NCBI RefSeq assembly: GCF_002813775.1
Contig: NZ_CP020370.1
Location: 6,473,501 to 6,537,500, forward strand
Direction of reading: 5' to 3'
DNA: 64,000 nucleotides
Source: Candidatus Thiodictyon syntrophicum
GTDB lineage: Bacteria > Pseudomonadota > Gammaproteobacteria > Chromatiales > Chromatiaceae
The position numbers and the translations under genes were made by a program. The notes beneath the pieces were generated by a model. The model was given only the letters and a program-made list of their open reading frames with translations, did no database searches and was not told the origin of the DNA. This document shows positions 1-64,000 of this stretch, piece by piece (within the stretch, counting starts at the first letter, position 1; the number at the start of each line of letters is the position of its first letter).

Positions 1-890
1 GACCAGCGCACCAGGCTGTCGGGGTCCGCGCTGCTGATGCGTGCGCGCACCGTCTCGCTCGGGGGGCCGAATTTCCGGTCGATCAGCCGCAACAGGATAG
101 CGGCCTCACCCTCCCGTCTGCCTTGCTCGATGTAGCGGTCGATGAAGGTTTGCATGATTGGGTCTCCCGTGGGGTTCTGTTCCAACAGGGCGCGGACGTC
201 GCGTTCTTCCACGCGCCCGGTGCCTTGGACATAGTAGCGCAGCAGGGATTCCAGGATCTCCAGGGCCGTGGTCCGGTCCTCGACCTGTTCGATCAGGGTC
301 AGCAGGTCGCCCAGCCGCGCGAGGGGCTCTTTGCTGAAGATCCAGCGCATCGCCAACTGGACCAGACGGGTCAGCACGGCGCCCTTGATCTCGGCGTTGG
401 TCCGGGCGGAGATGTCGTGCAGCGCGTAGGTGAACCGCGGCACGAAGGGCAGCAGCGCCGTCGGCAACGGGGCGATCAGGTCGTGGAAGTTGCGGGGTGC
501 GCGCCAGCGTCCTTTCCCGTGATAAATCACCAGCGGATAGACCGGCGGGAGCCGACGGGCCTGCGGGTGTTGTTTGCGGTAGGCATCGCCCTCCGCCGCG
601 AGGTAGCGCAGCAATTGCAGCAGCGTCCAGTATTCCGGGCTGCTCTTGTGCTCGAACAGCACGTAAATCGTCAGGGGTCCATCGCGATGGCGAACGCGAT
701 AGACCAGATCCGAGTAGGCCGAGCGCAGATCGGCCGAGACGTAGGTGTCCTTGGAGATTTCCAGGGTTTCGAGGTCGATCTCGGCCAGTAATTCAGGCGG
801 CAGGTGGTGCCGCAGGAAGTCGATGGCGATCTCCCGGCGGCCGAAGCTCTCGCGGAAGTAGGTGTCGTGGGGGGTGGCGATGTCGTCCAT
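1..890 (-). CDS. Rpn/YhgA-like family nuclease, copy 1 (3' end cut by window)
   Basis: The reading frame starts at an ATG whose complement is at 888-890 (MDDIATPHDTYFRESFGRRE) and runs off the left edge, giving about 296 residues. It matches the putative-transposase YhgA-like (PF04754) / Rpn recombination-promoting nuclease family. The N-terminal HDTYFRESF block, the Asp in SDLVYRV and the E-x-K in YVLFEHKS fit a PD-(D/E)XK nuclease core. Family members are DNA endonucleases linked to RecA-independent recombination. It is a near-identical tandem paralogue of the gene at 1233-2183, and it alone keeps the intact N-terminus. The family call is firm. The cellular role is not known from this sequence. 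Confidence 0.85.
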   Translation of the reverse strand, partial: MDDIATPHDTYFRESFGRREIAIDFLRHHLPPELLAEIDLETLEISKDTYVSADLRSAYSDLVYRVRHRDGPLTIYVLFEHKSSPEYWTLLQLLRYLAAEGDAYRKQHPQARRLPPVYPLVIYHGKGRWRAPRNFHDLIAPLPTALLPFVPRFTYALHDISARTNAEIKGAVLTRLVQLAMRWIFSKEPLARLGDLLTLIEQVEDRTTALEILESLLRYYVQGTGRVEERDVRALLEQNPTGDPIMQTFIDRYIEQGRREGEAAILLRLIDRKFGPPSETVRARISSADPDSLVRW

Positions 891-1232
891 GGCATCGGAG
901 ATTAATCGCGGCGCCTTGGCGGCGCAAGCGTCAGCGAGTCGCGGCCCGACCAAGACACGATCGGCCCAGTCCTCGTGGGCCATGCCGCTGAGCAGGTCGG
1001 CGACCCAAACAGGGGAAAACGGGCCCGGCTCGAATGGCGCTAAGTTACGCGCGAAACCTCATGAGAACAGTGTCTTGCGGCGCGGCCAGCCTGCTGCCCG
1101 AAACGCTCCAGTACCAAGCGGAGCCTGGAAGAATCGGGCGGACGGTCGCTGATTCTCAAGAAAACCGGGGCTGGGTTATCGCGCAACGCGCTAATATCGT
1201 TGAGATCTTGCGCAAGCCGTCGCCGGTGCAGA
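891..1232. other. Spacer between the two Rpn-like copies
   Basis: These 342 bases separate the tandem nuclease genes. I see no convincing gene; open frames here look like shadows. The part near 900 should contain the promoter of copy 1, but I cannot place it. Confidence 0.5.
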
Positions 1233-2183
1233 TCAATGCAGCACCGCGTCCAGACTGTCCGCGGTGAGGATGCGGTCCGACCAGCGCAGCAGGGTGTCGG
1301 GGTCCGCGCTGCTGATGCGTGCGCGCACCGGCTCGCTCGGGGGGCCGAACTTCCGGTCGATCAGCCGCAGCAGGATAGCGGCCCCACCCTCCTGTCTGCC
1401 CTCCTGTCTACCCGCCTGTCTGCCTTGCTCGATATAGCGGTCGATAAAGGTTTGCATGATTGGGTCTCCCGTGGGGTTCTGTTCCAACAGGGCGCGGACG
1501 TCGCGTTCTTCCACGCGCCCGGTGCCTTGGACATAGTAGCGCAGCAGGGATTCCAGGATCTCCAACGCGGTGGTCCGGTCCTCGACCTGCTCGATCAGCG
1601 TCAGTAGATTGCCCAACCGCGCGAGGGGCTCTTTGCTGAAGATCCAGCGCATCGCCAACTGGACCAGACGGGTCAGCACGGCGCCCTTGATCTCGGCGTT
1701 GGTGCGGGCGGAGATGTCGTGCAGCGCGTAGGTGAACCGCGGCACGAAGGGCAGCAGCGCCGTCGGCAACGGGGCGATCAGGTCGTGGAAGTTGCGGGGT
1801 GCGCGCCAGCGTCCTTTGCCGTGATAGATCACCAGCGGATAGATCGGCGGGAGCCGGCGGGCCTGCGGGTGTTGCTTGCGGTACGCGTCGCCCTCCGCCG
1901 CGAGGTAGCGCAGCAACTGCAGCAGCGTCCAGTATTCGGGGCTGCTCTTGTGCTCGAACAGCACGTAGATCGTCATGGGTCCATCGCGATGGCGAACGCG
2001 ATAGACCAGATCCGAATAAGCCGAGCGCAGATCGGCCGAGACGTAGGTATCCTTGGAGATGTCCAGGGTTTCGAGGTCGATCTCGGCCAGCAGTTCGGCC
2101 GGCAGATGGTGGCGCAGGAAGTCCACGGCGATCTCACGGCGGCCGAAGCTCTCGCGCCGGTCGACGCTGTTATAAGATATCAT
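1233..2183 (-). CDS. Rpn/YhgA-like family nuclease, copy 2 with altered N-terminus
   Basis: This is a full-length relative of copy 1 with the same D...E-x-K nuclease core (SDLVYRV, YVLFEHKS) and a nearly identical body. The chosen ATG (complement 2181-2183) gives about 316 residues; a start at 2240 would add 19 residues but would overlap znuA. The family N-terminus (PHDTYFRESF) is replaced by MISYNSVDRRESF, so about a dozen codons have been lost or substituted exactly where the znu promoter region begins. Near the C-terminus, the linker GRQAGRQEGRQEGG is longer than GRREGE in copy 1. It may be active or a decaying duplicate; the catalytic core looks intact. Confidence 0.8.
   Translation of the reverse strand: MISYNSVDRRESFGRREIAVDFLRHHLPAELLAEIDLETLDISKDTYVSADLRSAYSDLVYRVRHRDGPMTIYVLFEHKSSPEYWTLLQLLRYLAAEGDAYRKQHPQARRLPPIYPLVIYHGKGRWRAPRNFHDLIAPLPTALLPFVPRFTYALHDISARTNAEIKGAVLTRLVQLAMRWIFSKEPLARLGNLLTLIEQVEDRTTALEILESLLRYYVQGTGRVEERDVRALLEQNPTGDPIMQTFIDRYIEQGRQAGRQEGRQEGGAAILLRLIDRKFGPPSEPVRARISSADPDTLLRWSDRILTADSLDAVLH
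1387..1422. repeat. Three 12-bp tandem units inside Rpn copy 2
   Basis: Three successive 12-mers (CCCTCCTGTCTG, CCCTCCTGTCTA, CCCGCCTGTCTG on the + strand) encode the Gln/Arg/Glu/Gly linker on the minus strand. Copy 1 lacks the expansion, so the repeat number differs between the two paralogues while the frame is preserved. Confidence 0.75.
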
Positions 2184-2184
2184 T
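2168..2184. promoter_or_regulatory. Putative Zur box upstream of znuA
   Basis: The AT-rich imperfect palindrome TGTTATAAGATATCATT lies 33 bp before the znuA ATG in GC-rich surroundings. It resembles the gammaproteobacterial Zur operator core (TGTTATAxxATAACA), with the left half-site the better match. A Zur-like gene closes this gene cluster, which supports autoregulated zinc control. It also overlaps the start codon of the neighbouring nuclease copy. Confidence 0.5.
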
Positions 2185-2217
2185 CCATCCAACCCCACTC
2201 CTGACCGGACGTTGCCT

Positions 2218-3201
2218 ATGTCGCTCGCTCCACTCTGCAATCTCCACCGTCCGCGGGCGCGGTGCGCGGGGCGCGCCCTTGCCCCGGCCCTGGCCCTCGC
2301 CCTGCTCTGGTGGTGCGGCCCGGGCGGTGCCGCGGACGGCGCGCCGGGTGCCGAGCCGCTGCCGGTCTTCGTCAGCGTGGTGCCCTTGCAGACCTTCGTG
2401 GAGCGGATCGGCGGCGATCAGGTCCGGGTGCAGTCGCTGGTTGGGCCAGGTCAGAACCCTCATGCCTACGAGCCGACGCCCAGGCAGGTGGCGGACCTGG
2501 TCGGCGCCGAACTCTATGTGCGCGTGGGCGTGCCGCTGGAGGATGCCTGGCTGCCGCGCATCCGCGCGACCAACCCGGGGTTACGGGTCCTGGATGTCCG
2601 CGATGGCCTGGCGCTGCGGCCCCATGACCAGGTCCAACCCGCCCCGGGGCCTGAGGGCGACGCGGACCATGGGCACGGCGACCACGATGACGAGCACGGA
2701 AACGACCACGGCGCCCTGGACACCCACGTCTGGACCAGTCCGCCGCTGGTGAAGTCTATCGGGGCCGCGATCCGCGCCGCCCTGAGCGACCTGCGCCCGG
2801 GGCAGGCGGCTCTCTTCGACGCGAACTATGCGCGCTTCGCCGCCGATCTGGACGCCCTGGATACGGAGATCCGTGACCAGCTCAAGCCCCTGCAGGTGCG
2901 CCGCTTCCTGGTCTTTCACCCGGCCTGGGGCTATTACGCGGACACCTATGGACTGACCCAGGTGGCCATCGAGTTCGAGGGCAAGGAGCCAGGCCCGCGC
3001 GCCCTGGCCGGCCTGATCGACGCGGCCCGCGCCGCCGGGGTGCGGGCGGTGCTGACCCAACCCCAGTTCAGCCCGCGGGCGGCGCAGCAGGTGGCGGAGG
3101 CGATCGGTGGGCGGGTGGAGTCGGTGGACCCGCTGTCGGGCGACTATTTCGGCGCCCTGCGCCGGGTGACCGGGGTGATCGCCGGGGGTCAGACCCCGTG
3201 A
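2218..3201 (+). CDS. znuA: Zinc/manganese ABC transporter, periplasmic binding protein
   Basis: This is the solute-binding protein of a cluster A-I metal ABC importer, delivering Zn(II) to the permease. The ATG at 2218 gives 327 residues; a TTG at 2212 is possible but adds only two residues. A hydrophobic signal segment (about 20-39) precedes the mature domain. Metal ligands of the family are visible: His82 in NPHAYEP, His170 in DTHVW, His234 in FHPAWGYY and Asp304 in SVDPLSGDY. A His/Asp-rich loop (residues 148-165) sits just before the second ligand, as in ZnuA proteins, and favours zinc over manganese. The stop overlaps the GTG of znuC by four bases. Confidence 0.93.
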   Translation: MSLAPLCNLHRPRARCAGRALAPALALALLWWCGPGGAADGAPGAEPLPVFVSVVPLQTFVERIGGDQVRVQSLVGPGQNPHAYEPTPRQVADLVGAELYVRVGVPLEDAWLPRIRATNPGLRVLDVRDGLALRPHDQVQPAPGPEGDADHGHGDHDDEHGNDHGALDTHVWTSPPLVKSIGAAIRAALSDLRPGQAALFDANYARFAADLDALDTEIRDQLKPLQVRRFLVFHPAWGYYADTYGLTQVAIEFEGKEPGPRALAGLIDAARAAGVRAVLTQPQFSPRAAQQVAEAIGGRVESVDPLSGDYFGALRRVTGVIAGGQTP

Positions 3202-3938
3202 GCGCGCCGGTCATCGAGCTTCGCGGAGTGGGCTTTTCATTCGGCGACGCGCCGGTGCTCTCGGACATCGATCTGACGATCGCCGCACGCGAGTTCGTCG
3301 GGTTGGTCGGACCCAATGCCGGCGGCAAGAGCACGCTGCTGAAGCTGATCCTCGGGCTGCTGGTCCCCCAGACGGGGCACATCCGTGTGCTGGGCGTGCC
3401 GCCGCGGCAGGCGCGCGGGCGCCTGGGCTATGTGCCCCAGTACCCGACCTTTGCCCGTGATTTTCCCATCTCGGTCGAGCAGGTGGTGCTGATGGGCCGC
3501 CTGGGTTTCGGTCGCGGACTGGGCGCACAATTGGGCTGGTACCGGGCGGCGGACCGGGCGGCGGCGCGGCTCGCCCTGGCCGAGGTCGAGGCCCTGGACC
3601 TTGCCGCCCGGCGGATCGGCACCCTCTCCGGCGGCCAGTTGCAGCGGGTCCTGCTGGCGCGCGCCCTGGTGAGCGACCCGCAGATCCTGATCCTGGACGA
3701 ACCGACGGCGAACATCGATCAACGCATGGAGGGCGACATCTTTGAACTGCTCGCGCGGCTGAAGGCGCGCCTGACCATCCTGGTGGTCTCGCACGACATC
3801 GCCTTTATCTCCGCCTATGTCGACCGGGTGGCCTGCCTCAATCGCACCCTGATTGCGCACGACACCACCGCGATCGATGGCGACCTGATCCACCGGCTCT
3901 ATCCGGGCGCGGTGCGGGCGGTGGCGCATGTCCATTAA
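3198..3938 (+). CDS. znuC: Zinc/manganese ABC transporter, ATP-binding protein
   Basis: This is the ATPase that powers ZnuA/ZnuB-type metal import. The GTG start lies in the GTGA overlap with znuA, implying translational coupling. The 246-residue protein has Walker A GPNAGGKST (about 38-46), the ABC signature LSGGQLQR (about 139-146), Walker B ILILDEPTANID and the H-loop VSHD. Its C-terminus is His-rich (AVAHVH). The next gene of the system, znuB, is 235 bp downstream behind a repeat pair, so the operon may be partly uncoupled there. Confidence 0.92.
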   Translation: MSAPVIELRGVGFSFGDAPVLSDIDLTIAAREFVGLVGPNAGGKSTLLKLILGLLVPQTGHIRVLGVPPRQARGRLGYVPQYPTFARDFPISVEQVVLMGRLGFGRGLGAQLGWYRAADRAAARLALAEVEALDLAARRIGTLSGGQLQRVLLARALVSDPQILILDEPTANIDQRMEGDIFELLARLKARLTILVVSHDIAFISAYVDRVACLNRTLIAHDTTAIDGDLIHRLYPGAVRAVAHVH

Positions 3939-3947
3939 TCATAAAAT

Positions 3948-4096
3948 CCACAGATGAACACAGATGAACACAGATGAACACAGATTTTCCTTGAACTGTC
4001 ATGCGCTTATTGCTACTGTCACAATCACCCGCAAGGTGAGCCCCCGACCAAGCGTAAGCCAATAAATCATCTGTGTTCATCTGTGTTCATCTGTGG
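3948..4096. repeat. Inverted repeat of CACAGATGAA units inside the znu cluster
   Basis: The left arm (3948-3985) holds tandem CACAGATGAA units and the right arm (4069-4096) the complement (TTCATCTGTG units). About 83 bp separate them. The transcript could form a long hairpin between znuC and znuB. A single degenerate unit recurs at 23981-23997. Such CACAGATGAA arrays look like a dispersed intergenic repeat rather than a regulatory site. Confidence 0.85.
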
Positions 4097-4173
4097 ATAA
4101 ATGCTCTTTCTGAGTTAATCCGAAGAGTTTTTTTCCCGGTGATCTGTATCGCAATGACTGTCGGGATTGAACC

Positions 4174-5058
4174 ATGACCGAGTTCCTGAACGCACTCACC
4201 GAGCACGCCTTCCTGCGCACGGCGCTCCTGGCCGGGCTCCTGGCCAGTATCGGCTGCGGGGTGATCGGGACCTATGTCGTCGTCAAGCGCATCGCCTTTC
4301 TGGCCGGCGGCATCGCCCATTCGGTCCTGGGGGGCATGGGGGCGGCGCTCTATTACGGCTTCGACCCGCTGCTCGGGGCCCTGCTGGCGGCGGTGGCGGC
4401 GGCGCTCATCATCGGGGTGGTGCGCCTCGCCTGGAGCGCCCAGGAGGACACCCTGGTCGGCGCCATCTGGGCCATCGGTATGGCGATCGGCATCCTCTAT
4501 ATCGCCAAGACCCCGGGCTACAGCGCGGACCTGATGAGCTATCTGTTCGGCAACATCCTGCTGGTGCCGCGCCGGGACCTGTGGCTGATGGCGGGGCTGG
4601 ACCTGGGGCTGGTGCTGACCGTGGTGCTGTTCTATCGGCAGTTTCTGGCGGTGAGTTTCGATGAGGAATTCGCCCGCCTGCGCGGGGTGCCGGTCACCTT
4701 CTTCTACCTGCTGCTGCTGTGTCTGGTGGCGGTGACCGTGGTGCTGCTGATCCAGGTGGTGGGGCTGATCCTGGTGATTGCGCTCCTGACCCTGCCGGCC
4801 GCCGTCGCCGGTCACTGGGTGCACTCACTGGGGGGCATGATGGGGATCGCGACCCTGCTCGGGGCCGCCCTGACCTCCGCCGGGCTGGCCCTGTCCTATG
4901 GCCCCGATCTGCCGGCCGGCCCGACCATGATCCTGCTCGCGGGCGCGGTCTATGTGCTGTCCGCGCTCGCGAGCGGCCTGTACCGGGCGCGGCGGGCGCG
5001 ACGGGTGACCGGGTCGGGCCGCTCCACCGCGCCGGGGTTGTCGGCCGATGAACCCTGA
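4174..5058 (+). CDS. znuB: Zinc/manganese ABC transporter permease
   Basis: This inner-membrane permease belongs to the ABC-3 family and pairs with ZnuC to import Zn(II). The 294-residue protein is highly hydrophobic, with about eight predicted membrane segments. It contains the family signatures VVVKRIAFLAGGIAHSVLGG near residues 36-55 and LIQVVGLILVIALLTLPAA in the second half. The ATG is at 4174. The 3' end overlaps the zur gene by 11 bases. The short polar C-terminal tail after residue 275 is variable in the family. Confidence 0.92.
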   Translation: MTEFLNALTEHAFLRTALLAGLLASIGCGVIGTYVVVKRIAFLAGGIAHSVLGGMGAALYYGFDPLLGALLAAVAAALIIGVVRLAWSAQEDTLVGAIWAIGMAIGILYIAKTPGYSADLMSYLFGNILLVPRRDLWLMAGLDLGLVLTVVLFYRQFLAVSFDEEFARLRGVPVTFFYLLLLCLVAVTVVLLIQVVGLILVIALLTLPAAVAGHWVHSLGGMMGIATLLGAALTSAGLALSYGPDLPAGPTMILLAGAVYVLSALASGLYRARRARRVTGSGRSTAPGLSADEP

Positions 5059-5497
5059 CACCGACGGGGCGCTCGCCCGCGCCGCGGCCCTGTGCGGGGA
5101 GCGCGGCGTGCGCCTGACGGAGCAGCGCCGCCGGGTGCTCGCGATCCTGTGCGCGGCCGGCCGACCCGTCGGCGCCTACGAGATCCTGGAGGCGCTGCGC
5201 GCGGGTCCGCGCCCGGCGGCCCCGCCGACGGTCTATCGGGCGCTGGACTTTCTGCTGGAACAGGGCCTGATCCACCGGCTCGAGAGCCTCCACGCCTGGG
5301 TCGGCTGCGACCACCCGGGGCGGCCGCACCTGAGCGAGTTTCTCATCTGCCTGGAGTGCGGCGGCGTCACCGAGATCGAGGACGCGGCGGTCCAGCAGAG
5401 CCTCGCGCGGCTCGCCAGCGGGAGCGGCTTCGCGCCGCGGCGGCGGGTGGTCGAGGTGATGGGGACCTGCGCCGACTGTGCCGCCAAGGATGGCTGA
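5048..5497 (+). CDS. zur: Zinc uptake regulator, Fur family
   Basis: This 149-residue Fur-family repressor most likely senses Zn(II) and controls the preceding transporter. The N-terminal winged helix contains RLTEQRRRVLAIL and the recognition segment PPTVYRALDFL (about 59-69). The structural zinc site is complete: Cys101/Cys104 (CLEC) and Cys141/Cys144 (CADC). Possible regulatory-site ligands are His82, Cys87 and His94. It begins inside the end of znuB, so it is co-transcribed with the system it regulates. Assignment to Zur rather than Fur rests on this context and on the Cys-rich region. Confidence 0.88.
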   Translation: MNPDTDGALARAAALCGERGVRLTEQRRRVLAILCAAGRPVGAYEILEALRAGPRPAAPPTVYRALDFLLEQGLIHRLESLHAWVGCDHPGRPHLSEFLICLECGGVTEIEDAAVQQSLARLASGSGFAPRRRVVEVMGTCADCAAKDG

Positions 5498-5522
5498 GCC
5501 GCTGCGGGCAGCAGAGCAAAAA

Positions 5523-5547
5523 CCCCCGTCGCGTCCCGCGGCGGGGG
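5523..5547. terminator. Strong hairpin after zur
   Basis: An 11-bp GC stem (CCCCCGTCGCG with CGCGGCGGGGG, one G-T pair, loop TCC) follows the zur stop by 25 bp. A run of A precedes it, so it looks like a classic terminator on the minus strand. On the plus strand there is a strong stem but no T tract. Confidence 0.55.
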
Positions 5548-5776
5548 TGTCGCGCTGCTTGGTCTGGTGTGGTCTACGCAACCGCCGGTGGGCGGTTCTT
5601 CCGTCCCTGGGTACCAGGTGGCGACAACTTCAGTATCGTGCAGGTTCCCGATTGCGGCTGTCCGGACCCGCCGGACCCCGCGTCAGCCATCTTCGCCGCT
5701 GGTTGTAGGCATTGTCCGACCAGGTTTCACGTCAGCCCGATTGCGGCCAACCGGCGCGCCCCCTATCCTGGCGGCC

Positions 5777-6739
5777 ATGAACAAGACCCAGCGCGACCTT
5801 TATCCCCCGATCACCCCCTATGCCACCTACGAACTGCCCGTCGGCGATGGTCATCGGCTCTACGTGGAGCAGTGCGGGCGCCCCGACGGCATCCCCGCAG
5901 TGTTCCTGCACGGCGGTCCGGGGGCCGGCTGCGAGCCCGCCCACCGCCGCCTCTTCGACCCCCAACGCTACCGGATCATCCTGTTCGACCAGCGCGGCTG
6001 CGGTCGCTCCACCCCCCACGCGGGCCTGGAGGCCAACACCACCTGGGACCTGGTGGCGGACCTGGAGCGCATCCGCGAGCGGCTCGGTATCGCGCGCTGG
6101 CTGGTCTTCGGCGGCTCCTGGGGCTCCACCCTCGCGCTCGCCTATGCGCAGACCCACCCGGAGCGGGTGCTGGCCCTGGTGGTGCGCGGGATCTTCCTGT
6201 GCCGGCCGGCGGAGGTCCGCTGGTTCTATCAGGAGGGCTGCAACCAGGTCTTCCCCGACTACTGGGCCGACTTCCTGGCACCGATCCCGCCGCCGGAGCG
6301 CCACGACCTGCTGGCCGCCTACCACCAGCGACTCACCGGCGCCAACGAGATCGGGCGCCTGGCCGCCGCCAAGGCCTGGTCCATCTGGGAGGGCCGCACC
6401 GCCACCCTGCTCACCAACCCCGACATCCAGGCCCACTTCGCCGACGCCCACCTGGCCCTGAGCCTGGCGTGCATCGAGTGCCACTATTTCGTCCACGACG
6501 CCTTCCTGCGCCCCAACCAACTGCTGGAAGACGCCGGCCGGCTCGCCGACCTCCCCGGGGTCATCATCCAGGGCCGCTACGACCTGATCTGCCCCATGCG
6601 CTCCGCCTGGGAACTGCATCAGGCCTGGCCCAGGGCCGAGTTGCGGGTCATCCCGGACGCCGGTCACTCCGCCTTTGAGCCCGGCATCCGGGCCGCGCTG
6701 GTGACCGCCACGGACCAGTTTGCGCGCGTACTGGGATGA
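5777..6739 (+). CDS. pip: Proline iminopeptidase
   Basis: This cytoplasmic alpha/beta-hydrolase (peptidase family S33) removes N-terminal proline from peptides. The ATG at 5777 gives 320 residues, the usual family length; an open frame reaches back to 5567 but lacks similarity. Signatures are HGGPGAGC (45-52, oxyanion region), DQRGCGRS (71-78), nucleophile Ser114 in GGSWGSTLA, Asp269 in GRYDLICP and His297 in DAGHS. It overlaps the next gene by four bases (ATGA), so the two are translated together. Confidence 0.93.
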
Positions 6740-7173
6740 TCGGCCTGCTGCAGCGAGTGACCCAGGCCCAGGTGCAGGTGGACGCCGCGCCCATCGGCGC
6801 CATCGGCCGCGGCCTCCTGGTCCTGGTCGCGGTGCAGCCGACCGACACGCCGGCGCGCGCCGAGCGCCTGCTGGAGCGCCTGCTCGGCTACCGGGTCTTC
6901 CCCGACAGCGACGGGCGGATGAACCTGAGCCTGCGCGAGATCGGCGGCGGCCTGCTCCTGGTCCCGCAATTCACGCTGGCCGCCGACACCCGCAAGGGCA
7001 CCCGCGCGAGCTTCACCAGCGCGGCACCGCCCGCCGTCGGAGAGTTGTTGTTCGATCACCTGGTGGAACGTGCCCGCGCCGCCCACCCGGTGGTTGCGAC
7101 CGGCCGCTTCGGGGCGGATATGCAGGTCAGTCTGGTCAATGATGGGCCTGTGACCTTTTGGCTGGAGGCTTGA
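6736..7173 (+). CDS. dtd: D-aminoacyl-tRNA deacylase
   Basis: This enzyme hydrolyses D-amino acids (and glycine mischarged on tRNA-Ala) from tRNA, protecting translation. The 145-residue protein has normal family length. It shows the two active-site motifs: QFTLAAD preceded by VP instead of the usual VS (about 76-83), and NDGPVTF near 135-141, whose Gly-Pro supplies the chirality filter. The ATG overlaps the stop of the iminopeptidase gene. The serine-to-proline change in the SQFTL motif is a mild deviation; the rest of the motif is intact. Confidence 0.92.
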
Positions 7174-7257
7174 GACCGACGCCTTGACGCGCCGTTTGCA
7201 GCAATACCGCCTCGCTGCAACAATGGCCTGATGCGAGCCTCAATCTTTTTTCGGTTT

Positions 7258-7375
7258 AGCCCTGAAAGGGCGTGACACAACGGCGGGGTTCCTTATGTCA
7301 CGCCCTTTCAGGGCTGGGGTCTGTTATCCGTCCAGGGCCTTGCCCTGGGCTGGTATGTCGCGCCCCTTCGGGGCT
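7258..7375. repeat. Perfect 20-bp inverted repeat plus a related copy
   Basis: AGCCCTGAAAGGGCGTGACA (7258-7277) is exactly inverted at 7296-7315, with an 18-bp loop. A diverged right arm (TGTCGCGCCCCTTCGGGGCT) follows at 7356-7375. The pair lies between the 3' ends of dtd and the dehydrogenase gene, so it may also terminate transcription. The rest of the 7174-7519 gap shows no gene. Confidence 0.85.
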
Positions 7376-7519
7376 TGAGCGACGCAAGGTTAGGCGAAAT
7401 AAGGTACTAGGATGTCCATCAGCTAACGCTTTGGCTCGCCGGCCCGATACCGCGTCGGCACGGCGTCGAAATGTATGTGGAACCGCTGAAAGAGTATGTG
7501 GCGGTAGGGCGGCCCTTCC

Positions 7520-8482
7520 TCAGCACCCGATGCGGGCGCGCACTTCCAGGGCCACTTCCAGCGCCTTGAGTCCGATCGCCCCGTCCACCAGCGGCGGGTG
7601 GCCGGTGCGGGCACTCGCGACGAAGGCGGCCAATTCCTCATCCAAGGGCTTGACCGCGTCCACCTGGAGCCGCTCACGGGCGATCTCGGGGCGGGCGGCC
7701 CCGGGGACCTCGCGCAGCCAGGCGTGGTCGATGGTCTGGCCGATGAAGTCGAGCGACAGGTAGCCGCCGGACTGAAAGACGCGGATGCGCCGGGTCTGCT
7801 TGTCGGAGACGCGACTGGCGACCACATTGGCCACGGCGCCGTTGGCGAACTCCAGGCGGGCGTTGGCGATGTCGACATGGGGGGTGAGCACCGCCGCGCC
7901 GACCGCGGAGATGGCGGTGATCTCAGACCCCATCAGGGCCAGGATGATGTCGATGTCGTGGATCATCAGGTCCGAGACCACGTCCACGTCGGTGGCGCGC
8001 TCGGTGAAGCCGCCCATGCGCTGGGCCTCGATATAGCGAGGGACCGTGATGCGCTGCGCGAGTGCCATGACCCCCGCGTTGAAGCGCTCTACATGTCCGA
8101 TCTGGAGGAGTGCCCCGTGGTCACGGGCCAGCGCGACGATCGCCGCACCCTCCGCCTGGGTGGCGGCAATGGGCTTCTCGATCAGGACGGCGCAACCACG
8201 GCGCAGAAAGGGCTCCGCCGCTTGCAGGTGGGCCGTCGTCGGTACCACCACGCTGACCGCGTCGACCTGCGACGCGAGGTCCGCGAGCGAATCGTAGACG
8301 GCGCAACCGGCCTCCGCCGCCACGGCCTGGGCGCGTTGCGGATCCGCGTCGACCAGACCCACCAGTGCGACTTCGGGCATCCGCGCGTAGATCAGGGCGT
8401 GGAACCGGCCCAGATAGCCGACGCCGACCACGGCGACCCGCAGCCGGTCTGACCCAGGTCCGGCCGGTGCGTGCGGCCTCAC
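7520..8482 (-). CDS. Gfo/Idh/MocA family NAD(P)-dependent oxidoreductase
   Basis: This 320-residue dehydrogenase has an N-terminal Rossmann fold with the dinucleotide motif GVGYLGRFH (about 20-28), followed by the family lysine motif EKPIA (about 104-108). The catalytic-domain blocks IGHVERFN and SDLMIHDIDI follow. The first motif and the overall pattern resemble GnnA-type UDP-GlcNAc 3-dehydrogenases of lipid A synthesis, but no partner aminotransferase or lpx gene is in view, so the substrate is open. The start is GTG (complement 8480-8482) and overlaps the stop of the small membrane protein upstream by four bases. Confidence 0.82.
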   Translation of the reverse strand: MRPHAPAGPGSDRLRVAVVGVGYLGRFHALIYARMPEVALVGLVDADPQRAQAVAAEAGCAVYDSLADLASQVDAVSVVVPTTAHLQAAEPFLRRGCAVLIEKPIAATQAEGAAIVALARDHGALLQIGHVERFNAGVMALAQRITVPRYIEAQRMGGFTERATDVDVVSDLMIHDIDIILALMGSEITAISAVGAAVLTPHVDIANARLEFANGAVANVVASRVSDKQTRRIRVFQSGGYLSLDFIGQTIDHAWLREVPGAARPEIARERLQVDAVKPLDEELAAFVASARTGHPPLVDGAIGLKALEVALEVRARIGC

Positions 8483-8661
8483 CCGCCCACGCCGCCGACC
8501 GCCGGCCCCTGGCGGGCGATCGGGACCGGGGCCCCACCGTAATAGACGTTGATCTGATACGCGAGGGTCACGGACATGCCGAGGGTCACGACGATCAATA
8601 GGAGCGAGAACAGATCGGGTTTCCGCCGGCTGCGTTTGTAGGTCATGGACGTACCGAACAT
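8479..8661 (-). CDS. Small single-pass membrane protein, unknown
   Basis: This is a 60-residue frame starting at ATG (complement 8659-8661). A basic N-terminus (YKRSRRKPD) is followed by one hydrophobic segment (LFSLLLIVVTLGMSVTLAYQ) and a Gly/Pro-rich tail, suggesting an N-in membrane peptide. Its stop overlaps the GTG of the dehydrogenase, which supports a real co-translated gene. No clear Shine-Dalgarno is visible; an inner ATG at 8646 is an alternative. No family is recognised. Confidence 0.5.
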   Translation of the reverse strand: MFGTSMTYKRSRRKPDLFSLLLIVVTLGMSVTLAYQINVYYGGAPVPIARQGPAVGGVGG

Positions 8662-9050
8662 CACGTCGATTGAAGATTAAGAAAAGAGTTTACAACGCAA
8701 AGACACTGTGGATCGGGAAACCGACTGAAGTGCCCTGAATCACCGCCGTTTCCCGGGACCGCGTGCCCGCGGCGGCTATTATCACGCGTTCCTTGGCGCT
8801 TGTCTGCTTGCATTCGCGCACCTTGGCGCCTGCCGGGCCGCCGCGGCATTTCACCGGCCCCCGCTCCGTCCCCGGGGCGGTTCGGCTTCCTGGGAGCGCC
8901 CCCGGTAGGGTACTCTTAGGGGCCTGGCAGACGGGCATCCGCCCGCCGTCCGTGCCGTGCGGCCCCGGCCTCTGCCGCCGGCCGTCCCGGTGCGGCGCTC
9001 AGTCACCCGTCGCCGGCGCTCCCGCCGGCACCACCCCGATGGAGGTCCAA
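8662..9050. other. Divergent intergenic region before apaG
   Basis: This region of about 390 bases separates the leftward small membrane gene from apaG. Its left part is AT-richer than its surroundings and should hold the leftward promoter. The rest is GC-rich with no supported gene. A GGAGG at 9041-9045 serves apaG. Confidence 0.45.
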
Positions 9051-9425
9051 GTGCAGCGTCATTCGATCAAGGTCTTGGCCCGCAGTCAGTTTCAGCCGGA
9101 ACAGTCGGCCCCCGTGGAGGGGCGCTATGCCTTCTCCTACACCATCACCATCGAAAACGACGGCAGCGAGCCGGCCCGTCTGCTCGACCGCCATTGGATC
9201 ATCACCGACGCCGACGGCAAGGTGCAGGAGGTCCGCGGTGAGGGCGTGGTCGGCGAGCAGCCTCACCTGAAGCCCGGCGAGCGCTTCCGCTACAGCAGCG
9301 GGACCATCCTGCCCACGCCGGTCGGGTGCATGCACGGCAGCTACGGCATGGTCGGCGACGACGGGACCCGGTTCGACGCCGAGATCCCGGCCTTCTCGCT
9401 CGCCTCCCTCGCCCGGCTCCACTGA
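9051..9425 (+). CDS. apaG: ApaG domain protein
   Basis: ApaG is a small protein with a fibronectin-III-like fold, conserved next to apaH and implicated in stress and magnesium/cobalt phenotypes; its biochemical role is unsettled. Conserved blocks are YAFSYTITIEN, LLDRHWIITDADG, VRGEGVVGEQP, the GxGxxG segment and FRYSSGTILPTPVGCMHGSY. The start is taken as GTG at 9051 because GGAGG sits five bases upstream. That gives 124 residues, against about 125 in E. coli. An ATG at 9039 would add four residues but has no ribosome site. Confidence 0.92.
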   Translation: MQRHSIKVLARSQFQPEQSAPVEGRYAFSYTITIENDGSEPARLLDRHWIITDADGKVQEVRGEGVVGEQPHLKPGERFRYSSGTILPTPVGCMHGSYGMVGDDGTRFDAEIPAFSLASLARLH

Positions 9426-9474
9426 CCGGCGCGCCCGGGCCAGGCCAGCCGGCACCGTCGTCGCCGCAGAACCT

Positions 9475-10320
9475 ATGCCGACCTACGCCATCGGAGACAT
9501 TCAAGGCTGCGAGTTGGAGTTGCAGCGGCTGCTTGAGCGCCTGAAATTCGACCCCGCCGCCGACCGCCTCTGGTTCACCGGCGACCTGGTCAACCGGGGG
9601 CCCGGGTCCCTGGGTGTGCTGCGCCTGGTCCATTCCCTGGACGCCTGCGCGATCGTGGTCCTGGGCAACCATGACCTGCACCTGCTCGCCCTGGCCGCCG
9701 GCAACGAACGGCACGCCAGGAAGAGCACGCTCGATGAGGTCCTCAGTGCCCCGGACCGTGACGAACTGCTCCACTGGCTGCGCCACCGGCCGCTGTTACA
9801 TCACGACGCCGCCAAGGGTTACACCCTGATCCACGCCGGACTCGCGCCCCAATGGACCCTCGGCGTGGCCCAGACCCTGGCCCGCGAGTTGGAAGAAACC
9901 CTGCGGGGGGCACACTGGCAGGACTTTCTCCTCGCCATGTATGGCGACCAACCGGAGCGTTGGCGCCCGGACCTGACCGGCATCGAGCGGCTGCGCTTCA
10001 TCACCAATGCCCTGACACGACTGCGCTACTGCACCACCGACGGGGCCTTGGCCCTGAAGGAAAAGCGGCCCCTGGCAAGCGCCCCCAAGGGATTGGTGCC
10101 CTGGTTCCAGTGCCCGGGCCGCAAGAGTCGCGATGCGCGCATCATCTTCGGTCACTGGTCGGCCCTGGGCTACTGGGACCAGGACAATGTGTGGGGCATC
10201 GACAGCGGTTGTCTGTGGGGCGGCAACCTGACCGCCGTGCGGGTGCGCAAGTCCAAACCCATCGAACCCGTGCATCTGCCCTGTGAGGGTTATCTGACGC
10301 CGGGGGAGAGCGGGGACTGA
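9475..10320 (+). CDS. apaH: Symmetrical bis(5'-nucleosyl)-tetraphosphatase
   Basis: ApaH hydrolyses Ap4A to two ADP and can remove Np4 caps from RNA. The 281-residue protein has the metallophosphoesterase motifs in order: GDIQGC (7-12), GDLVNRGPGS (about 36-45), GNHD (about 64-67), HAG (about 120-122) and the C-terminal GHWSALG. The gene follows apaG by 49 bases, the usual arrangement in gammaproteobacteria, and is probably co-transcribed with it. Confidence 0.95.
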   Translation: MPTYAIGDIQGCELELQRLLERLKFDPAADRLWFTGDLVNRGPGSLGVLRLVHSLDACAIVVLGNHDLHLLALAAGNERHARKSTLDEVLSAPDRDELLHWLRHRPLLHHDAAKGYTLIHAGLAPQWTLGVAQTLARELEETLRGAHWQDFLLAMYGDQPERWRPDLTGIERLRFITNALTRLRYCTTDGALALKEKRPLASAPKGLVPWFQCPGRKSRDARIIFGHWSALGYWDQDNVWGIDSGCLWGGNLTAVRVRKSKPIEPVHLPCEGYLTPGESGD

Positions 10321-10353
10321 AGGCGCGCGCGGTATGCTCGGGCATCCTATCGC

Positions 10354-11109
10354 ATGGCATCCATCGAGGTCTTGAGCCTGCTGTTCCTGGTCGCCCTGCT
10401 GGCCGGGTTCGTGGACTCCATCGCCGGGGGCGGCGGTCTGATCAGCATCCCGGCCCTGCTGTGGGCGGGGCTGGGGCCGGTGGCGACGCTCGCCACCAAT
10501 AAGGCGCAGGCGGTCTTCGGCAGCGGCACCGCGGCGCTGAATTTCATCCACAAGGGGCAGGTCGACCTGCGGGCGGCGGCCCTGGCGGCGGCCTGCAGCT
10601 TCGGCGGCGCCGCACTCGGGGCGCTCCTGGTGCAGCGCCTGGACAGCGCCTTCCTCGGGCGCCTGATCCCGGTGTTCCTGATCGCCTTCGCCCTGTATTT
10701 CCTGCGCTCGCCGCGGGTGTCGGACCTGGACAGTCGGCGGCGCCTGGGGGCGGTCGCCTTCGCCCTGACCCTGGGTCTGGGCCTGGGCTTCTACGACGGC
10801 TTCTTCGGCCCCGGGGCCGGCACCTTCTTCGCCATGGGCTATGTGGCGCTCCAAGGGTACAACCTGCGGCGTGCCACCGCCCACAGCAAGCTCCTGAACT
10901 TCGCGAGCAACCTCGCGGCCCTGCTGGTCTTCCTGCCGGGCGGGCACATTGTCTGGCCGGTGGCGCTGGTGATGGCGGCCGGCCAGTTGCTGGGTGCCTG
11001 GCTGGGCTCCCACCTGGTCCTGCGTCACGGCAGCGCCCTGGTCCGACCGGTGCTGGTGGTCGTGTCGCTCGCGATCTCCGCCAAGCTCTTGTGGGGGCAG
11101 TTCGGTTAG
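10354..11109 (+). CDS. TSUP family (TauE/SafE, YfcA-like) membrane transporter
   Basis: This 251-residue protein has seven to eight hydrophobic segments and the family repeats FVDSIAGGGGLISIPAL (about 20-36) and YDGFFGPGAGTFFAMGYV (about 148-165). TSUP proteins export or import sulfite, sulfonates and other small anions. The YfcA-like subgroup has no settled substrate. It follows apaH by 33 bases and may share its transcript. Assignment to the family is firm, and the substrate is not. Confidence 0.88.
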   Translation: MASIEVLSLLFLVALLAGFVDSIAGGGGLISIPALLWAGLGPVATLATNKAQAVFGSGTAALNFIHKGQVDLRAAALAAACSFGGAALGALLVQRLDSAFLGRLIPVFLIAFALYFLRSPRVSDLDSRRRLGAVAFALTLGLGLGFYDGFFGPGAGTFFAMGYVALQGYNLRRATAHSKLLNFASNLAALLVFLPGGHIVWPVALVMAAGQLLGAWLGSHLVLRHGSALVRPVLVVVSLAISAKLLWGQFG

Positions 11110-11188
11110 GTCAGGATCGGAATTTGCCCTTCGCGATACTATTACACCCGGATGGAAATGCTCGGACCTTTGGCAAAAGCGTGTACCC

Positions 11189-11279
11189 GTAGGGTGCGCC
11201 GCGCGCACCGGGGCGCTGGCCCAGGCTCAAGACGTTTCGTTCAACCGCAGCGTTGGAAGGTGCGCACGGCGCACCCTAC
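11189..11279. repeat. REP-like inverted pair, GTAGGGTGCGC family
   Basis: A 21-bp unit at 11189-11209 (begins GTAGGGTGCGCC, ends GCGCACC) is inverted with one mismatch at 11259-11279. Each unit is itself nearly palindromic. The same family, with GTAGGGTCCGC, recurs at 41112-41161, 43800-43820 and 45142-45282. The remaining bases of the 11110-11379 gap hold no supported gene. Confidence 0.85.
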
Positions 11280-11379
11280 GCCACTGGTCTGACGACTTGC
11301 GCTGCGTAGAACTAGTCTGTCGCACGGCCGCGGGGGAAACCCGCCGGCCGCCCTATGCACCCTACCCGGAGTATCGCCG

Positions 11380-12090
11380 ATGTTTCGAGCCTTTCTTGGC
11401 GGCCTGACCACCGGGCGCCTGGCGCGCCTGCCGTTCCTCGGGTTCTGGCTGCTGCTCTGGGTCCTGTTCATGCTCTTCGGGTTGGGTCTCGCCTTCGGGA
11501 TCGGGTTGGCGGAACCCCTGATCTTCGATGACCTGGCGACCGCCCAGGGCTATCTGCTGGAACACATAGCCCCGGCCCTGCTCGTCGGCTTTGCGCTCTT
11601 CTGCCTGCTCTTCGTCTTTGCGCAGTTCAACCTGGCGGCCAAGCGCATCCGTGACATGGGCCTGCCCGGCTGGTCGGTGTTGCTGCTGATCGCCCTGGCG
11701 AGCGCCGGGCTCGGCTATGCCCTGCCCCCAAGCCTGGAACTGATGCGCCTGGAGAATCAGGTCAATGGGGCCTTCAACGGCATCCTGGTGCTGGCCCTGC
11801 TGTTCATTCCGGGCGGGTTCTTTGCCCGCCGCGACCGGCCCGCGCCGGCCGCGGTCCCGTCGCCGGGACCCGATCAGGCGGGTGACTCAGTCCACCACCG
11901 GGAAGGTCACGGCGAGGGACCAGGCGAAGGCGAGCCCGATCGCGATGGCCCCCACCAGCGGGTGACGGGTGCGGCGATAGACCCAGCCGCCGATCAGGCC
12001 GTAGAGCAGGAAGAAGGCCAGGATCGCCGGGATGATGATGATCAGAAAGAAGAGCTGGCTGAGATTCAGGGCCACCGCCCCCAGCAGTGA
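11380..12090 (+). CDS. DUF805-like membrane protein with overrunning C-terminus
   Basis: Residues 1-155 form a membrane protein with about four hydrophobic segments and the DUF805 hallmark AAKRIRDMGLPGWSVLLLI (about 87-105). After about residue 165 the sequence becomes charged and low-complexity because the frame continues 204 bases into the 3' end of the oppositely oriented hydrolase gene. Typical DUF805 proteins end near where that overlap begins, so the native stop was probably lost or a frameshift is present. The function of DUF805 proteins is unknown. Confidence 0.65.
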   Translation: MFRAFLGGLTTGRLARLPFLGFWLLLWVLFMLFGLGLAFGIGLAEPLIFDDLATAQGYLLEHIAPALLVGFALFCLLFVFAQFNLAAKRIRDMGLPGWSVLLLIALASAGLGYALPPSLELMRLENQVNGAFNGILVLALLFIPGGFFARRDRPAPAAVPSPGPDQAGDSVHHREGHGEGPGEGEPDRDGPHQRVTGAAIDPAADQAVEQEEGQDRRDDDDQKEELAEIQGHRPQQ

Positions 12091-13518
12091 GACCAGGAAC
12101 AGCGTCTTGGTCAGGATCGGCGCGGCCCAAGGCGACCCCTCCCCGTGGGTGAGCCAGCCGTCGGCGGCGAAATAGGCCAGGGTCCCCGGCAGGATGCCGA
12201 GCACGATCCAGAGGCGCCCGGCCCCGGGCATGAAGGCGGTGACATACTGGTCGAGCGGCAACGCGATGGCCAAGGTCAGGTAGGCGGACGCGGCCAGGGT
12301 GCCGACCACCAGGCCCGACCACAGGACCAGCCCCGGCGCCGGCGGCAACCCGGCGGGAGCGGCAGCGGCATCGTCACGCGTCGATGTGAACCAGATGCCC
12401 AGCAGGGTCAGCAGGCCATAGACCCCGAAGTGCAGGGCCAGATAGTCCCCGAGCAGGATCGGCAGGTAGTCGCTCGGCAGCACCCGCAGGATCAGCGGCG
12501 TGAGCACCGCGGGCGCGATGGCCGCCGGCAGCAGCCGCCGCCAACCCAGCCCCGCCCCCAGCGGCCGGGTGGCCGCGCGCGGCAGCAGCCTTGAGAGGGG
12601 CCAGGCCAGCGCCACGATGCCCAGGAAGAGCAGCCCGAGCGCGCCGCCGCGGGCGTCGATGAAGCCGCCGCCGCGGTGCCCCAGGGCCCGGTTAAGCCAG
12701 TCCAGCGCGGCGCCGAGGCCGCCCTGCCCATAGAGCACCCCGATGTGCTCGACCCCGGGGGCCAGCACCAGTTCCCGGGCACTGCCGTCGGCCAGGTCAC
12801 CATAGATGATGCCGGGCTGCACCGCGGCGGCGTCCGCGACCTGGGACCCGCTCGCCGCGGCGACGGCCTCGCGGCCCGCCTGGTGGAGCATCGCGGGCTC
12901 CAGTGCGCCGAAGACGAACAGGACATCGCGCGGCTCGGTCCGGGGGGCGCTCGCCGAGATGTACGGCGAGAGCAGGACCGAGGCGACCACCTGGTCGCGG
13001 TGGGCGGTGGCGTAGCGCAACAGTACGTCGCCGGCCATGGAGTGCCCGAGCAGCGCGAGGCGCCCGTCGGCCCCCGGCAGCCCCGTCGCGAACCCGACCA
13101 CCCGCTCGAGCGCCCCCAGCAGGACCCCGACCCGGCGCTCCTCGTCCTCCAGGCGGGCGACGAAGGGCGCCGGGTTGCGGCCATGACCCGGGAAGTCGAA
13201 GGTCACGGCGATATAGCCGTTGCGGGCCAGGGTCACCGCATAGGGCTGCATCAACTGCTGGGAACCCGCGAAACCGTGGGCAATGACGACGACCGGCGCC
13301 GAGGCGGATTCGGTCCCTGCCGTCGCCGGGCGATAGACGGTGACCGGGATCTGCCCGACCCGCAGCGTCTCGATCGCGAGTCCCGCCGTGGCCGAGTGCA
13401 GGCGCCAGAGTCCGGTGCCGATAGCGGCCAGGGCCAGGAGTGCGACCAGCAACGAGGCGATGCCGGCGACGCGCCCGAACCGGCCCGCCGCCGCGGCCTT
13501 GTCGATGGCTGCCGTCAT
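11887..13518 (-). CDS. Alpha/beta hydrolase fused to a polytopic membrane domain
   Basis: This 543-residue protein begins with a membrane anchor (about 20-42), followed by an extracytoplasmic alpha/beta-hydrolase. The hydrolase shows an oxyanion motif HGFAGS, the block DFPGHGRN, the nucleophile elbow GHSMAG and a candidate histidine in GVEHIGV. From about residue 290 it carries roughly seven further membrane segments. The layout suggests an envelope esterase or lipase-like enzyme; no substrate can be named. It starts with the ATGA overlap on the upstream SOUL gene, so the two are co-translated, and converges on the DUF805 gene. Confidence 0.75.
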   Translation of the reverse strand: MTAAIDKAAAAGRFGRVAGIASLLVALLALAAIGTGLWRLHSATAGLAIETLRVGQIPVTVYRPATAGTESASAPVVVIAHGFAGSQQLMQPYAVTLARNGYIAVTFDFPGHGRNPAPFVARLEDEERRVGVLLGALERVVGFATGLPGADGRLALLGHSMAGDVLLRYATAHRDQVVASVLLSPYISASAPRTEPRDVLFVFGALEPAMLHQAGREAVAAASGSQVADAAAVQPGIIYGDLADGSARELVLAPGVEHIGVLYGQGGLGAALDWLNRALGHRGGGFIDARGGALGLLFLGIVALAWPLSRLLPRAATRPLGAGLGWRRLLPAAIAPAVLTPLILRVLPSDYLPILLGDYLALHFGVYGLLTLLGIWFTSTRDDAAAAPAGLPPAPGLVLWSGLVVGTLAASAYLTLAIALPLDQYVTAFMPGAGRLWIVLGILPGTLAYFAADGWLTHGEGSPWAAPILTKTLFLVSLLGAVALNLSQLFFLIIIIPAILAFFLLYGLIGGWVYRRTRHPLVGAIAIGLAFAWSLAVTFPVVD

Positions 13519-14198
13519 GGTGCCACCCCCGTCACCGGCGCGGGCGCCGCCTTGGTGCCGACACCCTCGGTCAGGTCGATGAGGACCTCGTTACGCCGCA
13601 GGAAGCCTGGCGTGAAGGGGTCGTTGTAATAGGCGTAGACCGGCGCGGCGGCGGGGGTCAGCCCCCGGGCGGCCAGCCAGGCGCGCAGTTCGGCCTCCTT
13701 GCCCGCCATCAGTTCGTCCGTGGCCGACCCGCTGAAGCGGATGGCCGCGACCCGCCGGGGCGCAATCTCGCTCAGGCTCACGTCCGTCCCCGCCGGGGCG
13801 GGCAGCTTATCCAGGTCATAGCTGGCCGGCATGATGAAGCGCACCGCCCAGTCGCCGGCCGAGTCGCGCGACTGGGTCACCGGGACCGTCATCGCGATGG
13901 TTTCAGGTCGCTGCTGGGTCACCGGGGCCGTCATGCTGATCCGCTCGCCGGCGCGCTCCTTGGCGAAGATGTAGCGGGCGAGCGGACCGAACCCGGCGCT
14001 CAGTGCCTCCCGGCGGGGTCCGCCGCGGCGCACCTCCGCCACCACCAGGCGCGGGTAGTCGCGGACCTCGAAGGCGCCGTCGAGCGTAATCGACTCATAG
14101 GCCGGCTGCTCCACGTTCTGCACGACGAAGACGAACACCGCCATCCCCGCCACGGCGAGCAAGAGCAGAACACCAAGCACGATCAGGGTAATCTTCAT
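13515..14198 (-). CDS. SOUL/HBP family heme-binding-like protein
   Basis: This 227-residue protein has an N-terminal membrane segment (about 3-26) and a SOUL domain recognisable from EQPAYESITLDGAFEVRDYP, RISMTAPVTQ and RFIMPASYDLDKLP. The family binds heme or related hydrophobic ligands in eukaryotes; bacterial members are uncharacterised. The ATG (complement 14196-14198) is preceded by GAGG. The frame stays open to 14621, but that extension has no family similarity. It is the first gene of a two-gene operon with the membrane hydrolase. Confidence 0.85.
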   Translation of the reverse strand: MKITLIVLGVLLLLAVAGMAVFVFVVQNVEQPAYESITLDGAFEVRDYPRLVVAEVRRGGPRREALSAGFGPLARYIFAKERAGERISMTAPVTQQRPETIAMTVPVTQSRDSAGDWAVRFIMPASYDLDKLPAPAGTDVSLSEIAPRRVAAIRFSGSATDELMAGKEAELRAWLAARGLTPAAAPVYAYYNDPFTPGFLRRNEVLIDLTEGVGTKAAPAPVTGVAP

Positions 14199-14448
14199 CG
14201 GGGAGACCTCGGGGACAGGATTGGGGGGATGGCCCCGCGGCTTCGCGAGACCCTTACCCCGATCCTGGTATATGGGGGCCAGCGCCGACCTGTGCAAACC
14301 CGAGCTGACAGGTCCGGACCGCAGGTCAACGCGACCGCCCCGCGCCTTGTCGCCCGCCGCTATGCCCCAATGTTTTGGTAGGAAGTTCAAGTGCGGCGGC
14401 CCGCCCCCCCCGGCCGGCAACCCACCCATAGAAAACGAGGCACCCAAG

Positions 14449-14634
14449 ATGACCATCAACACCTCTGCCCTACTGACCGCCGGCCTGCTGGCGGGCCTGA
14501 TCCTGGCCGGTTCACTGATCCCGGCCCACGCCGGTGACGCCTGCGGCCAGGAGAACCAGGGGGCCCGCATCGGGTCCTTGGCGACGCACCAGGCCGCGGC
14601 CGCGCCCGGCGCGGCATTCACCGGCGATCACTGA
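14449..14634 (+). CDS. Small exported protein, unknown
   Basis: The frame encodes 61 residues starting at ATG 14449, with GAGG eight bases upstream. It opens with a clear signal peptide (about residues 1-28, ending SLIPAHA before GDACG) and leaves a mature peptide of about 33 residues with one cysteine. It lies 16 bases before the exported hydrolase gene and probably shares its transcript. No family is recognised. Confidence 0.55.
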   Translation: MTINTSALLTAGLLAGLILAGSLIPAHAGDACGQENQGARIGSLATHQAAAAPGAAFTGDH

Positions 14635-14650
14635 TCTTCCTGAGGTATCA

Positions 14651-16297
14651 ATGACCAGCCGCCCAAGGTCCGCGGTGCAGCAGCGTATCCGAGGCCCCGG
14701 CCGGCCGGGCCGGCAACGGATTGCGACGGCCGCGGTGGTGATCACCGCCACCTTGGCGCCCCCGTTTGGCGCCGCCGCACCCGCCGTGCCCGTGCCGGTG
14801 ATCGCCTGGCAACCCTGCGCCGCGCCCCTACCGCAGGGCTTTGATTGCGCGAGCGCCGTGGTGCCGATGGACTATGCGCAGCCGACCGGCGCGACCTTCC
14901 GCCTCGCCCTGATCAGGCACCAGGCGCAGGACCCGGGCAGCCGGATCGGCACCCTGTTCTGGAACCCCGGCGGCCCCTCCGATGCCGGCACCGCCTACCT
15001 GCCGATCGCCATCGATGGCTTTCCCGAGCAGGTCCGACGCCGCTTCGACATCGTCAGTTGGGACCCCCGCGGCATGGGGGGCGGCACTACCCCGGTGGTC
15101 CAGTGCTTCGACAGCGCCCAGGCGGAACGCGACTTCCTCGCCAAGACCTTCGGCGATCTCACGTCCATCCCGGTGTCCTCGCCGGAGTTGGCCCAGTCGA
15201 TCAACGCCCGGACCAGGCTCAACCAACGGTGCGTCCGCCGGGACGGCCGACTGATGGCGCACGTCTCCACCGCCGACAACGCACGCGACCTCGACCTGCT
15301 GCGCGCCGCGGTCGGCGAGGAGAAGATCAGCTATTACGGCACCTCCTACGGTACCTTCCTCGGGGCGACCTACATCAACATGTTTCCGCAGCGGGTCCGG
15401 GCGGCCGTCCTGGACGGCGCCGTCTCCCCCCGGGCCTGGGCCGGCAACGACCGCGACGCGCGAACCCTGACCACCTTCCTGCGGATCGGCTCGGACCACG
15501 GCGCCGCGGACACCGTGAAGGCCTTCATGCGCGAGTGCGGCCGGGTCGGCGCGGCCGGTTGCGCCTTTGCGGACCGCTCGCCCGCGGCGACCCGCGATAA
15601 ATGGAACAAGCTGCTGGCGCGCCTCGCCGCCCGCCCCGTGACGCTCGATGGTCAAAGCGTCGATGCCCGCTCGCTGCTCGCCTATGTCCAGGGCGCGCTC
15701 GACACCACGCGCCCGGTGCCCGGCTTTGAGCGTTTCCCCGGCTATGTCGCCGTCGCGCAATTCGTGCAGCGGGTCTGGACCGCCGCGCAAGGCCGCTCCG
15801 GCGCGAGCACCCAGCCGCCGGCCCCGGCCCCGGCACCCGCAACGCCCCCGACCGAGAGCACCTACACCACGAGCCTGGGCCGGCAGGCCGCCGTGGTCTG
15901 TGGGGAGAGCCCCAACCCCGCGACGCCGCCGGGGTACGCGAACGCGGCCCGGGCGTCCTACCGGCGCGCCGGACCCAACATCTGGCCATTCGCGGCCCTG
16001 TGCCGCGGCTGGTCGGTCACATCGGCCAACCGCTACCTGGGACCCTGGACCACCGCGACCCTGCCGGTCCTCGTGATCGGCAACACCTTCGACCCCGCCA
16101 CCCCCTACTCCAGCTCGCAACGCATGGCCGCCGAACTGGCCAACGGCTATCTGCTGAGCGTCGACGGCTTCGGGCACACGGTGCTGCTCAACCCCAACCG
16201 CTGTGCGCAGGAGCATATCGTGTCCTATCTGATCGACGGACTGGTCCCGCCCGTCGGCGCCCGGTGCGCGGCGGATGCTTCACCGTTCGCGCGGTAG
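14651..16297 (+). CDS. Exported alpha/beta hydrolase, TAP-like (S33-type aminopeptidase family)
   Basis: The ATG at 14651 is preceded by TGAGG at good spacing and gives 548 residues. An N-terminal signal (basic RIRGPGRPGRQR, then a hydrophobic stretch ending PFGAAAP) points to export. The catalytic domain has FWNPGGPSDAG, SWDPRGMGGG, the nucleophile elbow YGTSYGTFLG, acid NTFDPATPY and histidine GFGHTVLL. The C-terminal part is the TAP-like domain found in secreted tripeptidyl aminopeptidases and lipases of actinomycetes. A Pro/Ala-rich linker interrupts it around residues 389-406. The likely role is peptide or ester hydrolysis in the periplasm or medium. Confidence 0.82.
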   Translation: MTSRPRSAVQQRIRGPGRPGRQRIATAAVVITATLAPPFGAAAPAVPVPVIAWQPCAAPLPQGFDCASAVVPMDYAQPTGATFRLALIRHQAQDPGSRIGTLFWNPGGPSDAGTAYLPIAIDGFPEQVRRRFDIVSWDPRGMGGGTTPVVQCFDSAQAERDFLAKTFGDLTSIPVSSPELAQSINARTRLNQRCVRRDGRLMAHVSTADNARDLDLLRAAVGEEKISYYGTSYGTFLGATYINMFPQRVRAAVLDGAVSPRAWAGNDRDARTLTTFLRIGSDHGAADTVKAFMRECGRVGAAGCAFADRSPAATRDKWNKLLARLAARPVTLDGQSVDARSLLAYVQGALDTTRPVPGFERFPGYVAVAQFVQRVWTAAQGRSGASTQPPAPAPAPATPPTESTYTTSLGRQAAVVCGESPNPATPPGYANAARASYRRAGPNIWPFAALCRGWSVTSANRYLGPWTTATLPVLVIGNTFDPATPYSSSQRMAAELANGYLLSVDGFGHTVLLNPNRCAQEHIVSYLIDGLVPPVGARCAADASPFAR

Positions 16298-16408
16298 CGG
16301 TCAATCGGCGTCAGAGTATTCGCCGCGGCCAGGCTCGCAAGCGGCTGAAGCCTCTACCGAGCCGACTCACAGAATCGACCTTTGTTTTCCAAGCATGAGG
16401 GTTGTGAC

Positions 16409-19400
16409 GTGGATAGAGCACTTTCGAGATCACCGAGGGCGCCTGCCGTGTTGGCGCTTGTTGCACTGCTGTTGACGAGCCAGGCACCGGCTCAGGACCA
16501 GAACGACTGGGCGCAACAGGGTCGCGGGGCGTCGGCTGCCGCTACACCTTTCAGCACGCGAACCTCTCCCTTCGACCCACCCACCGACAATACCTTCGTC
16601 ACCGACGACAGCCCTGGACTCGACACCGGCTGCACCTTCGAGAGGGACCCCGAACACCCGCTGACGATCGACGTCTTGATCGATCACCCCGTCGGCGCGG
16701 TCGACGCCAATGGTTATCTCCAGGACGCCAACGCCTTGATCGCCGCGGGCCTGATCCCGTCAACGGTTGAGGTCATACTCCCCGCCTACGACATCGACGC
16801 CCCGGACGAGCAGGACGAGTTCTACCTCAACGGGAACTTTCTCGGGTATTTCACTGGCAGCGACGATATCTGGAAGCTCAACACCTTCGCCATCGATGTC
16901 CGCAAACTGAAGTTTCCGGCGCCGGTGGCCGCGGGTAGCGCCGTCACGCCCGCCGCCAACCGCGTGCAAATCCGCATCGACACCGCGGCTGGAAGCACCA
17001 ACCGATGGTGCATGTCCGCTGACTGGGTCGCTTTGGTCCTGCCCATCGATGTGAAGTACGGACTCAAACTCGAACCGGTCGCGGGTGCCACCAATAGGAT
17101 TACGGTCAACGCCCCCGCGTCTACCGCCACCATCGACGTGATCTACGATGAGGTCGCCGACGCTGACTGCAATATGACTCAAACGATCGGCCCGCAGGAT
17201 CAGTACCCGTTCGCGGGCTCATCCGAGTCGGGATTCGGGAATGTCGCGGGGGAGGCGAAGCTGCGTGTCACACTGAAACCCTGCCCGAGCGGTGGCAGCA
17301 GCGTCGGTCCGGAGGTCGAGGTCAACTGGTCGATTACCGGCACCAGCTTGCAGGGCACCGAGACCTGGACCGGCCTGACCGGCGACGTCACGCTCGAAAT
17401 GCCGGGTCAGGTTGGTGCCTACGACGTCAATCTCGAAGTGTTGCTCGATGGCACGGCATACCGGACGGTGACGCGCAAGTTATTCGTGACCAAGCGCAGC
17501 CCCTTGTTCAAGGTCGGCAACCCACGCCTGTCCTGGTATGCGTTGGCTACCGCCTGGGCGGCCGGCAAGAGCGCAGAAAGCGAGATTCTGACAGCGCTGC
17601 TCGCCGGCACCTACAACTACGGCCAGACGCACTGGCGTTATGGCTATGACTTTGGCCCCGCGCAACTATGCCATTGGACCGAACTCTCGGCCGACCCGAT
17701 CTCATGCGATTACTCCGACTGCTATGTCTTCAGCGACGTGTTCGATAATATGGCCGCGACCTTGGGTGTCGGTGGCCTTGGCGACTACCCGAAAAAGGGG
17801 ATAAACGACGGCAATTTCGTGACTCGTGCCAGTGCTTCTCTCGACCCCGCCTTCACGGGTACGGTGGAGCCGTTCCCGAAGAATACACAGGATTATGATC
17901 GCTATCTGTTTGCCAGCCATAGCTTGCGCACGCGTGGTCCTGTCTACTATGACGCGACCTTCAACCGCACCTATGCAACCGATGACGCCTTCATCGAATG
18001 GAATCTCACCGGTACGATGGGCGCTGATGCGGACGGCACCTTCGAGAGGACCCACGAGGGTAAGAATATCTATTCCCAAACCTCGCCGGCCTACGATCAC
18101 TGGCGTGTGACCAAGGCGTACAAGGTCGCGGCCGGTGGTTCGCCACTGGCAACCGGGGAAACCATGGCAGTCGCACCGACCAGCACCGAATTGACAATCA
18201 CCGGGAATGCCTCCTACGACACCGTTGATGACAATAACGACGGTATCGCCGAGGCAGTGATTGCAAACGTCGAGATCCAGGTACTCACCGCGGGGACCTA
18301 CCTGATCTCCGGGACCCTGGAGAAGAACGGCCAGGTGGTATCGACCCAACCCAGACTTTCCACCCCTCAGCCAACGAGCGACACCATCACCGGTGCTCCC
18401 GGACTTTACACCGCCGTGCTCAGATTCTCCGGCGAGGAGATCTTTCAATCCGGACAGGACGGTCCTTATGACCTCAAGGTCACGGCCTTGGGCAACAGCG
18501 TCGATGAGCGAACCTTCGCGACCCCGGCCTACGCCCATACCCGGTTTGGTGAGCGGTCCGCGCGCGTCCGCCAGCTGACTGACCGTACCACCGATACGGA
18601 CAGCGACAGCCGATTCGATATCCTGCAAGTCGAGGTCGAGGTGGAGGTCGCTGCAGCCGGCGAATACATCCTGCAAGGCACCTTGATGAAGGATGGTGAG
18701 ACCGTGGTGAACGGCTCCACCACCGTGACCCTGACCCCCGGTCAGCATACGGTCGGAGTGCCGTTCTCCGGCGTCGCGATCTTCCGCTCGAATCAGGATG
18801 GACCCTATGACGCCCTGGTGTCCCTGCTCGACCCGGACACCGGGTCCCGGGATGACCTGGCGGGTGTGACCCAGGCTTATCGCCACGGCGACTTCGAGGG
18901 GCGCATCGATCCGAACGGGACACTGACCGATCAGGGGGTGGATTCCAACGCAAACGGGTTGTTCGATCTGCTGCGGGTGACCTTCGGGGCCGATGTCCGG
19001 GCACCCGGGACCTACCTTGTATCAGGAACCTTGCACGACGTCGCCAGGGCCTCGGCAGTGGTCACCGAACGGCTCATGACGTTGTCGGCGGGCGTCCAGA
19101 ACCTACAACTGGATTTCCTCGGCCCCGAGATCTACGCGCAACAACTCGATGGGCCCTACCTGATCGCTATCACGTTGAGAGACCCGGGGACCCAGGAGAC
19201 CCTGGACGGCGTGCGGCTTGGTCAACAGACCACCGCGCACCGCTACACGGATTTCGACCGCAGCGGCGGCACGAGCGCGCTCCGCCTGACCGGAGTGAGC
19301 ACGGACCAGGGAATCGACTCTAATGGAAATACACGGTATGACATCTTGAGCGTGGCCGTCCAAGTTGATATCGCGGTCGCCGATACCTACCAGTGGAGTG

Positions 19401-19831
19401 CCCGCCTGCTCGACGTCAACGGTAAGGAAATCGGCTTCTATTCAGGTAAAGGCAGCCTCGGCGCCGGACTGAAGACTATCAACCTGCGCTTCTCCGGTAC
19501 GACCATCGGCGCCAACGGCATTGCCGGACCCTATTATGTCCGGGGACTTTTGATGTACGGCCAGAAGGGCGCCAATCTGGTCAGCACCAATGTTGCTGAT
19601 ACCCAAGCCTATGCGGCCGGGTTATTCGAGGGTTTCGTCGCGCCTCTAGTCGGCGATCTCGATGGCGACGGCGATGTCGATCGCGACGACATCGATCGCC
19701 TGATGGCCCGCCGCAACATGCCCGCGACCGGGGCCGGCGACCCGATGGACTTGAATGGTGACGGTACCATCAACGCGGTGGACCTGCGTCTGCTGCGACT
19801 GCTCTGCACGCGGCCGAACTGCGTGCCATAG
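16409..19831 (+). CDS. Large secreted dockerin protein with transglutaminase-like triad and four repeat domains
   Basis: The GTG at 16409 has GAGGG seven bases upstream and gives 1140 residues; a TTG at 16382 would add nine. A signal peptide (VLALVALLLTSQAPAQ) is followed by an unassigned N-terminal domain. A region around residues 400-520 contains Cys438 in CDYSDCYVFSDVF, His504 in FASHSLR and Asp515 in YYDATF. That spacing and context resemble a transglutaminase/papain-like fold. Four related domains of about 120 residues follow, each with a DSNxNGxxD-like opening and an FSG...DGPY block. The C-terminus is a canonical type I dockerin with two calcium loops, DLDGDGDVDRDDI and DLNGDGTINAVDL. 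The next gene encodes a cohesin-like protein. The gene is visibly less GC-rich than its neighbours. No exact homologue is recognised. Confidence 0.8.
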   Translation: MDRALSRSPRAPAVLALVALLLTSQAPAQDQNDWAQQGRGASAAATPFSTRTSPFDPPTDNTFVTDDSPGLDTGCTFERDPEHPLTIDVLIDHPVGAVDANGYLQDANALIAAGLIPSTVEVILPAYDIDAPDEQDEFYLNGNFLGYFTGSDDIWKLNTFAIDVRKLKFPAPVAAGSAVTPAANRVQIRIDTAAGSTNRWCMSADWVALVLPIDVKYGLKLEPVAGATNRITVNAPASTATIDVIYDEVADADCNMTQTIGPQDQYPFAGSSESGFGNVAGEAKLRVTLKPCPSGGSSVGPEVEVNWSITGTSLQGTETWTGLTGDVTLEMPGQVGAYDVNLEVLLDGTAYRTVTRKLFVTKRSPLFKVGNPRLSWYALATAWAAGKSAESEILTALLAGTYNYGQTHWRYGYDFGPAQLCHWTELSADPISCDYSDCYVFSDVFDNMAATLGVGGLGDYPKKGINDGNFVTRASASLDPAFTGTVEPFPKNTQDYDRYLFASHSLRTRGPVYYDATFNRTYATDDAFIEWNLTGTMGADADGTFERTHEGKNIYSQTSPAYDHWRVTKAYKVAAGGSPLATGETMAVAPTSTELTITGNASYDTVDDNNDGIAEAVIANVEIQVLTAGTYLISGTLEKNGQVVSTQPRLSTPQPTSDTITGAPGLYTAVLRFSGEEIFQSGQDGPYDLKVTALGNSVDERTFATPAYAHTRFGERSARVRQLTDRTTDTDSDSRFDILQVEVEVEVAAAGEYILQGTLMKDGETVVNGSTTVTLTPGQHTVGVPFSGVAIFRSNQDGPYDALVSLLDPDTGSRDDLAGVTQAYRHGDFEGRIDPNGTLTDQGVDSNANGLFDLLRVTFGADVRAPGTYLVSGTLHDVARASAVVTERLMTLSAGVQNLQLDFLGPEIYAQQLDGPYLIAITLRDPGTQETLDGVRLGQQTTAHRYTDFDRSGGTSALRLTGVSTDQGIDSNGNTRYDILSVAVQVDIAVADTYQWSARLLDVNGKEIGFYSGKGSLGAGLKTINLRFSGTTIGANGIAGPYYVRGLLMYGQKGANLVSTNVADTQAYAAGLFEGFVAPLVGDLDGDGDVDRDDIDRLMARRNMPATGAGDPMDLNGDGTINAVDLRLLRLLCTRPNCVP

Positions 19832-19850
19832 CCTGGACAGACAGGGTAGT

Positions 19851-19889
19851 CACGGACAGCCTTGTCCCGAGCGGGACGGGGCTGCCGTG
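19851..19889 (+). terminator. Intercistronic hairpin between dockerin and cohesin genes
   Basis: CACGGACAGCCTTGTCCCG and CGGGACGGGGCTGCCGTG pair almost completely (one bulged A, two G-U pairs, two-base loop). There is no T run after it, so an attenuator or mRNA-stabilising stem is as likely as a terminator. Confidence 0.5.
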
Positions 19890-19930
19890 GCCGAGTCGAT
19901 CGATCTTCTTACCTCTCATGGAGAGCACAT

Positions 19931-20596
19931 ATGAAAATCCGCCACTACCCCCTCCTTCTGGGAGCCGTCCTGCTCGCGTTCGGTTCCGGCGCACAGGCAC
20001 TCCAGATCTCGATATCACCATCAAGTCCATTAGTTAATCAGGGGGGCAATCTATCAGTAGCGATCGTCATCGCAGGTCTTGCCCCCGGCGGAGCGCCGTC
20101 GCTCGGGAGCTTCGACCTCAATCTCTCTTTCGACCCGGCCATCCTGGGCCTTGACCCCGCGGACGGCAATGGCGACGGGGTGATCGACAGCGTGCTACTC
20201 GACCCCGACGGTCAGCTTGATACCTTCGCAGCCGGGCTGAACCTCGTCGCCGCAGGCATCACGGCCATCGGCACGGTCAACTTGTTTGAACTGTCATTTG
20301 ATCTTCCGATGGTCCTCAATGCCAATCAAGCCTCGTCGTTTACCTTGGCAACCATCAGCTTCCTCGCCGTGGCGCCGGGTACCTCGGCCCTCGGACTCGG
20401 CGTGCTGGCGTTATCCGATGAGCTGGGCAGAACCCTGACGGCAACCCTGAGCAACGCAAGCGTGAGCGTTTCTGACACCCAGGTACCGATCCCATCGCCG
20501 CTCCTGCTGCTATTGGCTGGAGTTGGGTGGCCGGTGGCCCGTGCATTCAGGGAGTGCCGCGCGAGGCGGTGGTCAAACAGTCGGCCCGACGTCTGA
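19931..20596 (+). CDS. Cohesin-like domain protein with PEP-CTERM-like C-terminal signal
   Basis: The ATG at 19931 follows GGAGAG with good spacing; 221 residues. A signal peptide (residues 1-23, ending GAQA) leads into a beta-rich cohesin-like domain with the family blocks LQISISPSS, LGSFDLNLSFDPAILGLD and ALSDELGRTLTATLSNASVSV. Inside it, DPADGNGDGVID looks like a calcium loop. The C-terminus has VPIPSP, then a hydrophobic stretch and an arginine cluster (RECRARRW), a variant of the tripartite PEP-CTERM sorting signal, with 8 extra residues beyond. Together with the upstream dockerin gene this suggests a surface receptor for dockerin-bearing protein. No exosortase gene is in this window. 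Confidence 0.75.
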   Translation: MKIRHYPLLLGAVLLAFGSGAQALQISISPSSPLVNQGGNLSVAIVIAGLAPGGAPSLGSFDLNLSFDPAILGLDPADGNGDGVIDSVLLDPDGQLDTFAAGLNLVAAGITAIGTVNLFELSFDLPMVLNANQASSFTLATISFLAVAPGTSALGLGVLALSDELGRTLTATLSNASVSVSDTQVPIPSPLLLLLAGVGWPVARAFRECRARRWSNSRPDV

Positions 20597-20729
20597 TCGG
20601 TAGACCAGCCTCACGTCACCCTGCCTGAACCTATCGCCGAGGTCGGCCGCGGCCTGTCAGGTGCCAGTCCTCAGCCCATGCGGCTGGATAGCACGGGAAG
20701 CGGGCCATCGCCGCGCACGCCGTGCGGCG

Positions 20730-21551
20730 CTACTCGTCGCGCCCGGCCAGTTGCGCCTGAAGCCGGGCCAGGGCCTGCTCCGCCTGCTGTGCCCGCCGCT
20801 CGGCCTCGTCGCGGGCCTGCTCGGCCTCCCGCGCCCGCTCCTCGGCCGCGCGCCAGCCGGGCAGGACGAAGGCGGCATAGACCGGATCATCGCGCAGGGT
20901 CGCGTGCTCGGGTCGACGGCAAAGATCGGCCAGCCGGAACTGAAAGCCCGGCAACACCCGCGAGCGGATCACACCATCGACGGGCGCGATCGGGGCATAG
21001 AGCCCGTCAGCGGCGCGGGCGAAGAAGGCCTGCTGCTCGGGCGTGCGGTGCAGGATGTAATATTCGGGCACGCCGCCGGCGGCGTACTCGGCCTTCTTGA
21101 CCAGGGTATCGCGCAGGATGCCGCGGCGCTCCAGGTCCGACAGTGCCTCCACGCAGAGGTCGAAGACGCCATCGTAGGAGGCATCGAGCGGCAGGAGCGG
21201 CTGGGGGTTGTCATTGCACACCACGCCGAAATCGGGCTTGCGGATGACGGTACCGGTCGGCAGCGGCAGGCGGAAGCCCATCTCCAAGGCCACCATCTTC
21301 GCGATCGGTCGCGCGGTCAGAAAGTGCTCCAGCAGCAGCATGAACCACTTGTAGACAAGGAAGGTCTCATAGTCGGACACCGGTTTCTCCTCCAGGCGAC
21401 CATTGTTCCATTCGTAGTGGCAGTCGGAGTCGAGGTAGTAGGTGCGCCAATACTCGGCCTCCGAGACGCGGCGGCCGGCCTGGGAGGGGGGCGCCAGGCA
21501 CTCCGGTTCAGGTCGCGTGCGGCGCGGCTCGGCCAGGGCGGTTTCAGGCAT
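20730..21551 (-). CDS. Uma2 family (DUF820) endonuclease-like protein with coiled-coil tail
   Basis: From ATG (complement 21549-21551) the frame gives 273 residues. It follows the Uma2/DUF820 PD-(D/E)XK pattern: YEWNNGRLEEKPVSDYE, RKPDFGVV, a VEALSD block where most Uma2 proteins have xEVLSP, then KKAEYAAGGVPEYYIL. The last 50 residues form an Ala/Glu/Arg heptad-like coiled coil (AAEERAREAEQARDEAERRA). Family members are common orphan genes of unknown biological role. A GTG at 21596 would add 15 residues. Confidence 0.78.
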   Translation of the reverse strand: MPETALAEPRRTRPEPECLAPPSQAGRRVSEAEYWRTYYLDSDCHYEWNNGRLEEKPVSDYETFLVYKWFMLLLEHFLTARPIAKMVALEMGFRLPLPTGTVIRKPDFGVVCNDNPQPLLPLDASYDGVFDLCVEALSDLERRGILRDTLVKKAEYAAGGVPEYYILHRTPEQQAFFARAADGLYAPIAPVDGVIRSRVLPGFQFRLADLCRRPEHATLRDDPVYAAFVLPGWRAAEERAREAEQARDEAERRAQQAEQALARLQAQLAGRDE

Positions 21552-21673
21552 GGGGGTCACCAAGGGCAGTTGGGGTCCTGGGGCAAATCCTAGCACGGGC
21601 GCGGCAGGGCTGCTGACTGTGGGCCTGAAGCTGACCGTGGTGCGCGGGGGCCTCGACCGCCCGCTGGTTTTCT

Positions 21674-23983
21674 TTAGTCGACTGGAATCGCGGTCAGGAC
21701 CGTGGCGGCGGATTGCCCCTGTTCATCGACGACGCGCACCACAAACCGGCCCGGCCGCCCCGGCCAGAACACCGTATTGCCCTCGCCTACGAAGCTGTCA
21801 CCGACAAACCAGAACAGGCGATGGCGGCCGCCGTCGCTGACGCCGGAGAATTCAATGCGGCTGTTACCATCGGCGCGGAGCGGATAACTCATGCCAACCA
21901 GCGGCGAGACGATGGTGGGCGGATGCGCCCCCGCGTCGGCGCCGGCCAAGTCCCCGCACGGCCGTTCAAAGGGCGGCGGCGATGCGCGGCGCACACCGGC
22001 CAGCCGGAACAGCTCCAGCACGTCGCTATCCCAGAACTCCGCGACCTGCGCCTCGCTGCCCCCTTCCTCGCCCCGGCACCGCCGCAGCCCGTTGCCTGGG
22101 TTGATGAAGACCTGCCGATGGACGGTGCAGGTCGCAATCGGCGAGACGCCGGGGATGATCCAGCCGGTCTTGCCATGCGGACACCAGGGCGAGCGCAAGG
22201 CGCCGGACACCGGGCAGATCTCCACCGCCTTCAAACCTGGCGGCGGCGCGGGTTGCGACCCGTCCCCGGGCACTTCCTGGCCAACGGCCTCAAGGATGCT
22301 GAACAGCAAGGGGCCGGCCAGGTCGCGCCCGACCAAGTGTCGGTTCGGCGCTCCATCGAAATTGCCCACCCAGACCCCGGCCAGCCAATCCCCCATCAAC
22401 CCCAGGGCCCAGGCATCCTTCAAGCCCGACGAGGTCCCGGTCTTCCAGGCCACGGGCAGGTTCCGGCTGAACGAGCGCAGCCCGAAACTTCGCTCCGGCG
22501 GCGGATTGGCCTCCAGCATCCGGCGGACCAGGTAGGCGGCCGGAGGCAACAGCAGTTGGGGGGCGCTCCGCGGCCCGGCCCCGTCGTCCGTGCGCAACCA
22601 ACGCAAGGCCCGGTATTCCCCGCCATTCGCCAGCAACCCATACAGTCCAATCAACTCCTCCATGGACGCCTCCGCCCCACCCAGCGCCAAGGTCAGACCA
22701 TAGAACGCCTCCTCCCTCGCTGGCTTGAGCCCGGCCAGGCGCAAGAACTGATACAGCGTCGGCCGGCGCAATTGCGCCGCCAGGGCGACGGCCGGAATAT
22801 TACGGCTGCGCACCAGGGCCGCGGTGGCGGACAGGGGGCCGAGATAATTGCCCTCAAAATTCTCCGGCTGGTAGCCGCCCGTCCGCAACGCGGTATCCTT
22901 CAGCAAGGTATCCGGTGTGATCAGACCCTGACCGATCGCCAGCGCATAAACAAAGGGCTTCAGGGTGGAACCGGGCGAACGCCGGGCCTTCAGACCATTG
23001 ACAAAACCCTGGATGCGACGATCAAAATAGCCGGCCGAACCCACATAGGCCAAGACCTCCATGCGCGGGGCCTGGACCACCATCGCCGCCGCATTCCTGA
23101 TGCCCTGCGCCTGGTGTTGGCGGACAAAACTGTTCAGCAATTCCACGGCGAGTGCCTGCACCGTCGGGTCTAAGGTCGAGGCCAGGCCCTCCCCACCGCG
23201 CCCGCAGACCCGCTCGGCAAAATGCGGCGCACGCAACGGCAAATCCTCCCGGCGTCGAAACCCCAGGCGCTCAAAACCCGGGTCTTCGCCATAGGCGACC
23301 CGCCAAGCCGCTTGCAGGGCCCCTTTACCTGCCGGACTGAGGGGGGCCCGCGAGCGGGGATTTTGCGGAATCAACACCAAGGCCCGGGCCTCGTCGGGGG
23401 ACAGCTCGGCCGCGGGTTTATGGAAATAGACCCAGGCCGCCGCCCCGACCCCCTCGATATTCGCGCCATAGGGCGCGAGATTGAGATAGGCCTCCAGCAA
23501 TTCATCCTTGGAAAAATGCCGCTCCAACCACAGGGCATAGCCGATCTGGCGGAGTTTTCCGGGCAGCGTATGGGTGATGAGCCGAAAGCGCTGGCGCGCC
23601 AATTGCATTGTCAGCGTGGATGCGCCCTGCCGACGGCCAGACGCCGCGACACTGCCCCATGCCGCCCGCACCAAGGCGAATGGATTGACCCCCGGGTGGC
23701 GGTAAAACCAACGATCCTCGTACCGGAGCGTCGCTTGCTGCAACTCAAGCGGCAGCGCTTCCAGCGGCACCCACAGGCGGAATTTCTCATCTCCGGTCAA
23801 GCTCAGACGCAACAACTTGCCGGCACGGTCGGTGACGGCGCAGGAGGCATTCGATCGGTTGACCAGCAGGGGTGCTGCGATCAGACCCAAGCCGGCCCAG
23901 CCGAGCGCAAGGACCACCACCAGGGCGACGGCATAGCGGGCGCTGCGGGGCGCCCGGCAATCCCAGAAAGAGCGGCTAGCCAC
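21674..23983 (-). CDS. pbpC: Penicillin-binding protein 1C
   Basis: This 769-residue bifunctional peptidoglycan synthase is anchored by one N-terminal membrane segment (about 17-40). The glycosyltransferase domain (GT51) has EDRWFYRHPGVNP and GASTLTMQLARQ. The transpeptidase domain has SPGSTLKPF (SxxK), SRN and KTGTSSG. The C-terminal biPBP_C domain is typical of PBP1C. It starts at GTG (complement 23981-23983), without a clear ribosome site, inside a CACAGATGAA-type repeat remnant. Upstream lies the alpha-2-macroglobulin gene, its usual operon partner, 306 bp away across a hexamer repeat element. Confidence 0.9.
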   Translation of the reverse strand: MASRSFWDCRAPRSARYAVALVVVLALGWAGLGLIAAPLLVNRSNASCAVTDRAGKLLRLSLTGDEKFRLWVPLEALPLELQQATLRYEDRWFYRHPGVNPFALVRAAWGSVAASGRRQGASTLTMQLARQRFRLITHTLPGKLRQIGYALWLERHFSKDELLEAYLNLAPYGANIEGVGAAAWVYFHKPAAELSPDEARALVLIPQNPRSRAPLSPAGKGALQAAWRVAYGEDPGFERLGFRRREDLPLRAPHFAERVCGRGGEGLASTLDPTVQALAVELLNSFVRQHQAQGIRNAAAMVVQAPRMEVLAYVGSAGYFDRRIQGFVNGLKARRSPGSTLKPFVYALAIGQGLITPDTLLKDTALRTGGYQPENFEGNYLGPLSATAALVRSRNIPAVALAAQLRRPTLYQFLRLAGLKPAREEAFYGLTLALGGAEASMEELIGLYGLLANGGEYRALRWLRTDDGAGPRSAPQLLLPPAAYLVRRMLEANPPPERSFGLRSFSRNLPVAWKTGTSSGLKDAWALGLMGDWLAGVWVGNFDGAPNRHLVGRDLAGPLLFSILEAVGQEVPGDGSQPAPPPGLKAVEICPVSGALRSPWCPHGKTGWIIPGVSPIATCTVHRQVFINPGNGLRRCRGEEGGSEAQVAEFWDSDVLELFRLAGVRRASPPPFERPCGDLAGADAGAHPPTIVSPLVGMSYPLRADGNSRIEFSGVSDGGRHRLFWFVGDSFVGEGNTVFWPGRPGRFVVRVVDEQGQSAATVLTAIPVD

Positions 23984-24056
23984 GGATGAACACAGATTAT
24001 CAAGGATGATTCATTGGCTTAGCAACGAATCAAGAACAACTTAAACACAAACCCAA

Positions 24057-24198
<142 letters not shown>

Positions 24199-24289
24199 GC
24201 GCTAAGAGCAGGCTCTAATGGGCTTGTTTGACTTATTAGTGAACCGTTCCCCACGGGCCTCATGCCGGCACGGAAAAAACGCAAGTGCC

Positions 24290-27200
24290 CTACTCTTTCA
24301 CCCTGATCGTATCCGCCAGTCCGCGATGCAGAATCCCGGTGTCGTACATGCCCTCGGCCATGACCGGCGGTACCGTGTAGACCCCGGCGGTCAGCGGTTT
24401 CAAGCGAAACTCAAAATAGCGCTCGCCGCCGTCCAGGTCGCCGAAGAACACCACGCGGTCTTCCTGTACGTCGATATACTCGGGCTGCCACAGGGGTTTG
24501 CCGGCGATATCCAATGACTTGCGCGCACCCAGGCCCTCTTCGCTCAAATCGATTTCAAAGCCGCCGGGAAGCAGCATCACCACCGCGATATCGTTCACCG
24601 GCTGGTCCGGGTGCAGCCCCACGCGGATATGCAGCTTATCCGTCAATGCCAGTTCAGTGGTCGGTTCGCCTTTTTCATTCAGTACCCAGCGCTCGATTGT
24701 CAGCCCCTGGTTGATGGCGACGCGCGGCGGCGCCTTGTCATACCCACGTTCGGTCACCTGATAATAGAGATTCCACACCCCGGACCCGCGCACCTGCAGC
24801 GGACTCATCGCCTGCTCCAGCAAGGCCCGCTTGACGGTCTGCCCGTGCAGTGGCATGGGCGCCAAGGGTTGGCCGGCGAGCACCTCGAAGCCGGTGGCGT
24901 CGTCCTGCGCAAAGCGGCTCCAGAGGCTTCCCAGCCCCAGTAAGGCGAGCGAGCCGCGCAACGAATTGCTGCGTTGCTTGACCAGGTCCTGGCCGAGTTC
25001 GAGAAGGTAGCGGCCAAATTGCGGGTCTTGCGTGTCCAGCAGTTCGGGGAAATGCCGGTTGAGCAGATAGAGGTACAGGCTCATGACCTCCGGGCTTTCC
25101 TGCATATTCCACGGCAGCAGCCCGGTGCTCTTCCATTGCCTTTGGAACTCGCCGAAATAGCGGTCGGCGTCGGCGTCCAAGTGATGGATCTTGTAGGCCG
25201 CGCCGAGGAAGAAGCGCACCCAGTTGGCCGCGCCCGCGCCTTGCCCCCATTGCCGCTGCAACTCCGCCTCGAAGGCCTTGAGCCGCTCGGCGACGTTGCG
25301 GCCCTGGCGGGCGAGCAGGTACAGGGCATAGGCCTGGGCCTGGTGCTCGGGCCAGGTGTAATGCCGCTCCTGGGTGTATTGGTCGGCGTAACCGATGGCC
25401 CGCTCGAACATGGCATCCGCGGCCTGATGACCACGCTCGCGGGCCTCCAACAACAGATGGGTGGCGTACATCGAATAGAATGGATCGGCCGGGCCGGCGA
25501 CCGACCAGATGCCGAAACTGCCGTCATTCTTCAAGCGGGTTTGCAGGATCTTCATGGTACGGCCAAACAGCAGATCCGCGTCCTGCGCCGACAAGCCGAG
25601 TTCGGCGTTGCGCCCCAATACCACCGCCGGGAAGGCCTGGCTGACCAGTTGCTCGGTGCAGCCGTAGGGGTAGGTTTTCAGATAGTCGAGCAGGCCGCGC
25701 AAATACGCCACCGGCGTCATCGCGACAGAAAATTCGGCGTAGCGCTGTTCGTCGAAGAGCGTGCGTTGCAGCGCCAGTGCGCCGGTCTTGCCGGCTTGCT
25801 GGTCGGTGATGCGCAGCACGCCATTTTGCAGCGTGGTCAGTAGCGGCTGGGATGGGCGGATGGTCAACTCCTCACTATAGGCCGCTTCGTGTCCGGTGCC
25901 CTCGACCTGGTAGCGCACGGCGACCGGCCCCAGCTTTTCGCCTGCCTTGGCGGTGAAGCGCACCGTGGCGTCCTGGCCTGGGCCCAGTGTGAGCCTTTGC
26001 GGATTGGGTGAGAGCAGTTCCAACGCCTCGCCCCCTGCGACCGAAACCGCCAGCACCTGTTCTCCGGCCTCGCCCGTCGTGTTGGCGACCAACACCCCCA
26101 GGTCGAATTCATCGCCCGGTGCCACCGCCAGGGGTTGCTGGGGCGCGATCACATAGGGGTTGGCGGCCACGCTGCGGCTGACCGGTACGGCGAGCTTGCC
26201 GGCGTTGACGGCCACGGCCAGCACGCGGATGCTGCCGTTGAAATAGTCAGGGATCGGCACGGAGACGAGGTGCTCGCCCGGCGCGGCGTCGCGGATACCC
26301 GACCAGAAGGCCAGCGGCGGCTTGTGTTTGCGGGCGAAGGGGTTTTTGTATTTGCCGAAGGTCTCGGCGTCCTCGTCGCCGCCGGGGCTGGAGAGCCTTT
26401 GCACCAGCGCATAGTCGGGCAGGATCAGGTCGAGGATCTGGTGGGTCTTGGTCCGCAAGGCGCGTTTACGGAAGAAGAAATCGAGCGGCGCCGGGTTGCG
26501 GTAATGGGCGAACTGCAAAATGCCTTCATCGACGGCATAGAGCACGACCTTGGTTGGCTCGGTCACGGTGTAGCGGACCTCCAGGGAAGTGCCGGGCCGC
26601 ACCTTCTCCGGCACCTGCAGGCTCAGGTCGTTGATGTAGGCCTGGCGGGAGATGGCGAACGGCACCACGGCGACACTGAGCGGGCTCATATAGATCTCCC
26701 GCGAATCCAGGGAGCGCACGAAGGCCACCGCCACATAGGCATTGCCGCTGACGCCCTCGGGCAGGGTAATACGATGGGTCGAGGAGGTGCCGACGGCGTT
26801 GAACCACTGGCTGGCAATCACGCCGTCCTGCTCGATGGTAATCAAGCCGGCCCCCTGGTAGGGCGCGACGATTTGCAGTTCGATGTCCTCACCCGGCTGG
26901 TATTGCGCCTGGTTCAGCGTCAGGTTCAACTCGGCGTTGCGCTCGATATTGCGTGAGACATTGCCATCCCCCGCCACCGTATAGGCCACGCGGTTGAGCT
27001 CCTCGCCCTGCGCGTTGCTGAATACGACATAAAAGCGGCCAGGGTCGTCGGTAGGCAGGTCGAAGTCCGTCCGGCCGTCGGTCAACACCAGTGGCACGGT
27101 GTTGCCGGGCTCGTCGCGCTGCACCGATTGGTAGGCGTACAACCCGTCGTCGCGCTTGACCAGGGTCGACAGATAGCGCTGCTCGAACACTTGCGCCGTA

Positions 27201-30200
27201 ACAGTTGCGGTCCCGGTTGATTTGAAATCCGGCCCTACGGCCAACAGCCTCAGCCGGCGTGGGCTGTCTTTTGAGATATAGTCGAGCGGGCCGTCGGGCG
27301 ACTGGCCGAGCAGGAAGGCGTGCCTGGACACCAGCGCGGAGGTGACATTCACCACTGAACGCCCTGAGTCCTTCTCGAAACCTTCCCCGGCCAGGGTGAT
27401 CTCGAAGACCGGCTCGTCGATCGCGGCCAGCGGCAGGTCGAAGCTCGCCACGCCTTGCGCGTCGGTGCTGGCCTCGCCCAGTTCCGCGGGGGCCTGCGGA
27501 ATCCTGGCCTGCAGACTGCCCCGGAAGCGGTAGTCGGGAAATCCCGGCACCTGCCCCGACCAGGGGCGCACGGTCATTTCCAGCCTGGCCGGATTGCCCG
27601 CCGCCGCGGTGCCGAACAGATTGCGCACGGTGACTTGCGCCTTGGCCCCGTCAGGCGTGATCCAGCCCGCACCCGGCGCACCCGGGATCTCGGTCTTGAC
27701 CTGCAGGCGATCCGGTTGGAACTCCTCCACCCGCAGCGTGGTGTGGCCAAGCGATTTTCGCTCGGCGTCCTGCTTGGGTGGCTTGGCCGGGTCGGCGAGG
27801 AACAACTCGACCCGATAGGTCCCGGTCTTGCCGGCTGACGAACTGGCCCAGGCCATTTCCTCAAAACCGGCCTCGCCGAAGGCGATCGTCTGCCGCCACA
27901 CCTCCTGGTCTTGCGGGTCGGTGATGACGGCCTGCAGCGGCAGGCCGGAAGGCAGCGTGGACCAGTCGCGCTTGCGCAGGATCAGGCCGATATGCGCGGT
28001 ATCGCCGGGTCGGTAGATACCGCGATCCGAAAACAGGAAGGCACGCAGCGAATCCGGTGCGTCGCGCAGCCCATCGATGTCAAAGCGCGAGAGGTCCAAC
28101 AGCCGGTGGTCACGCGCATAGGGCAGGAAGGACAGGTCGCCGTCCTTTTCGGCCAGATAGACCGAAGGCGCCTTCTCGTCCTTCAGGCCCAACACCGAGG
28201 GGAAGGAGGCCCGGCCTTGCATATCGGTCTTGGCCGACGACAGCGCGATGCCGTTCATGCCCAGCAAGGACACGCGCGCCCCGGCGACCGGCTGGCCGCT
28301 GCGCAAGGACATCACGAACAGGTCCTGGCGGCCGTCGGCGGCGGTCTTGACCAGCAGACCCAGATCGGTCAGCAGCACCAGGCGCTGGTCTTTGATCGCC
28401 GGGGCCTCTTCCTCGCCCCCGTCCTCCTCGGGGTCGGCCTCTGCGTCCGGCGCGTCGGCCGCGTCGCAACTGTCCGGGGTTTCCTGCCCGGCGTCTTCGG
28501 CGGTTTCGGGGTTGGTGTCGGTGTCGCCGGAATCCTGGCCGGTGCAAGGCACGTCCGAGGTCTCCGACTTTCGCTTCTGCTCCGTCACCGACAGCAAGAA
28601 CAGCCCTCGCGGCGGATAGCCTTCCTTCTTCGCGAAGCGGGCGAAATCGACGGCGAAATACTGCCGCTCCATTTCTTTACCCGCCGGCAGCGCCTCATCG
28701 TAGGTGAATTTTTCCGCGAAATGCGCAATGGGTATTTTGAAGGAGGGATTCTGGAAATCGCCCCGGGTGAACTGGGCGAAATGGTGCATATTGTGCGGCA
28801 GGACCCGTTGCAGCACGACCTGTACCTGATCCACGCCGCGCACTGCCACGCCCAGCTTTTTTGAACCGCTCAAGCTGAGCAAGGCGCCGTCGTGGAGGAT
28901 CTTCAACTCACGCTCATTTTCCCCCATGTGCAACAGAAAGCGGGCGTCCTGAGCCAGCATGAAGCCGTCCTCGCCGGCGATACCATGATTGACATTGACG
29001 AACACCTGGCGTTTCTCAGGCGCCTGGAAGACGAGGAAATTCTGGGTCTTGTCCTCTTGGTCGGAAGCGCGCCAACGCACCCGCAACGGGGTGGAAAGCG
29101 CCAGCGTCGCCGCATCCACCTGCGCGTCGCTGTCCCATGCGCCAATGCCTTTTTCTTCACACAGCGACGGACGGTCCAGGGTTTCCTCATGGCAATCGGG
29201 CAATAGCCAGACCTCTACGGCCTCGGGCAAGGCCCGCGGGTCCTGCAATGGCGTGGTGGTTTGCAGGATCAAGAGCCGTTCGATGTCGCCGTCGGCCTTG
29301 ATCAGGGTCTGGGTGTCGGCGGCGGTGAATTTCAGGATATCGGCGGTGCTGGGGATTCCCAGGTTCGTACTGAAAGCGCTGCCGGAAGGCTCGCCGCCCA
29401 GGCTGGACATCATCCCTGACGCGACGCCGATAGCGACTTCGCCGGGTTCGTCCGGGATCGCGATGGGAGCGGTCTTCAGATAGGCGCGCCTGGGATTTTT
29501 CTCGTCAAAGGACAACGCGAACGGCAGCGAGGTCACCCGGGCATCGGTGAACGACTTGGCCGGCTCCAACCGCATCCGCACCGAGGTGTTGGCCGCGAGG
29601 CGGTCTTTCTGCGGGGGGTAGCTGAAGTCCAGGGTGGCCGTGACGCGCTTGATCTTCGGGTCGGTCGGATCGCTGTATAGCCGAGGGTTGGTGACGGACC
29701 CGGACATTACCGGGGTTTGCACGGTGGCGGTGACCTGCGGTGGCTCGAACAGCAGCGGCGGAAAGGCGGCAGCGGCGACGGCTATTTCATAGCGGGTCCC
29801 GGGCCGCCAGGCGTCGGCATCAGTAGGGGTGAAAATCAGGTCCGGGCCCGCCGCCGAAGCGCCGTAAACCCAGCGGCCGGCGATGGCGGGCCTGATCGCC
29901 ACGCCGTTGTTTGCCTCCTCGCCCGCCGCTGTCTTCTTCGCCGATTCCTTCAACTCGCGGCCCTGCAAGCGGACTTCCAGCTTGCCCTCGTTGAGTTTCG
30001 CGGCCAGCCCGGTCACGGTCGGCAGTTTCGCCGGCTGCTCCTCGATCTTGTCCCAGGCGCTGCGCAGTGCGGGCAGTCGACAGTCGGCGCCGGTTGCGAG
30101 CGTGACCGCCGCGCCGGGAACGTCGCGGCCAGCCGGGTCCCGATCCAGCAGGCGCACGGGGCCGGGATTGACCTGGAAGCTCAGGCTCATATCCTGCGCC

Positions 30201-30769
30201 GGGCGCAGCAAGGCCGAGGAATGGACGATGAGGCGAGAACCGGCACCGCCAGACAAATCCGGCAACGGGTTGTCGCCAAGCGTGCCGGTGAAGGTCGGCT
30301 GATAGACGGGATAGTTGAACTCCACCACGGCGTCCAACTGCCGCCGCATCGGCGCGATCAAGATATCCTGCCAGTAGCATTCGTGGCGGAGGACCCGCAA
30401 CGGCGGGGTCTCGTAGGTCAAGGCCGACGGCTTGGGGAGATAGCCATCGCGCAGCGCCAGGCCCTGCAACGAGACGCTCACCCGCGTACCCGGCCGGAAG
30501 GTCTCGTCTCTCGGGGTGAATACCAGACGCGAGGGGTCTTGCCAGGTCCACTGGCCTTGCGCCGGGGGTGACAACCGCGGCGGCTGGCCGGGTGCCTTGC
30601 CCAGTTCATCGAGCGGTGCGACCTCCTGGGCAAAATTCAGCACCAGCACCGGCGTCCAGGCCCCGTGGTTGAGCAGATAAACCGACGGGGCGCCCGATGT
30701 TTTTTGCTCCTGACAAGCGGCGAGCACGACCAGGAACAGTGCCAGGACAACAAGCCGTAAGTGAATCAT
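24290..30769 (-). CDS. Alpha-2-macroglobulin family lipoprotein (YfhM type, extended)
   Basis: The frame encodes 2159 residues, clearly longer than E. coli YfhM (about 1650). A lipobox (VLAAC, Cys19) indicates membrane anchoring on the periplasmic side. The reactive thioester motif GCTEQ is present with Cys1704, followed by the helical thioester domain (GRTMKILQTRLKNDGSFGIW). Bacterial macroglobulins trap proteases that enter the periplasm and usually pair with PBP1C, which repairs peptidoglycan; here pbpC is downstream on the same strand. Residues about 740-793 form an acidic, low-complexity insert (DADADP/EEDGGEEE type). The ATG is at the complement of 30767-30769. Confidence 0.9.
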   Translation of the reverse strand: MIHLRLVVLALFLVVLAACQEQKTSGAPSVYLLNHGAWTPVLVLNFAQEVAPLDELGKAPGQPPRLSPPAQGQWTWQDPSRLVFTPRDETFRPGTRVSVSLQGLALRDGYLPKPSALTYETPPLRVLRHECYWQDILIAPMRRQLDAVVEFNYPVYQPTFTGTLGDNPLPDLSGGAGSRLIVHSSALLRPAQDMSLSFQVNPGPVRLLDRDPAGRDVPGAAVTLATGADCRLPALRSAWDKIEEQPAKLPTVTGLAAKLNEGKLEVRLQGRELKESAKKTAAGEEANNGVAIRPAIAGRWVYGASAAGPDLIFTPTDADAWRPGTRYEIAVAAAAFPPLLFEPPQVTATVQTPVMSGSVTNPRLYSDPTDPKIKRVTATLDFSYPPQKDRLAANTSVRMRLEPAKSFTDARVTSLPFALSFDEKNPRRAYLKTAPIAIPDEPGEVAIGVASGMMSSLGGEPSGSAFSTNLGIPSTADILKFTAADTQTLIKADGDIERLLILQTTTPLQDPRALPEAVEVWLLPDCHEETLDRPSLCEEKGIGAWDSDAQVDAATLALSTPLRVRWRASDQEDKTQNFLVFQAPEKRQVFVNVNHGIAGEDGFMLAQDARFLLHMGENERELKILHDGALLSLSGSKKLGVAVRGVDQVQVVLQRVLPHNMHHFAQFTRGDFQNPSFKIPIAHFAEKFTYDEALPAGKEMERQYFAVDFARFAKKEGYPPRGLFLLSVTEQKRKSETSDVPCTGQDSGDTDTNPETAEDAGQETPDSCDAADAPDAEADPEEDGGEEEAPAIKDQRLVLLTDLGLLVKTAADGRQDLFVMSLRSGQPVAGARVSLLGMNGIALSSAKTDMQGRASFPSVLGLKDEKAPSVYLAEKDGDLSFLPYARDHRLLDLSRFDIDGLRDAPDSLRAFLFSDRGIYRPGDTAHIGLILRKRDWSTLPSGLPLQAVITDPQDQEVWRQTIAFGEAGFEEMAWASSSAGKTGTYRVELFLADPAKPPKQDAERKSLGHTTLRVEEFQPDRLQVKTEIPGAPGAGWITPDGAKAQVTVRNLFGTAAAGNPARLEMTVRPWSGQVPGFPDYRFRGSLQARIPQAPAELGEASTDAQGVASFDLPLAAIDEPVFEITLAGEGFEKDSGRSVVNVTSALVSRHAFLLGQSPDGPLDYISKDSPRRLRLLAVGPDFKSTGTATVTAQVFEQRYLSTLVKRDDGLYAYQSVQRDEPGNTVPLVLTDGRTDFDLPTDDPGRFYVVFSNAQGEELNRVAYTVAGDGNVSRNIERNAELNLTLNQAQYQPGEDIELQIVAPYQGAGLITIEQDGVIASQWFNAVGTSSTHRITLPEGVSGNAYVAVAFVRSLDSREIYMSPLSVAVVPFAISRQAYINDLSLQVPEKVRPGTSLEVRYTVTEPTKVVLYAVDEGILQFAHYRNPAPLDFFFRKRALRTKTHQILDLILPDYALVQRLSSPGGDEDAETFGKYKNPFARKHKPPLAFWSGIRDAAPGEHLVSVPIPDYFNGSIRVLAVAVNAGKLAVPVSRSVAANPYVIAPQQPLAVAPGDEFDLGVLVANTTGEAGEQVLAVSVAGGEALELLSPNPQRLTLGPGQDATVRFTAKAGEKLGPVAVRYQVEGTGHEAAYSEELTIRPSQPLLTTLQNGVLRITDQQAGKTGALALQRTLFDEQRYAEFSVAMTPVAYLRGLLDYLKTYPYGCTEQLVSQAFPAVVLGRNAELGLSAQDADLLFGRTMKILQTRLKNDGSFGIWSVAGPADPFYSMYATHLLLEARERGHQAADAMFERAIGYADQYTQERHYTWPEHQAQAYALYLLARQGRNVAERLKAFEAELQRQWGQGAGAANWVRFFLGAAYKIHHLDADADRYFGEFQRQWKSTGLLPWNMQESPEVMSLYLYLLNRHFPELLDTQDPQFGRYLLELGQDLVKQRSNSLRGSLALLGLGSLWSRFAQDDATGFEVLAGQPLAPMPLHGQTVKRALLEQAMSPLQVRGSGVWNLYYQVTERGYDKAPPRVAINQGLTIERWVLNEKGEPTTELALTDKLHIRVGLHPDQPVNDIAVVMLLPGGFEIDLSEEGLGARKSLDIAGKPLWQPEYIDVQEDRVVFFGDLDGGERYFEFRLKPLTAGVYTVPPVMAEGMYDTGILHRGLADTIRVKE

Positions 30770-30836
30770 CGGGGGCGGACTCCTGCCGAGGAGGCTGCGA
30801 CGCGCGGACGAATGACCGCCGGGTGGTGGCCGCCCG

Positions 30837-31253
30837 TCAGAACACGTCGCTCAGGGTGAGTGGCTGGGACCGGTTCAGGACCTCCAGCCGAACCTCGGAC
30901 AGGCCCTTGCGGGTGAGTCCGATCTCGGCGGCGGCGGCGCGCGAGAGGTCGATGACGCGGCCCCGGGCGAAGGGACCGCGGTCGTTGATACGAACCACCA
31001 CGCTGTCGCCGGAACCGAGATCGGTGACCCGCACCTGGGTACCGAGGGCGAGTGTGCGATGGGCGGCGCTGAAGCCGTTGCGGTCGTAGCGGGCGCCGCT
31101 GGCGGTCCGCCGCCCGTGGAAGCGGTCGGCATAGTAGGAGGCCACACCGGCCTGGGAGGTCGCGGCCTGTTCCTGGTAGAGGCTCGCGCGGGCCTCGACT
31201 GAAGCGACGAGCATCGGTACCGCCAGCGCGGACATGATCAGGGTCTTTTTCAT
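30837..31253 (-). CDS. RlpA-like septal ring lytic transglycosylase domain protein
   Basis: The frame encodes 138 residues from ATG (complement 31251-31253), with a short signal peptide (about 1-23, ending EARA). The mature protein is essentially one RlpA double-psi beta-barrel: GVASYYADRFHGRRTASGARYD, TLALGTQVRVTDL and INDRGPFARGRVIDLS, including the catalytic-type Asp in NDRGPF. RlpA cleaves glycan strands lacking stem peptides. Unlike full RlpA, it has no lipobox and no SPOR domain, so septal targeting is doubtful. It is 67 bases upstream of the macroglobulin gene on the same strand. Confidence 0.85.
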   Translation of the reverse strand: MKKTLIMSALAVPMLVASVEARASLYQEQAATSQAGVASYYADRFHGRRTASGARYDRNGFSAAHRTLALGTQVRVTDLGSGDSVVVRINDRGPFARGRVIDLSRAAAAEIGLTRKGLSEVRLEVLNRSQPLTLSDVF

Positions 31254-31394
31254 CACTGCCAACCATTTATCTGGGCCGACCGGTCCCCTCCTGCCCGGGT
31301 GACGGGGGTGGGAAGGCGGTCGGTCGTTTGCTGATGGCCGGATACTAAGGGAATTCCCTGATCAAGGAAACCCCTCATTTGGGCGCGCGGCTGC

Positions 31395-31420
31395 CGAGAT
31401 ATATCGATTTTCGAGATATA
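31395..31420. promoter_or_regulatory. AT-rich direct repeat upstream of cysJ
   Basis: CGAGATATA occurs at 31395-31403 and 31412-31420, 17 bp apart, in the only AT-rich stretch of the divergent rlpA/cysJ region; ATATAAAAAAATGATAAA follows directly. The position, about 120 bp before cysJ, suits a LysR-type (CysB) site and promoter, but no consensus can be proven by eye. Confidence 0.35.
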
Positions 31421-31538
31421 AAAAAATGATAAATCACTTTTCAAGATTTCTGGGGTCGCCATACTTTCCTCCTCAGAGGGTCGGCATCGGCACTGCCCCT
31501 GAGCCCCCCCGCGCACCCAAGCGACACCCGGAGGCCCC

Positions 31539-33365
31539 GTGAAGGCGACCAACCCTGTAAACCAACTGCACCTGACCCCCCTGACCAGCCCGCTGGACGA
31601 GCGCCAGTTGGCGCGTCTGCAAACCGCGGTCGCGGACCTGTCGGCGCTCCAGGTGGCCTGGGTCAGCGGCTATCTGGCCGGTCTCGGCGGGCTGACGGTG
31701 GCCGCCAACCCGGTGGCCGTGTCGGCGCCCGAGCCAGGTCTTACCCTGACCATCCTCTACGGCTCCCAGACCGGTAACGCCCGTGCCGTGGCGGAGTCCC
31801 TGGCCGGGCTGGTCCGTGCGCGGGGGGCCGAGCCGCGTCTGGTATCGATGGCGGACTACCGCCCGCGCGACCTGGCCCGGGAGCGGCTGCTGCTCCTGGT
31901 GGTCAGCACCCAGGGCGAGGGCGAACCCCCGGAGAGCGCCCGCGAGCTGCACGGCTTCCTGCACGGTCAACGGGCCCCGCGCCTGGACGGCCTGCGCTAT
32001 GGGGTGCTTGGGCTCGGGGATTCGAGCTACGAGCACTTCTGCAAGACGGCCAAGGATTTCGAGGGTCGGCTGCGGGCCCTGGGCGGCCAGCCCCTGCTCG
32101 ACCCCCAGTATTGCGACCTGAACTTCCAGGCGGCGGCGAGCGCCTGGTCACAGCAGGCCCTGGAGCGGGCGGCGGAGCACCTGGGCCAGCGCGAGGCGAG
32201 GATCATCCAGATGCCGGGCACCCGGCCGGCCCCGTCCACCCCCCCGGACGCGGCCCTGTCGCCGACCACGGAGCCGCTGACCGCCCGCCTGCTGGAGAAC
32301 CGCCCGCTCACCACGCAAGACGCGGTGGGCGAGGTCCGCCACCTGGCCTTCGCCATCGACCCCGCGGCCCTGCGCTACGCGCCCGGTGACGCGCTCGGCG
32401 TCTGGTTCCGCAATGACCCGGCCCTGGTGGACGCGGTGCTGGACGCCACCGGCCTCGATGGCGACGCCGCCCTGACCCTGGACGGCGCCGATTGCCCCCT
32501 GCGCGAGGCGCTGAGCGGCCGCCTGGAACTGACGCAACTGCACCCGACGGTCGTCAAGGTCTGGGCCGGGCTGGTCGGCTCCGCACCCCTCGCGGCCCTG
32601 TGCGCAGACCCCGCCCGGCTGCGCGACTATGCCGGCGGGCGCCAGTTCATCGACCTGCTCGCGGAGCACCCGGGCCGTCCGGACACCGCCGCCCTGGCCG
32701 GGCTCCTGCATCCGCTGCGCCCGCGGCTCTATTCCATCGCCTCCAGCCAGGCGGAGTTTCCCGACGAGGTCCATCTGACGGTCGCACTGGTGAATTACCG
32801 GGTCGCGGGGCAGGAGCGCCTGGGCGGCGCCTCCGGCTTCCTGACCCGACGCCTGGCCGAGGACGCGCCGGTGCGGGTCCAGTTGTGGGAGAACCAGTCC
32901 TTCCGGCTGCCGCGCGATGGGGCCGCCCCGGTGATCATGGTGGCGGCCGGCACCGGGGTGGCGCCCTTTCGCGCCTTCCTGCAGCAGCGCGCGGCCACCG
33001 GCGAGCCGGGGCGCAACTGGCTCCTGTTCGGTAACCGCAATTTTCGGCGGGACTTTCTCTACCAACTCGACTGGCAGGCGCACCGCAAGAGCGGGGTCTT
33101 GAGCCGCGTGAACGTCGCCTTCTCCCGTGACCAGGCGGACAAGCGCTATGTCCAGCACCGGCTGATCGAACAGGGCCGCGACCTCTACGCCTGGCTCCAG
33201 GAGGGCGCCCACCTCTATGTCTGCGGGTCCACCACCATGGGCCGTGCGGTCCACGAGGCACTGCTGGGGCTGATCGCGGCGCAGACCGGCGGCGACCGGG
33301 AGGACGCCGTGGAGCAACTCGACGGCCTGCGGCGCGACGGCCGCTACCAACGCGATCTTTACTGA
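31539..33365 (+). CDS. cysJ: Assimilatory sulfite reductase, flavoprotein subunit
   Basis: CysJ passes NADPH electrons through FAD and FMN to the sulfite reductase hemoprotein. GGAGG four bases before GTG 31539 fixes the start; 608 residues. The FMN-binding flavodoxin domain opens with LYGSQTGNARAVAESL and STQGEGEPPESA. The FAD-binding block is RPRLYSIASSQ. The NADPH domain has IMVAAGTGVAPFRAFLQ and ends in the typical Tyr (RDLY). It is first in cysJ-cysI-cysH, with 17 bases to cysI. Confidence 0.95.
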   Translation: MKATNPVNQLHLTPLTSPLDERQLARLQTAVADLSALQVAWVSGYLAGLGGLTVAANPVAVSAPEPGLTLTILYGSQTGNARAVAESLAGLVRARGAEPRLVSMADYRPRDLARERLLLLVVSTQGEGEPPESARELHGFLHGQRAPRLDGLRYGVLGLGDSSYEHFCKTAKDFEGRLRALGGQPLLDPQYCDLNFQAAASAWSQQALERAAEHLGQREARIIQMPGTRPAPSTPPDAALSPTTEPLTARLLENRPLTTQDAVGEVRHLAFAIDPAALRYAPGDALGVWFRNDPALVDAVLDATGLDGDAALTLDGADCPLREALSGRLELTQLHPTVVKVWAGLVGSAPLAALCADPARLRDYAGGRQFIDLLAEHPGRPDTAALAGLLHPLRPRLYSIASSQAEFPDEVHLTVALVNYRVAGQERLGGASGFLTRRLAEDAPVRVQLWENQSFRLPRDGAAPVIMVAAGTGVAPFRAFLQQRAATGEPGRNWLLFGNRNFRRDFLYQLDWQAHRKSGVLSRVNVAFSRDQADKRYVQHRLIEQGRDLYAWLQEGAHLYVCGSTTMGRAVHEALLGLIAAQTGGDREDAVEQLDGLRRDGRYQRDLY

Positions 33366-33382
33366 AATTTCACCGGGAATTT

Positions 33383-35086
33383 ATGAACGCACTGAGCACC
33401 CCCATCGCCCCGCACGAGTTGAACAAGGCGCGCAGCAACTTCCTGCGCGGCACCCTGGCCGAGAGCCTGGCGGACGAGTTGACCGGCGCCCTGGCCCCGG
33501 GCGACGACCAGATCGGCAAGTTCCACGGCTTCTACCAGCAGGATGATCGGGATTTGCGCGCCGACCGGCGCGACCGGCTGCTCGAGCCCGAATACAGCTT
33601 CATGCTGCGGGCGCGCCTGCCCGGGGGCGTCTGCACCCCCGCCCAGTGGCTGACCATCGACCGCATCGGGCGCGAACTGGCCCAGGGCAGCGTGCGCCTG
33701 ACCACCCGCCAGACCTTCCAGTACCACGGCATCCCCAAGGGCGACCTGCGCGGCGTCATCCAGGGTATGCACCAGGTGCTGCTCGACTCCATCGGCGGCT
33801 GCGGCGACCTCAACCGCAACGTCATGTGCAATCCCAACCCGGACCAGTCGGCCCTGCACGGCGAGGTCTACGCCTGGGCGCGACGCATCAGCGAACACCT
33901 GCTGCCGCGTACCCGCGCCTATCACGAGTTGTGGCTCGACGGGGAGTGCGTGGCCGGCGGCGAGGAGTCCGAGCCCCTGTACGGCGAGACCTATCTGCCG
34001 CGCAAGTTCAAGACCGCGGTGGCCGTCCCGCCCCACAACGACGTGGATGTCTACGCCAACGACCTGGGCTTCATCGCCATCGCGGACCCGGCCGACCCGG
34101 CGCGCCTGCTGGGCTTCAACGTCCTGGCCGGCGGCGGCATGGGCACCGCGCACGGGGACAAGTCCACCTTTCCGCGGCTGTCGGACGACCTGGGCTTCGT
34201 CACGCCGGACCAGGTCCTGGCCGTGGCCGCGGCGGTGCTCACCACCCAGCGCGACTTCGGCGAGCGCGGCGACCGGGTCCATGCGCGGCTCAAGTACACG
34301 GTAGAGCGGATGGGCAAGGAGGCCTTCCGGGCGGAGGTCGAGCGCCGCGCCGGGGTCCTCTTCGCCCCGCCGCACCCGGTCGCCTTCACCGACCACGGCG
34401 ACCGCTACGGCTGGACCCGGGGCCAGGATGGGCGCTGGCATCTGACCCTTTTCATCGAGAACGGCCGTCTGCGGGACCTGCCCGGGCGGACGCTACTCAC
34501 CGGGCTGCGGGCCATTGCCGAGGTCCATCAGGGCGATTTTCGCATCACCCCCAACCAGAACCTGATCGTCGCCGGGGTGCCCGCCCGGCAGAAGAAGCGG
34601 ATCGAGGCCCTGGCCCGGGACCACGGGCTACTCGCGGACGGGCTCACGCCGGTCCGCCTGGGTGCCATGGCCTGCGTCGCCTTTCCCACCTGCCCGCAGG
34701 CGATGGCGGAGGCCGAGCGCTACCTGCCGGCCCTCCTGACCCGCATCGAGGCCCTGGCGGCGCGCCACGGTCTGGCGGGACAGGAGATCGTGATCCGCAT
34801 GACCGGCTGCCCCAACGGCTGCGCCCGCCCCTTCCTGGCCGAGATCGGCCTGGTCGGCAAGGGGCCGCGGACCTACAACCTGCTGCTCGGGGGCGACGGC
34901 AGCGGGACCCGGCTCAACAAGCTCTACCGGGACAACATCGCCGAGGCGGAGATCCTGGACACCCTGGACGGGCTCTTCGCGCGCTATGCCGCGCAGCGTG
35001 CGGCCGGTGAGCGCTTCGGTGACTTCGTGGTCCGCGCCGGGATCATCCGGCGCGTCGAGAATGCAGCGAGTGATTTCCATGACTGA
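33383..35086 (+). CDS. cysI: Assimilatory sulfite reductase, hemoprotein subunit
   Basis: CysI reduces sulfite to sulfide with siroheme coupled to a 4Fe-4S cluster. The 567-residue protein has normal length. Both cluster motifs are present: CVAFPTC (Cx5C) and, about 38 residues on, CPNGC (Cx3C). Siroheme-contact blocks [18 protein letters not shown] and [13 protein letters not shown] are intact. The gene follows cysJ closely and overlaps cysH, confirming an operon for assimilation to cysteine. Confidence 0.95.
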
Positions 35087-35897
35087 ACAAGCGATCCGTC
35101 AGACCCCCTGGGGTGTACCCCCCAAGGGCCTCGCCACCCGCAGCGTCGGCCCCCGGGCCCTGCGCACCACGGCGCCCCGGGCCACGCCGGCCGCCGACCA
35201 CCGTTTGAGCCCGCAATTCCTCGACCAGGCCAACGCCCAACTCGCCGGGCTCGATGCGCCGGGGCGCGTCGCCTGGGCGCATGAGCACCTGCCGGGGTCC
35301 CAGGTCCTGTCCTCCAGCTTCGGCGTTCAGGCCGCGGTGATGCTGCACCTGGTCAACCAGGTCATCCCCCGCCTGCCGGTGGTCCTGATCGACACCGGCT
35401 ACCTGTTCCCGGAGACCTACCGATTCATCGACGAACTGGTGGAGCGGCTGGATCTCGATCTGCGGGTCTATCGTGCCGACCTCTCCCCCGCTTGGCTGGA
35501 GGCGCGCCACGGCCGCCTCTGGGAGGAGGGACTGACGGGCCTGGAGCACTACAACCGCATCCACAAGGTGGAGCCCATGGGGCGCGCCCTGCGCGACTTG
35601 GGCGTCGGCACCTGGTTCGCCGGGCTGCGCCGGGTGCAGTCCGAGAGCCGCAAGGCCATCCCGGTGCTCCAGGTCAAAAACGACCGCTTCAAGGTCCATC
35701 CGGTCATCGACTGGACCGACCAGGACATCTACCGCTACCTCAAGCGCCACGACCTGCCCTATCACCCCCTGTGGGAGCAGGGCTATGTCTCGATCGGCGA
35801 CCGGCACTCCACGGTCCCGCTGTCACCGGGCATGTTGGAGGAGGACACCCGGTTTTGCGGTCTCAAGCGGGAGTGCGGGTTGCATCTGTCCTGGTGA
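35079..35897 (+). CDS. cysH: Phosphoadenylyl-sulfate (PAPS) reductase
   Basis: CysH reduces PAPS to sulfite with thioredoxin. The ATG at 35079 lies eight bases inside the end of cysI; 272 residues. Recognisable are [14 protein letters not shown], the block [35 protein letters not shown] and the catalytic C-terminal [10 protein letters not shown]. The paired cysteines that bind the 4Fe-4S cluster of APS reductases are absent, so it is the PAPS-type enzyme. An unusually long, Arg/Ala/Pro-rich N-terminal segment of about 40 residues precedes the domain. Confidence 0.93.
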
Positions 35898-35977
35898 TCT
35901 TCCCAGCCCGGTCGCGCTTGTGGGCCCGCCGCGAGACTGGACAAGTAGTCGCCCGCCACCGGCTCCACGCCCAATCC

Positions 35978-36065
35978 GTAGGCTGGGTAGAGCGCAGCGA
36001 AACCCAGCATTCGACGCCTTAGGTGCGCGCAAACGATGGGTTTCGCTGCGCTCTACCCATCCTAC
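35978..36065. repeat. REP-like inverted pair, GTAGGNTGGGTAGAGCGCAG family
   Basis: A 31-bp unit (35978-36008, GTAGGCTGGGTAGAGCGCAG then CGAAACCCAGC) is inverted at 36035-36065 with a few compensating changes (GATGGG / CCCATC). The loop is 26 bp. The pair sits between cysH and the Uma2 gene and could end cysH transcription. No gene is seen in the rest of 35898-36154. Confidence 0.85.
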
Positions 36066-36154
36066 GGGGGCACAGGAGCGGGAGCCGGATCGGTTCCGAG
36101 CGGTCCTGGACTGCGGCAAGACCCCGCGCCGTCGGCGGGTTGCCTCGCTTGGTT

Positions 36155-36727
36155 CTAACCGACACCCGAGTCGAGATAGATCGCCGCGAGCGGCAGCGCC
36201 AAGCCGATCGTATCAAGCGCCAGCACGCTGCCCGGGTCCTCGATCAGGAGCGGCTGCCACCAGCTCCCGCGTCGGCGGTAGTGGAGAACGGCAATGGCCG
36301 TCGAGTCCACCAGTACATAGTCGGTCAGGGTGTCGATCGTCTGGTATTGCAGGAACTTGGCACCGCGATCATCCGCGGCCGTGCTGGGCGACAGCACCTC
36401 AATGATCAGCACCGGGTTTTGCAGGGTGCGCAGTCCATTGATGGTGACGTAGCGCGGGTCGCAGGCGACCGACAGATCAGGATACAGATAGGGACTGCCG
36501 GCATTGACCTTGACCCGCTGATCGCTCGGGAACGGCCGGCAGCCCCGTTCCCGCAGGCCAGTGCGCAGTTCGGTCAACAGATTGACGCAAATGGTGTTGT
36601 GCTCGGGCTGGGCACCGCCCATACAGAACACCTCGCCGTTGCGGTATTCGCAACGCGGCGCCGCGTCGCGATCGAGGGCGAAGTAGTCGTCCAGGCTGAC
36701 GAAGGTACGTCTCAGGGAACTGGCCAT
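36155..36727 (-). CDS. Uma2 family (DUF820) restriction-endonuclease-like protein
   Basis: This 190-residue protein is a canonical Uma2 family member: YRNGEVFCMGGAQPEHNTI, PDLSVACD and VLIIEVLSPSTAADDRGAKF followed by QYQTIDTLTDYVLVD, giving the PD-(D/E)XK-like residues. The ATG is the complement of 36725-36727. It is an orphan gene between cysH and the cysB-like gene; such genes are mobile and often multicopy in cyanobacteria and purple bacteria. The biological role is unknown. Confidence 0.88.
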   Translation of the reverse strand: MASSLRRTFVSLDDYFALDRDAAPRCEYRNGEVFCMGGAQPEHNTICVNLLTELRTGLRERGCRPFPSDQRVKVNAGSPYLYPDLSVACDPRYVTINGLRTLQNPVLIIEVLSPSTAADDRGAKFLQYQTIDTLTDYVLVDSTAIAVLHYRRRGSWWQPLLIEDPGSVLALDTIGLALPLAAIYLDSGVG

Positions 36728-36803
36728 GACCGGAACCGGTGTCGATGCGATGCCGAGAGTATAGCGAATCGCGCCGGCCGCGCGGCATCGGATCGGCCGC
36801 GCC

Positions 36804-37727
36804 TCAACCAGGCCCCGCCCACCCCCGCCGGTTCAACTGCGCCGACTCTTCCTGGAAGAGGTCGATAAAGCGCCGCTGGAAGCGCTGCAGGTACTTGTCG
36901 CGCAGATAGGCGACCTTGGTCACCTCCCAGGGGAACAGGTGGCTCAAGTCCCGTCGGCCCAGGTCCGCATCCAGGGTGGGCTCATAGGCCAGATCGGCGA
37001 TGATCCCGATGCCCATCCCCTCGCGCACATAGGTCTTGATCACGTCGGTGTCCGCCGCGCTCAGCACCACCCGCGGGCGCAGGCCCTGGCGGGCAAAGGC
37101 GGTGCTGAAGTTGCCGCGCCCGGTGAAGCCGAAGACATAGGTGATCACCGGGTACTCGCACAGCAGTTCCAGGGTCATGGCCGGGGCCGCCAGCAGCGGA
37201 TGTCCCAGGGGGGCGATGACGCAGCGGTTCCAGCGGTAACAGTGGATCGCCTCCAGTGCCGGTTCGTTGCTCAGGGCCTCGGTACAGATGGCGAGATCCA
37301 CCGCGTCGCGCACCACCAGTTCCACCAGTTGGCCCGGGGTGCCCTGGTGGATCTGGACCTCGACCGCCGGAAACTCGGCGGCAAAGCGGCGCATCGCGGG
37401 CGGCAGGACATAGCGCGCCTGGGTGTGGGTCGCCCCGATGCGCAGGGTGCCGCTGGTCGGCCCCGTCTGGTCCCGCCCCACGGCCGCTACGCTGGCCGCC
37501 CCCGCCAGCGTCTGGCGGGCATAGATCACCACCTGCTCCCCGGCCGGCGTCAGCCCCGCCAAGCGCTTGCCCTGACGGCGAAAGAGCCGGGTGCCCAACT
37601 CGTCCTCGAGTTGTTTTAAGTGCTGGGAGACGGCCGACTGGACCAGATGGAGCTGCTCCGCCGCCCGGCTGACGCTGAAACCGTTCTCGGCCAGGGTGAC
37701 GAGCGAGCGTAATTGGCGCAGTTCCAT
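36804..37727 (-). CDS. CysB-like LysR family regulator of sulfur assimilation
   Basis: This 307-residue LysR-type regulator has an N-terminal winged helix-turn-helix (VSRAAEQLHLVQSAVSQHLKQ, about 19-39; EDELGTRLFRRQGKRL after it) and an effector domain. Features shared with CysB/Cbl are THTQARYVLPP near residue 100 and DTDVIKTYVREGMGIGII near 225. CysB senses O/N-acetylserine and activates cys genes under sulfur limitation. The gene is on the opposite strand close to cysJIH, supporting that role. Exact orthology to CysB rather than Cbl cannot be settled here. Confidence 0.8.
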   Translation of the reverse strand: MELRQLRSLVTLAENGFSVSRAAEQLHLVQSAVSQHLKQLEDELGTRLFRRQGKRLAGLTPAGEQVVIYARQTLAGAASVAAVGRDQTGPTSGTLRIGATHTQARYVLPPAMRRFAAEFPAVEVQIHQGTPGQLVELVVRDAVDLAICTEALSNEPALEAIHCYRWNRCVIAPLGHPLLAAPAMTLELLCEYPVITYVFGFTGRGNFSTAFARQGLRPRVVLSAADTDVIKTYVREGMGIGIIADLAYEPTLDADLGRRDLSHLFPWEVTKVAYLRDKYLQRFQRRFIDLFQEESAQLNRRGWAGPG

Positions 37728-37771
37728 GTCATTGCCTCAGGCTGGCGAAAGAACCGGCGCGCGAAAAACGG

Positions 37772-39274
37772 TTAACGCACCCCCGCCACCGGCCGCATCT
37801 CCACGTCGCAGGTCCCGCCGAGGCGGGCCGTGGTCGCGGTGCCCGCGCCCTGGCAGGTCTCGCCGCGGTCCTTGACCCTGCAGGTGATCTCGACCGGGCG
37901 GCCCTCGTTGATCCAGCTCGGGGTCTTGCGATAACGGCCGACCTGCTTGAAGGAACAGCCGGCGGGCACGCCGTAGGGCGGACAGGAGGACGGGGCGCGC
38001 AGCGACACCTTGCGCCCATCGACGGTGAATCCGGGGTAGCGGTCCACAATCTGGATGGCATCACCCTCCGGCTTCTCCTCGAACAGGAACTGCTTGAAGG
38101 CGTAGCCGTCGCCGGCCGCGGCATCGACCTGGATGCGGGTGTCGGCGAGCAGGGCATAGTCGCTGCCGCGGCTCGCCACGGCGCCGGAGATGTACTCCAC
38201 CCGCTGCTGCTTGGGGAAGCACTTGCCCATGGCCGGGGCGTGATAGTAGTGGCGAAGCTCCTTCAGGTCGGCCAAGGGGGTGCCGGGGAAGATCGCCTGG
38301 AGGTCGGCGTCGGCTCCGTACAGGATGCGCTCGATGTCACCCACATTCTGGGTATACATGGCCTGGAGCTTGGCATAGTCGCTGTCGGCGGCCAGGTCCG
38401 GGCGCAGGAAGCAGGAGGTGAGGCCCGAGATCTGGGTCAGATACTCGTCCCAGATGTTGTACTGGGAGACCGACGAGGAGACGCCCTGGAAGTCCCCGGG
38501 GAAGCCGCACCCCTGGCCGCGCTGGCACTGGCCGACGGCCCGGTTGCGGATGGAGAGCGCAATGACATTGCGCTCGCAACTGCCGTAGGCGTTGCAGCCG
38601 CGCTTGAGATGGCCCTCGTTCAGGGCGGTGCGCATCACATAGTCCAGGTGCTTGGCGCGGGCGAGTTCGGTGTCCGTACCCAACTGCCCGTTGGCGCGGA
38701 TGAATCCGTCCCAGGCCGCAGCCAGGGCGGCACGACGCCCGGTCAGGGAGCGGTTGGCCGTCTCGCACTGGGGGGAGGCATGAAAGGCGCGCACCATCCG
38801 GTCGAGCCCGCTCGCCCCCTCGCCGCCGCCCGCCGCGGCGCCGGGCGGGTCGAAAAAGGGCCCCTTCTTGAGGGCATAGAGCTGGCGCACGTCGATCACG
38901 TTCTTGACCCCGGGTGCGCAGTGGTGGTTCTGCACCTGCATCCCGGCGCGCCCCGCCACCGCCTGCTTGAAGCGCTGCGTATCGGTACGGGTCGCCCGGC
39001 GCGGGTCGACGACCACCTCGAAGCCCACGTAGGGCGTGCCCTTGGCGTCCGTCAGCGGCTTGCCGTCGCGGATCACAAGACATGGGATGACCGAGGTCCC
39101 CTGGGTCAGGGTCCCCGCCGGGGCGCCGGCCCCCGGGGTCCCGTCCGCGCTGTAGTAGGGCACCGTGAAGGGGCCGTTGAACTTGTAGATCGTCATCACC
39201 GGCGTGGCCGGGATGGCCGCCTGGGTGAGCGGGGCGGCGAGCAGCAGCACAAGGGCGGCGAGGCGATGGCGCAT
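37772..39274 (-). CDS. Exported cysteine-rich protein, unknown
   Basis: The ATG (complement 39272-39274) gives 500 residues starting with a clean signal peptide (RHRLAALVLLLAAPLTQA). The mature protein contains about 18 cysteines, many in local pairs (QCQRGQGC, CNAYGSC, CPPYGVPAGC), implying disulfides in the periplasm or outside. No family motif is recognised. A block around LTSCFLRPDLAADSDYAKL and YEIL-type helices suggests a globular middle domain. It stands alone, downstream of and divergent from nothing obviously related. Confidence 0.7.
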   Translation of the reverse strand: MRHRLAALVLLLAAPLTQAAIPATPVMTIYKFNGPFTVPYYSADGTPGAGAPAGTLTQGTSVIPCLVIRDGKPLTDAKGTPYVGFEVVVDPRRATRTDTQRFKQAVAGRAGMQVQNHHCAPGVKNVIDVRQLYALKKGPFFDPPGAAAGGGEGASGLDRMVRAFHASPQCETANRSLTGRRAALAAAWDGFIRANGQLGTDTELARAKHLDYVMRTALNEGHLKRGCNAYGSCERNVIALSIRNRAVGQCQRGQGCGFPGDFQGVSSSVSQYNIWDEYLTQISGLTSCFLRPDLAADSDYAKLQAMYTQNVGDIERILYGADADLQAIFPGTPLADLKELRHYYHAPAMGKCFPKQQRVEYISGAVASRGSDYALLADTRIQVDAAAGDGYAFKQFLFEEKPEGDAIQIVDRYPGFTVDGRKVSLRAPSSCPPYGVPAGCSFKQVGRYRKTPSWINEGRPVEITCRVKDRGETCQGAGTATTARLGGTCDVEMRPVAGVR

Positions 39275-39358
39275 AGCGAGAGAGACTCCGGCTGAGGGGT
39301 GGGGCATAAGGAGCGGTTCAGTAATAAGTTAAGCAAGTCCATTACGGAGTGCTGTTCG

Positions 39359-39500
<142 letters not shown>

Positions 39501-39503
39501 CTG

Positions 39504-40430
39504 TCAGACCCCGGCCGGCGCCCCCGCCCAGAACCGATCCAGCGCGGCGACCACCGCCGGCAGGCGTTCCCACTGGGGCAGGCCCAGGTGCGGTGCCAGG
39601 CTCTCGAGCCGCCAATTCGGATGGGCGGCCACGAATCCCGCCAACTTCTCGAAGGTCACATAGGGGTCGCGGTCGGCAATGGTCAGGACCGGCAGCTTGG
39701 CCGGCAGACTGCCGTAGAGCCGCTGCGGGGCATCCTGGGTGAAGAGTTGCATCGACAGGAACATCAAGGGGGCGAAGCGCGCGCCCGGCTGGTGCGAGGT
39801 CGCGTAGGCGTAGTCGATCAGTTCCGCCGGGGGCGCACCGACGAAGGATTTGCCGAGGTAATAGTTGATACTCGGGCGCGACGAGACCAGGGCATAGGCG
39901 GCAGCCCCTAAGAGCGGCAGGGTCAGGAAGCGGTGCAGCGGCCGACCGATCGCCGGGCCGAACGGCTGGCGCGCCCCGAACCCGGTCGGCGAGATCAGCG
40001 CCAGCGACGCGATCCGCCCCGGGGCCTTCAGCGCCGCGCGGGCGGCGAACTCGCCGCTGAGCGACAGGGCCAGCACATCGGCCGGCTGCTTCACCACCTG
40101 GTCCAGGAAGTCCACGATGGCCGCGGCGAAGCGCTCCGCCGAGTAGGGTCCGACCGGCCGGTCCGCGTGGCCGAAGCCGGGGAGATCCAGGCTATAGACC
40201 GGGCGCTGCCCGCGATACTGGTCGAACAGCGGTTTGACCTCGAAGCTGCTGGGCGCGGCATTGATGCTGTGGATGAGGACCAGCGGGCGACCGCTGCCAC
40301 TGCCGTCCCCATACCAGGCCAACCGCTCCCCGGCGCGGGTCATCAGGCTGTGACGCGGCGCCGCGAGCGCCTCGGGCAGCGGCGGTGCGCCTTTGCGCGC
40401 CAAGGGGAGGGAGGTCGAGGTCGTCGTCAT
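39504..40430 (-). CDS. Alpha/beta fold hydrolase
   Basis: This 308-residue protein has the order expected of the fold: LVLIHSINAAPSSFEV (strand 3 and oxyanion loop), SLDLPGFGHADRP, a nucleophile elbow LALSLSGEFAAR, acid candidate in TIADRDPY and a C-terminal histidine candidate in LAPHLGLPQWERLP. The elbow departs from GxSxG, with Ser-Leu-Ser-Gly-Glu. No signal peptide is apparent, so it is probably cytoplasmic. Substrate unknown. Confidence 0.78.
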   Translation of the reverse strand: MTTTSTSLPLARKGAPPLPEALAAPRHSLMTRAGERLAWYGDGSGSGRPLVLIHSINAAPSSFEVKPLFDQYRGQRPVYSLDLPGFGHADRPVGPYSAERFAAAIVDFLDQVVKQPADVLALSLSGEFAARAALKAPGRIASLALISPTGFGARQPFGPAIGRPLHRFLTLPLLGAAAYALVSSRPSINYYLGKSFVGAPPAELIDYAYATSHQPGARFAPLMFLSMQLFTQDAPQRLYGSLPAKLPVLTIADRDPYVTFEKLAGFVAAHPNWRLESLAPHLGLPQWERLPAVVAALDRFWAGAPAGV

Positions 40431-40542
40431 CGCGTTTGCTCCAGCGAAGTGGCCGGCCTAGGCCGGTAAACAGGGGGTGGCTGACCCGGCGGGTGCTGCG
40501 CCCCGGGGTCCCCCATTGTCGCACCTGGCCGCGGAAAAAACC

Positions 40543-40962
40543 CTAATCGACCAGCTCGATCCCCCGCCCCTCGGCCCAGTCGCGCAGGGCCTCCAGGGTC
40601 TTGCGGTGCTCATAGTCGTACCAGGCGTCCAACTGATCCCGCGCGTCCAGAAAGCCCTTGAAGCGGGCGTAGGCCCCGCGGCGCCGGAAGATGTCCCGGA
40701 CCTCGTCCGCCGCGTCGGGCAACTGGTCCGCCACGAAGTCGAAGACCAGTGCCTTGCCCAGATCCAGGTCGTACTTGTTCGGCACCCGGATATACCGATC
40801 CGAACCGGCGAACGCATCCGCCGCGCCTTCGGGCTCGTCGAACCCCTCCCCGACGATACGGAACTCCCCGGTCTCCCGGTCCAGATAGGCCCCGGCATCG
40901 AGGTCGGCGCCGGCGCTCGCGAACATGAAGGCTTCTTCGAGGTTGCTGATGGTGGTCTTCAT
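40543..40962 (-). CDS. UPF0158 family protein
   Basis: The 139-residue sequence fits the uncharacterised UPF0158 (PF03682) family. Matching features are an acidic N-terminal half containing YLDRETGEF, then YIRVPNKYDLDLGKALVFDF, FRRRGAYARFKGFLD and a C-terminal WAEGRGIELVD. It is cytoplasmic with no catalytic motif visible. The gene lies between the hydrolase and a repeat cluster next to the TIR protein. Confidence 0.78.
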   Translation of the reverse strand: MKTTISNLEEAFMFASAGADLDAGAYLDRETGEFRIVGEGFDEPEGAADAFAGSDRYIRVPNKYDLDLGKALVFDFVADQLPDAADEVRDIFRRRGAYARFKGFLDARDQLDAWYDYEHRKTLEALRDWAEGRGIELVD

Positions 40963-41079
40963 CGGTTGCTCCGGTCGGACTGGATTCGGTCAGGGCGCGT
41001 CCGCGGGTCGGCGGCAGGGTCCGGGCGCGCTGCCAAGGTGCAGGCTCGGCGGCGGGTTTGAAAGGACCGCAAGCCCGCC

Positions 41080-41161
41080 GGTCCGCTGGTCCGCTGGTCC
41101 GCTGGTCCGCTGGTCCGCACAGCGGACCCTACGGGCGCCCGTAGGGTCCGCTGTGCGGACC
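41080..41161. repeat. GGTCCGCT tandem array joined to a perfect 50-bp palindrome
   Basis: Four GGTCCGCT octamers (41080-41111) run into a fifth, altered unit that begins the palindrome 41112-41161. The palindrome is two inverted copies of the 21-bp GTAGGGTCCGC repeat around GGGCGCCC and is symmetric at every base. It could extrude as a cruciform. It lies about 70 bp beyond the stop of the TIR gene. Confidence 0.9.
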
Positions 41162-41187
41162 GGCGACCCCGCGGGCCGCCGCGGCCT

Positions 41188-41211
41188 CGTCGCGGCTGAA
41201 GCCGCTCCCAC
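41188..41211 (-). repeat. REP-like 24-mer, left copy flanking the TIR gene
   Basis: This is the exact inverse complement of the unit at 43364-43387 (GTGGGAGCGGCTTCAGCCGC then GACG). It lies 20 bp beyond the stop codon of the TIR-NB-ARC gene. Confidence 0.9.
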
Positions 41212-41231
41212 CGAGGGCTTGGGCCGGGCGG

Positions 41232-43274
41232 TCAGGGATGCCGGGTGAGCCAGGCGCGGGCCTTCTCGGCGTGGAGGCTCTCCATCGACTCGAAGAGCGC
41301 CAGGGCCTGCTGCATGTGGCCGCGGGCGGTCGCGGGGTCGCCCAGCGTCTCGAAGGCCAGGGCGAGGTTGAATGAGGCGTTCGCATCGCCGCGGCGGTCG
41401 CCGATCTCGCGGGCGATCATAAGTCCCTGCTCGTGGAAGCCGATGGCCTTGCGCGGCTCGCCGAGGCTCCACCAAGCGATACCGAGGTTGCCGAGGTGGG
41501 CCGCCTCCCATCCCCGCTCGCCGAGCCGGCGGGCGGCAGCGAGTCCGGACGCGAGCCAGCGGACCCACTGGCGCGGATGCAGGCGGAGACTCAATACAAT
41601 GACACCGGCGTCCGGATAGTCCATCGCCAGCCGGGCGGCTGCCTCATCCGCACCGGCTGCGGCCCAGTCCTGACCGGCGGCGATCTGGGCAAACTCGGCG
41701 TCATAGGCGGCGAGGCTGGCGGTAACCCCGGCGTGACCCTCGAGCAAGTGATCTCTGGCCGCCCGCAGGACCGCGATGAAATGGGCACTGTGCCGTCCCC
41801 GCGCCAGCCCAAGGTTCTCCGGGCTGGGTCCGGGCACCCCGTCCGGCACCCGGACCCGACACCAGCGCCAGGGCTCCACGGCGATGGGCCTCAGCAGATC
41901 ATGCAGCCGGTAGCGCCCGCTGCCGGCCTCCCAGCGCAGCAGGCTGCGGTCGATCAGGTCGGAGAGCGCCGGCTGCGCCTCCCGCTCCACGGCGAGCCCC
42001 CAGACGGCGGCGGCGGCGGCCCGGTCGAAGGGGGCCGGGAAGCAGGCGAGCGCCTGCCAGCGGGCGGCGAGCCCGGGGTCTTGGGCCAGCAGGCGGTCGG
42101 CGGAGAGGGCGAGCACCGCGCCGACCTGGCCGCGCTCGACGGCGTCGCTCGCGAGCGCGCCGAGCCGGGTCGCCTCGTCGGCCAGGTCGGCGAGATACTC
42201 GGGCAAAGGGACCTCGGGATGCAGGGCCAGGTGCGCGCCCGCGACCCGCAGGGCCAGCGGCAGCCGGTCGCAAGCGGCGGCGAGGCGGTCGAGATCCGCA
42301 TCGCGCAGGGCGCGGCCCTCGCCCAGGATGCCGGCGAGCAGGGTGCGCGCCGCGGCGGGCTCCAAGAGGTCCAGGTCGCGCCGCTCCCCGAGCGCGATGC
42401 GCCGCCGGGAGGTGACGATCAGGGCGGCGGGCGGACTGGGCGTCAGCGGCACGACCTGCGCGGTTCCGGCCGCGTCGTCGGCCAGGATCAGCACCCGCCG
42501 GCCGTTCAGGACCCCGCGGTAGAGCGCCTGGACCTGGGCCTCGTCGTCCGGGAGGCGCCATTCGGGCTCGAAGGCGCGGATCACCCAGGCCATGGCGTCC
42601 AGCGCGGTCATGGGTTGCTCGCCGGCCCCGCCGAGCGGGATCAGGATTTGTCCGTCCGGGAAGCGGTCCTTGATCCGGTGCGCGACATGCACCGCGAGCG
42701 CGGTCTTGCCGAGCCCGCCCTGACCGGCCAGGGCGCAGATGGCGACCGACCGGCCAGCGGCCAGGTGTCGCTCCAGCCAGTCGCGATCCAAGGTGCGGCC
42801 GGTGAAGTCGGGCAGGTCCGCGGGGAGTTGGAAGCGCCGGTCGGGTGCGGCCCGGAGGGCGGCGCCGGGGCGGTCGCCGGTGATGCCCCAGACCAGGCGG
42901 CCGATGCCCTCGGTGTCGATGCCCGCGCGCAGGTCGACCCAGGTGCGGTTCTTCAGGAACAGGGAGATGGCGGGCCGTTCGGGTGCGCCGGGGAGCAGGA
43001 CCGGGATGACCGGGCGCTGCTCATGGGCGGCCAGATCGAGCGCGACCTGCATCTCCTCGTCCTCCCAGGGGCCGATGCCGGAACCGCCGATGCACACCAG
43101 CACCGAGGCGCTGGCGAGGATGCCGGCCGCGAGCCCGTCCTGCCAGCGCTGGCCGGGGCGCAAGTCGTCCTCGTCCAGCCAGACGCGCAAATCCTGCGCC
43201 TGGAGCCGGCGGCGCAGTTCGCGGATCAGCGGCTTGTCGGCGCTGTGGTGGGAGAGGAAGGCGTCGAAGTCCAT
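41232..43274 (-). CDS. TIR-NB-ARC-TPR (STAND/NLR-like) protein, candidate antiphage factor
   Basis: The ATG (complement 43272-43274) gives 680 residues. Residues 1-135 are a TIR domain: FDAFLSHHSADKP, RVWLDEDDLRPGQRW, and GPWEDEEMQVAL, where Glu73/Glu74 lie at the position of the NADase catalytic Glu. An NB-ARC ATPase follows, with Walker A GQGGLGKT (184-191), Walker B VLILADD (about 262-268), a sensor VTSRRR and the DRLPLALRVAG block. The C-terminus carries TPR-like helices (LGNLGIAWWSLGEPRKAIGFH). TIR-STAND proteins of this layout kill or arrest infected cells by depleting NAD. The frame stays open to 43430 through a repeat, not through domain sequence. Inverted 24-bp repeats flank the gene. 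Confidence 0.88.
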   Translation of the reverse strand: MDFDAFLSHHSADKPLIRELRRRLQAQDLRVWLDEDDLRPGQRWQDGLAAGILASASVLVCIGGSGIGPWEDEEMQVALDLAAHEQRPVIPVLLPGAPERPAISLFLKNRTWVDLRAGIDTEGIGRLVWGITGDRPGAALRAAPDRRFQLPADLPDFTGRTLDRDWLERHLAAGRSVAICALAGQGGLGKTALAVHVAHRIKDRFPDGQILIPLGGAGEQPMTALDAMAWVIRAFEPEWRLPDDEAQVQALYRGVLNGRRVLILADDAAGTAQVVPLTPSPPAALIVTSRRRIALGERRDLDLLEPAAARTLLAGILGEGRALRDADLDRLAAACDRLPLALRVAGAHLALHPEVPLPEYLADLADEATRLGALASDAVERGQVGAVLALSADRLLAQDPGLAARWQALACFPAPFDRAAAAAVWGLAVEREAQPALSDLIDRSLLRWEAGSGRYRLHDLLRPIAVEPWRWCRVRVPDGVPGPSPENLGLARGRHSAHFIAVLRAARDHLLEGHAGVTASLAAYDAEFAQIAAGQDWAAAGADEAAARLAMDYPDAGVIVLSLRLHPRQWVRWLASGLAAARRLGERGWEAAHLGNLGIAWWSLGEPRKAIGFHEQGLMIAREIGDRRGDANASFNLALAFETLGDPATARGHMQQALALFESMESLHAEKARAWLTRHP

Positions 43275-43363
43275 GGCAAACACCCGCAGCGAAGGTCCGG
43301 GCTTGATACCAGAAATCGCGGCACTGAGCCAGGTTCTTCTTGGGAAGGTCGCGCGGCGACGCT

Positions 43364-43387
43364 GTGGGAGCGGCTTCAGCCGCGACG
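43364..43387 (+). repeat. REP-like 24-mer, right copy flanking the TIR gene
   Basis: This is the partner of 41188-41211, identical over 24 bases in inverse orientation. It contains its own near-palindrome GCGGCTTCAGCCGC. Confidence 0.9.
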
Positions 43388-43478
43388 CGACGACGCAGGC
43401 GGTCGTGGGCTTGTCGCGGCCAACGGCCATGAAGGCTTGTACGTCACCCCGGAACGTGAACCTAAATCCGGGAATTGC

Positions 43479-43608
43479 TCACACAAAGACACAAAGAACA
43501 CAAAGAAAAACAGATCATTGAAGGCGTTGGGCCGATCACTGCGCGAGTAACCTCCTCGACCAACGTATCGCGTTGAAAATCTTTGTGATCTTTGTGTCTC
43601 TGTGTGAG
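43479..43608. repeat. Inverted repeat of CACAAAG units
   Basis: The left arm 43479-43510 consists of CACAAAGA/ACACAAAG units. The right arm 43582-43608 is the complement (TTTGTG...TTTGTGTCTCTGTGTG). They are about 70 bp apart. The structure resembles the CACAGATGAA pair in the znu cluster. Confidence 0.8.
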
Positions 43609-43799
43609 CACTGTTCTTTCCAGCTTGCGCCTTGGCGTGAGAACTGCTCTTTCCAGGTTTCACTGTATCCCTTCTCCCAGGTGCGCTGATTCGGAGTCAA
43701 ATTTGACGTACGTCAGGAATGACTCGAGTTGAGTGGACGACCTGTCGCGCGCCATCGAGCAGGCGGGAGCGGCAAGAGCGCGGCGGTAGCGCCAGCGGC

Positions 43800-43820
43800 G
43801 GTCCGCGCAGCGGACCCTAC
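43800..43820 (-). repeat. GTAGGGTCCGC-family unit at the end of the DUF58 gene
   Basis: A single minus-strand copy of the 21-bp repeat, with CGCGC in its centre. Its TAG (complement 43817-43819) is the stop codon of the DUF58 gene. Confidence 0.85.
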
Positions 43821-45121
43821 AGGGTCCCGGCCCGCTTGATCTCAAAGTAGCGGTTCACCAGGGCGATGGGGAGTTGGGCGGGCAGCAGGTCCAGGACCTG
43901 GATGCCGAGGTGGCGCAGGCGCTCCTGTTGGTGCTGGCGCTCGGCGAGCCAGCCGTGGACGGCGTGGAAGCGCAGCGCGTCGTCCAGGGTTGCGATCGGG
44001 GCCTCCAGGGCGCGGTCCAGGGCGGCCTCGCGCAGATCGGCGATGACCACCAGATGGCGGCGGCGCAGGAGTTGGGCGGCCTGGGCCAGGCCCTCCTGGT
44101 CCTCGTCGCGGCTGTTGGTCAGGACCACCACCAGGGCGCGGCGCGGCATGGCGGCCAGCAGGGCGCGGGCGGCGACCAGGGGGTCGGCCGCCTCCAGGCT
44201 CGGTTGGAGGTCATAGAGGCCCTGGAGCAGCCGGTTCACGGTGCCGGGCTCTTTGCGCGGGGCGAACCAGCGTTGCGGTCCGCCGTAGGTCATGAGGCCG
44301 ACCGCGTCCCCCTGGCGCACGGCCACGTAGGCGAGCAGGAGCAGGGCATTGAGCGCCTCGTCCAGGTGGCCGCGGCCCTGATCGCGGTGGCGCATCCGCC
44401 GGCCGCAGTCGAGCAGGAAGACCAGGCGCTGGTCGCGCTCGTCCTGATACTCCCGGGCGATGAGCTTGTGCATGCGCGAGGTCGCCTTCCAGTCGATCCG
44501 GCGCAGCGAGTCGCCCTCCCGGTACTCGCGCAACTGGTGGAACTCGGCCCCGCGGCCCAGGCGCCGGAGTCGGCGCACCCCCAGTTGGGCGAGTTGGTCG
44601 CTGGCCGCCAGCAGGGTGTAGCGGCTGATCTCGGCGAAGTTGGGGAAGACCCGCAGCGGCTGCGCCGGGGGCAGGACCCGGGTGCGCCGCCACAGGCCCA
44701 GGGGCGAGCGGGTGGCGACGGCACAGCCGGTGAGCGGGAAGTCCCCGCGGCTGGGCGGGCGCAGTCGATAGTCGACACGCCCCTGGTGCCGGGCAGGCAA
44801 GTCCAGGTCCGCGGGCAGGCCGCGCACGGCGAACTCGCCCGGGTGCAGGTCATGGACGCTGAGCCGCAGGCGCTGGTCCGACCCATTGGCGACCTCCAGC
44901 GTCACCTGGCTCCAGGCCCCGAGCGGCAGGGCGCGACCCATGCGGCGCGTGATCCGCGGGTCCGGGAGCCGGTGCAGGGCCAGCAGATCCCCCAAGGCAA
45001 GGGCGGCGATCAGGAGGCCCAGTCCCTGCCACAACGGCCAGGTCCAGGGCAGCCAGACGGTGGCGAGGCCGACGGCGGTCCAGATGGCCAGGGCGTGGAT
45101 CAGAGGGGGGCGGGGATGCAT
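43817..45121 (-). CDS. DUF58 domain protein
   Basis: This 434-residue protein has two N-terminal membrane segments (about 8-45). The DUF58 signature follows, with EFHQLREYREGDSLRRIDWKATSR split across residues 193-216, and then a vWA-like domain (LVFLLDCGRRM near 229-239, with the later LTNSRDED). DUF58 proteins accompany MoxR ATPases as presumed substrates or partners in folding or metal-insertion systems. The moxR gene lies just upstream. Its stop codon is contributed by a GTAGGGT repeat. Confidence 0.88.
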   Translation of the reverse strand: MHPRPPLIHALAIWTAVGLATVWLPWTWPLWQGLGLLIAALALGDLLALHRLPDPRITRRMGRALPLGAWSQVTLEVANGSDQRLRLSVHDLHPGEFAVRGLPADLDLPARHQGRVDYRLRPPSRGDFPLTGCAVATRSPLGLWRRTRVLPPAQPLRVFPNFAEISRYTLLAASDQLAQLGVRRLRRLGRGAEFHQLREYREGDSLRRIDWKATSRMHKLIAREYQDERDQRLVFLLDCGRRMRHRDQGRGHLDEALNALLLLAYVAVRQGDAVGLMTYGGPQRWFAPRKEPGTVNRLLQGLYDLQPSLEAADPLVAARALLAAMPRRALVVVLTNSRDEDQEGLAQAAQLLRRRHLVVIADLREAALDRALEAPIATLDDALRFHAVHGWLAERQHQQERLRHLGIQVLDLLPAQLPIALVNRYFEIKRAGTL

Positions 45122-45141
45122 GGTTGGGCCTGGTGGTTCCT

Positions 45142-45282
45142 GTAGGGTCCGCTGTGCGGACCGCAGCCCGCTGGTGGTTCACGTAGGGTCCGCTGTGCGG
45201 ACGGCAGCCCGCGAAAACGCCGTGCGGACCCCCGGCCGCGAAAACCCACCCCCGGTACTCTGGTCCGCACAGCGGACCCTAC
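45142..45282. repeat. Three GTAGGGTCCGC-family units between moxR and DUF58
   Basis: Two plus-strand units (45142-45162 and 45183-45202) and one minus-strand unit (45262-45282) fill the 157-bp gap. The minus-strand unit supplies the TAG stop codon of moxR (complement 45279-45281). Confidence 0.88.
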
Positions 45283-46265
45283 GACCGCGGCGCCGGGACG
45301 CCGGCCAGCAGGTCGACCAGCACGTCGTCGGGCCGGTAGCCCTCGATCTCCAGGTCGGCGGTGAGCTTGAGGCGGTGGCGCAGTACGGCGGGGGCCATGG
45401 CCTTGACGTCGTCCGGGGTGACGAAGGCGTTGCCCTCGATCAAGGCCTGGGCGCGGGCGGCGCGCACCAGGGCGATGGCGGCGCGGGGGCCGGGGCCGGT
45501 TTCGACCCCCTGCCAGTCCCGCGCCGCGCGCACCAGGCGCACGGCGTAGGCCAGGACGCTGTCGTCCAGCCGGAGCATGGCCGCCGCGCCCTGGACCGCC
45601 AGTACCTCCTGCGGTGTCATCACCCGGGGGACCCGGGAGGTATCGAGCCGGTCGCCGATCTGACCGCTGGTCATCTGGCGCACCACGGCCAGTTCCTCAT
45701 CGGCCCCCGGGTAGTCGATGAAGACCTTGAGCAGGAAGCGATCGAGTTGCGCCTGCGGCAGGGGGTAGGTGCCCTCCTGCTCGATGGGATTCTGTGTCGC
45801 ATAGACCAGGAAGGGGGCGGGCAGGGGCAGGGCCTCGCCTTCGATGGTGACCTGCTGCTCCTGCATGGCCTCCAGCAGGGCCGACTGGGTCTTGGCGGGG
45901 GCGCGGTTGATCTCGTCGCCCAAGAGCAGGTTGCAGAAGATGGGGCCGCGGCGGATGCGGAACCCCTCGGTCTTCATGTCGAACAGCGCATGACCGGTCA
46001 CGTCGCTCGGCATCAGGTCCGGGGTGAACTGGATGCGCGCGAAGCTCCCGCCCAGGGCCGCGGCCAGGGCGCGGACCAGGAGCGTCTTGCCCACCCCCGG
46101 GACCCCTTCCAGCAGGACGTGACCGGCGGCGGCCAGGGCGACGACCGCCTCGCGGATCACCTGGGGCTGCCCGACCAGGGCCTGGGCGACGGCGCTCTCC
46201 AGTGCTTGGAGGTGCCGCGCGGCGGCGGCGACCGTCATGGCGGGGGGGCTGGTCGAATCGTTCAT
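45279..46265 (-). CDS. MoxR family AAA+ ATPase
   Basis: This 328-residue AAA+ chaperone has Walker A GVPGVGKTLLV (about 56-66), Walker B with the MoxR signature LLGDEINRAPAKTQSALLEAM (split over about 111-131), sensor 1 ATQNPIEQEGTYPL and an arginine finger region LDRFLLKV. MoxR proteins remodel or activate client proteins, often vWA proteins such as the adjacent DUF58 protein. It is upstream of DUF58 and downstream of DUF4350 on the same strand, with a hexamer repeat element in its leader. Confidence 0.92.
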   Translation of the reverse strand: MNDSTSPPAMTVAAAARHLQALESAVAQALVGQPQVIREAVVALAAAGHVLLEGVPGVGKTLLVRALAAALGGSFARIQFTPDLMPSDVTGHALFDMKTEGFRIRRGPIFCNLLLGDEINRAPAKTQSALLEAMQEQQVTIEGEALPLPAPFLVYATQNPIEQEGTYPLPQAQLDRFLLKVFIDYPGADEELAVVRQMTSGQIGDRLDTSRVPRVMTPQEVLAVQGAAAMLRLDDSVLAYAVRLVRAARDWQGVETGPGPRAAIALVRAARAQALIEGNAFVTPDDVKAMAPAVLRHRLKLTADLEIEGYRPDDVLVDLLAGVPAPRS

Positions 46266-46329
46266 CGGGGCTCCTTGATTAGGGTGTCGGTGGTCGGCTA
46301 CAGCTACCGGACCTTCTCACAGACCGGGC

Positions 46330-46389
46330 GTCGTTGTCGTTGTCGTTGTCGTAATCGTGGTCGGATTTTCGATTACGACAACGACAACG
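46330..46389. repeat. Hexamer inverted-repeat element 3, (GTTGTC)n ... (GACAAC)n
   Basis: The left arm 46330-46357 (GTTGTC units ending CGTAATCG) and right arm 46370-46389 (CGATTACGACAACGACAACG) are perfectly complementary over 20 bp, with a 12-bp loop. This is the shortest and cleanest copy of the element. It lies between the ends of moxR (start) and the DUF4350 gene (stop). Confidence 0.9.
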
Positions 46390-46404
46390 TACCCGCGATC
46401 TCGG

Positions 46405-47613
46405 TCACCTCATCAGTCCTGATCGCACCCCGGGCCGGGCTGCTGTGCGGCGCTCCCGGGTGCCTTGCCAAAGGGCCTTGAGGAGACGCGTCTGCTCGAC
46501 GAAGGCGGCGGCATCGGAGGCCTGGGTGTGCAGGGCGGCGGCGACGGGTCCGGCGGGCCGGGCGGCGGCCTTGGCGATCACCGCGGCCTGCGACACGGGC
46601 GTCAGGTGCCGCAGTTCGGGACGGCGCCGCTGCCAGGCGCTGAGCACCCGCCGCTGGGTTGCCGCCACCAACTGGGCGGCGCGGCCATGGCGCCAGAGGA
46701 AGGCCGCGGCGGCGTCCAGGTGCTCGATCAGGTCGCGGCGGCGGCGGTCCGGGACCGGGGTCAGGGGGCCGAGCCGGGCGCCCAGGGACCAGACCCAGAC
46801 CAGGACCAGCACCCCGGCCGCGCCCAGGGCCGCGGGCGCGGCGGCCCACAGCAGGGCGCCGAGCCAGGGCACCGAGCTGTCGTACAGCAGCCAGACCTTG
46901 CCCCCGGGGGGCGGCTGGGCCAGTCGGGCGAAGAACAGGGCATGGTCGTGGCGCCCGATCCGCTCGTTGGTCAGGAACCCGAGGTCGCTGGTGACGGTGA
47001 GCAGCCCGGCGCCGACCGCCTGTTGCAGCAGGCGGGGATGCCCGGCGGCGTGCACCAGGTTGGCCTGGTCGGGGTCCTCGACCTTCAAGGCCCAGTCCGG
47101 ATCGAAGCCGACCCTCAGCGGCGCGCCCGGGTCCCCCCACCGGATCTGCCCCAGGGCCTGCTCCCCATCCGGCCCCGGGCGCTTGCCGGCCGCCGCCTCG
47201 ACCCTGGTGCGCTGGATCCCGAACCCGCCCAGGAGGTCGTCCGGGCTGGGATCCTGGTCCCCCGGGTCAGTCGCCTCGACCACCAGACGCCCGCCGCCCC
47301 GGAGCCAGGCGCCCAGGGTGGCCCGGTGCCGCACGTTGAGCCGGCCCAGGCCATTGACCACCAGTGTATCGGCGGTCGGCGGGGGCTGGTGCAGCAGGCC
47401 GGCGCCGGCGCGACTCTCCGCCGGGATGCCCAGGCGGGTGAGAAAGCGCTCCGCGGCCAGGAAGGGGTTGCGGCGGGCCGCCGCCGCGGCGCCGACGGCG
47501 ACCTCCTGGGGCCGGCGCTCGAAGTTGGTGAGGAACCAGGCGCCGAAGGACACCGCGGCGATCAGGGTCAGGCCGATCAGGACCAGGCCCAGGGTGCGCT
47601 GCTCAGCGGCCAT
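46405..47613 (-). CDS. DUF4350 domain membrane protein
   Basis: The ATG (complement 47611-47613) gives 402 residues. One N-terminal membrane segment (LGLVLIGLTLIAAVSFGAW) is followed by a DUF4350-like extracytoplasmic domain (NPFLAAERFLTRLGI, LRGGGRLVVEATDPGDQD). A second membrane helix near 263-283 (LGAAGVLVLVWVWSLGARLG) precedes a basic C-terminal domain. DUF4350 proteins belong to MoxR/DUF58 clusters; no biochemical role is known. It overlaps the upstream DUF4129 gene by 11 bases. Confidence 0.82.
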   Translation of the reverse strand: MAAEQRTLGLVLIGLTLIAAVSFGAWFLTNFERRPQEVAVGAAAAARRNPFLAAERFLTRLGIPAESRAGAGLLHQPPPTADTLVVNGLGRLNVRHRATLGAWLRGGGRLVVEATDPGDQDPSPDDLLGGFGIQRTRVEAAAGKRPGPDGEQALGQIRWGDPGAPLRVGFDPDWALKVEDPDQANLVHAAGHPRLLQQAVGAGLLTVTSDLGFLTNERIGRHDHALFFARLAQPPPGGKVWLLYDSSVPWLGALLWAAAPAALGAAGVLVLVWVWSLGARLGPLTPVPDRRRRDLIEHLDAAAAFLWRHGRAAQLVAATQRRVLSAWQRRRPELRHLTPVSQAAVIAKAAARPAGPVAAALHTQASDAAAFVEQTRLLKALWQGTRERRTAARPGVRSGLMR

Positions 47614-49174
47614 CGGCGTCGCTGCCCGCAGGAACCCGCGGCTCCCCGGCCGGCGCGGCGCTCCCCGTCCAGCGCAGCCAGTCGTCGAGACGCGCGGCGA
47701 TGCGCTCAGGGTCCGGCGCCTGCTGGGCATAGGCCAGGGCCTGCCAGTCCCGGGTGAGGTGCCGCAGGGGTGCCAGGTCCCCGGTGCCCGGGTGGCCGGC
47801 GGCGAGCCGCAGGCACTCGCCCTCGGTGGCCCCGTCGGGGATGCGCAGGCCGCGCCGCCCCAGGTGGCCGATGCTGCCCCGATACAGGAGCGCCAGGGCG
47901 CCGCGCGGGTCCCCGGCGGCGAGCCGGGCGCGCACCGCCCGCGCCAACCCGGCCGCGTCCGGGTCCGCGTCCGCGCCCAGGGACTCCGGGGCCGCGGGGG
48001 CCGGGCGCCGGGCCGGCCGGCGCCGCCGCCAGGCGCCGGGCTGCCAGTCGCGCAGGATGCGCCGGATCAGGAGGGCGACGGCGATGACCGCCAGGACCAC
48101 CAGGAGCCCCTTGACCAGGCGCCCCAGGAACACCGCGAAGTCGGCCAGGTCCTTGAGCCAGGTCGGGTCCGGCGCGGCGGTCTCCTCGTCGGGGCCGATA
48201 TAGGTCCAGACGGACTCGGTGCGCGTCCGCCCGAAGTCGGCGTCGGCCAGGACCTCGGCGATCAGGGCGCGCGCCGGTGCCGGTGCCGGCAGGGGCGGCA
48301 GGGGGTCGGCGCCGACCGGCGGGCCTGGCCAGGCGGCAAGCACGGCGGCGCACAGCAGGCCGGCCGACACCGCGGTGCGGGGGCTGCCGCGGCGGCCGGG
48401 CCGTGCGGCGCCCTTCTCCGGTGCGCCAGCGGTCGCGTCGGGGGCTGCCCGGCGGAAGGCGAGTTCCAGGTCCCAGGCCTCCAATTCGGTGCGCCGCCCG
48501 ATGTAGAGGGCAAAGCCCGCGCAGCAATAGAAGGGCGCGATCACCGAGCAGGCAAGCAGGTAGAAGCCGCCGCTCAGCCAATAGGGCCAGGACTGGGAGT
48601 CGGTCAGGGCCGCACCGAGGTCCAGGCCGGCCAGTCCTTCCGGGAGCCCGGTGGGGATCAGGTAAACCAGCGTGAGCAGCAGCCCGCCCCAGAGGATGGC
48701 CTCGAAGTGGTAGCAGATCAGGGTCAGCCAGGCGGCCCCGGCGCCGTCGCCCAACACCCGGCGGCGCTGCCGCAACGCCGCGCCGTCCAGACCCTCCAGG
48801 AGTCCGATGGTCAGATTCAGGGAGCGGCGGGCGGCCAGTCGCCGCCACAGCAGATAAGGCAGCAGGTGCCGCGTCCAGGCGGCGCGCTGAAGCTGCCAGG
48901 CACGCCCGAGCGGCGACCGCTCCCCGAACAGAGAGCGGCTGATCCACCAGATCAGGGGCGCCTCATAAAGCGGCTTGAACCACCACAGGAGCAGCAGCCA
49001 CCAGTCCGCCCGCGCGCCGCACAGGGGCAGCGCCAGGAGCCCCACGGGCAGGGCGCTGCACCACCACAGGCCCCACAGGGTCGGAAACCAGGCGCGCCCC
49101 AGGGCGAAACCCAGGTCGATCCCCTCCCAGGGCCCGCGCGGGCGCAACACCACGCTCATGCGGTCAAGGTCCAT
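47603..49174 (-). CDS. DUF4129 domain membrane protein
   Basis: The ATG (complement 49172-49174) gives 523 residues. The N-terminal half has several membrane segments (LWGLWWCSALPVGLLAL, LTLICYHFEAILWGGLLLTL, YLLACSVIAPFYCCAGFAL). A periplasmic stretch and another helix (LLVVLAVIAVALLIRRIL) follow. The C-terminal RARLAAGDPRGALALLYRGS and the GATEGECLRLA block are the DUF4129 hallmark. It overlaps both neighbours by 11 bases, showing tight co-translation within the MoxR cluster. The role is unknown. Confidence 0.82.
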   Translation of the reverse strand: MDLDRMSVVLRPRGPWEGIDLGFALGRAWFPTLWGLWWCSALPVGLLALPLCGARADWWLLLLWWFKPLYEAPLIWWISRSLFGERSPLGRAWQLQRAAWTRHLLPYLLWRRLAARRSLNLTIGLLEGLDGAALRQRRRVLGDGAGAAWLTLICYHFEAILWGGLLLTLVYLIPTGLPEGLAGLDLGAALTDSQSWPYWLSGGFYLLACSVIAPFYCCAGFALYIGRRTELEAWDLELAFRRAAPDATAGAPEKGAARPGRRGSPRTAVSAGLLCAAVLAAWPGPPVGADPLPPLPAPAPARALIAEVLADADFGRTRTESVWTYIGPDEETAAPDPTWLKDLADFAVFLGRLVKGLLVVLAVIAVALLIRRILRDWQPGAWRRRRPARRPAPAAPESLGADADPDAAGLARAVRARLAAGDPRGALALLYRGSIGHLGRRGLRIPDGATEGECLRLAAGHPGTGDLAPLRHLTRDWQALAYAQQAPDPERIAARLDDWLRWTGSAAPAGEPRVPAGSDADGR

Positions 49175-50186
49175 GATCGTCCCCGGAACCGCCGCGCACC
49201 GGCCCGGCGCCGCCATCCACTCGGCCCGCCAAGGCGAAATATGCCATCACCGCCACCCATCCCAGGACCCCCACCGCGTACTTCACCCCCGCCGCCGCCC
49301 CGCTCGCGGACCAAAATGCCTCCACCACCGCCGCCAACAGCAGCATGAGGGCCGCCCCGCCCACCAGGACCGCCGCATCGCGTGCGTTCGCGCGCAGGGC
49401 CGCGAGGCGGGTCAGGCGTCCGGGGGCGATCAGGGCCCGGCCGAGCAGGAGCCCGGCCGCCCCGCAGATGACGATGGCCGTCAGTTCAAAGGGGCCGTGC
49501 CCGCTGACGAAGGGCCAGAAGACGGGGCCGAACCCCAGGCGGGTCAGATGACCGGCCGTCGCGCCAATCATGAGCCCATTGGAGATCAGGATCAGCACGC
49601 TCCCGAGCCCCAGCAGCAACCCGGCGCCGAAGGTGCGAAAGCCGATCCCGATATTGTTCATCACATAGAAGCCGAACATCATGAAATCCGTATCGGCCTG
49701 ACGTTCCGGGCCCCGTCCGGGCCGGCCGCCGTCGGGGTCGTACAGGGACTCGAGCTCGGCCACCTGGGCGCTGTCCATCAGGCTGTAGATCAGTTCCCCG
49801 TCCTGCCAGCAGGCGAGCCCCATGACCAGCAGCGGCAAGAAAAACAGGGCCGCGGCCAGGGCGCAGACCCGGGCCTGACGACGCAGGGTGCGCGGAAATC
49901 CGGCCGCCATGAAGCCCAGGGCCAGGGCCCACCAGGCGTTGCGGCGTCGGTACAGGTGGGGATAGCCGCGCCGCACCAGGTCGTGCAGCTCCGCGATCAG
50001 CCCGGGGGCGTAGCGGCGCGCCCGCGCCAGCGCGTAATCGGCGCACAGACGCCGATAGAGGGCCGGGAAGCGTGCCAGGGGCAACACGGGCGACGGGTCG
50101 CGCCCGCGCCCCTCCAGGGCGGTCAGGAGGCTGCGGTAGTCCGCCCAGGCCGCCGCGCGGCTCGCCTCGAAGGGTCCCTGGCGCAC
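49164..50186 (-). CDS. Stage II sporulation protein M-like (SpoIIM/DUF95) membrane protein
   Basis: The 340-residue protein starts at GTG (complement 50184-50186). An N-terminal cytoplasmic helical part (about 1-100) precedes five to six membrane segments containing the family signature FGFYVMNNIGIGFRTFGAG and the block SGHGPFELTAIVICGAAGL. SpoIIM relatives are widespread in non-sporulating bacteria within MoxR/RDD clusters, where their role is unknown. Only three bases separate it from the upstream RDD gene. Confidence 0.85.
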   Translation of the reverse strand: MRQGPFEASRAAAWADYRSLLTALEGRGRDPSPVLPLARFPALYRRLCADYALARARRYAPGLIAELHDLVRRGYPHLYRRRNAWWALALGFMAAGFPRTLRRQARVCALAAALFFLPLLVMGLACWQDGELIYSLMDSAQVAELESLYDPDGGRPGRGPERQADTDFMMFGFYVMNNIGIGFRTFGAGLLLGLGSVLILISNGLMIGATAGHLTRLGFGPVFWPFVSGHGPFELTAIVICGAAGLLLGRALIAPGRLTRLAALRANARDAAVLVGGAALMLLLAAVVEAFWSASGAAAGVKYAVGVLGWVAVMAYFALAGRVDGGAGPVRGGSGDDHGP

Positions 50187-50189
50187 GGT

Positions 50190-50909
50190 TCAGTCCCCCG
50201 CCCGGCCACTGGCCAGCCAGGTTCCATAACCCTCTACCTGCTCTACCGCCGCCCACCCCCGCGCGCGGGCTGGCCCCGTGGCGGGGCTGGGCAGGTGGGC
50301 GAGCAGGGTCTCAGCCAGTTCGATCCGACGCGCCCCGGACAGGCGCCGCGCCCGCTCACAAAAGGCCAGGATCGCCTGCTGGGTGGCGATCGGCAGCCCC
50401 GGGGGCGCGGGCGTCCCGCCCGCGTGCGTGCGTCCCGCCCGCGCCCCCGTTGAGCGGCGCTGCGCATGGACCACCAGGGTCCCGGCGGCGAGGTCCCCGA
50501 GCCGCCGGAAGTCTCGATCGACCAGGGTGCAGACCAGACCCACCCCATAGAACAGCGGAAAAAAATCGACTACCCGCAACAGATTGCGGATCAGGGACGC
50601 GGACAGCCCCACCGGGGTGCCGTCGTCGTGAACCACCAGGAGGCCCATGGCGCGCTTGCCGGGCGTGGCCCCGTAGAGGACCTCGAAGGTGACCGGGTAG
50701 AGCCACTCGAGCAGAAAAACGGCGATCAGGTTCAGGCCGAGACCGAGCCCGGACAGCGCCGACAACGGGCTCAATGCCAGCAGGATGACCAGCCGGATGG
50801 CGCCGTCCGCGGCCAGGGCCAGGGCCCGCGGCGCCGGACCCGCGACGCGCAGGCCCAGGTCCACCCCCTCCGGGGTCTCGTTCAGGCGGATGGTGTCCAG
50901 GGGCATCAT
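50190..50909 (-). CDS. RDD family membrane protein
   Basis: The ATG (complement 50907-50909) gives 239 residues. The RDD fold is visible as ALALAADGAIRLVILLAL, YPVTFEVLYGATPGKRAMGL, VGLSASLIRNLLRVVDFFP and LVDRDFRRLGDLAAGTLVV. The family hallmark Arg-Asp-Asp is partly changed (Ala-Ala-Asp in the first helix). The C-terminal 70 residues are cytoplasmic and polar. It is the second gene in the seven-gene leftward cluster, five bases after DUF98. Confidence 0.85.
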   Translation of the reverse strand: MMPLDTIRLNETPEGVDLGLRVAGPAPRALALAADGAIRLVILLALSPLSALSGLGLGLNLIAVFLLEWLYPVTFEVLYGATPGKRAMGLLVVHDDGTPVGLSASLIRNLLRVVDFFPLFYGVGLVCTLVDRDFRRLGDLAAGTLVVHAQRRSTGARAGRTHAGGTPAPPGLPIATQQAILAFCERARRLSGARRIELAETLLAHLPSPATGPARARGWAAVEQVEGYGTWLASGRAGD

Positions 50910-50914
50910 CGTAA

Positions 50915-51532
50915 TCAGGCCACGGGAAACAGGGCCAGTGGAAAACACTCGGTGATGAGGATCACGGGGCGACCGCCGATGATGATCCGATAGGTCCTGA
51001 ACACTGATGGGCCGCTGTCCGGCGCCCCCGCCGGGTCGCGCCGGGGGCCGCCGCCATGCTCCAGTCCGACGTCCAGCACCTCCCGATAGCTCTCCAGTCC
51101 GCTGTCGCGGATCAGTGCGCCGATGCCGATCTCCCGGGCGATCAGGCGGCGGCGGAAGTCCGGCGGGATCAGTTCGGTACGGATCAGGGACAGGGCCTCG
51201 GCGAAGGCGCGTCCGCTGTGAACGCCGCGCAGGCGGGCATCGCGTATCAGACAGGCATCGCCGGCCGCGAGCCCGATCCAGGGCACCGGCTCCGCCGCGG
51301 TTTCAAAGCGCTGCTCCAGGGTGTCCACCGTCACCGGCTCCCAAAAATAGGCCTCCAGTGTCTTGGTCACGGTCCCGTCGGTTACGAGCAGGGCACGCAA
51401 AAAGGGCGACAGGTCCGACAGCGGGATGGTCGCCCCGCGGTCGTCGCGGATCATGGCACCCGCCAGGTAACCGTCGCAGCGGAAGGGCGAGTTCGACGGG
51501 TCGTCCAGGGGGCGACCGTAATATCGGCGCAT
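50915..51532 (-). CDS. Chorismate lyase-like (DUF98) protein
   Basis: The 205-residue protein shows the DUF98/UbiC-like pattern LSPFLRALLVTDGTVTKTLE, RFAEALSLIRTELIPPDF-like central helix, IGIGALIRDSGLESYREVL and the C-terminal TYRIIIGGRPVILITECFP. Relatives include enzymes that form 4-hydroxybenzoate from chorismate, but DUF98 members are not all proven lyases. It leads the MoxR-type cluster with five bases to the RDD gene, an unusual neighbour for ubiquinone biosynthesis. Confidence 0.72.
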   Translation of the reverse strand: MRRYYGRPLDDPSNSPFRCDGYLAGAMIRDDRGATIPLSDLSPFLRALLVTDGTVTKTLEAYFWEPVTVDTLEQRFETAAEPVPWIGLAAGDACLIRDARLRGVHSGRAFAEALSLIRTELIPPDFRRRLIAREIGIGALIRDSGLESYREVLDVGLEHGGGPRRDPAGAPDSGPSVFRTYRIIIGGRPVILITECFPLALFPVA

Positions 51533-51926
51533 GGCCTCAAGGTTCCTTGCAACTGGAGAAAAGTGGCGGTGGTCCGCGGATCTGACTCAGAGTAACGCGG
51601 ATCGAGCGCAGCGATGGTGCCTGATTGCGGCCGATCCCGCCAGGGTTGCGGCCGCACCGGCCCGCGGGCCGCCGCGCCCCCGACGACGGGCTATCTGAGC
51701 GGTTTTGAAGTACAAAATGGCCCCTTCGCGAGTCGCCAAGGGCGCTTCTTCGCGGCTTTATTGCGTCGCGGTCTTGATGTTCCGGCCCGTTTGACGCAAG
51801 CTTAGAAACCGGGTCCGACTCTTTCGGTCGATCATCTCGATGATGGCCCGAGAGCGCAAGAACGGATCCTACTGGCCACCAGACGCCTTGGGCGCACTGC
51901 GCGTCGTCGGCGGTGGTGTGGGGGGA
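51533..51926. other. Intergenic region between DUF98 and lpp-like genes
   Basis: About 394 bases before the lipoprotein promoter contain no supported gene. The region should hold the promoter of the leftward DUF98-to-DUF58 cluster. Short GC-rich palindromes such as TTGCGGCCGCACC occur near 51655, but none can be assigned. Confidence 0.45.
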
Positions 51927-51955
51927 TTCGGAAAAACCCGAACCTGTGTTATAAA
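51927..51955 (+). promoter_or_regulatory. Probable sigma-70 promoter of the lpp-like gene
   Basis: TATAAA at 51950-51955 is a good -10 in an otherwise GC-rich region. A weak -35 (TTCGGA, 51927-51932) lies 17 bp upstream. A leader of about 30 bases with GGAG at 51981-51984 precedes the ATG at 51994. Highly expressed lipoproteins of this type usually have strong promoters. Confidence 0.45.
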
Positions 51956-51993
51956 AAGAGGGCCTTTTGGCTCAACCTACGGAGATTCTACCG

Positions 51994-52188
51994 ATGACCA
52001 AAGTCGTTAAGCTCGCTTCCCTGACCGCCGCCGCCCTGATCGGCGCCACCGTGATCGGCGGTTGCACCGACACCACCGCCCGTGAAATGGCCCAGCAGGC
52101 CCTGGACGCCGCCAAGGGCGCCCAGTCCTGCTGCGACGCCAACACCGAGCGTCTGGACCGCATGTATCAGAAGATCATGTCCAAGTGA
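51994..52188 (+). CDS. Lpp-like small outer-membrane lipoprotein
   Basis: This 64-residue protein has a lipoprotein signal (basic TKVVK, hydrophobic core, lipobox VIGGC, Cys24) and an Ala/Asp/Gln-rich helical body with heptad character (AREMAQQALDAAKGAQ). The last residue is lysine (QKIMSK), the residue through which Braun-type lipoprotein is joined to peptidoglycan. Two adjacent cysteines (SCC) in the body are unusual. The gene ends 22 bases inside the 3' end of an opposing L,D-transpeptidase gene, the enzyme class that makes that linkage. Confidence 0.8.
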   Translation: MTKVVKLASLTAAALIGATVIGGCTDTTAREMAQQALDAAKGAQSCCDANTERLDRMYQKIMSK

Positions 52189-53162
52189 AGCCTGTCGGCT
52201 GAACTGCGCCGGCTTCCCACGAGTTGTGGGAGGCCGGTGTTCTCGGCCACCGCCCGCTCGACCGCCTTCCAGTCCAGCTGCAGTCCCTGCGCGTTCGCCA
52301 CCGAATCCGGTATCACTGAGCGCGCCGTCTTCCGCTTCCCCTCGTCGTCGATGTGGACCTCCAGATACAGGTCATCCCCCAGCCAGCCGAGCTTGTAGGG
52401 CTGGTCGACGATCGTCACCGTCGTGCCCGTCGCCACCTGCGGGAACAATTCGATAATACCCTCGTTATTCATGCGGATACAGCCGTGGCTGACCTGCATC
52501 CCCAGGCCCCAGGGCTTGTTGGTGCCGTGGATCAGATAGCCGGGTATGCTAAGGCGCATGGCATAGGGGCCGAGCGGGTTGTCCGGACCCGCGGGTACCA
52601 CGGCCGGCAGGATGTCGCCCTTGGCCGCGTGTTCGGCCCGGATCGAGGCCGGCGGGGTCCAGGTCGGGTCCTTGACCTTGGTCGCGACGGAGAAGGTACC
52701 GAGCGGTGTGCTCCAGCCCTCGCGTCCGATGCTGATCGGGTAGCTCTGCACCTCGTCCGGCCGGCCGGGCGGGTAATAATAGAGCCGCATCTCCGGCCGG
52801 TTCAGGACCAGCCCGGTGCGCGGGGTGTTGGGCAGCACATAGAGGCTCGGGATCAGCACCTCGGCATGGTCGCCGGGCACCCACATATCGACCTTCGGGT
52901 TGGCCTGGTCCATGTCCTGATAGCCCAGTTGATTCTGCCGCCCGATGTCGAGCAGGGTGTCGTGCTTGCGGCTCTTTACATAGAAGGCCACCCCGACCAC
53001 GCTATCACCCGGGTGGGCAAATTTGAAGGTGTCGGCCAGGACGCCCGGGGCCCGGGCAAGCCCCAAGGCCAGCGCGACCGCGCCGGCCAGTGCGGCCCTT
53101 GTGAAGCCCCGGCTCCGTTGTCGACCCCAGGACGATTCCGCTTTCGACTTCATATACTTCAC
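52167..53162 (-). CDS. YkuD-type L,D-transpeptidase (ErfK/YbiS family)
   Basis: The 331-residue protein has a Tat/Sec-like signal (FTRAALAGAVALALGLARAPGVLA), a LysM-like region (HPGDSVVGVAFYVKSRKHDTLLDI) and a YkuD domain. The catalytic motif is YLIHGTNKPWGLGMQVSHGC followed by IRM. The cysteine enzyme acts in the periplasm and can attach lipoprotein lysines to diaminopimelate or make 3-3 cross-links. GAGG seven bases before GTG (complement 53160-53162) supports that start; ATG at 53153 is the alternative. It converges on the lpp-like gene with a 22-base overlap, suggesting an enzyme/substrate pair. Confidence 0.9.
   Translation of the reverse strand: MKYMKSKAESSWGRQRSRGFTRAALAGAVALALGLARAPGVLADTFKFAHPGDSVVGVAFYVKSRKHDTLLDIGRQNQLGYQDMDQANPKVDMWVPGDHAEVLIPSLYVLPNTPRTGLVLNRPEMRLYYYPPGRPDEVQSYPISIGREGWSTPLGTFSVATKVKDPTWTPPASIRAEHAAKGDILPAVVPAGPDNPLGPYAMRLSIPGYLIHGTNKPWGLGMQVSHGCIRMNNEGIIELFPQVATGTTVTIVDQPYKLGWLGDDLYLEVHIDDEGKRKTARSVIPDSVANAQGLQLDWKAVERAVAENTGLPQLVGSRRSSADRLHLDMIF
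52209..52237 (+). terminator. Hairpin for the lpp-like gene inside the transpeptidase coding end
   Basis: A continuous 12-bp stem (CCGGCTTCCCAC with GTGGGAGGCCGG, one G-U pair, loop GAGTT) begins 20 bases after the lipoprotein stop. It is followed by TGTTCTC, not a full T tract. It lies wholly within the last codons of the opposing gene. Confidence 0.65.
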
Positions 53163-53179
53163 TCTGTTACCTCGTCAAC

Positions 53180-55264
53180 ATGATGAAAAAACTGTCGCGA
53201 TTGTCTCACGTCCGCAATATCGGGGTCGCGGCCCATGTGGACGCCGGCAAGACCACGCTGACCGAGCGCATCCTGTTTTACACCGGCGCCTCCTACAAGA
53301 TCGGGGAGGTGCACGACGGGGCCGCCCACATGGACTACCTGGCCGAGGAGCAGCGCCACGGCATCACCATCACCTCCGCGGTCACCAAGGCCCCCTGGCG
53401 GGACCACCTGATCCAGGTGGTCGACACCCCCGGCCATGTCGACTTCACCATCGAGGTGGAGCGCGCCATGCGGGTGCAGGACGGCTGCATCCTGGTCCTG
53501 GACGGCGTGCGCGCGGTGGAGCCCCAGACGGAGACCGTATGGCGCCAGCGCGCCCGCTTCAACCTGCCGGCCCTCTTCTTCGTCAACAAGATGGACCGGC
53601 CGGGGGCCGATTATCGTGCATCCCTGGACGCCATCCGCCGCCGTCTCAAGGCCGAGCCGGTGCCCATCACGGTGCCGTTGGGCGAGGGCCAGGGCAGCGC
53701 TGACCAGGCCCCCGTCGCTCATTCAGTGGTCCATTTGATCGACCGCACCCTGCTTCGGTTCCAGGGCGAGCAAGGCGAATTGGTCGTGACCGAGCCCTGC
53801 CCCGCCGACCTGTGGGCGCGCCTGGCCGCGGACCGCGAGGCCCTGGGGCTCGCGGCCGCCGAGTGGGACGAGCGCCTCACCGAGCAGGTCCTGGCGGGCG
53901 AGGACCCGGATCCGGGCGCCTTACGCGCCGCCATCCGCCGCGGCACCCTGGCCGGGCGACTCTTCCCCTGTTACGGCGGCAGTGCCCTGCGCAACCTGGG
54001 GGTGCAGCCCTTGCTGGACGGGGTGATCGACTTCCTCCCCGCCCCGCTGGACCGCCCGCCCGCGCTCGGCCGGCACCCGGACGGCAGCCTCGAGGAGGTC
54101 GTCCTGGGCGGTGAGGGGCCGCTCGTCGCCCTGGCCTTCAAGGTCCAACTCTGGGATGGCCGGCGCCACGTCTTCGCCCGCATCTACCGTAACACCCTTA
54201 AAGCCGGGGATACGGTCGAGTTCATCGGTCCGGACGGCCAGACCCGGCGCGAGCAGGCGGCGCGCCTGTTCGACGTGGACGCCGGCAAGAAGACCAAGCT
54301 CGAGCAGGCCGAGCCCGGCCAGATCGTGCTGATCGCCGGCCTGCGCTTCGCCACTACCGGCGACACCCTGTGCGCCCCCGGGCACCTGCTCGGCCTGGAG
54401 CGCATCGAGGCGCGCGCCCCGGTGTTGGGGCTCGCCATCGAGGCCGCGGCCGGCACCGAGGAGGAGAAATTGCTGGAGGTCCTGGACAAGGTGACCCAGG
54501 AGGACCCCACCCTGGCGGTGGAGGAGGACCCGGAGACCGGGCAGCGCCTGCTGCGCGGCATGGGCGAGTTGCACCTGCAGATGGTTTTGGAGCGGATGGC
54601 GCGTGAATTCGGCGTCACGGTGCGCAGCGGGCGCCCGGCCGTGGCCGTGCGCGAGACCATCCGCCGTGCCGCCGCGGCCGACGCCTTCTTCACCACCCCA
54701 CCCTCACCGGACGGCAAGCACCCTGACCTGATGGCGCGGGTGGCCCTCGCGGTGGAGCCGCTGGCGCGCGGCGCCGGTATCCGGATCACGGTGGACCCGC
54801 GGGTCCTGCCCGAGGGGGCGCTGTTGAGCGACGAGCAGCGCCGGGCCGTCGAGGCCGGGCTGCGCGGCGGCCTGGAGTCCGGCCCCTTGCAGGGGGCGGC
54901 CCTGCTGGACCTGGCGCTCAAGGTGCGCGAAGTCGAGGTCTTCGGTCCCAACTCCACCCCTGAGGCCTTGGCCGCCGCCGCCGGGCGCGCCCTGCGCCAG
55001 GCCCTGGACGCCGCCCAACCGGCCCTGATGCAGCCAGTGATGGCGCTCGAGGTCATAGTGCCGCAGGTCAACCTGGGGGCCGTGCTCGGCGACCTGCAGT
55101 CGCGCACGGCAATCATCACCGACACCGGCAACCGCGGCGAGACCGCCGAGGTCCGCGCCGAGGCCCCGCTCGCCGCCCTGCTCGGCTACACCACCACGCT
55201 GCGCAGCCTGACCCAGGGGCGGGGGCAATTCAGCATGGAATTTCTGCGCTTCGACCTGGCCTGA
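53180..55264 (+). CDS. Elongation factor G-like GTPase (EF-G paralogue)
   Basis: The 694-residue protein has all five EF-G domains. GTP-binding motifs are AHVDAGKTT (about 18-26), DTPGHVDF and NKMDR. Domain III-V blocks such as RLLRGMGELHLQMVLER are clear. It is not beside rpsL/rpsG/tuf, and lineages with two EF-Gs often use one for translocation and one for ribosome recycling or stress. Domain IV carries an insert-like loop (FFTTPPSPDGKHPDLMA) and its tip differs from housekeeping EF-G. The start is ATG 53180 or the adjacent ATG 53183. Divergent from the transpeptidase gene by only 17 bases. Confidence 0.88.
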   Translation: MMKKLSRLSHVRNIGVAAHVDAGKTTLTERILFYTGASYKIGEVHDGAAHMDYLAEEQRHGITITSAVTKAPWRDHLIQVVDTPGHVDFTIEVERAMRVQDGCILVLDGVRAVEPQTETVWRQRARFNLPALFFVNKMDRPGADYRASLDAIRRRLKAEPVPITVPLGEGQGSADQAPVAHSVVHLIDRTLLRFQGEQGELVVTEPCPADLWARLAADREALGLAAAEWDERLTEQVLAGEDPDPGALRAAIRRGTLAGRLFPCYGGSALRNLGVQPLLDGVIDFLPAPLDRPPALGRHPDGSLEEVVLGGEGPLVALAFKVQLWDGRRHVFARIYRNTLKAGDTVEFIGPDGQTRREQAARLFDVDAGKKTKLEQAEPGQIVLIAGLRFATTGDTLCAPGHLLGLERIEARAPVLGLAIEAAAGTEEEKLLEVLDKVTQEDPTLAVEEDPETGQRLLRGMGELHLQMVLERMAREFGVTVRSGRPAVAVRETIRRAAAADAFFTTPPSPDGKHPDLMARVALAVEPLARGAGIRITVDPRVLPEGALLSDEQRRAVEAGLRGGLESGPLQGAALLDLALKVREVEVFGPNSTPEALAAAAGRALRQALDAAQPALMQPVMALEVIVPQVNLGAVLGDLQSRTAIITDTGNRGETAEVRAEAPLAALLGYTTTLRSLTQGRGQFSMEFLRFDLA

Positions 55265-55276
55265 GGGGCAAAAAAA

Positions 55277-55297
55277 GAGCGCGACCGGGTCGCGCTC
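55277..55297. terminator. Bidirectional terminator between EF-G-like and AmpG-like genes
   Basis: A perfect 9-bp stem GAGCGCGAC / GTCGCGCTC with loop CGG follows the EF-G stop by 12 bases. Seven A precede it, giving a T tract for leftward transcripts from the AmpG-like gene. ATTAAG follows on the rightward side. Confidence 0.75.
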
Positions 55298-55465
55298 ATT
55301 AAGTTACCACCAAAGGAAGTCACGGAACGGAGGAGTGCACGGAAGTGGAGTGCTTCAGTGCATTAGTAGTTTCTTACATACTGTTGCGCCTGTCAAGGGA
55401 GGCGTGCGTGACGGGCGACCAACGGCAGGGACGACGCGCCGGGCTGCTGCCCGGCGCCCCCCGCC

Positions 55466-56929
55466 TCAGTCGTCGATGCGCACGAAGAACAGCAGCATCA
55501 TGGCGGGGATCGAGGCGAGCAGGCCGATGGTGAAGAGTTCAAGATAGCCGCTCGCCTCCACGATGACCCCGCCCAGGCCGCCGAAGAGGGCCGAGAAGAC
55601 GGACATGAAGGCGGAGCCGATGGCGTAGTGCCCGGCCTTGTAGGCGGGTTTGCAGGTGCGCAGGATGTAGACGATCAGCACGGCATTGCCCAGGCCCGCG
55701 GCGATCTGCTCGATGGTGTAGACACCGCAGATGGTCAGCAGGCCCATCAATTCGGTCGCCAGCGGGCGCTCCCAGGCGAGCCAGACGTAGGCCAGGATAT
55801 TGACGTTCATCAGGAGCGTCAGCGGCCAGATGGCACGGCGCAACCCGGTGCGCTTGATCCAGAGCCCGCCGATGGTGGTCCCGGCGATGGAGCCGATCAG
55901 CCCCAGGAGGCCGCTCATCCAGGCGAGTTGGGTGTTGTCCACCAGCAGGTAGCGCTTGAGGAAGGGCGTCCCCATCGAGAAAATGATCTCGTCGCCGATC
56001 TTGTAGAACATGATGAAGGCGAGGCTCAACGCAATCGCCGGGCGCGCCTGGGCGAGCAGGGCGAGCAGCATGAAGGCAAAGCCGTAGGTGACGGACTGGA
56101 CACCGGGGACCCCCAGGCCAGCCAGGACCGCGCTCAAGGCAAGGCCGAGCACGGGCGCGCTGGTGAGCGCGATCAGTGAGCGCCGACGCGAGACCTCAAG
56201 GTAAGCGGCGAAAGAGCCTAAGAAATCCCCCGCCGCCTCGCGAACCCCGATGACCCGGGTGCGCGGCGCCTGGAAGCGCGGCAGCCTGATCAGGTGCAAC
56301 AGGGTGAGTCCGGCCATCACCAGCGCGCCGGCCGCGAAGCCGCAACCCCAAGCGGCGTACAGGTTCCCGTCGAAGGCGGTCCGGGCGATCTGGGCCACCG
56401 CGAGGATAATCCCGAAGCGCGCCAGGATCATGGCCAGGCGGTAGGCCATCACGCGAAAGCCCGTGTAGGCGGCCTGCTCCTTGGGGTCGGTGATGCCCTC
56501 CATGTAATAACCGTCGATGGCGATATCGTTGGTCGCCGCGAGGAAGGCCAGGGCGATGAAGACGCCCACCAGCAGGGCGTCCGGCACCCCGAGGTCGAGC
56601 CCGGTGCCGCGCGCCAGACACAGGGCGGCCAGCAGCGCGGTGAGCAGGGTCAGCAGCGCCTGGACCAGGATCATCCAGGTACGCCGGGTGGAGTAGATGT
56701 CGACCAGGGGCGCCCACAGGAACTTCAGGTTCCAGGGCAGCCCGAGAAAATTGAGATAGCCGAGAAAGCGCTCCGACATGCCGACATCGGTGAAAAACAC
56801 CGACGACATGGCACGGACCACCATGTACGGAAATCCCTGGGCGAAGTAGGTCGAGAAGACCCACCAGCGGGGATCGCCGGGCACCAGCCCGGCACGCATG
56901 TCGGTCTCGGATGTCGAATTCGTGTCCAT
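55466..56929 (-). CDS. AmpG family MFS transporter
   Basis: The ATG (complement 56927-56929) has GGAGG four bases upstream and gives 487 residues; the frame remains open further back without similarity. About 12 membrane segments are visible, with AmpG-type blocks STYFAQGFPYMVVRAMSSVF, LGLPWNLKFLWAPLVDIYST and ATNDIAIDGYYMEG. AmpG imports anhydromuropeptides for peptidoglycan recycling; family members may carry other substrates. The envelope-linked neighbours (transpeptidase, lipoprotein) fit recycling, but no amp genes are adjacent. Confidence 0.82.
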   Translation of the reverse strand: MDTNSTSETDMRAGLVPGDPRWWVFSTYFAQGFPYMVVRAMSSVFFTDVGMSERFLGYLNFLGLPWNLKFLWAPLVDIYSTRRTWMILVQALLTLLTALLAALCLARGTGLDLGVPDALLVGVFIALAFLAATNDIAIDGYYMEGITDPKEQAAYTGFRVMAYRLAMILARFGIILAVAQIARTAFDGNLYAAWGCGFAAGALVMAGLTLLHLIRLPRFQAPRTRVIGVREAAGDFLGSFAAYLEVSRRRSLIALTSAPVLGLALSAVLAGLGVPGVQSVTYGFAFMLLALLAQARPAIALSLAFIMFYKIGDEIIFSMGTPFLKRYLLVDNTQLAWMSGLLGLIGSIAGTTIGGLWIKRTGLRRAIWPLTLLMNVNILAYVWLAWERPLATELMGLLTICGVYTIEQIAAGLGNAVLIVYILRTCKPAYKAGHYAIGSAFMSVFSALFGGLGGVIVEASGYLELFTIGLLASIPAMMLLFFVRIDD

Positions 56930-57377
56930 GGTCCTCCCATCTGAAAGCGCCGCGCCCCCGGGCACGCCGAGCACCCGCTCGGCGCGGGTCCAGTCCGCGA
57001 CAACACCCCAACCATCCCCCGCCAGTGTGCCAGGGCCGCGGGATCGAGTCCAAGGCGTTGGCGGCGGCGGGACGGCTGCGCCCACCTGGATCAGGCGGCC
57101 ACCGCCGCGGCTCTTTCGTCCCGCGCGCTGATCGCGTATTGTATCGCCGCGAAGCGCAGGCCCGGCTCATGCAGTCGCAGGCCAGTCCAGACCGACAGGC
57201 CCCGAGCTGCCGGGGGTCGCGGTCCCGACCGACTGCGTCCGGTTTGTGATGGTCGCGTTGTATGGCCGGTACCTGGGTCTCGGCAGTGTCAGCTTTTTTT
57301 ACACTCGCGTCGGCTGGACTTTCACGATAGGTCCACCAAGAAAACTAAGCCATTGTTTTTTAAGTTTGATGATTTAA
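56930..57377. other. Divergent region between AmpG-like and PEP-CTERM genes
   Basis: The first 350 bases are GC-rich with no supported gene. From about 57280 the DNA turns AT-rich (GCTTTTTTTACACTCGCGTC, then CCATTGTTTTTTAAG), typical of upstream activator and promoter DNA. A sigma-54-type promoter ends the region. Confidence 0.5.
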
Positions 57378-57393
57378 TGGCTCGTTTTTTGCT
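57378..57393 (+). promoter_or_regulatory. Sigma-54 (-24/-12) promoter of the PEP-CTERM gene
   Basis: TGGCTCGTTTTTTGCT matches the RpoN consensus TGGCACGNNNNTTGCA at 12 of the defined positions bar two, with the obligatory GG and GC exactly 12 bp apart. The expected start of transcription is about 57405, some 50 bases before the ATG at 57458. PEP-CTERM genes in exosortase-bearing proteobacteria are known to be driven by RpoN with PrsK/PrsR. Confidence 0.65.
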
Positions 57394-57457
57394 TTTCGTA
57401 TCGCGCAAGTGCCTTTGGTGCCCGTTCAGCCTGTCGCCCGTTTCCAGGAGTCTGCAG

Positions 57458-58312
57458 ATGTCTCGTTCCGAACCTGCCAGTCAAGGCCCCCACCGCCCGG
57501 CGGCCAGCCGTTGCGCGCTGCTCGCCCTGGGTATCGCGTCGGCCTTGGCGCCGGGGTTCGCGGACGCCGTGCCGTTCGTGTTAAACTGGGGCATCAACCC
57601 CATCACGTTTGTGGACTCGAACGTGGCGTACAACACCCTTGCCGTGAACTGCGACAACGCGGGCGGGAGCGGGTGCACCATGCCCGGAGCCAATAATACG
57701 GCGCAGGTACTGTACAGTTGGGGCGAGGCCATCATCGGCGCGAACCGGAACAGCCGCACGACATGGACCAACAACTCGGGATCAAGTTTTGTGTTGGATC
57801 ATATCTATATCGAGTCGGCTGGCGCACCTGTCGGTACTGGTTATAACGACTCAAATCCGAAGAGCAAGACCACAGGGCAAGGCGCCGCGCCGGTCTGGGA
57901 ATGGACCAGCGATTCGCTAGGCACCTTGTTGGCCGAATCGCAGATGCGGATTACCCTGGCCGACAGTGGCGGCAATATCAAGTGGCGCAAGGACGTGGCG
58001 CTGTTCAGCGACTTCAGCACGCAGGGGCCTTCCTGGTATAGCGGGGGCGGCCAGACCACGCTGCCGACTCCCTTTGGCGTCACATTGAAGACATCCGACC
58101 TGATTAATCCCGGGGACACAATCCAGTTCCGCTTGTTTGAGACCGTTTGGAACGGCGCGACCCAGAATCTACCGGACCTGGTGTTCGCTCCAATCACCTT
58201 AACGATTGCCCCCGCTGCTGATCCGGTACCGGCGCCGGCGACGCTCGCCCTGCTCGTGCTCGGACTGCCCCTGATCGGCCTGCGCCGCCGCTCAATGCGC
58301 AGCGAGCGTTAG
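57458..58312 (+). CDS. PEP-CTERM sorting-signal exported protein
   Basis: The ATG at 57458 follows AGGAG with seven-base spacing; 284 residues. An N-terminal signal (SRCALLALGIASALAPGFADA) leads a beta-rich, Asn/Ser/Thr-rich mature domain with no recognised enzyme motif. The C-terminus is a textbook PEP-CTERM signal: DPVPAPATLALLVLGLPLIG followed by LRRRS. Exosortase would cleave there and anchor or release the protein at the surface. Its function is unknown. Two close cysteines (NCDNAGGSGC) may form a disulfide. Confidence 0.85.
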   Translation: MSRSEPASQGPHRPAASRCALLALGIASALAPGFADAVPFVLNWGINPITFVDSNVAYNTLAVNCDNAGGSGCTMPGANNTAQVLYSWGEAIIGANRNSRTTWTNNSGSSFVLDHIYIESAGAPVGTGYNDSNPKSKTTGQGAAPVWEWTSDSLGTLLAESQMRITLADSGGNIKWRKDVALFSDFSTQGPSWYSGGGQTTLPTPFGVTLKTSDLINPGDTIQFRLFETVWNGATQNLPDLVFAPITLTIAPAADPVPAPATLALLVLGLPLIGLRRRSMRSER

Positions 58313-58332
58313 TCGGGTGATTGGAAGCGTCG

Positions 58333-58362
58333 GTTGAGCCGCCCACAGGTGGGCGACTCAAC
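58333..58362. terminator. Hairpin between PEP-CTERM gene and pilY1
   Basis: GTTGAGCCGCCCA (58333-58345) pairs with TGGGCGACTCAAC (58350-58362), 12 of 13 pairs, loop CAGG. It lies between convergent genes and can serve either direction, although no T tract follows. Confidence 0.6.
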
Positions 58363-58370
58363 GCTACCCT

Positions 58371-61300
58371 TCAGGGCAACTGCTGCCACACCCGCCACTG
58401 CAGGAAGGGGAAGTCATTGACCGAGTGCAAGCCGCCTGCGGAGCTGGAGACCACCGTCGTGCTCCGACCCTTGCCGTCCCCGAAACCGGAGGTTGAGGAA
58501 TAGACCCCCGTGGCCTTGCCGCCGGGCGTGAAGCGCACGCTGGTACCGGCCTGGCCCCCAAGCAGATCAGAACGGTCGAAGACCCCGTCCATGTTGTAGT
58601 CGAACGGGCTCGATGGGAAGTGGGCGCCGCTGCGCAGGTCCAGGGCGTTGATCCAACCGTAGCCCTCGCCGACGCACGGGTTGCCTTCCGGGACCAGGCT
58701 GACGAAGATCACCCGGGTCCCTTGGACCTCGGGCGCGACGACAACCCGCTCTCCCTTGTTGACGCCGCTCACGGTCTTCTCCTTGTCCAAGTCGATATAC
58801 CACCCGTTCTTCGTGGACCAGTCGACCGTATTGGCGCTGCTGGTACGCCCGCGCGTGACCTCCACGCCGTCTTTATCCTTGACGACGATGTCGGTATCCA
58901 CGAACGTCTGCACTTGGAGCTGGGTATTGTTACGCACCACCGGCGGCTGGGCATCGCTACCCTTGTCCCAGATGGCATAAAAGCTCTGGACCCGACCGTC
59001 GCTCACGTCCTCCTTGACGTCCAGGTACTTACCGGTACCGAATAACACCAGCGTGCCGACGCCGGTCGGGTGCCGTGCCACGGCGACCGGGGCCGTGATC
59101 GGCTGGGCCGCCCCGAGGGCGTTGCCCACGCCCGGCCCGGTCGCGGAGAACAGCCTGCGGACCGGTAACGCGCTGGTGCCCGTCAAGTCGAAGCGCCAGA
59201 GGTTCCCGAACAGGTCCGCCGCGTAGGCATAGTCGGCCAGGAGGTCGCCATCCGAGTGCACCGTGGTGCCGACGATCGTGGGCTGACCCAGTGCGTTCGG
59301 GCGCTTGTCACCCCCGGTTTGCGGATCATCCTTGCGTCCGACCCCGGTCTGGAACTTCTTGAGGATCTCCCCGGTTTCGATCTTGATCACATAGAGCACC
59401 GCCTGACCGCAGAGGCCAGTACCGGGCTGGTCCTTGGATGGGTCGTCACAACCCGCGGCGCGGCTGCCGTCCTTCTCGGCGCTGTTGTAGCCGTTGCCGG
59501 TGATGGCGACCCAGACGGGCTCCCCACCACTCGCGCCAGGGATACGCACGATGGCCGGGCGCCCGAAGACATAGCCCAGGTCAGGGTCCCAACGCTGGTC
59601 GTCCGTGGTTGTCGTCGAGTCATTGCGGTCCGTGATCTGCCAGCGATACATGCTGCCGGCAAAGCTGCTGACCGCGGTCGCGGCCGCCGTCGGCGGGTTG
59701 GTCACGTCCAGGGCGTAGAGCGCCTGGGCGCCGAGACCGAGCCCGGCAATCAGCACCGTGTGCCAATCGCCCGCCGCGGCGGTACCGAACCGGACATCGC
59801 CGGTGGCGATTGGACCATCCACAAAGTTGCGATGCTTTCCGGCAGCATAGGTCGGGTCGCGCAATATCTGCGGCCCCGGCCGCTGTTTTCTCAAGTCGGG
59901 CGGATAGTTTTCAAGCCCCATCAACGCCGGCGGGATAAAGGCGAAGGACTCCGTCAGGCTGTCCGCATTGAAGGCGTGTAACATCCCGTCATTTGCCCCC
60001 GCGTAGATCAGCGCGGGCCGGGACTTGTCCTTGAAGGGGGTGCCATTCGCGCCCACCCCGGTCATGTAACCCGGCGCCTTGTAGTAGAAAGCCGGCGCAC
60101 CCACGAGCACCGGGGCGGCATTGATGAAATCACCGAGCACCGTGGTGCGGAGGCGAAATTCTTTATTATCTTCTAATCTGTTATCACCGGCGACATAGGT
60201 CACGATGTTCTTCGCCGTCACCGCGTACGGGTCCGTGTCCGCGGGCGGAGTGGTCCCGGTAAAGCCGGCACCTGCCAGAAAATCCATCTTCTGGAGGTCC
60301 GTGAGGTTTGCCCAACTGAACTCCTTGCCGGTACCCGCGGCGGCGGTGAAAATACGGCGGTTCGTGTAATTGCCGCTGACCGGCGCACCCAACATCGCAT
60401 CGGCGGCAGACAGGTAGTAGAGACCGAGTGAGGCATCCTCGCACAGTTGGCCTGCCACCGGCACCGTATCGCCGCAGGGTGGCCGGCCCTTGCCGTCGGA
60501 GATCCGGTAGGCGCGGATGTCACCGCTCCAATCCGCCGGGTTGAAGCGCGCCTGGTAGAGCAGGTCCGCGCTGGCGGTGCTGCCGGTATTGATGGCGGCG
60601 GCGGCGGCGGAACTGTCCCCGGCCAGGGTCGCGAGGATGTCCACGATGTAGTTGAAGGTGGAGATCAGGGTGGCGGGGTCACCCGCGCTCAGATAGTCGC
60701 CGCGCCCGTTGATGCCGGCGTGCAAGGTGTCGTCGACCTTCATCTTGACCGGGATCATGCTGGCGCGGCTTGCCCCCGTGCCCGGATCGGTTCCGGTGGC
60801 CGTCCAGTTCCCGGGAAAGCCGTCTATAAAGATGTTGCCGGTGGTCGTAACGGCGGTGGCGCCGGTGCCCGTCGTATAGCTCCAATCGCCTTTGCCTGGA
60901 GGGTCCCCTAAAGGGTACTTGGTGTTGCCCGCTACCCCAAGGCCGACCGTGATGGTGGTGACATGCTGCCAGTCGGCCCAGTCGTTGCGGTGCCTCCAGA
61001 ACTGATCAGCAATGCTGCCAGTCGTATCGGGATCGAGTGTGAGGGGCGCCACCGCGTCCGTGGCGATACCGAGGTCGGGCCTCAGGTCCTCGATCCAGGA
61101 CCGGAAGGCGACGTCCGCGAGCATTCCGGTGTTGCCGTCTGCAAACACCTTGGAGGTGAGTGCTGACGGATCGTAGGTTTGCGGAAGCGCGACCGGGAGA
61201 CCGGTCACGGGGTCAGGGATAGTCGCGCGGTGCTGAACACCGTTCGGCGACCCCGCCGGATTCGACGGATCAGGCCAGGCCAGTGGCGATTGGGTCCCAT

Positions 61301-62912
61301 CGTTATTGATCAGCCAGGCGGGCGGGTCAAAGCCCCCGGCACTTGCCGCTAACTTGTCCTCCCAGAAGCCGTCGGTGAAGATGGCATGCACATTGTTACG
61401 GCAACCGTGCAGCGGGTTGGTGTCGGCTGCGACCGGTTTGACGAGGACCCCATTGACCGCCTCGGGACTCTCGACGTAGGCCTGATCCGATTTACAGAAT
61501 TCGTGGGTACGCAGGGCCGCACTGACCAGATAGGTTTGGGTCGTGGCCCGTCGCGAATAGAGCCAGCCGTAAAACCGCGACCTGTTCTGACTGTAGGGGG
61601 CAAAGGTTGTGGAAAGGGACTTGTACGCCGCGGCGGTCGGCAGAAATTGACCCTGAGTCAGGGTCTGGTAACCGAGTCGCACGCCCGGACGGAGACGGTC
61701 CATGACGCGGCCCAGCGCGCTTTGCACCGTCAATTCGCGGCTGCGATAGTAACTGAACCAGTTTGCGAAGTTCCGTTTTGCGAGTGCGGCGTCGTCTGGC
61801 ACCGCACCGTTGTCGTCCTTGAGAAGCTTTCGACGGGCGGCCAGGACATCATCCTTGGCGTCATTGCACCAGCAGGCCTCCGTCGAGCAACATGAGGTCG
61901 GACGCTTGTTCGCCGCCACCGCGGAGATGTCCACTCTGCTATCGTATATTTCTGCCAAGTCGTCCGCGGTCCCCACCACCACCCGCTCCAGACAGGCGGC
62001 CGGGAAGTCAACGGGGGTAATGTCCGCAAGTAAATTCGGGTCATTGCACGGTAATTGCGTGGGCGCGGGGGGCGGGTTAGGGTTAGGGTACTGGCCCGAG
62101 TAGTTCAAGCGGTTGTAGAAGGCCGGGCAGTCGCCCGTGCCCCCCGCTTTCATACAGCGCCAGGCCCAGGCGCTGCCTAGTTCAAGCAGCGTGAGCGTCG
62201 GGTGGGCGGCAAGAAACGCCGGGAATGCGGGGTTTCCCGTATCGGCCGTATAGGTGTTGCTTAAATCGTCAGCGACGGTTTTAGCCGGATCGAGGTCCGT
62301 GCATGGCCCATCGGAATTCGTGCCCGAAAGGTCCCAGACCGGGGCGTAGTTGCGTCCGAGGTCCACTGTACAATTGCTCAGTGCAAGGTCTGTCGCACAA
62401 CTCCCGCTTGGTGAGGTCTGCGCCGTGCAGCCCGTGCTCGAAGCAAAGGCCGCATACAGCGGATCCAGGCGGGTGACGGCAACCCCGCCGACTTTGATGG
62501 AGTCGCCATGGGGCAGCCTAGTGCCCGAGGCGTCCACGGGCGGCTCATAGGTGATGGCCGGATTATAATACTGCCGGTTGGTCAGGGCTGCCGTGTCGCG
62601 CGCGTCCAGCTTGGGCGGCGATTGCAGTGCCCCAGGCGTCCAGATGCCGTCCGGCAAAAACGCCTGGTTCATGCTGTTGGAGTCATCCAGGGTCAGAATG
62701 AAGTTGGGCTGGCTGCCGGATAACACGAAGAGCGGGGCGTGTGAAATCCCGATAGCGTCCAAGGATCCAGCCGCGGCAAGCGCCGACGTGACGGCGCTCA
62801 CCAGGGTCAGGATGGCGATCGGCCACGCGTGCCCCCTTGACCACCGCGGCCGCACGGATGCGGCGCAAGACCGTGTTTGATCTGCAAGAGCGCAGGCCTG
62901 TCGGTTCAACAT
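58371..62912 (-). CDS. pilY1: Type IV pilus tip/biogenesis protein PilY1
   Basis: The ATG (complement 62910-62912) has GGAGG eight bases upstream and gives 1513 residues. The same frame is open to 63581 but there it only shadows pilX. A signal region ends near residue 47 (SALAAAG). A vWA-like domain has the metal site DDSNS (76-80). Cysteine pairs are frequent in the N-terminal half. The C-terminal beta-propeller (NAAPVLVGAP, YAGANDGMLHAF, YAADLFGNLWRFDL) is the conserved PilY1 domain, followed by a calcium-loop-like DYNMDGVFD. PilY1 controls pilus extension/retraction, adhesion and surface sensing. Confidence 0.92.
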   Translation of the reverse strand: MLNRQACALADQTRSCAASVRPRWSRGHAWPIAILTLVSAVTSALAAAGSLDAIGISHAPLFVLSGSQPNFILTLDDSNSMNQAFLPDGIWTPGALQSPPKLDARDTAALTNRQYYNPAITYEPPVDASGTRLPHGDSIKVGGVAVTRLDPLYAAFASSTGCTAQTSPSGSCATDLALSNCTVDLGRNYAPVWDLSGTNSDGPCTDLDPAKTVADDLSNTYTADTGNPAFPAFLAAHPTLTLLELGSAWAWRCMKAGGTGDCPAFYNRLNYSGQYPNPNPPPAPTQLPCNDPNLLADITPVDFPAACLERVVVGTADDLAEIYDSRVDISAVAANKRPTSCCSTEACWCNDAKDDVLAARRKLLKDDNGAVPDDAALAKRNFANWFSYYRSRELTVQSALGRVMDRLRPGVRLGYQTLTQGQFLPTAAAYKSLSTTFAPYSQNRSRFYGWLYSRRATTQTYLVSAALRTHEFCKSDQAYVESPEAVNGVLVKPVAADTNPLHGCRNNVHAIFTDGFWEDKLAASAGGFDPPAWLINNDGTQSPLAWPDPSNPAGSPNGVQHRATIPDPVTGLPVALPQTYDPSALTSKVFADGNTGMLADVAFRSWIEDLRPDLGIATDAVAPLTLDPDTTGSIADQFWRHRNDWADWQHVTTITVGLGVAGNTKYPLGDPPGKGDWSYTTGTGATAVTTTGNIFIDGFPGNWTATGTDPGTGASRASMIPVKMKVDDTLHAGINGRGDYLSAGDPATLISTFNYIVDILATLAGDSSAAAAAINTGSTASADLLYQARFNPADWSGDIRAYRISDGKGRPPCGDTVPVAGQLCEDASLGLYYLSAADAMLGAPVSGNYTNRRIFTAAAGTGKEFSWANLTDLQKMDFLAGAGFTGTTPPADTDPYAVTAKNIVTYVAGDNRLEDNKEFRLRTTVLGDFINAAPVLVGAPAFYYKAPGYMTGVGANGTPFKDKSRPALIYAGANDGMLHAFNADSLTESFAFIPPALMGLENYPPDLRKQRPGPQILRDPTYAAGKHRNFVDGPIATGDVRFGTAAAGDWHTVLIAGLGLGAQALYALDVTNPPTAAATAVSSFAGSMYRWQITDRNDSTTTTDDQRWDPDLGYVFGRPAIVRIPGASGGEPVWVAITGNGYNSAEKDGSRAAGCDDPSKDQPGTGLCGQAVLYVIKIETGEILKKFQTGVGRKDDPQTGGDKRPNALGQPTIVGTTVHSDGDLLADYAYAADLFGNLWRFDLTGTSALPVRRLFSATGPGVGNALGAAQPITAPVAVARHPTGVGTLVLFGTGKYLDVKEDVSDGRVQSFYAIWDKGSDAQPPVVRNNTQLQVQTFVDTDIVVKDKDGVEVTRGRTSSANTVDWSTKNGWYIDLDKEKTVSGVNKGERVVVAPEVQGTRVIFVSLVPEGNPCVGEGYGWINALDLRSGAHFPSSPFDYNMDGVFDRSDLLGGQAGTSVRFTPGGKATGVYSSTSGFGDGKGRSTTVVSSSAGGLHSVNDFPFLQWRVWQQLP

Positions 62913-62944
62913 GGTGTGGCCCTCCGGCCCGGTGATTAGGCTTA

Positions 62945-63733
62945 TCAGAAGAGTTTGGTAATGGTGGTCTGCAAGATCGCGCGGGAGTTGGTGCCGGGGT
63001 CGAAACCGACCGCGGAGACCGTGAAATAGTGAAACCCCTTGCGCGCCGAGGCCTTCTCGGGTTCCAGCGGCGGGACATACCGCGATTCGATGATGAAATG
63101 GGGCTGAGTGGTCGTGCCGATACCAGTCAAGGGCGATCCGCTCACCGCGTTGATCGCTTGGCCGGCAAGCGTGGCGGCGCCCCCGCTCACGTAGCTGCCC
63201 CAGCCTGCGACCACGGTGTTCAGGGTCGCGCAGGGGTCGAAGCTGGCCGTTGCGGGCTTCGCGAAGTCCTGTCCCTCGCAGGCGGCCCAAATCAAGAACG
63301 AGGTGCCGGTCCAGGCGACCGAGGCCCCCCGTTCCTTGATCCGCGGGGGGACTCGCAGTGCTGCCAGATGGGTGAGCGCGGTCTGCGTGCCCGCCTCGGC
63401 CGCCTGGAAGGCGCTGTTCGTTTCCTTGGAGTGGCCCGCCATGAGCTCCTGCAGTACCGAGGTCCGCATGCCGCTGACGCCGAGTATGACCATGATCAGC
63501 AGCACAATCAGGCTCACGATCAATACCGCGCCGCGGGCCGACGCCGGCGCCCCGGCCGGCGATGAGCTGAGCTGACACCATGGTTCAGACCCCGGGGCGG
63601 GAATGTGGCATGGGGAGCGGCGCCGGATCGCGAATGCGCCGGCCTTCGGCGCGGCTACCGAGCCTGGGGGCGGGCAGCAAATCGACGCGCGGCGGGGGCG
63701 GGAGGGGGTGGCGGGCTGATTGCTACCTGTCAT
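62945..63733 (-). CDS. pilX: Minor pilin PilX-like protein
   Basis: The C-terminal 190 residues fit PilX: the prepilin-type hydrophobic N-helix ARGAVLIVSLIVLLIMVILG, then SGMRTSVLQELMAGHSKE and FQAAEAG. The gene lies between pilW and pilY1 as usual. The leader before the helix is about 65 residues from the only in-frame ATG (complement 63731-63733), much longer than usual. An ATG with suitable position at 63581 is in another frame, so a frameshift or an unusual start is possible. Confidence 0.8.
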   Translation of the reverse strand: MTGSNQPATPSRPRRASICCPPPGSVAAPKAGAFAIRRRSPCHIPAPGSEPWCQLSSSPAGAPASARGAVLIVSLIVLLIMVILGVSGMRTSVLQELMAGHSKETNSAFQAAEAGTQTALTHLAALRVPPRIKERGASVAWTGTSFLIWAACEGQDFAKPATASFDPCATLNTVVAGWGSYVSGGAATLAGQAINAVSGSPLTGIGTTTQPHFIIESRYVPPLEPEKASARKGFHYFTVSAVGFDPGTNSRAILQTTITKLF

Positions 63734-63745
63734 CACGGCAGTCCC

Positions 63746-64000
63746 TTATTGATCACGATACCAAGGGGTGAGCGCCCGGATGGCGATGGCGCTGCTGAAC
63801 GTCTCGTAGAGTCGTTTGTCGGCCACCATGTTCCAGCCGAGATCGGTTGCGGTTGCGGCGGCGGCGGCCGGTGCCGGCAACACGGCGCTCCTGCGCACCT
63901 CATCGCCGCCGGTCACCAGGAGTTCAACCCGCGCGCTGTAGACGCGATCCCACCGGTTTTGTGACGTCACCTCCGCGGCCGTCTGCAGCGTGGCGGAATC
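63746..64000 (-). CDS. pilW: Minor pilin PilW-like protein, C-terminal part
   Basis: The last 84 or so residues of a frame that enters from the right edge (complement). The sequence RVYSARVELLVTGG and the ending DKRLYETFSSAIAIRALTP match the C-terminus of PilW, where the final block follows an Arg-Leu and FTTTIALRN pattern. The stop is 12 bases before the pilX ATG. The order pilW-pilX-pilY1 is the usual minor pilin operon. Confidence 0.8.
   Translation of the reverse strand, partial: DSATLQTAAEVTSQNRWDRVYSARVELLVTGGDEVRRSAVLPAPAAAAATATDLGWNMVADKRLYETFSSAIAIRALTPWYRDQ

Follow-up and report, generated by a model that had tools for sequence, protein, structure and literature searches.

A dockerin exoprotein and a neighboring PxP-tailed cohesin in Thiodictyon syntrophicum: a proposed two-gene anchoring module

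The dockerin and cohesin genes

The 64,000-nucleotide stretch analyzed here (the window) derives from the purple sulfur bacterium Thiodictyon syntrophicum Cad16T and contains two adjacent genes, encoding a large exoprotein (P0001) and a small cohesin-like protein (P0002) (Table 1). The P0002 gene lies 99 bases 3' of the P0001 gene on the same strand, and its ATG is preceded by GGAGAG.

Table 1. Features of the P0001–P0002 locus (positions in the window)
Feature	Position	Strand	Evidence
P0001, secreted exoprotein (cargo), 1140 residues, GTG start	16409..19831	+	Translation; DUF4785_3rd and Dockerin_1 matches
P0001 signal peptide, ~29 residues	16409..16495	+	Judged by eye, without predictor
P0001 Ig-like repeats, DUF4785_3rd type	18191..19640	+	PF20943
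P0001 dockerin module	19646..19828	+	PF00404 on isolated module; predicted model and fold matches
Calcium loop 1 of dockerin, DLDGDGDVDRDD	19655..19690	+	Sequence
Calcium loop 2 of dockerin, DLNGDGTINAVD	19748..19783	+	Sequence
C-x4-C (CTRPNC) at P0001 C-terminus, mark of this dockerin subtype	19805..19822	+	Sequence
Strong hairpin between the two genes	19849..19891	+	Fold z-score -4.30; 0/200 shuffles equally good
P0002, secreted cohesin receptor, 221 residues	19931..20596	+	Translation; profile and fold matches
P0002 signal peptide	19931..19999	+	Judged by eye
P0002 cohesin domain	20000..20485	+	Alignment A7; PDB cohesins E 3.9e-15; Foldseek on weak model
P0002 PxP-type C-terminal sorting tail (PIPSP, hydrophobic helix, Arg-rich end)	20486..20593	+	Sequence; model helix 167-192; PF07589 in relatives

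The original prediction of a secreted protein whose C-terminus is a dockerin, both calcium loops being complete, was borne out by the translation and by Pfam Dockerin_1 (PF00404), which scored 24.1 bits on the isolated module, above the cut-off of 22.9, and 20.7 bits on full-length P0001, below it. Both loops comprise 12 residues and lie at the C-terminal end, and the presence of two F-hand calcium loops within about 60 residues assigns P0001 to the dockerins. The predicted model of the module had a pLDDT of 88.7, and a fold search with this model placed dockerins or dockerin-containing scaffoldin chains at ranks 1–26 (best E 4.9e-3; none at or below 0.001). The C-x4-C motif was found in 26 of 28 parsed dockerin modules (one module counted twice), a count drawn from 31 modules at chosen loci, three of them unparsed, with weak and divergent dockerins excluded and kinship uncorrected. 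Elsewhere in P0001, PF20943 matched the full-length protein at 1e-12 (48.5 bits), and three of four Ig-like pieces scanned singly against Pfam gave matches, every one below the cut-off. A transglutaminase-like domain guessed at approximately residues 360–540 was rejected, as Pfam gave it no support. The same genome encodes a P0001 paralogue that has no dockerin and ends in a hydrophobic, Arg-rich tail of its own, as judged by eye.

As a single query, P0002 was without a match in Pfam or the PDB; its cohesin identity emerged only with profiles. A profile built from nine similar neighbor proteins matched PDB cohesins at 5.2e-9; Pfam Cohesin (PF00963) matched five of the nine members at E≤1 (best 3.1e-7), P0002 not being among them. 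With a 25-member profile (A7), the top PDB match reached 3.9e-15, the best sequence matches were scaffoldin cohesins, and 28 of the 30 matches at E≤1 were cohesin-bearing chains, a status assigned by name or recall. The AlphaFold model of P0002 was weak (pLDDT 62, built on five sequences). In a Foldseek search with this model, each of the best 50 of 423 matches named a cohesin, a scaffoldin, or a cohesin-dockerin complex in its title; just one reached E≤0.001 (7.8e-4), and TM-scores were about 0.3–0.6. Through the A7 profile, its relatives, and the low-confidence model, P0002 was assigned to the Cohesin family (a beta-sandwich). Absence of a cohesin fold at 19931–20596 had been named beforehand as a finding that would refute the original hypothesis; this refutation failed, as the profiles clearly indicate a cohesin and the weak model agrees.

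The tail of P0002 was read from its pattern and its relatives: PF07589 (PEP-CTERM) matched four of nine relatives at E≤1 (best 1.1e-4), and no PEP-CTERM model matched P0002. The T. syntrophicum genome encodes a single exosortase (EpsH, E 1.1e-73), by which it was assigned a PEP-CTERM/exosortase system.

Recurrence of the pair within and across genomes

We searched the T. syntrophicum genome for further dockerins and cohesins. Five dockerin candidates were found, three strong and two weak (E 0.17 and 0.56), and all five adjoin a cohesin-like, PxP-tailed gene, so that the search for exosortase and further modules suggested in the original prediction yielded four more pairs in addition to the exosortase. 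The A7 profile identified five separate cohesin genes with a single domain each (E≤1e-5; 10 of 17 first-look candidates scored), and no multi-cohesin protein (scaffoldin) was detected with it in this genome. In line with the original prediction, Pfam matched none of the five cargo proteins to a glycoside hydrolase family. The cellulosome reading of these pairs was rejected, since no multi-cohesin protein was detected and none of the five cargo proteins matched a glycoside hydrolase. The earlier interpretation, in which an anchored cohesin would display the exoprotein, is supported, and its term "scaffold" is overstated: with a single cohesin per receptor, a one-to-one anchor fits better.

Among 370 gammaproteobacterial genomes, 20 had a dockerin, 23 a cohesin, and 16 both (Fisher 3e-19, a value inflated because the cohesin profile includes many of these very cohesins). 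These class searches scored only part of the first-look candidates per genome (17 of 116 in the T. syntrophicum dockerin scan), so weak dockerins may be missed. At each of the 14 strong dockerin places outside T. syntrophicum, a cohesin lies on the same strand no more than 2 kb away: in 12 it lies within 1.5 kb and was found with a profile from the window's family only (one cohesin is common to two of these places), and in the remaining two it lies within 2 kb and was found with a wider profile. Weaker dockerin matches often have no neighboring cohesin, and at six of the 22 dockerin places in the class outside T. syntrophicum no cohesin was found. Conversely, in the 16 genomes with both, every cohesin place (20/20) lies within 2 kb of a same-strand dockerin; seven of the 23 cohesin-bearing genomes had no dockerin match, one of which has a divergent dockerin adjacent. 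A family-level search found an adjoining cohesin at just 4 of 11 dockerin places outside T. syntrophicum.

The pairing repeats across other genera and classes. In a scan of named genomes, with patterns chosen in the calcium loops, the majority of the 40 loci listed were other dockerins, and a PxP-tailed cohesin was present at four (L063, L064, L065, and L081), in L064 at a distance of 6 kb from the dockerin. Cohesin-like matches at L068, L082, L096, L097, and L100 lie inside larger or otherwise different proteins; no cohesin was found at L066, which has two dockerins of the C-x4-C subtype, or within the 14 kb examined at L028. Cargo varies between pairs, including an ExeM-type nuclease, a pro-kumamolisin-type protease, and a VWA protein. 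Of 23 places with an ExeM-family nuclease, 3 have a dockerin on it, and in the others the protein ends differently. Two Methylomonas cargo proteins show matches to BNR repeats below the cut-off; such repeats occur in sialidases too.

Proposed anchoring and its alternatives

Building on the two folds, their recurrent adjacency, and the exosortase gene observed here, we propose, with a probability of roughly 0.62, a two-gene module for anchoring in trans, in which an exosortase-processed cohesin keeps an exoprotein, by way of its dockerin, at the surface or within exopolysaccharide. Signal peptides would take P0001 and P0002 out of the cytoplasm, and the PxP tail would retain the cohesin protein in the inner membrane until cleavage by exosortase led to its transfer to the cell surface or exopolysaccharide, which may be the final site instead of the surface. 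The P0001 dockerin would fold round two calcium ions and then plug into the P0002 cohesin, so that the cargo would itself need no sorting tail in order to be retained, every neighboring pair serving as a private plug and socket. Binding, its calcium dependence, cleavage, final location, and pair specificity are the steps we infer. A broader idea, to which we give somewhat less than even odds, is that, in many Gram-negatives, single-cohesin receptors processed by exosortase act in trans as a modular substitute for sorting tails: gain of a disulfide-clasped C-x4-C dockerin and an adjacent receptor gene would anchor an exoprotein, and a cell could hold five or more mutually orthogonal pairs.

A reading in which the two genes are chance neighbors, a calmodulin-like EF-hand pair beside a cohesin-like sandwich without mutual binding, appears very improbable. 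It was considered because calmodulins rank alongside dockerins by sequence profile, all of the best 60 of 85 matches of a nine-member profile being calmodulins; in the fold search, however, dockerins precede calmodulin-like entries, and the calmodulin-like reading of the module was dropped. Against chance, a cohesin neighbor is present at 14 of the 22 class places, compared with about 0.001 expected (3.3 Mb per genome assumed). Dockerin and cohesin distances also correlate (r 0.48, 23 pairs, from the 25 aligned cohesins less L025, with a divergent dockerin, and L064, for its distance), a correlation that common ancestry may explain.

Adjacency and the one-to-one make-up would equally suit a dedicated periplasmic partner, with the cohesin acting in export of the exoprotein or holding it before secretion and no anchor involved. 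Exosortase is undetected in some partner genomes, as none was found on searching G211 and G320 (both with dockerin and cohesin), G084, and a Desulfohalobiaceae MAG. We nevertheless regard this role as improbable, given the PxP tail on 22 of 25 aligned cohesins (three are without PxP) and the presence of exosortase in 14 of the 16 genomes with both modules versus 108 of 354 others. Unlikely, to a lesser degree, is a matrix tether, in which exosortase frees the cohesin into exopolysaccharide; the role of the pair would then be to keep exoproteins in the slime round cell aggregates or to cross-link them there. Passages of PMC1569441 and PMC9850573 link PEP-CTERM proteins to exopolysaccharide and floc formation, and Cad16T is described in part of PMC5944118 as forming aggregates inside an EPS layer; in the consulted part of PMC1569441, by contrast, Haft et al. 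(2006) proposed the outer membrane as the target, perhaps with passage across it, and asked for experimental work.

Relation to known systems

Non-cellulosomal cohesin-dockerin modules were reportedly surveyed by Peer et al. in 2009. The anchoring pair proposed here resembles the Archaeoglobus fulgidus pair in joining cohesin and dockerin outside cellulosomes, but the tail on its cohesin is of the exosortase type, and in Proteobacteria the pair is found repeatedly with varying cargo. With the clostridial cellulosome it shares both module folds, scaffoldin cohesins being the best sequence matches; it differs in the C-x4-C dockerin tail, in that no multi-cohesin protein was detected, and in the absence of glycoside hydrolase from the five T. 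syntrophicum cargo proteins. The signal peptide, C-terminal PxP tail, exosortase gene, and EPS habit recall PEP-CTERM/exosortase sorting as set out in the consulted part of Haft et al. (2006, PMC1569441), although here the tailed protein would serve another protein as receptor. In ANME archaea, too, cohesin and dockerin proteins are numerous outside cellulose degradation, and roles in cell contact have been suggested for them; unlike the pair here, those are archaeal, with up to five cohesins in some, and the excerpts of PMC9012536 and PMC5244752 available to us mention no PEP-CTERM receptor. The function of extra-cellulosomal cohesin and dockerin proteins was described as not known in a passage of a 2017 review (PMC5244752).

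Cohesin-dockerin pairs outside cellulosomes are already known, as is PEP-CTERM sorting. Within the open-access literature searched, no report joined a cohesin or dockerin with PEP-CTERM, and one may be in print in the subscription literature, which lay mostly outside the search; dockerin and exosortase occurred together in the ANME review only (PMC5244752, seen in part). Recurrence of the pair with an exosortase-type tail suggests plug-and-socket retention of exoproteins at the surface or in slime, not tied to cellulose, a concrete and testable function whose carriers include a named Methylomonas strain; among carriers, Methylomonas sp. LW13 is tractable. Serving as receptors is a possible raison d'être for some PEP-CTERM proteins. 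The pairs may also be a source of fresh binding pairs for protein display; the A. fulgidus pair, according to part of PMC9705933, was used for attaching proteins to the E. coli surface.

A dockerin exoprotein and its cohesin neighbour

The exoprotein P0001 had been predicted from the DNA to end in a dockerin with two complete calcium loops, and this was borne out. Both 12-residue loops are complete, and the Pfam Dockerin_1 model scored 24.1 bits on the isolated module, above the cut-off of 22.9, and 20.7 bits, below it, on the whole protein. Calmodulins also rank in dockerin sequence-profile searches; the best 60 of 85 matches to a nine-member dockerin profile were all calmodulins. In a fold search with the AlphaFold model of the module (pLDDT 88.7), ranks 1–26 were dockerins or dockerin-bearing scaffoldin chains, followed by the first calmodulin-like entry; the best E value was 4.9e-3, none lying below 0.001. 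A C-x4-C motif was found at the dockerin end in 26 of 28 parsed modules (one module counted twice). A further two cysteines, immediately ahead of loop 1 and four residues past loop 2, co-occur (10 of 10, 9 distinct, versus 1 of 18). The cysteines probably form disulfide clasps linking both module ends.

Features of the gene pair
Feature	Coordinates	Description	Basis
P0001	16409-19831	secreted; Ig-like repeats and C-terminal dockerin	translation
P0002	19931-20596	secreted, single-domain, PxP-type tail	translation
Hairpin	19849-19891	strong; between the P0001 and P0002 genes	z-score -4.3, without a T run

The product of the next gene, P0002, gave zero matches in Pfam or PDB as a single query. 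Its original description as cohesin-like was upheld by profiles: a profile built from nine P0002-type neighbours matched PDB cohesins at 5.2e-9, and a profile with 25 members reached a best PDB cohesin E value of 3.9e-15, with 28 of its 30 PDB matches at E ≤ 1 being cohesin-bearing chains. The low-confidence AlphaFold model (pLDDT 62, five sequences) agreed, the best 50 of 423 Foldseek matches all being cohesin, scaffoldin or cohesin–dockerin entries, one at E ≤ 0.001. Residues 167–192 were modelled as a single terminal helix, as expected of a membrane-spanning tail.

The Ig-like repeats of P0001 correspond to DUF4785_3rd in Pfam (1e-12). At residues ~360–540 (window 17507–18190), the order of Cys, His and Asp recalls transglutaminase-like enzymes, and a Pfam scan gave no support for such a domain there. 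The intergenic hairpin might set the cohesin-to-dockerin protein ratio. PMC5944118 describes Thiodictyon syntrophicum Cad16T as single cells or aggregates inside an EPS layer, also found associated with Desulfocapsa.

Dockerin–cohesin pairs in the host genome

The host genome (7,738,984 bases, 3 contigs) was searched with a profile from three clear dockerins, which returned two further weak candidates (E 0.17 and 0.56). A profile from the three clear cohesin partners, searched to E ≤ 10, matched the three partners themselves, three pieces of two genes at both weak-dockerin places (E about 0.003–0.03), and 17 further stretches that align just to its final portion, chiefly the tail (23 matches in all). 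Both weak places, when read, show pairs, in one an SdrD_B-repeat protein (Pfam) beside a VPEP-tailed cohesin, in the other a short secreted protein beside an APLP-tailed one; thus, all five dockerin candidates adjoin a cohesin. With the 25-member profile, which includes both added cohesins, five cohesins stand out. Of the other two clear cargo proteins, one has a pro-kumamolisin activation domain and the other is an ExeM/NucH nuclease (565 bits). The genome search proposed earlier, for an exosortase and further modules, yielded one exosortase (1.1e-73) and five pairs in all. Adjoining the nuclease–cohesin pair, a secreted 5'-nucleotidase-like protein with an RTX-like end (L005 5379-7724) was seen by eye, which suggests nucleic acid scavenging.

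Prevalence of the pairs and the putative sorting tail

Across the family (146 genomes, host included), 14 dockerin places were found in 10 genomes, 11 of them outside the host; four of these 11 adjoin a cohesin (by eye), and those four cohesins then entered the nine-member profile. An additional pair in G043, its cohesin read by eye, was reached via a relative of P0001. Across the class (370 genomes of ≥90% completeness), dockerins occupy 25 places in 20 genomes, 22 of these places outside the host. The family-only cohesin profile placed a cohesin within 1.5 kb at 14 of the 22 (two places sharing one cohesin) and the wider profile within 2 kb at two more, with no cohesin found by either at six; under independent placement, ~0.001 neighbours would be expected (assuming 3.3 Mb per genome). 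With both profiles combined, every strong dockerin place outside the host (E ≤ 1.2e-11; 14 of 14) had a cohesin. Co-occurrence in 16 of 370 genomes gave a Fisher value of 3e-19, inflated because many of the class cohesins retrieved with the 25-member profile had themselves gone into it; the 14 of 22 from the family-only profile is free of that circularity.

In the 16 genomes with both modules, all 20 cohesin places, including one of another architecture (G211), lie on the dockerin's strand and within 2 kb of it. The cohesin gene can follow a gene with a C-terminal dockerin, or precede one whose dockerin is close to its N-terminus (L039, L046, L047). Seven class genomes gave a cohesin match and no dockerin match (in one, G501, a divergent dockerin adjoins the cohesin); four gave a dockerin match and no cohesin. 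The genes are adjacent in the named carriers Methylomonas sp. LW13, Massilia timonae and a Desulfohalobiaceae MAG; in a Methylomonas MAG with two dockerins, the cohesin is ~6 kb off.

Several loci differ in layout. A second secreted PxP-tailed protein sits between the dockerin and cohesin genes at L044 740-1468 (G215), and at L032 and L037 (G065) a VPEP-tailed protein that is not recognisably a cohesin comes after two adjacent dockerin proteins. A MAG contig (L066 695-5693) encodes two similar secreted C-x4-C dockerin proteins with no cohesin nearby. In a Thermoplasmatota archaeon MAG (L082 8129-12824), large proteins with cohesin-like matches, one with a hydrophobic Lys/Arg tail, adjoin a dockerin protein.

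The PxP tail is present in 22 of 25 aligned cohesins, and exosortase in 14 of 16 genomes with dockerin and cohesin versus 108 of 354 others, as well as in six of eight extra carriers. The analysis establishes the two folds, the gene adjacency and the exosortase gene; their most likely reading is trans-anchoring by the dockerin/cohesin pair: the cohesin, processed by exosortase, would serve as receptor, and the dockerin-tagged exoprotein would bind it as ligand, each cargo probably having one specific receptor. Cohesin–dockerin pairing and exosortase sorting are each already known; no paper in the open-access literature searched describes the two as a joint module.

Cargo proteins and possible anchor exchange

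The dockerin may, from sequence comparison, be an exchangeable anchor of exoproteins. A Pfam scan of nine dockerin proteins, P0001 and its host paralogue L138 revealed a protease activation domain, a nuclease, SdrD_B repeats, a VWA domain (Massilia) and a penicillin amidase (in the Methylomonas MAG whose cohesin lies 6 kb off), with BNR repeats slightly below the cut-off in two Methylomonas proteins. In agreement with the original observation, no glycoside hydrolase scored over the cut-off among these 11 proteins. L138 (5143-8466) matches the N-terminal part and Ig-like repeats of P0001 and has a lipase-like domain and no dockerin; its C-terminus is a hydrophobic Arg-rich tail, read by eye because none of the sorting models searched matched it.

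Among 276 class genomes, 22 carry the ExeM family, at 23 places in all. Fourteen of the 23 ends bear no recognised anchor and four more were unreadable; three end in a dockerin (host, G267 and, divergent, G266), one in an IPT-type tail and one in RTX-like repeats. NF033680 (ExeM-GG) denotes a GlyGly-CTERM version.
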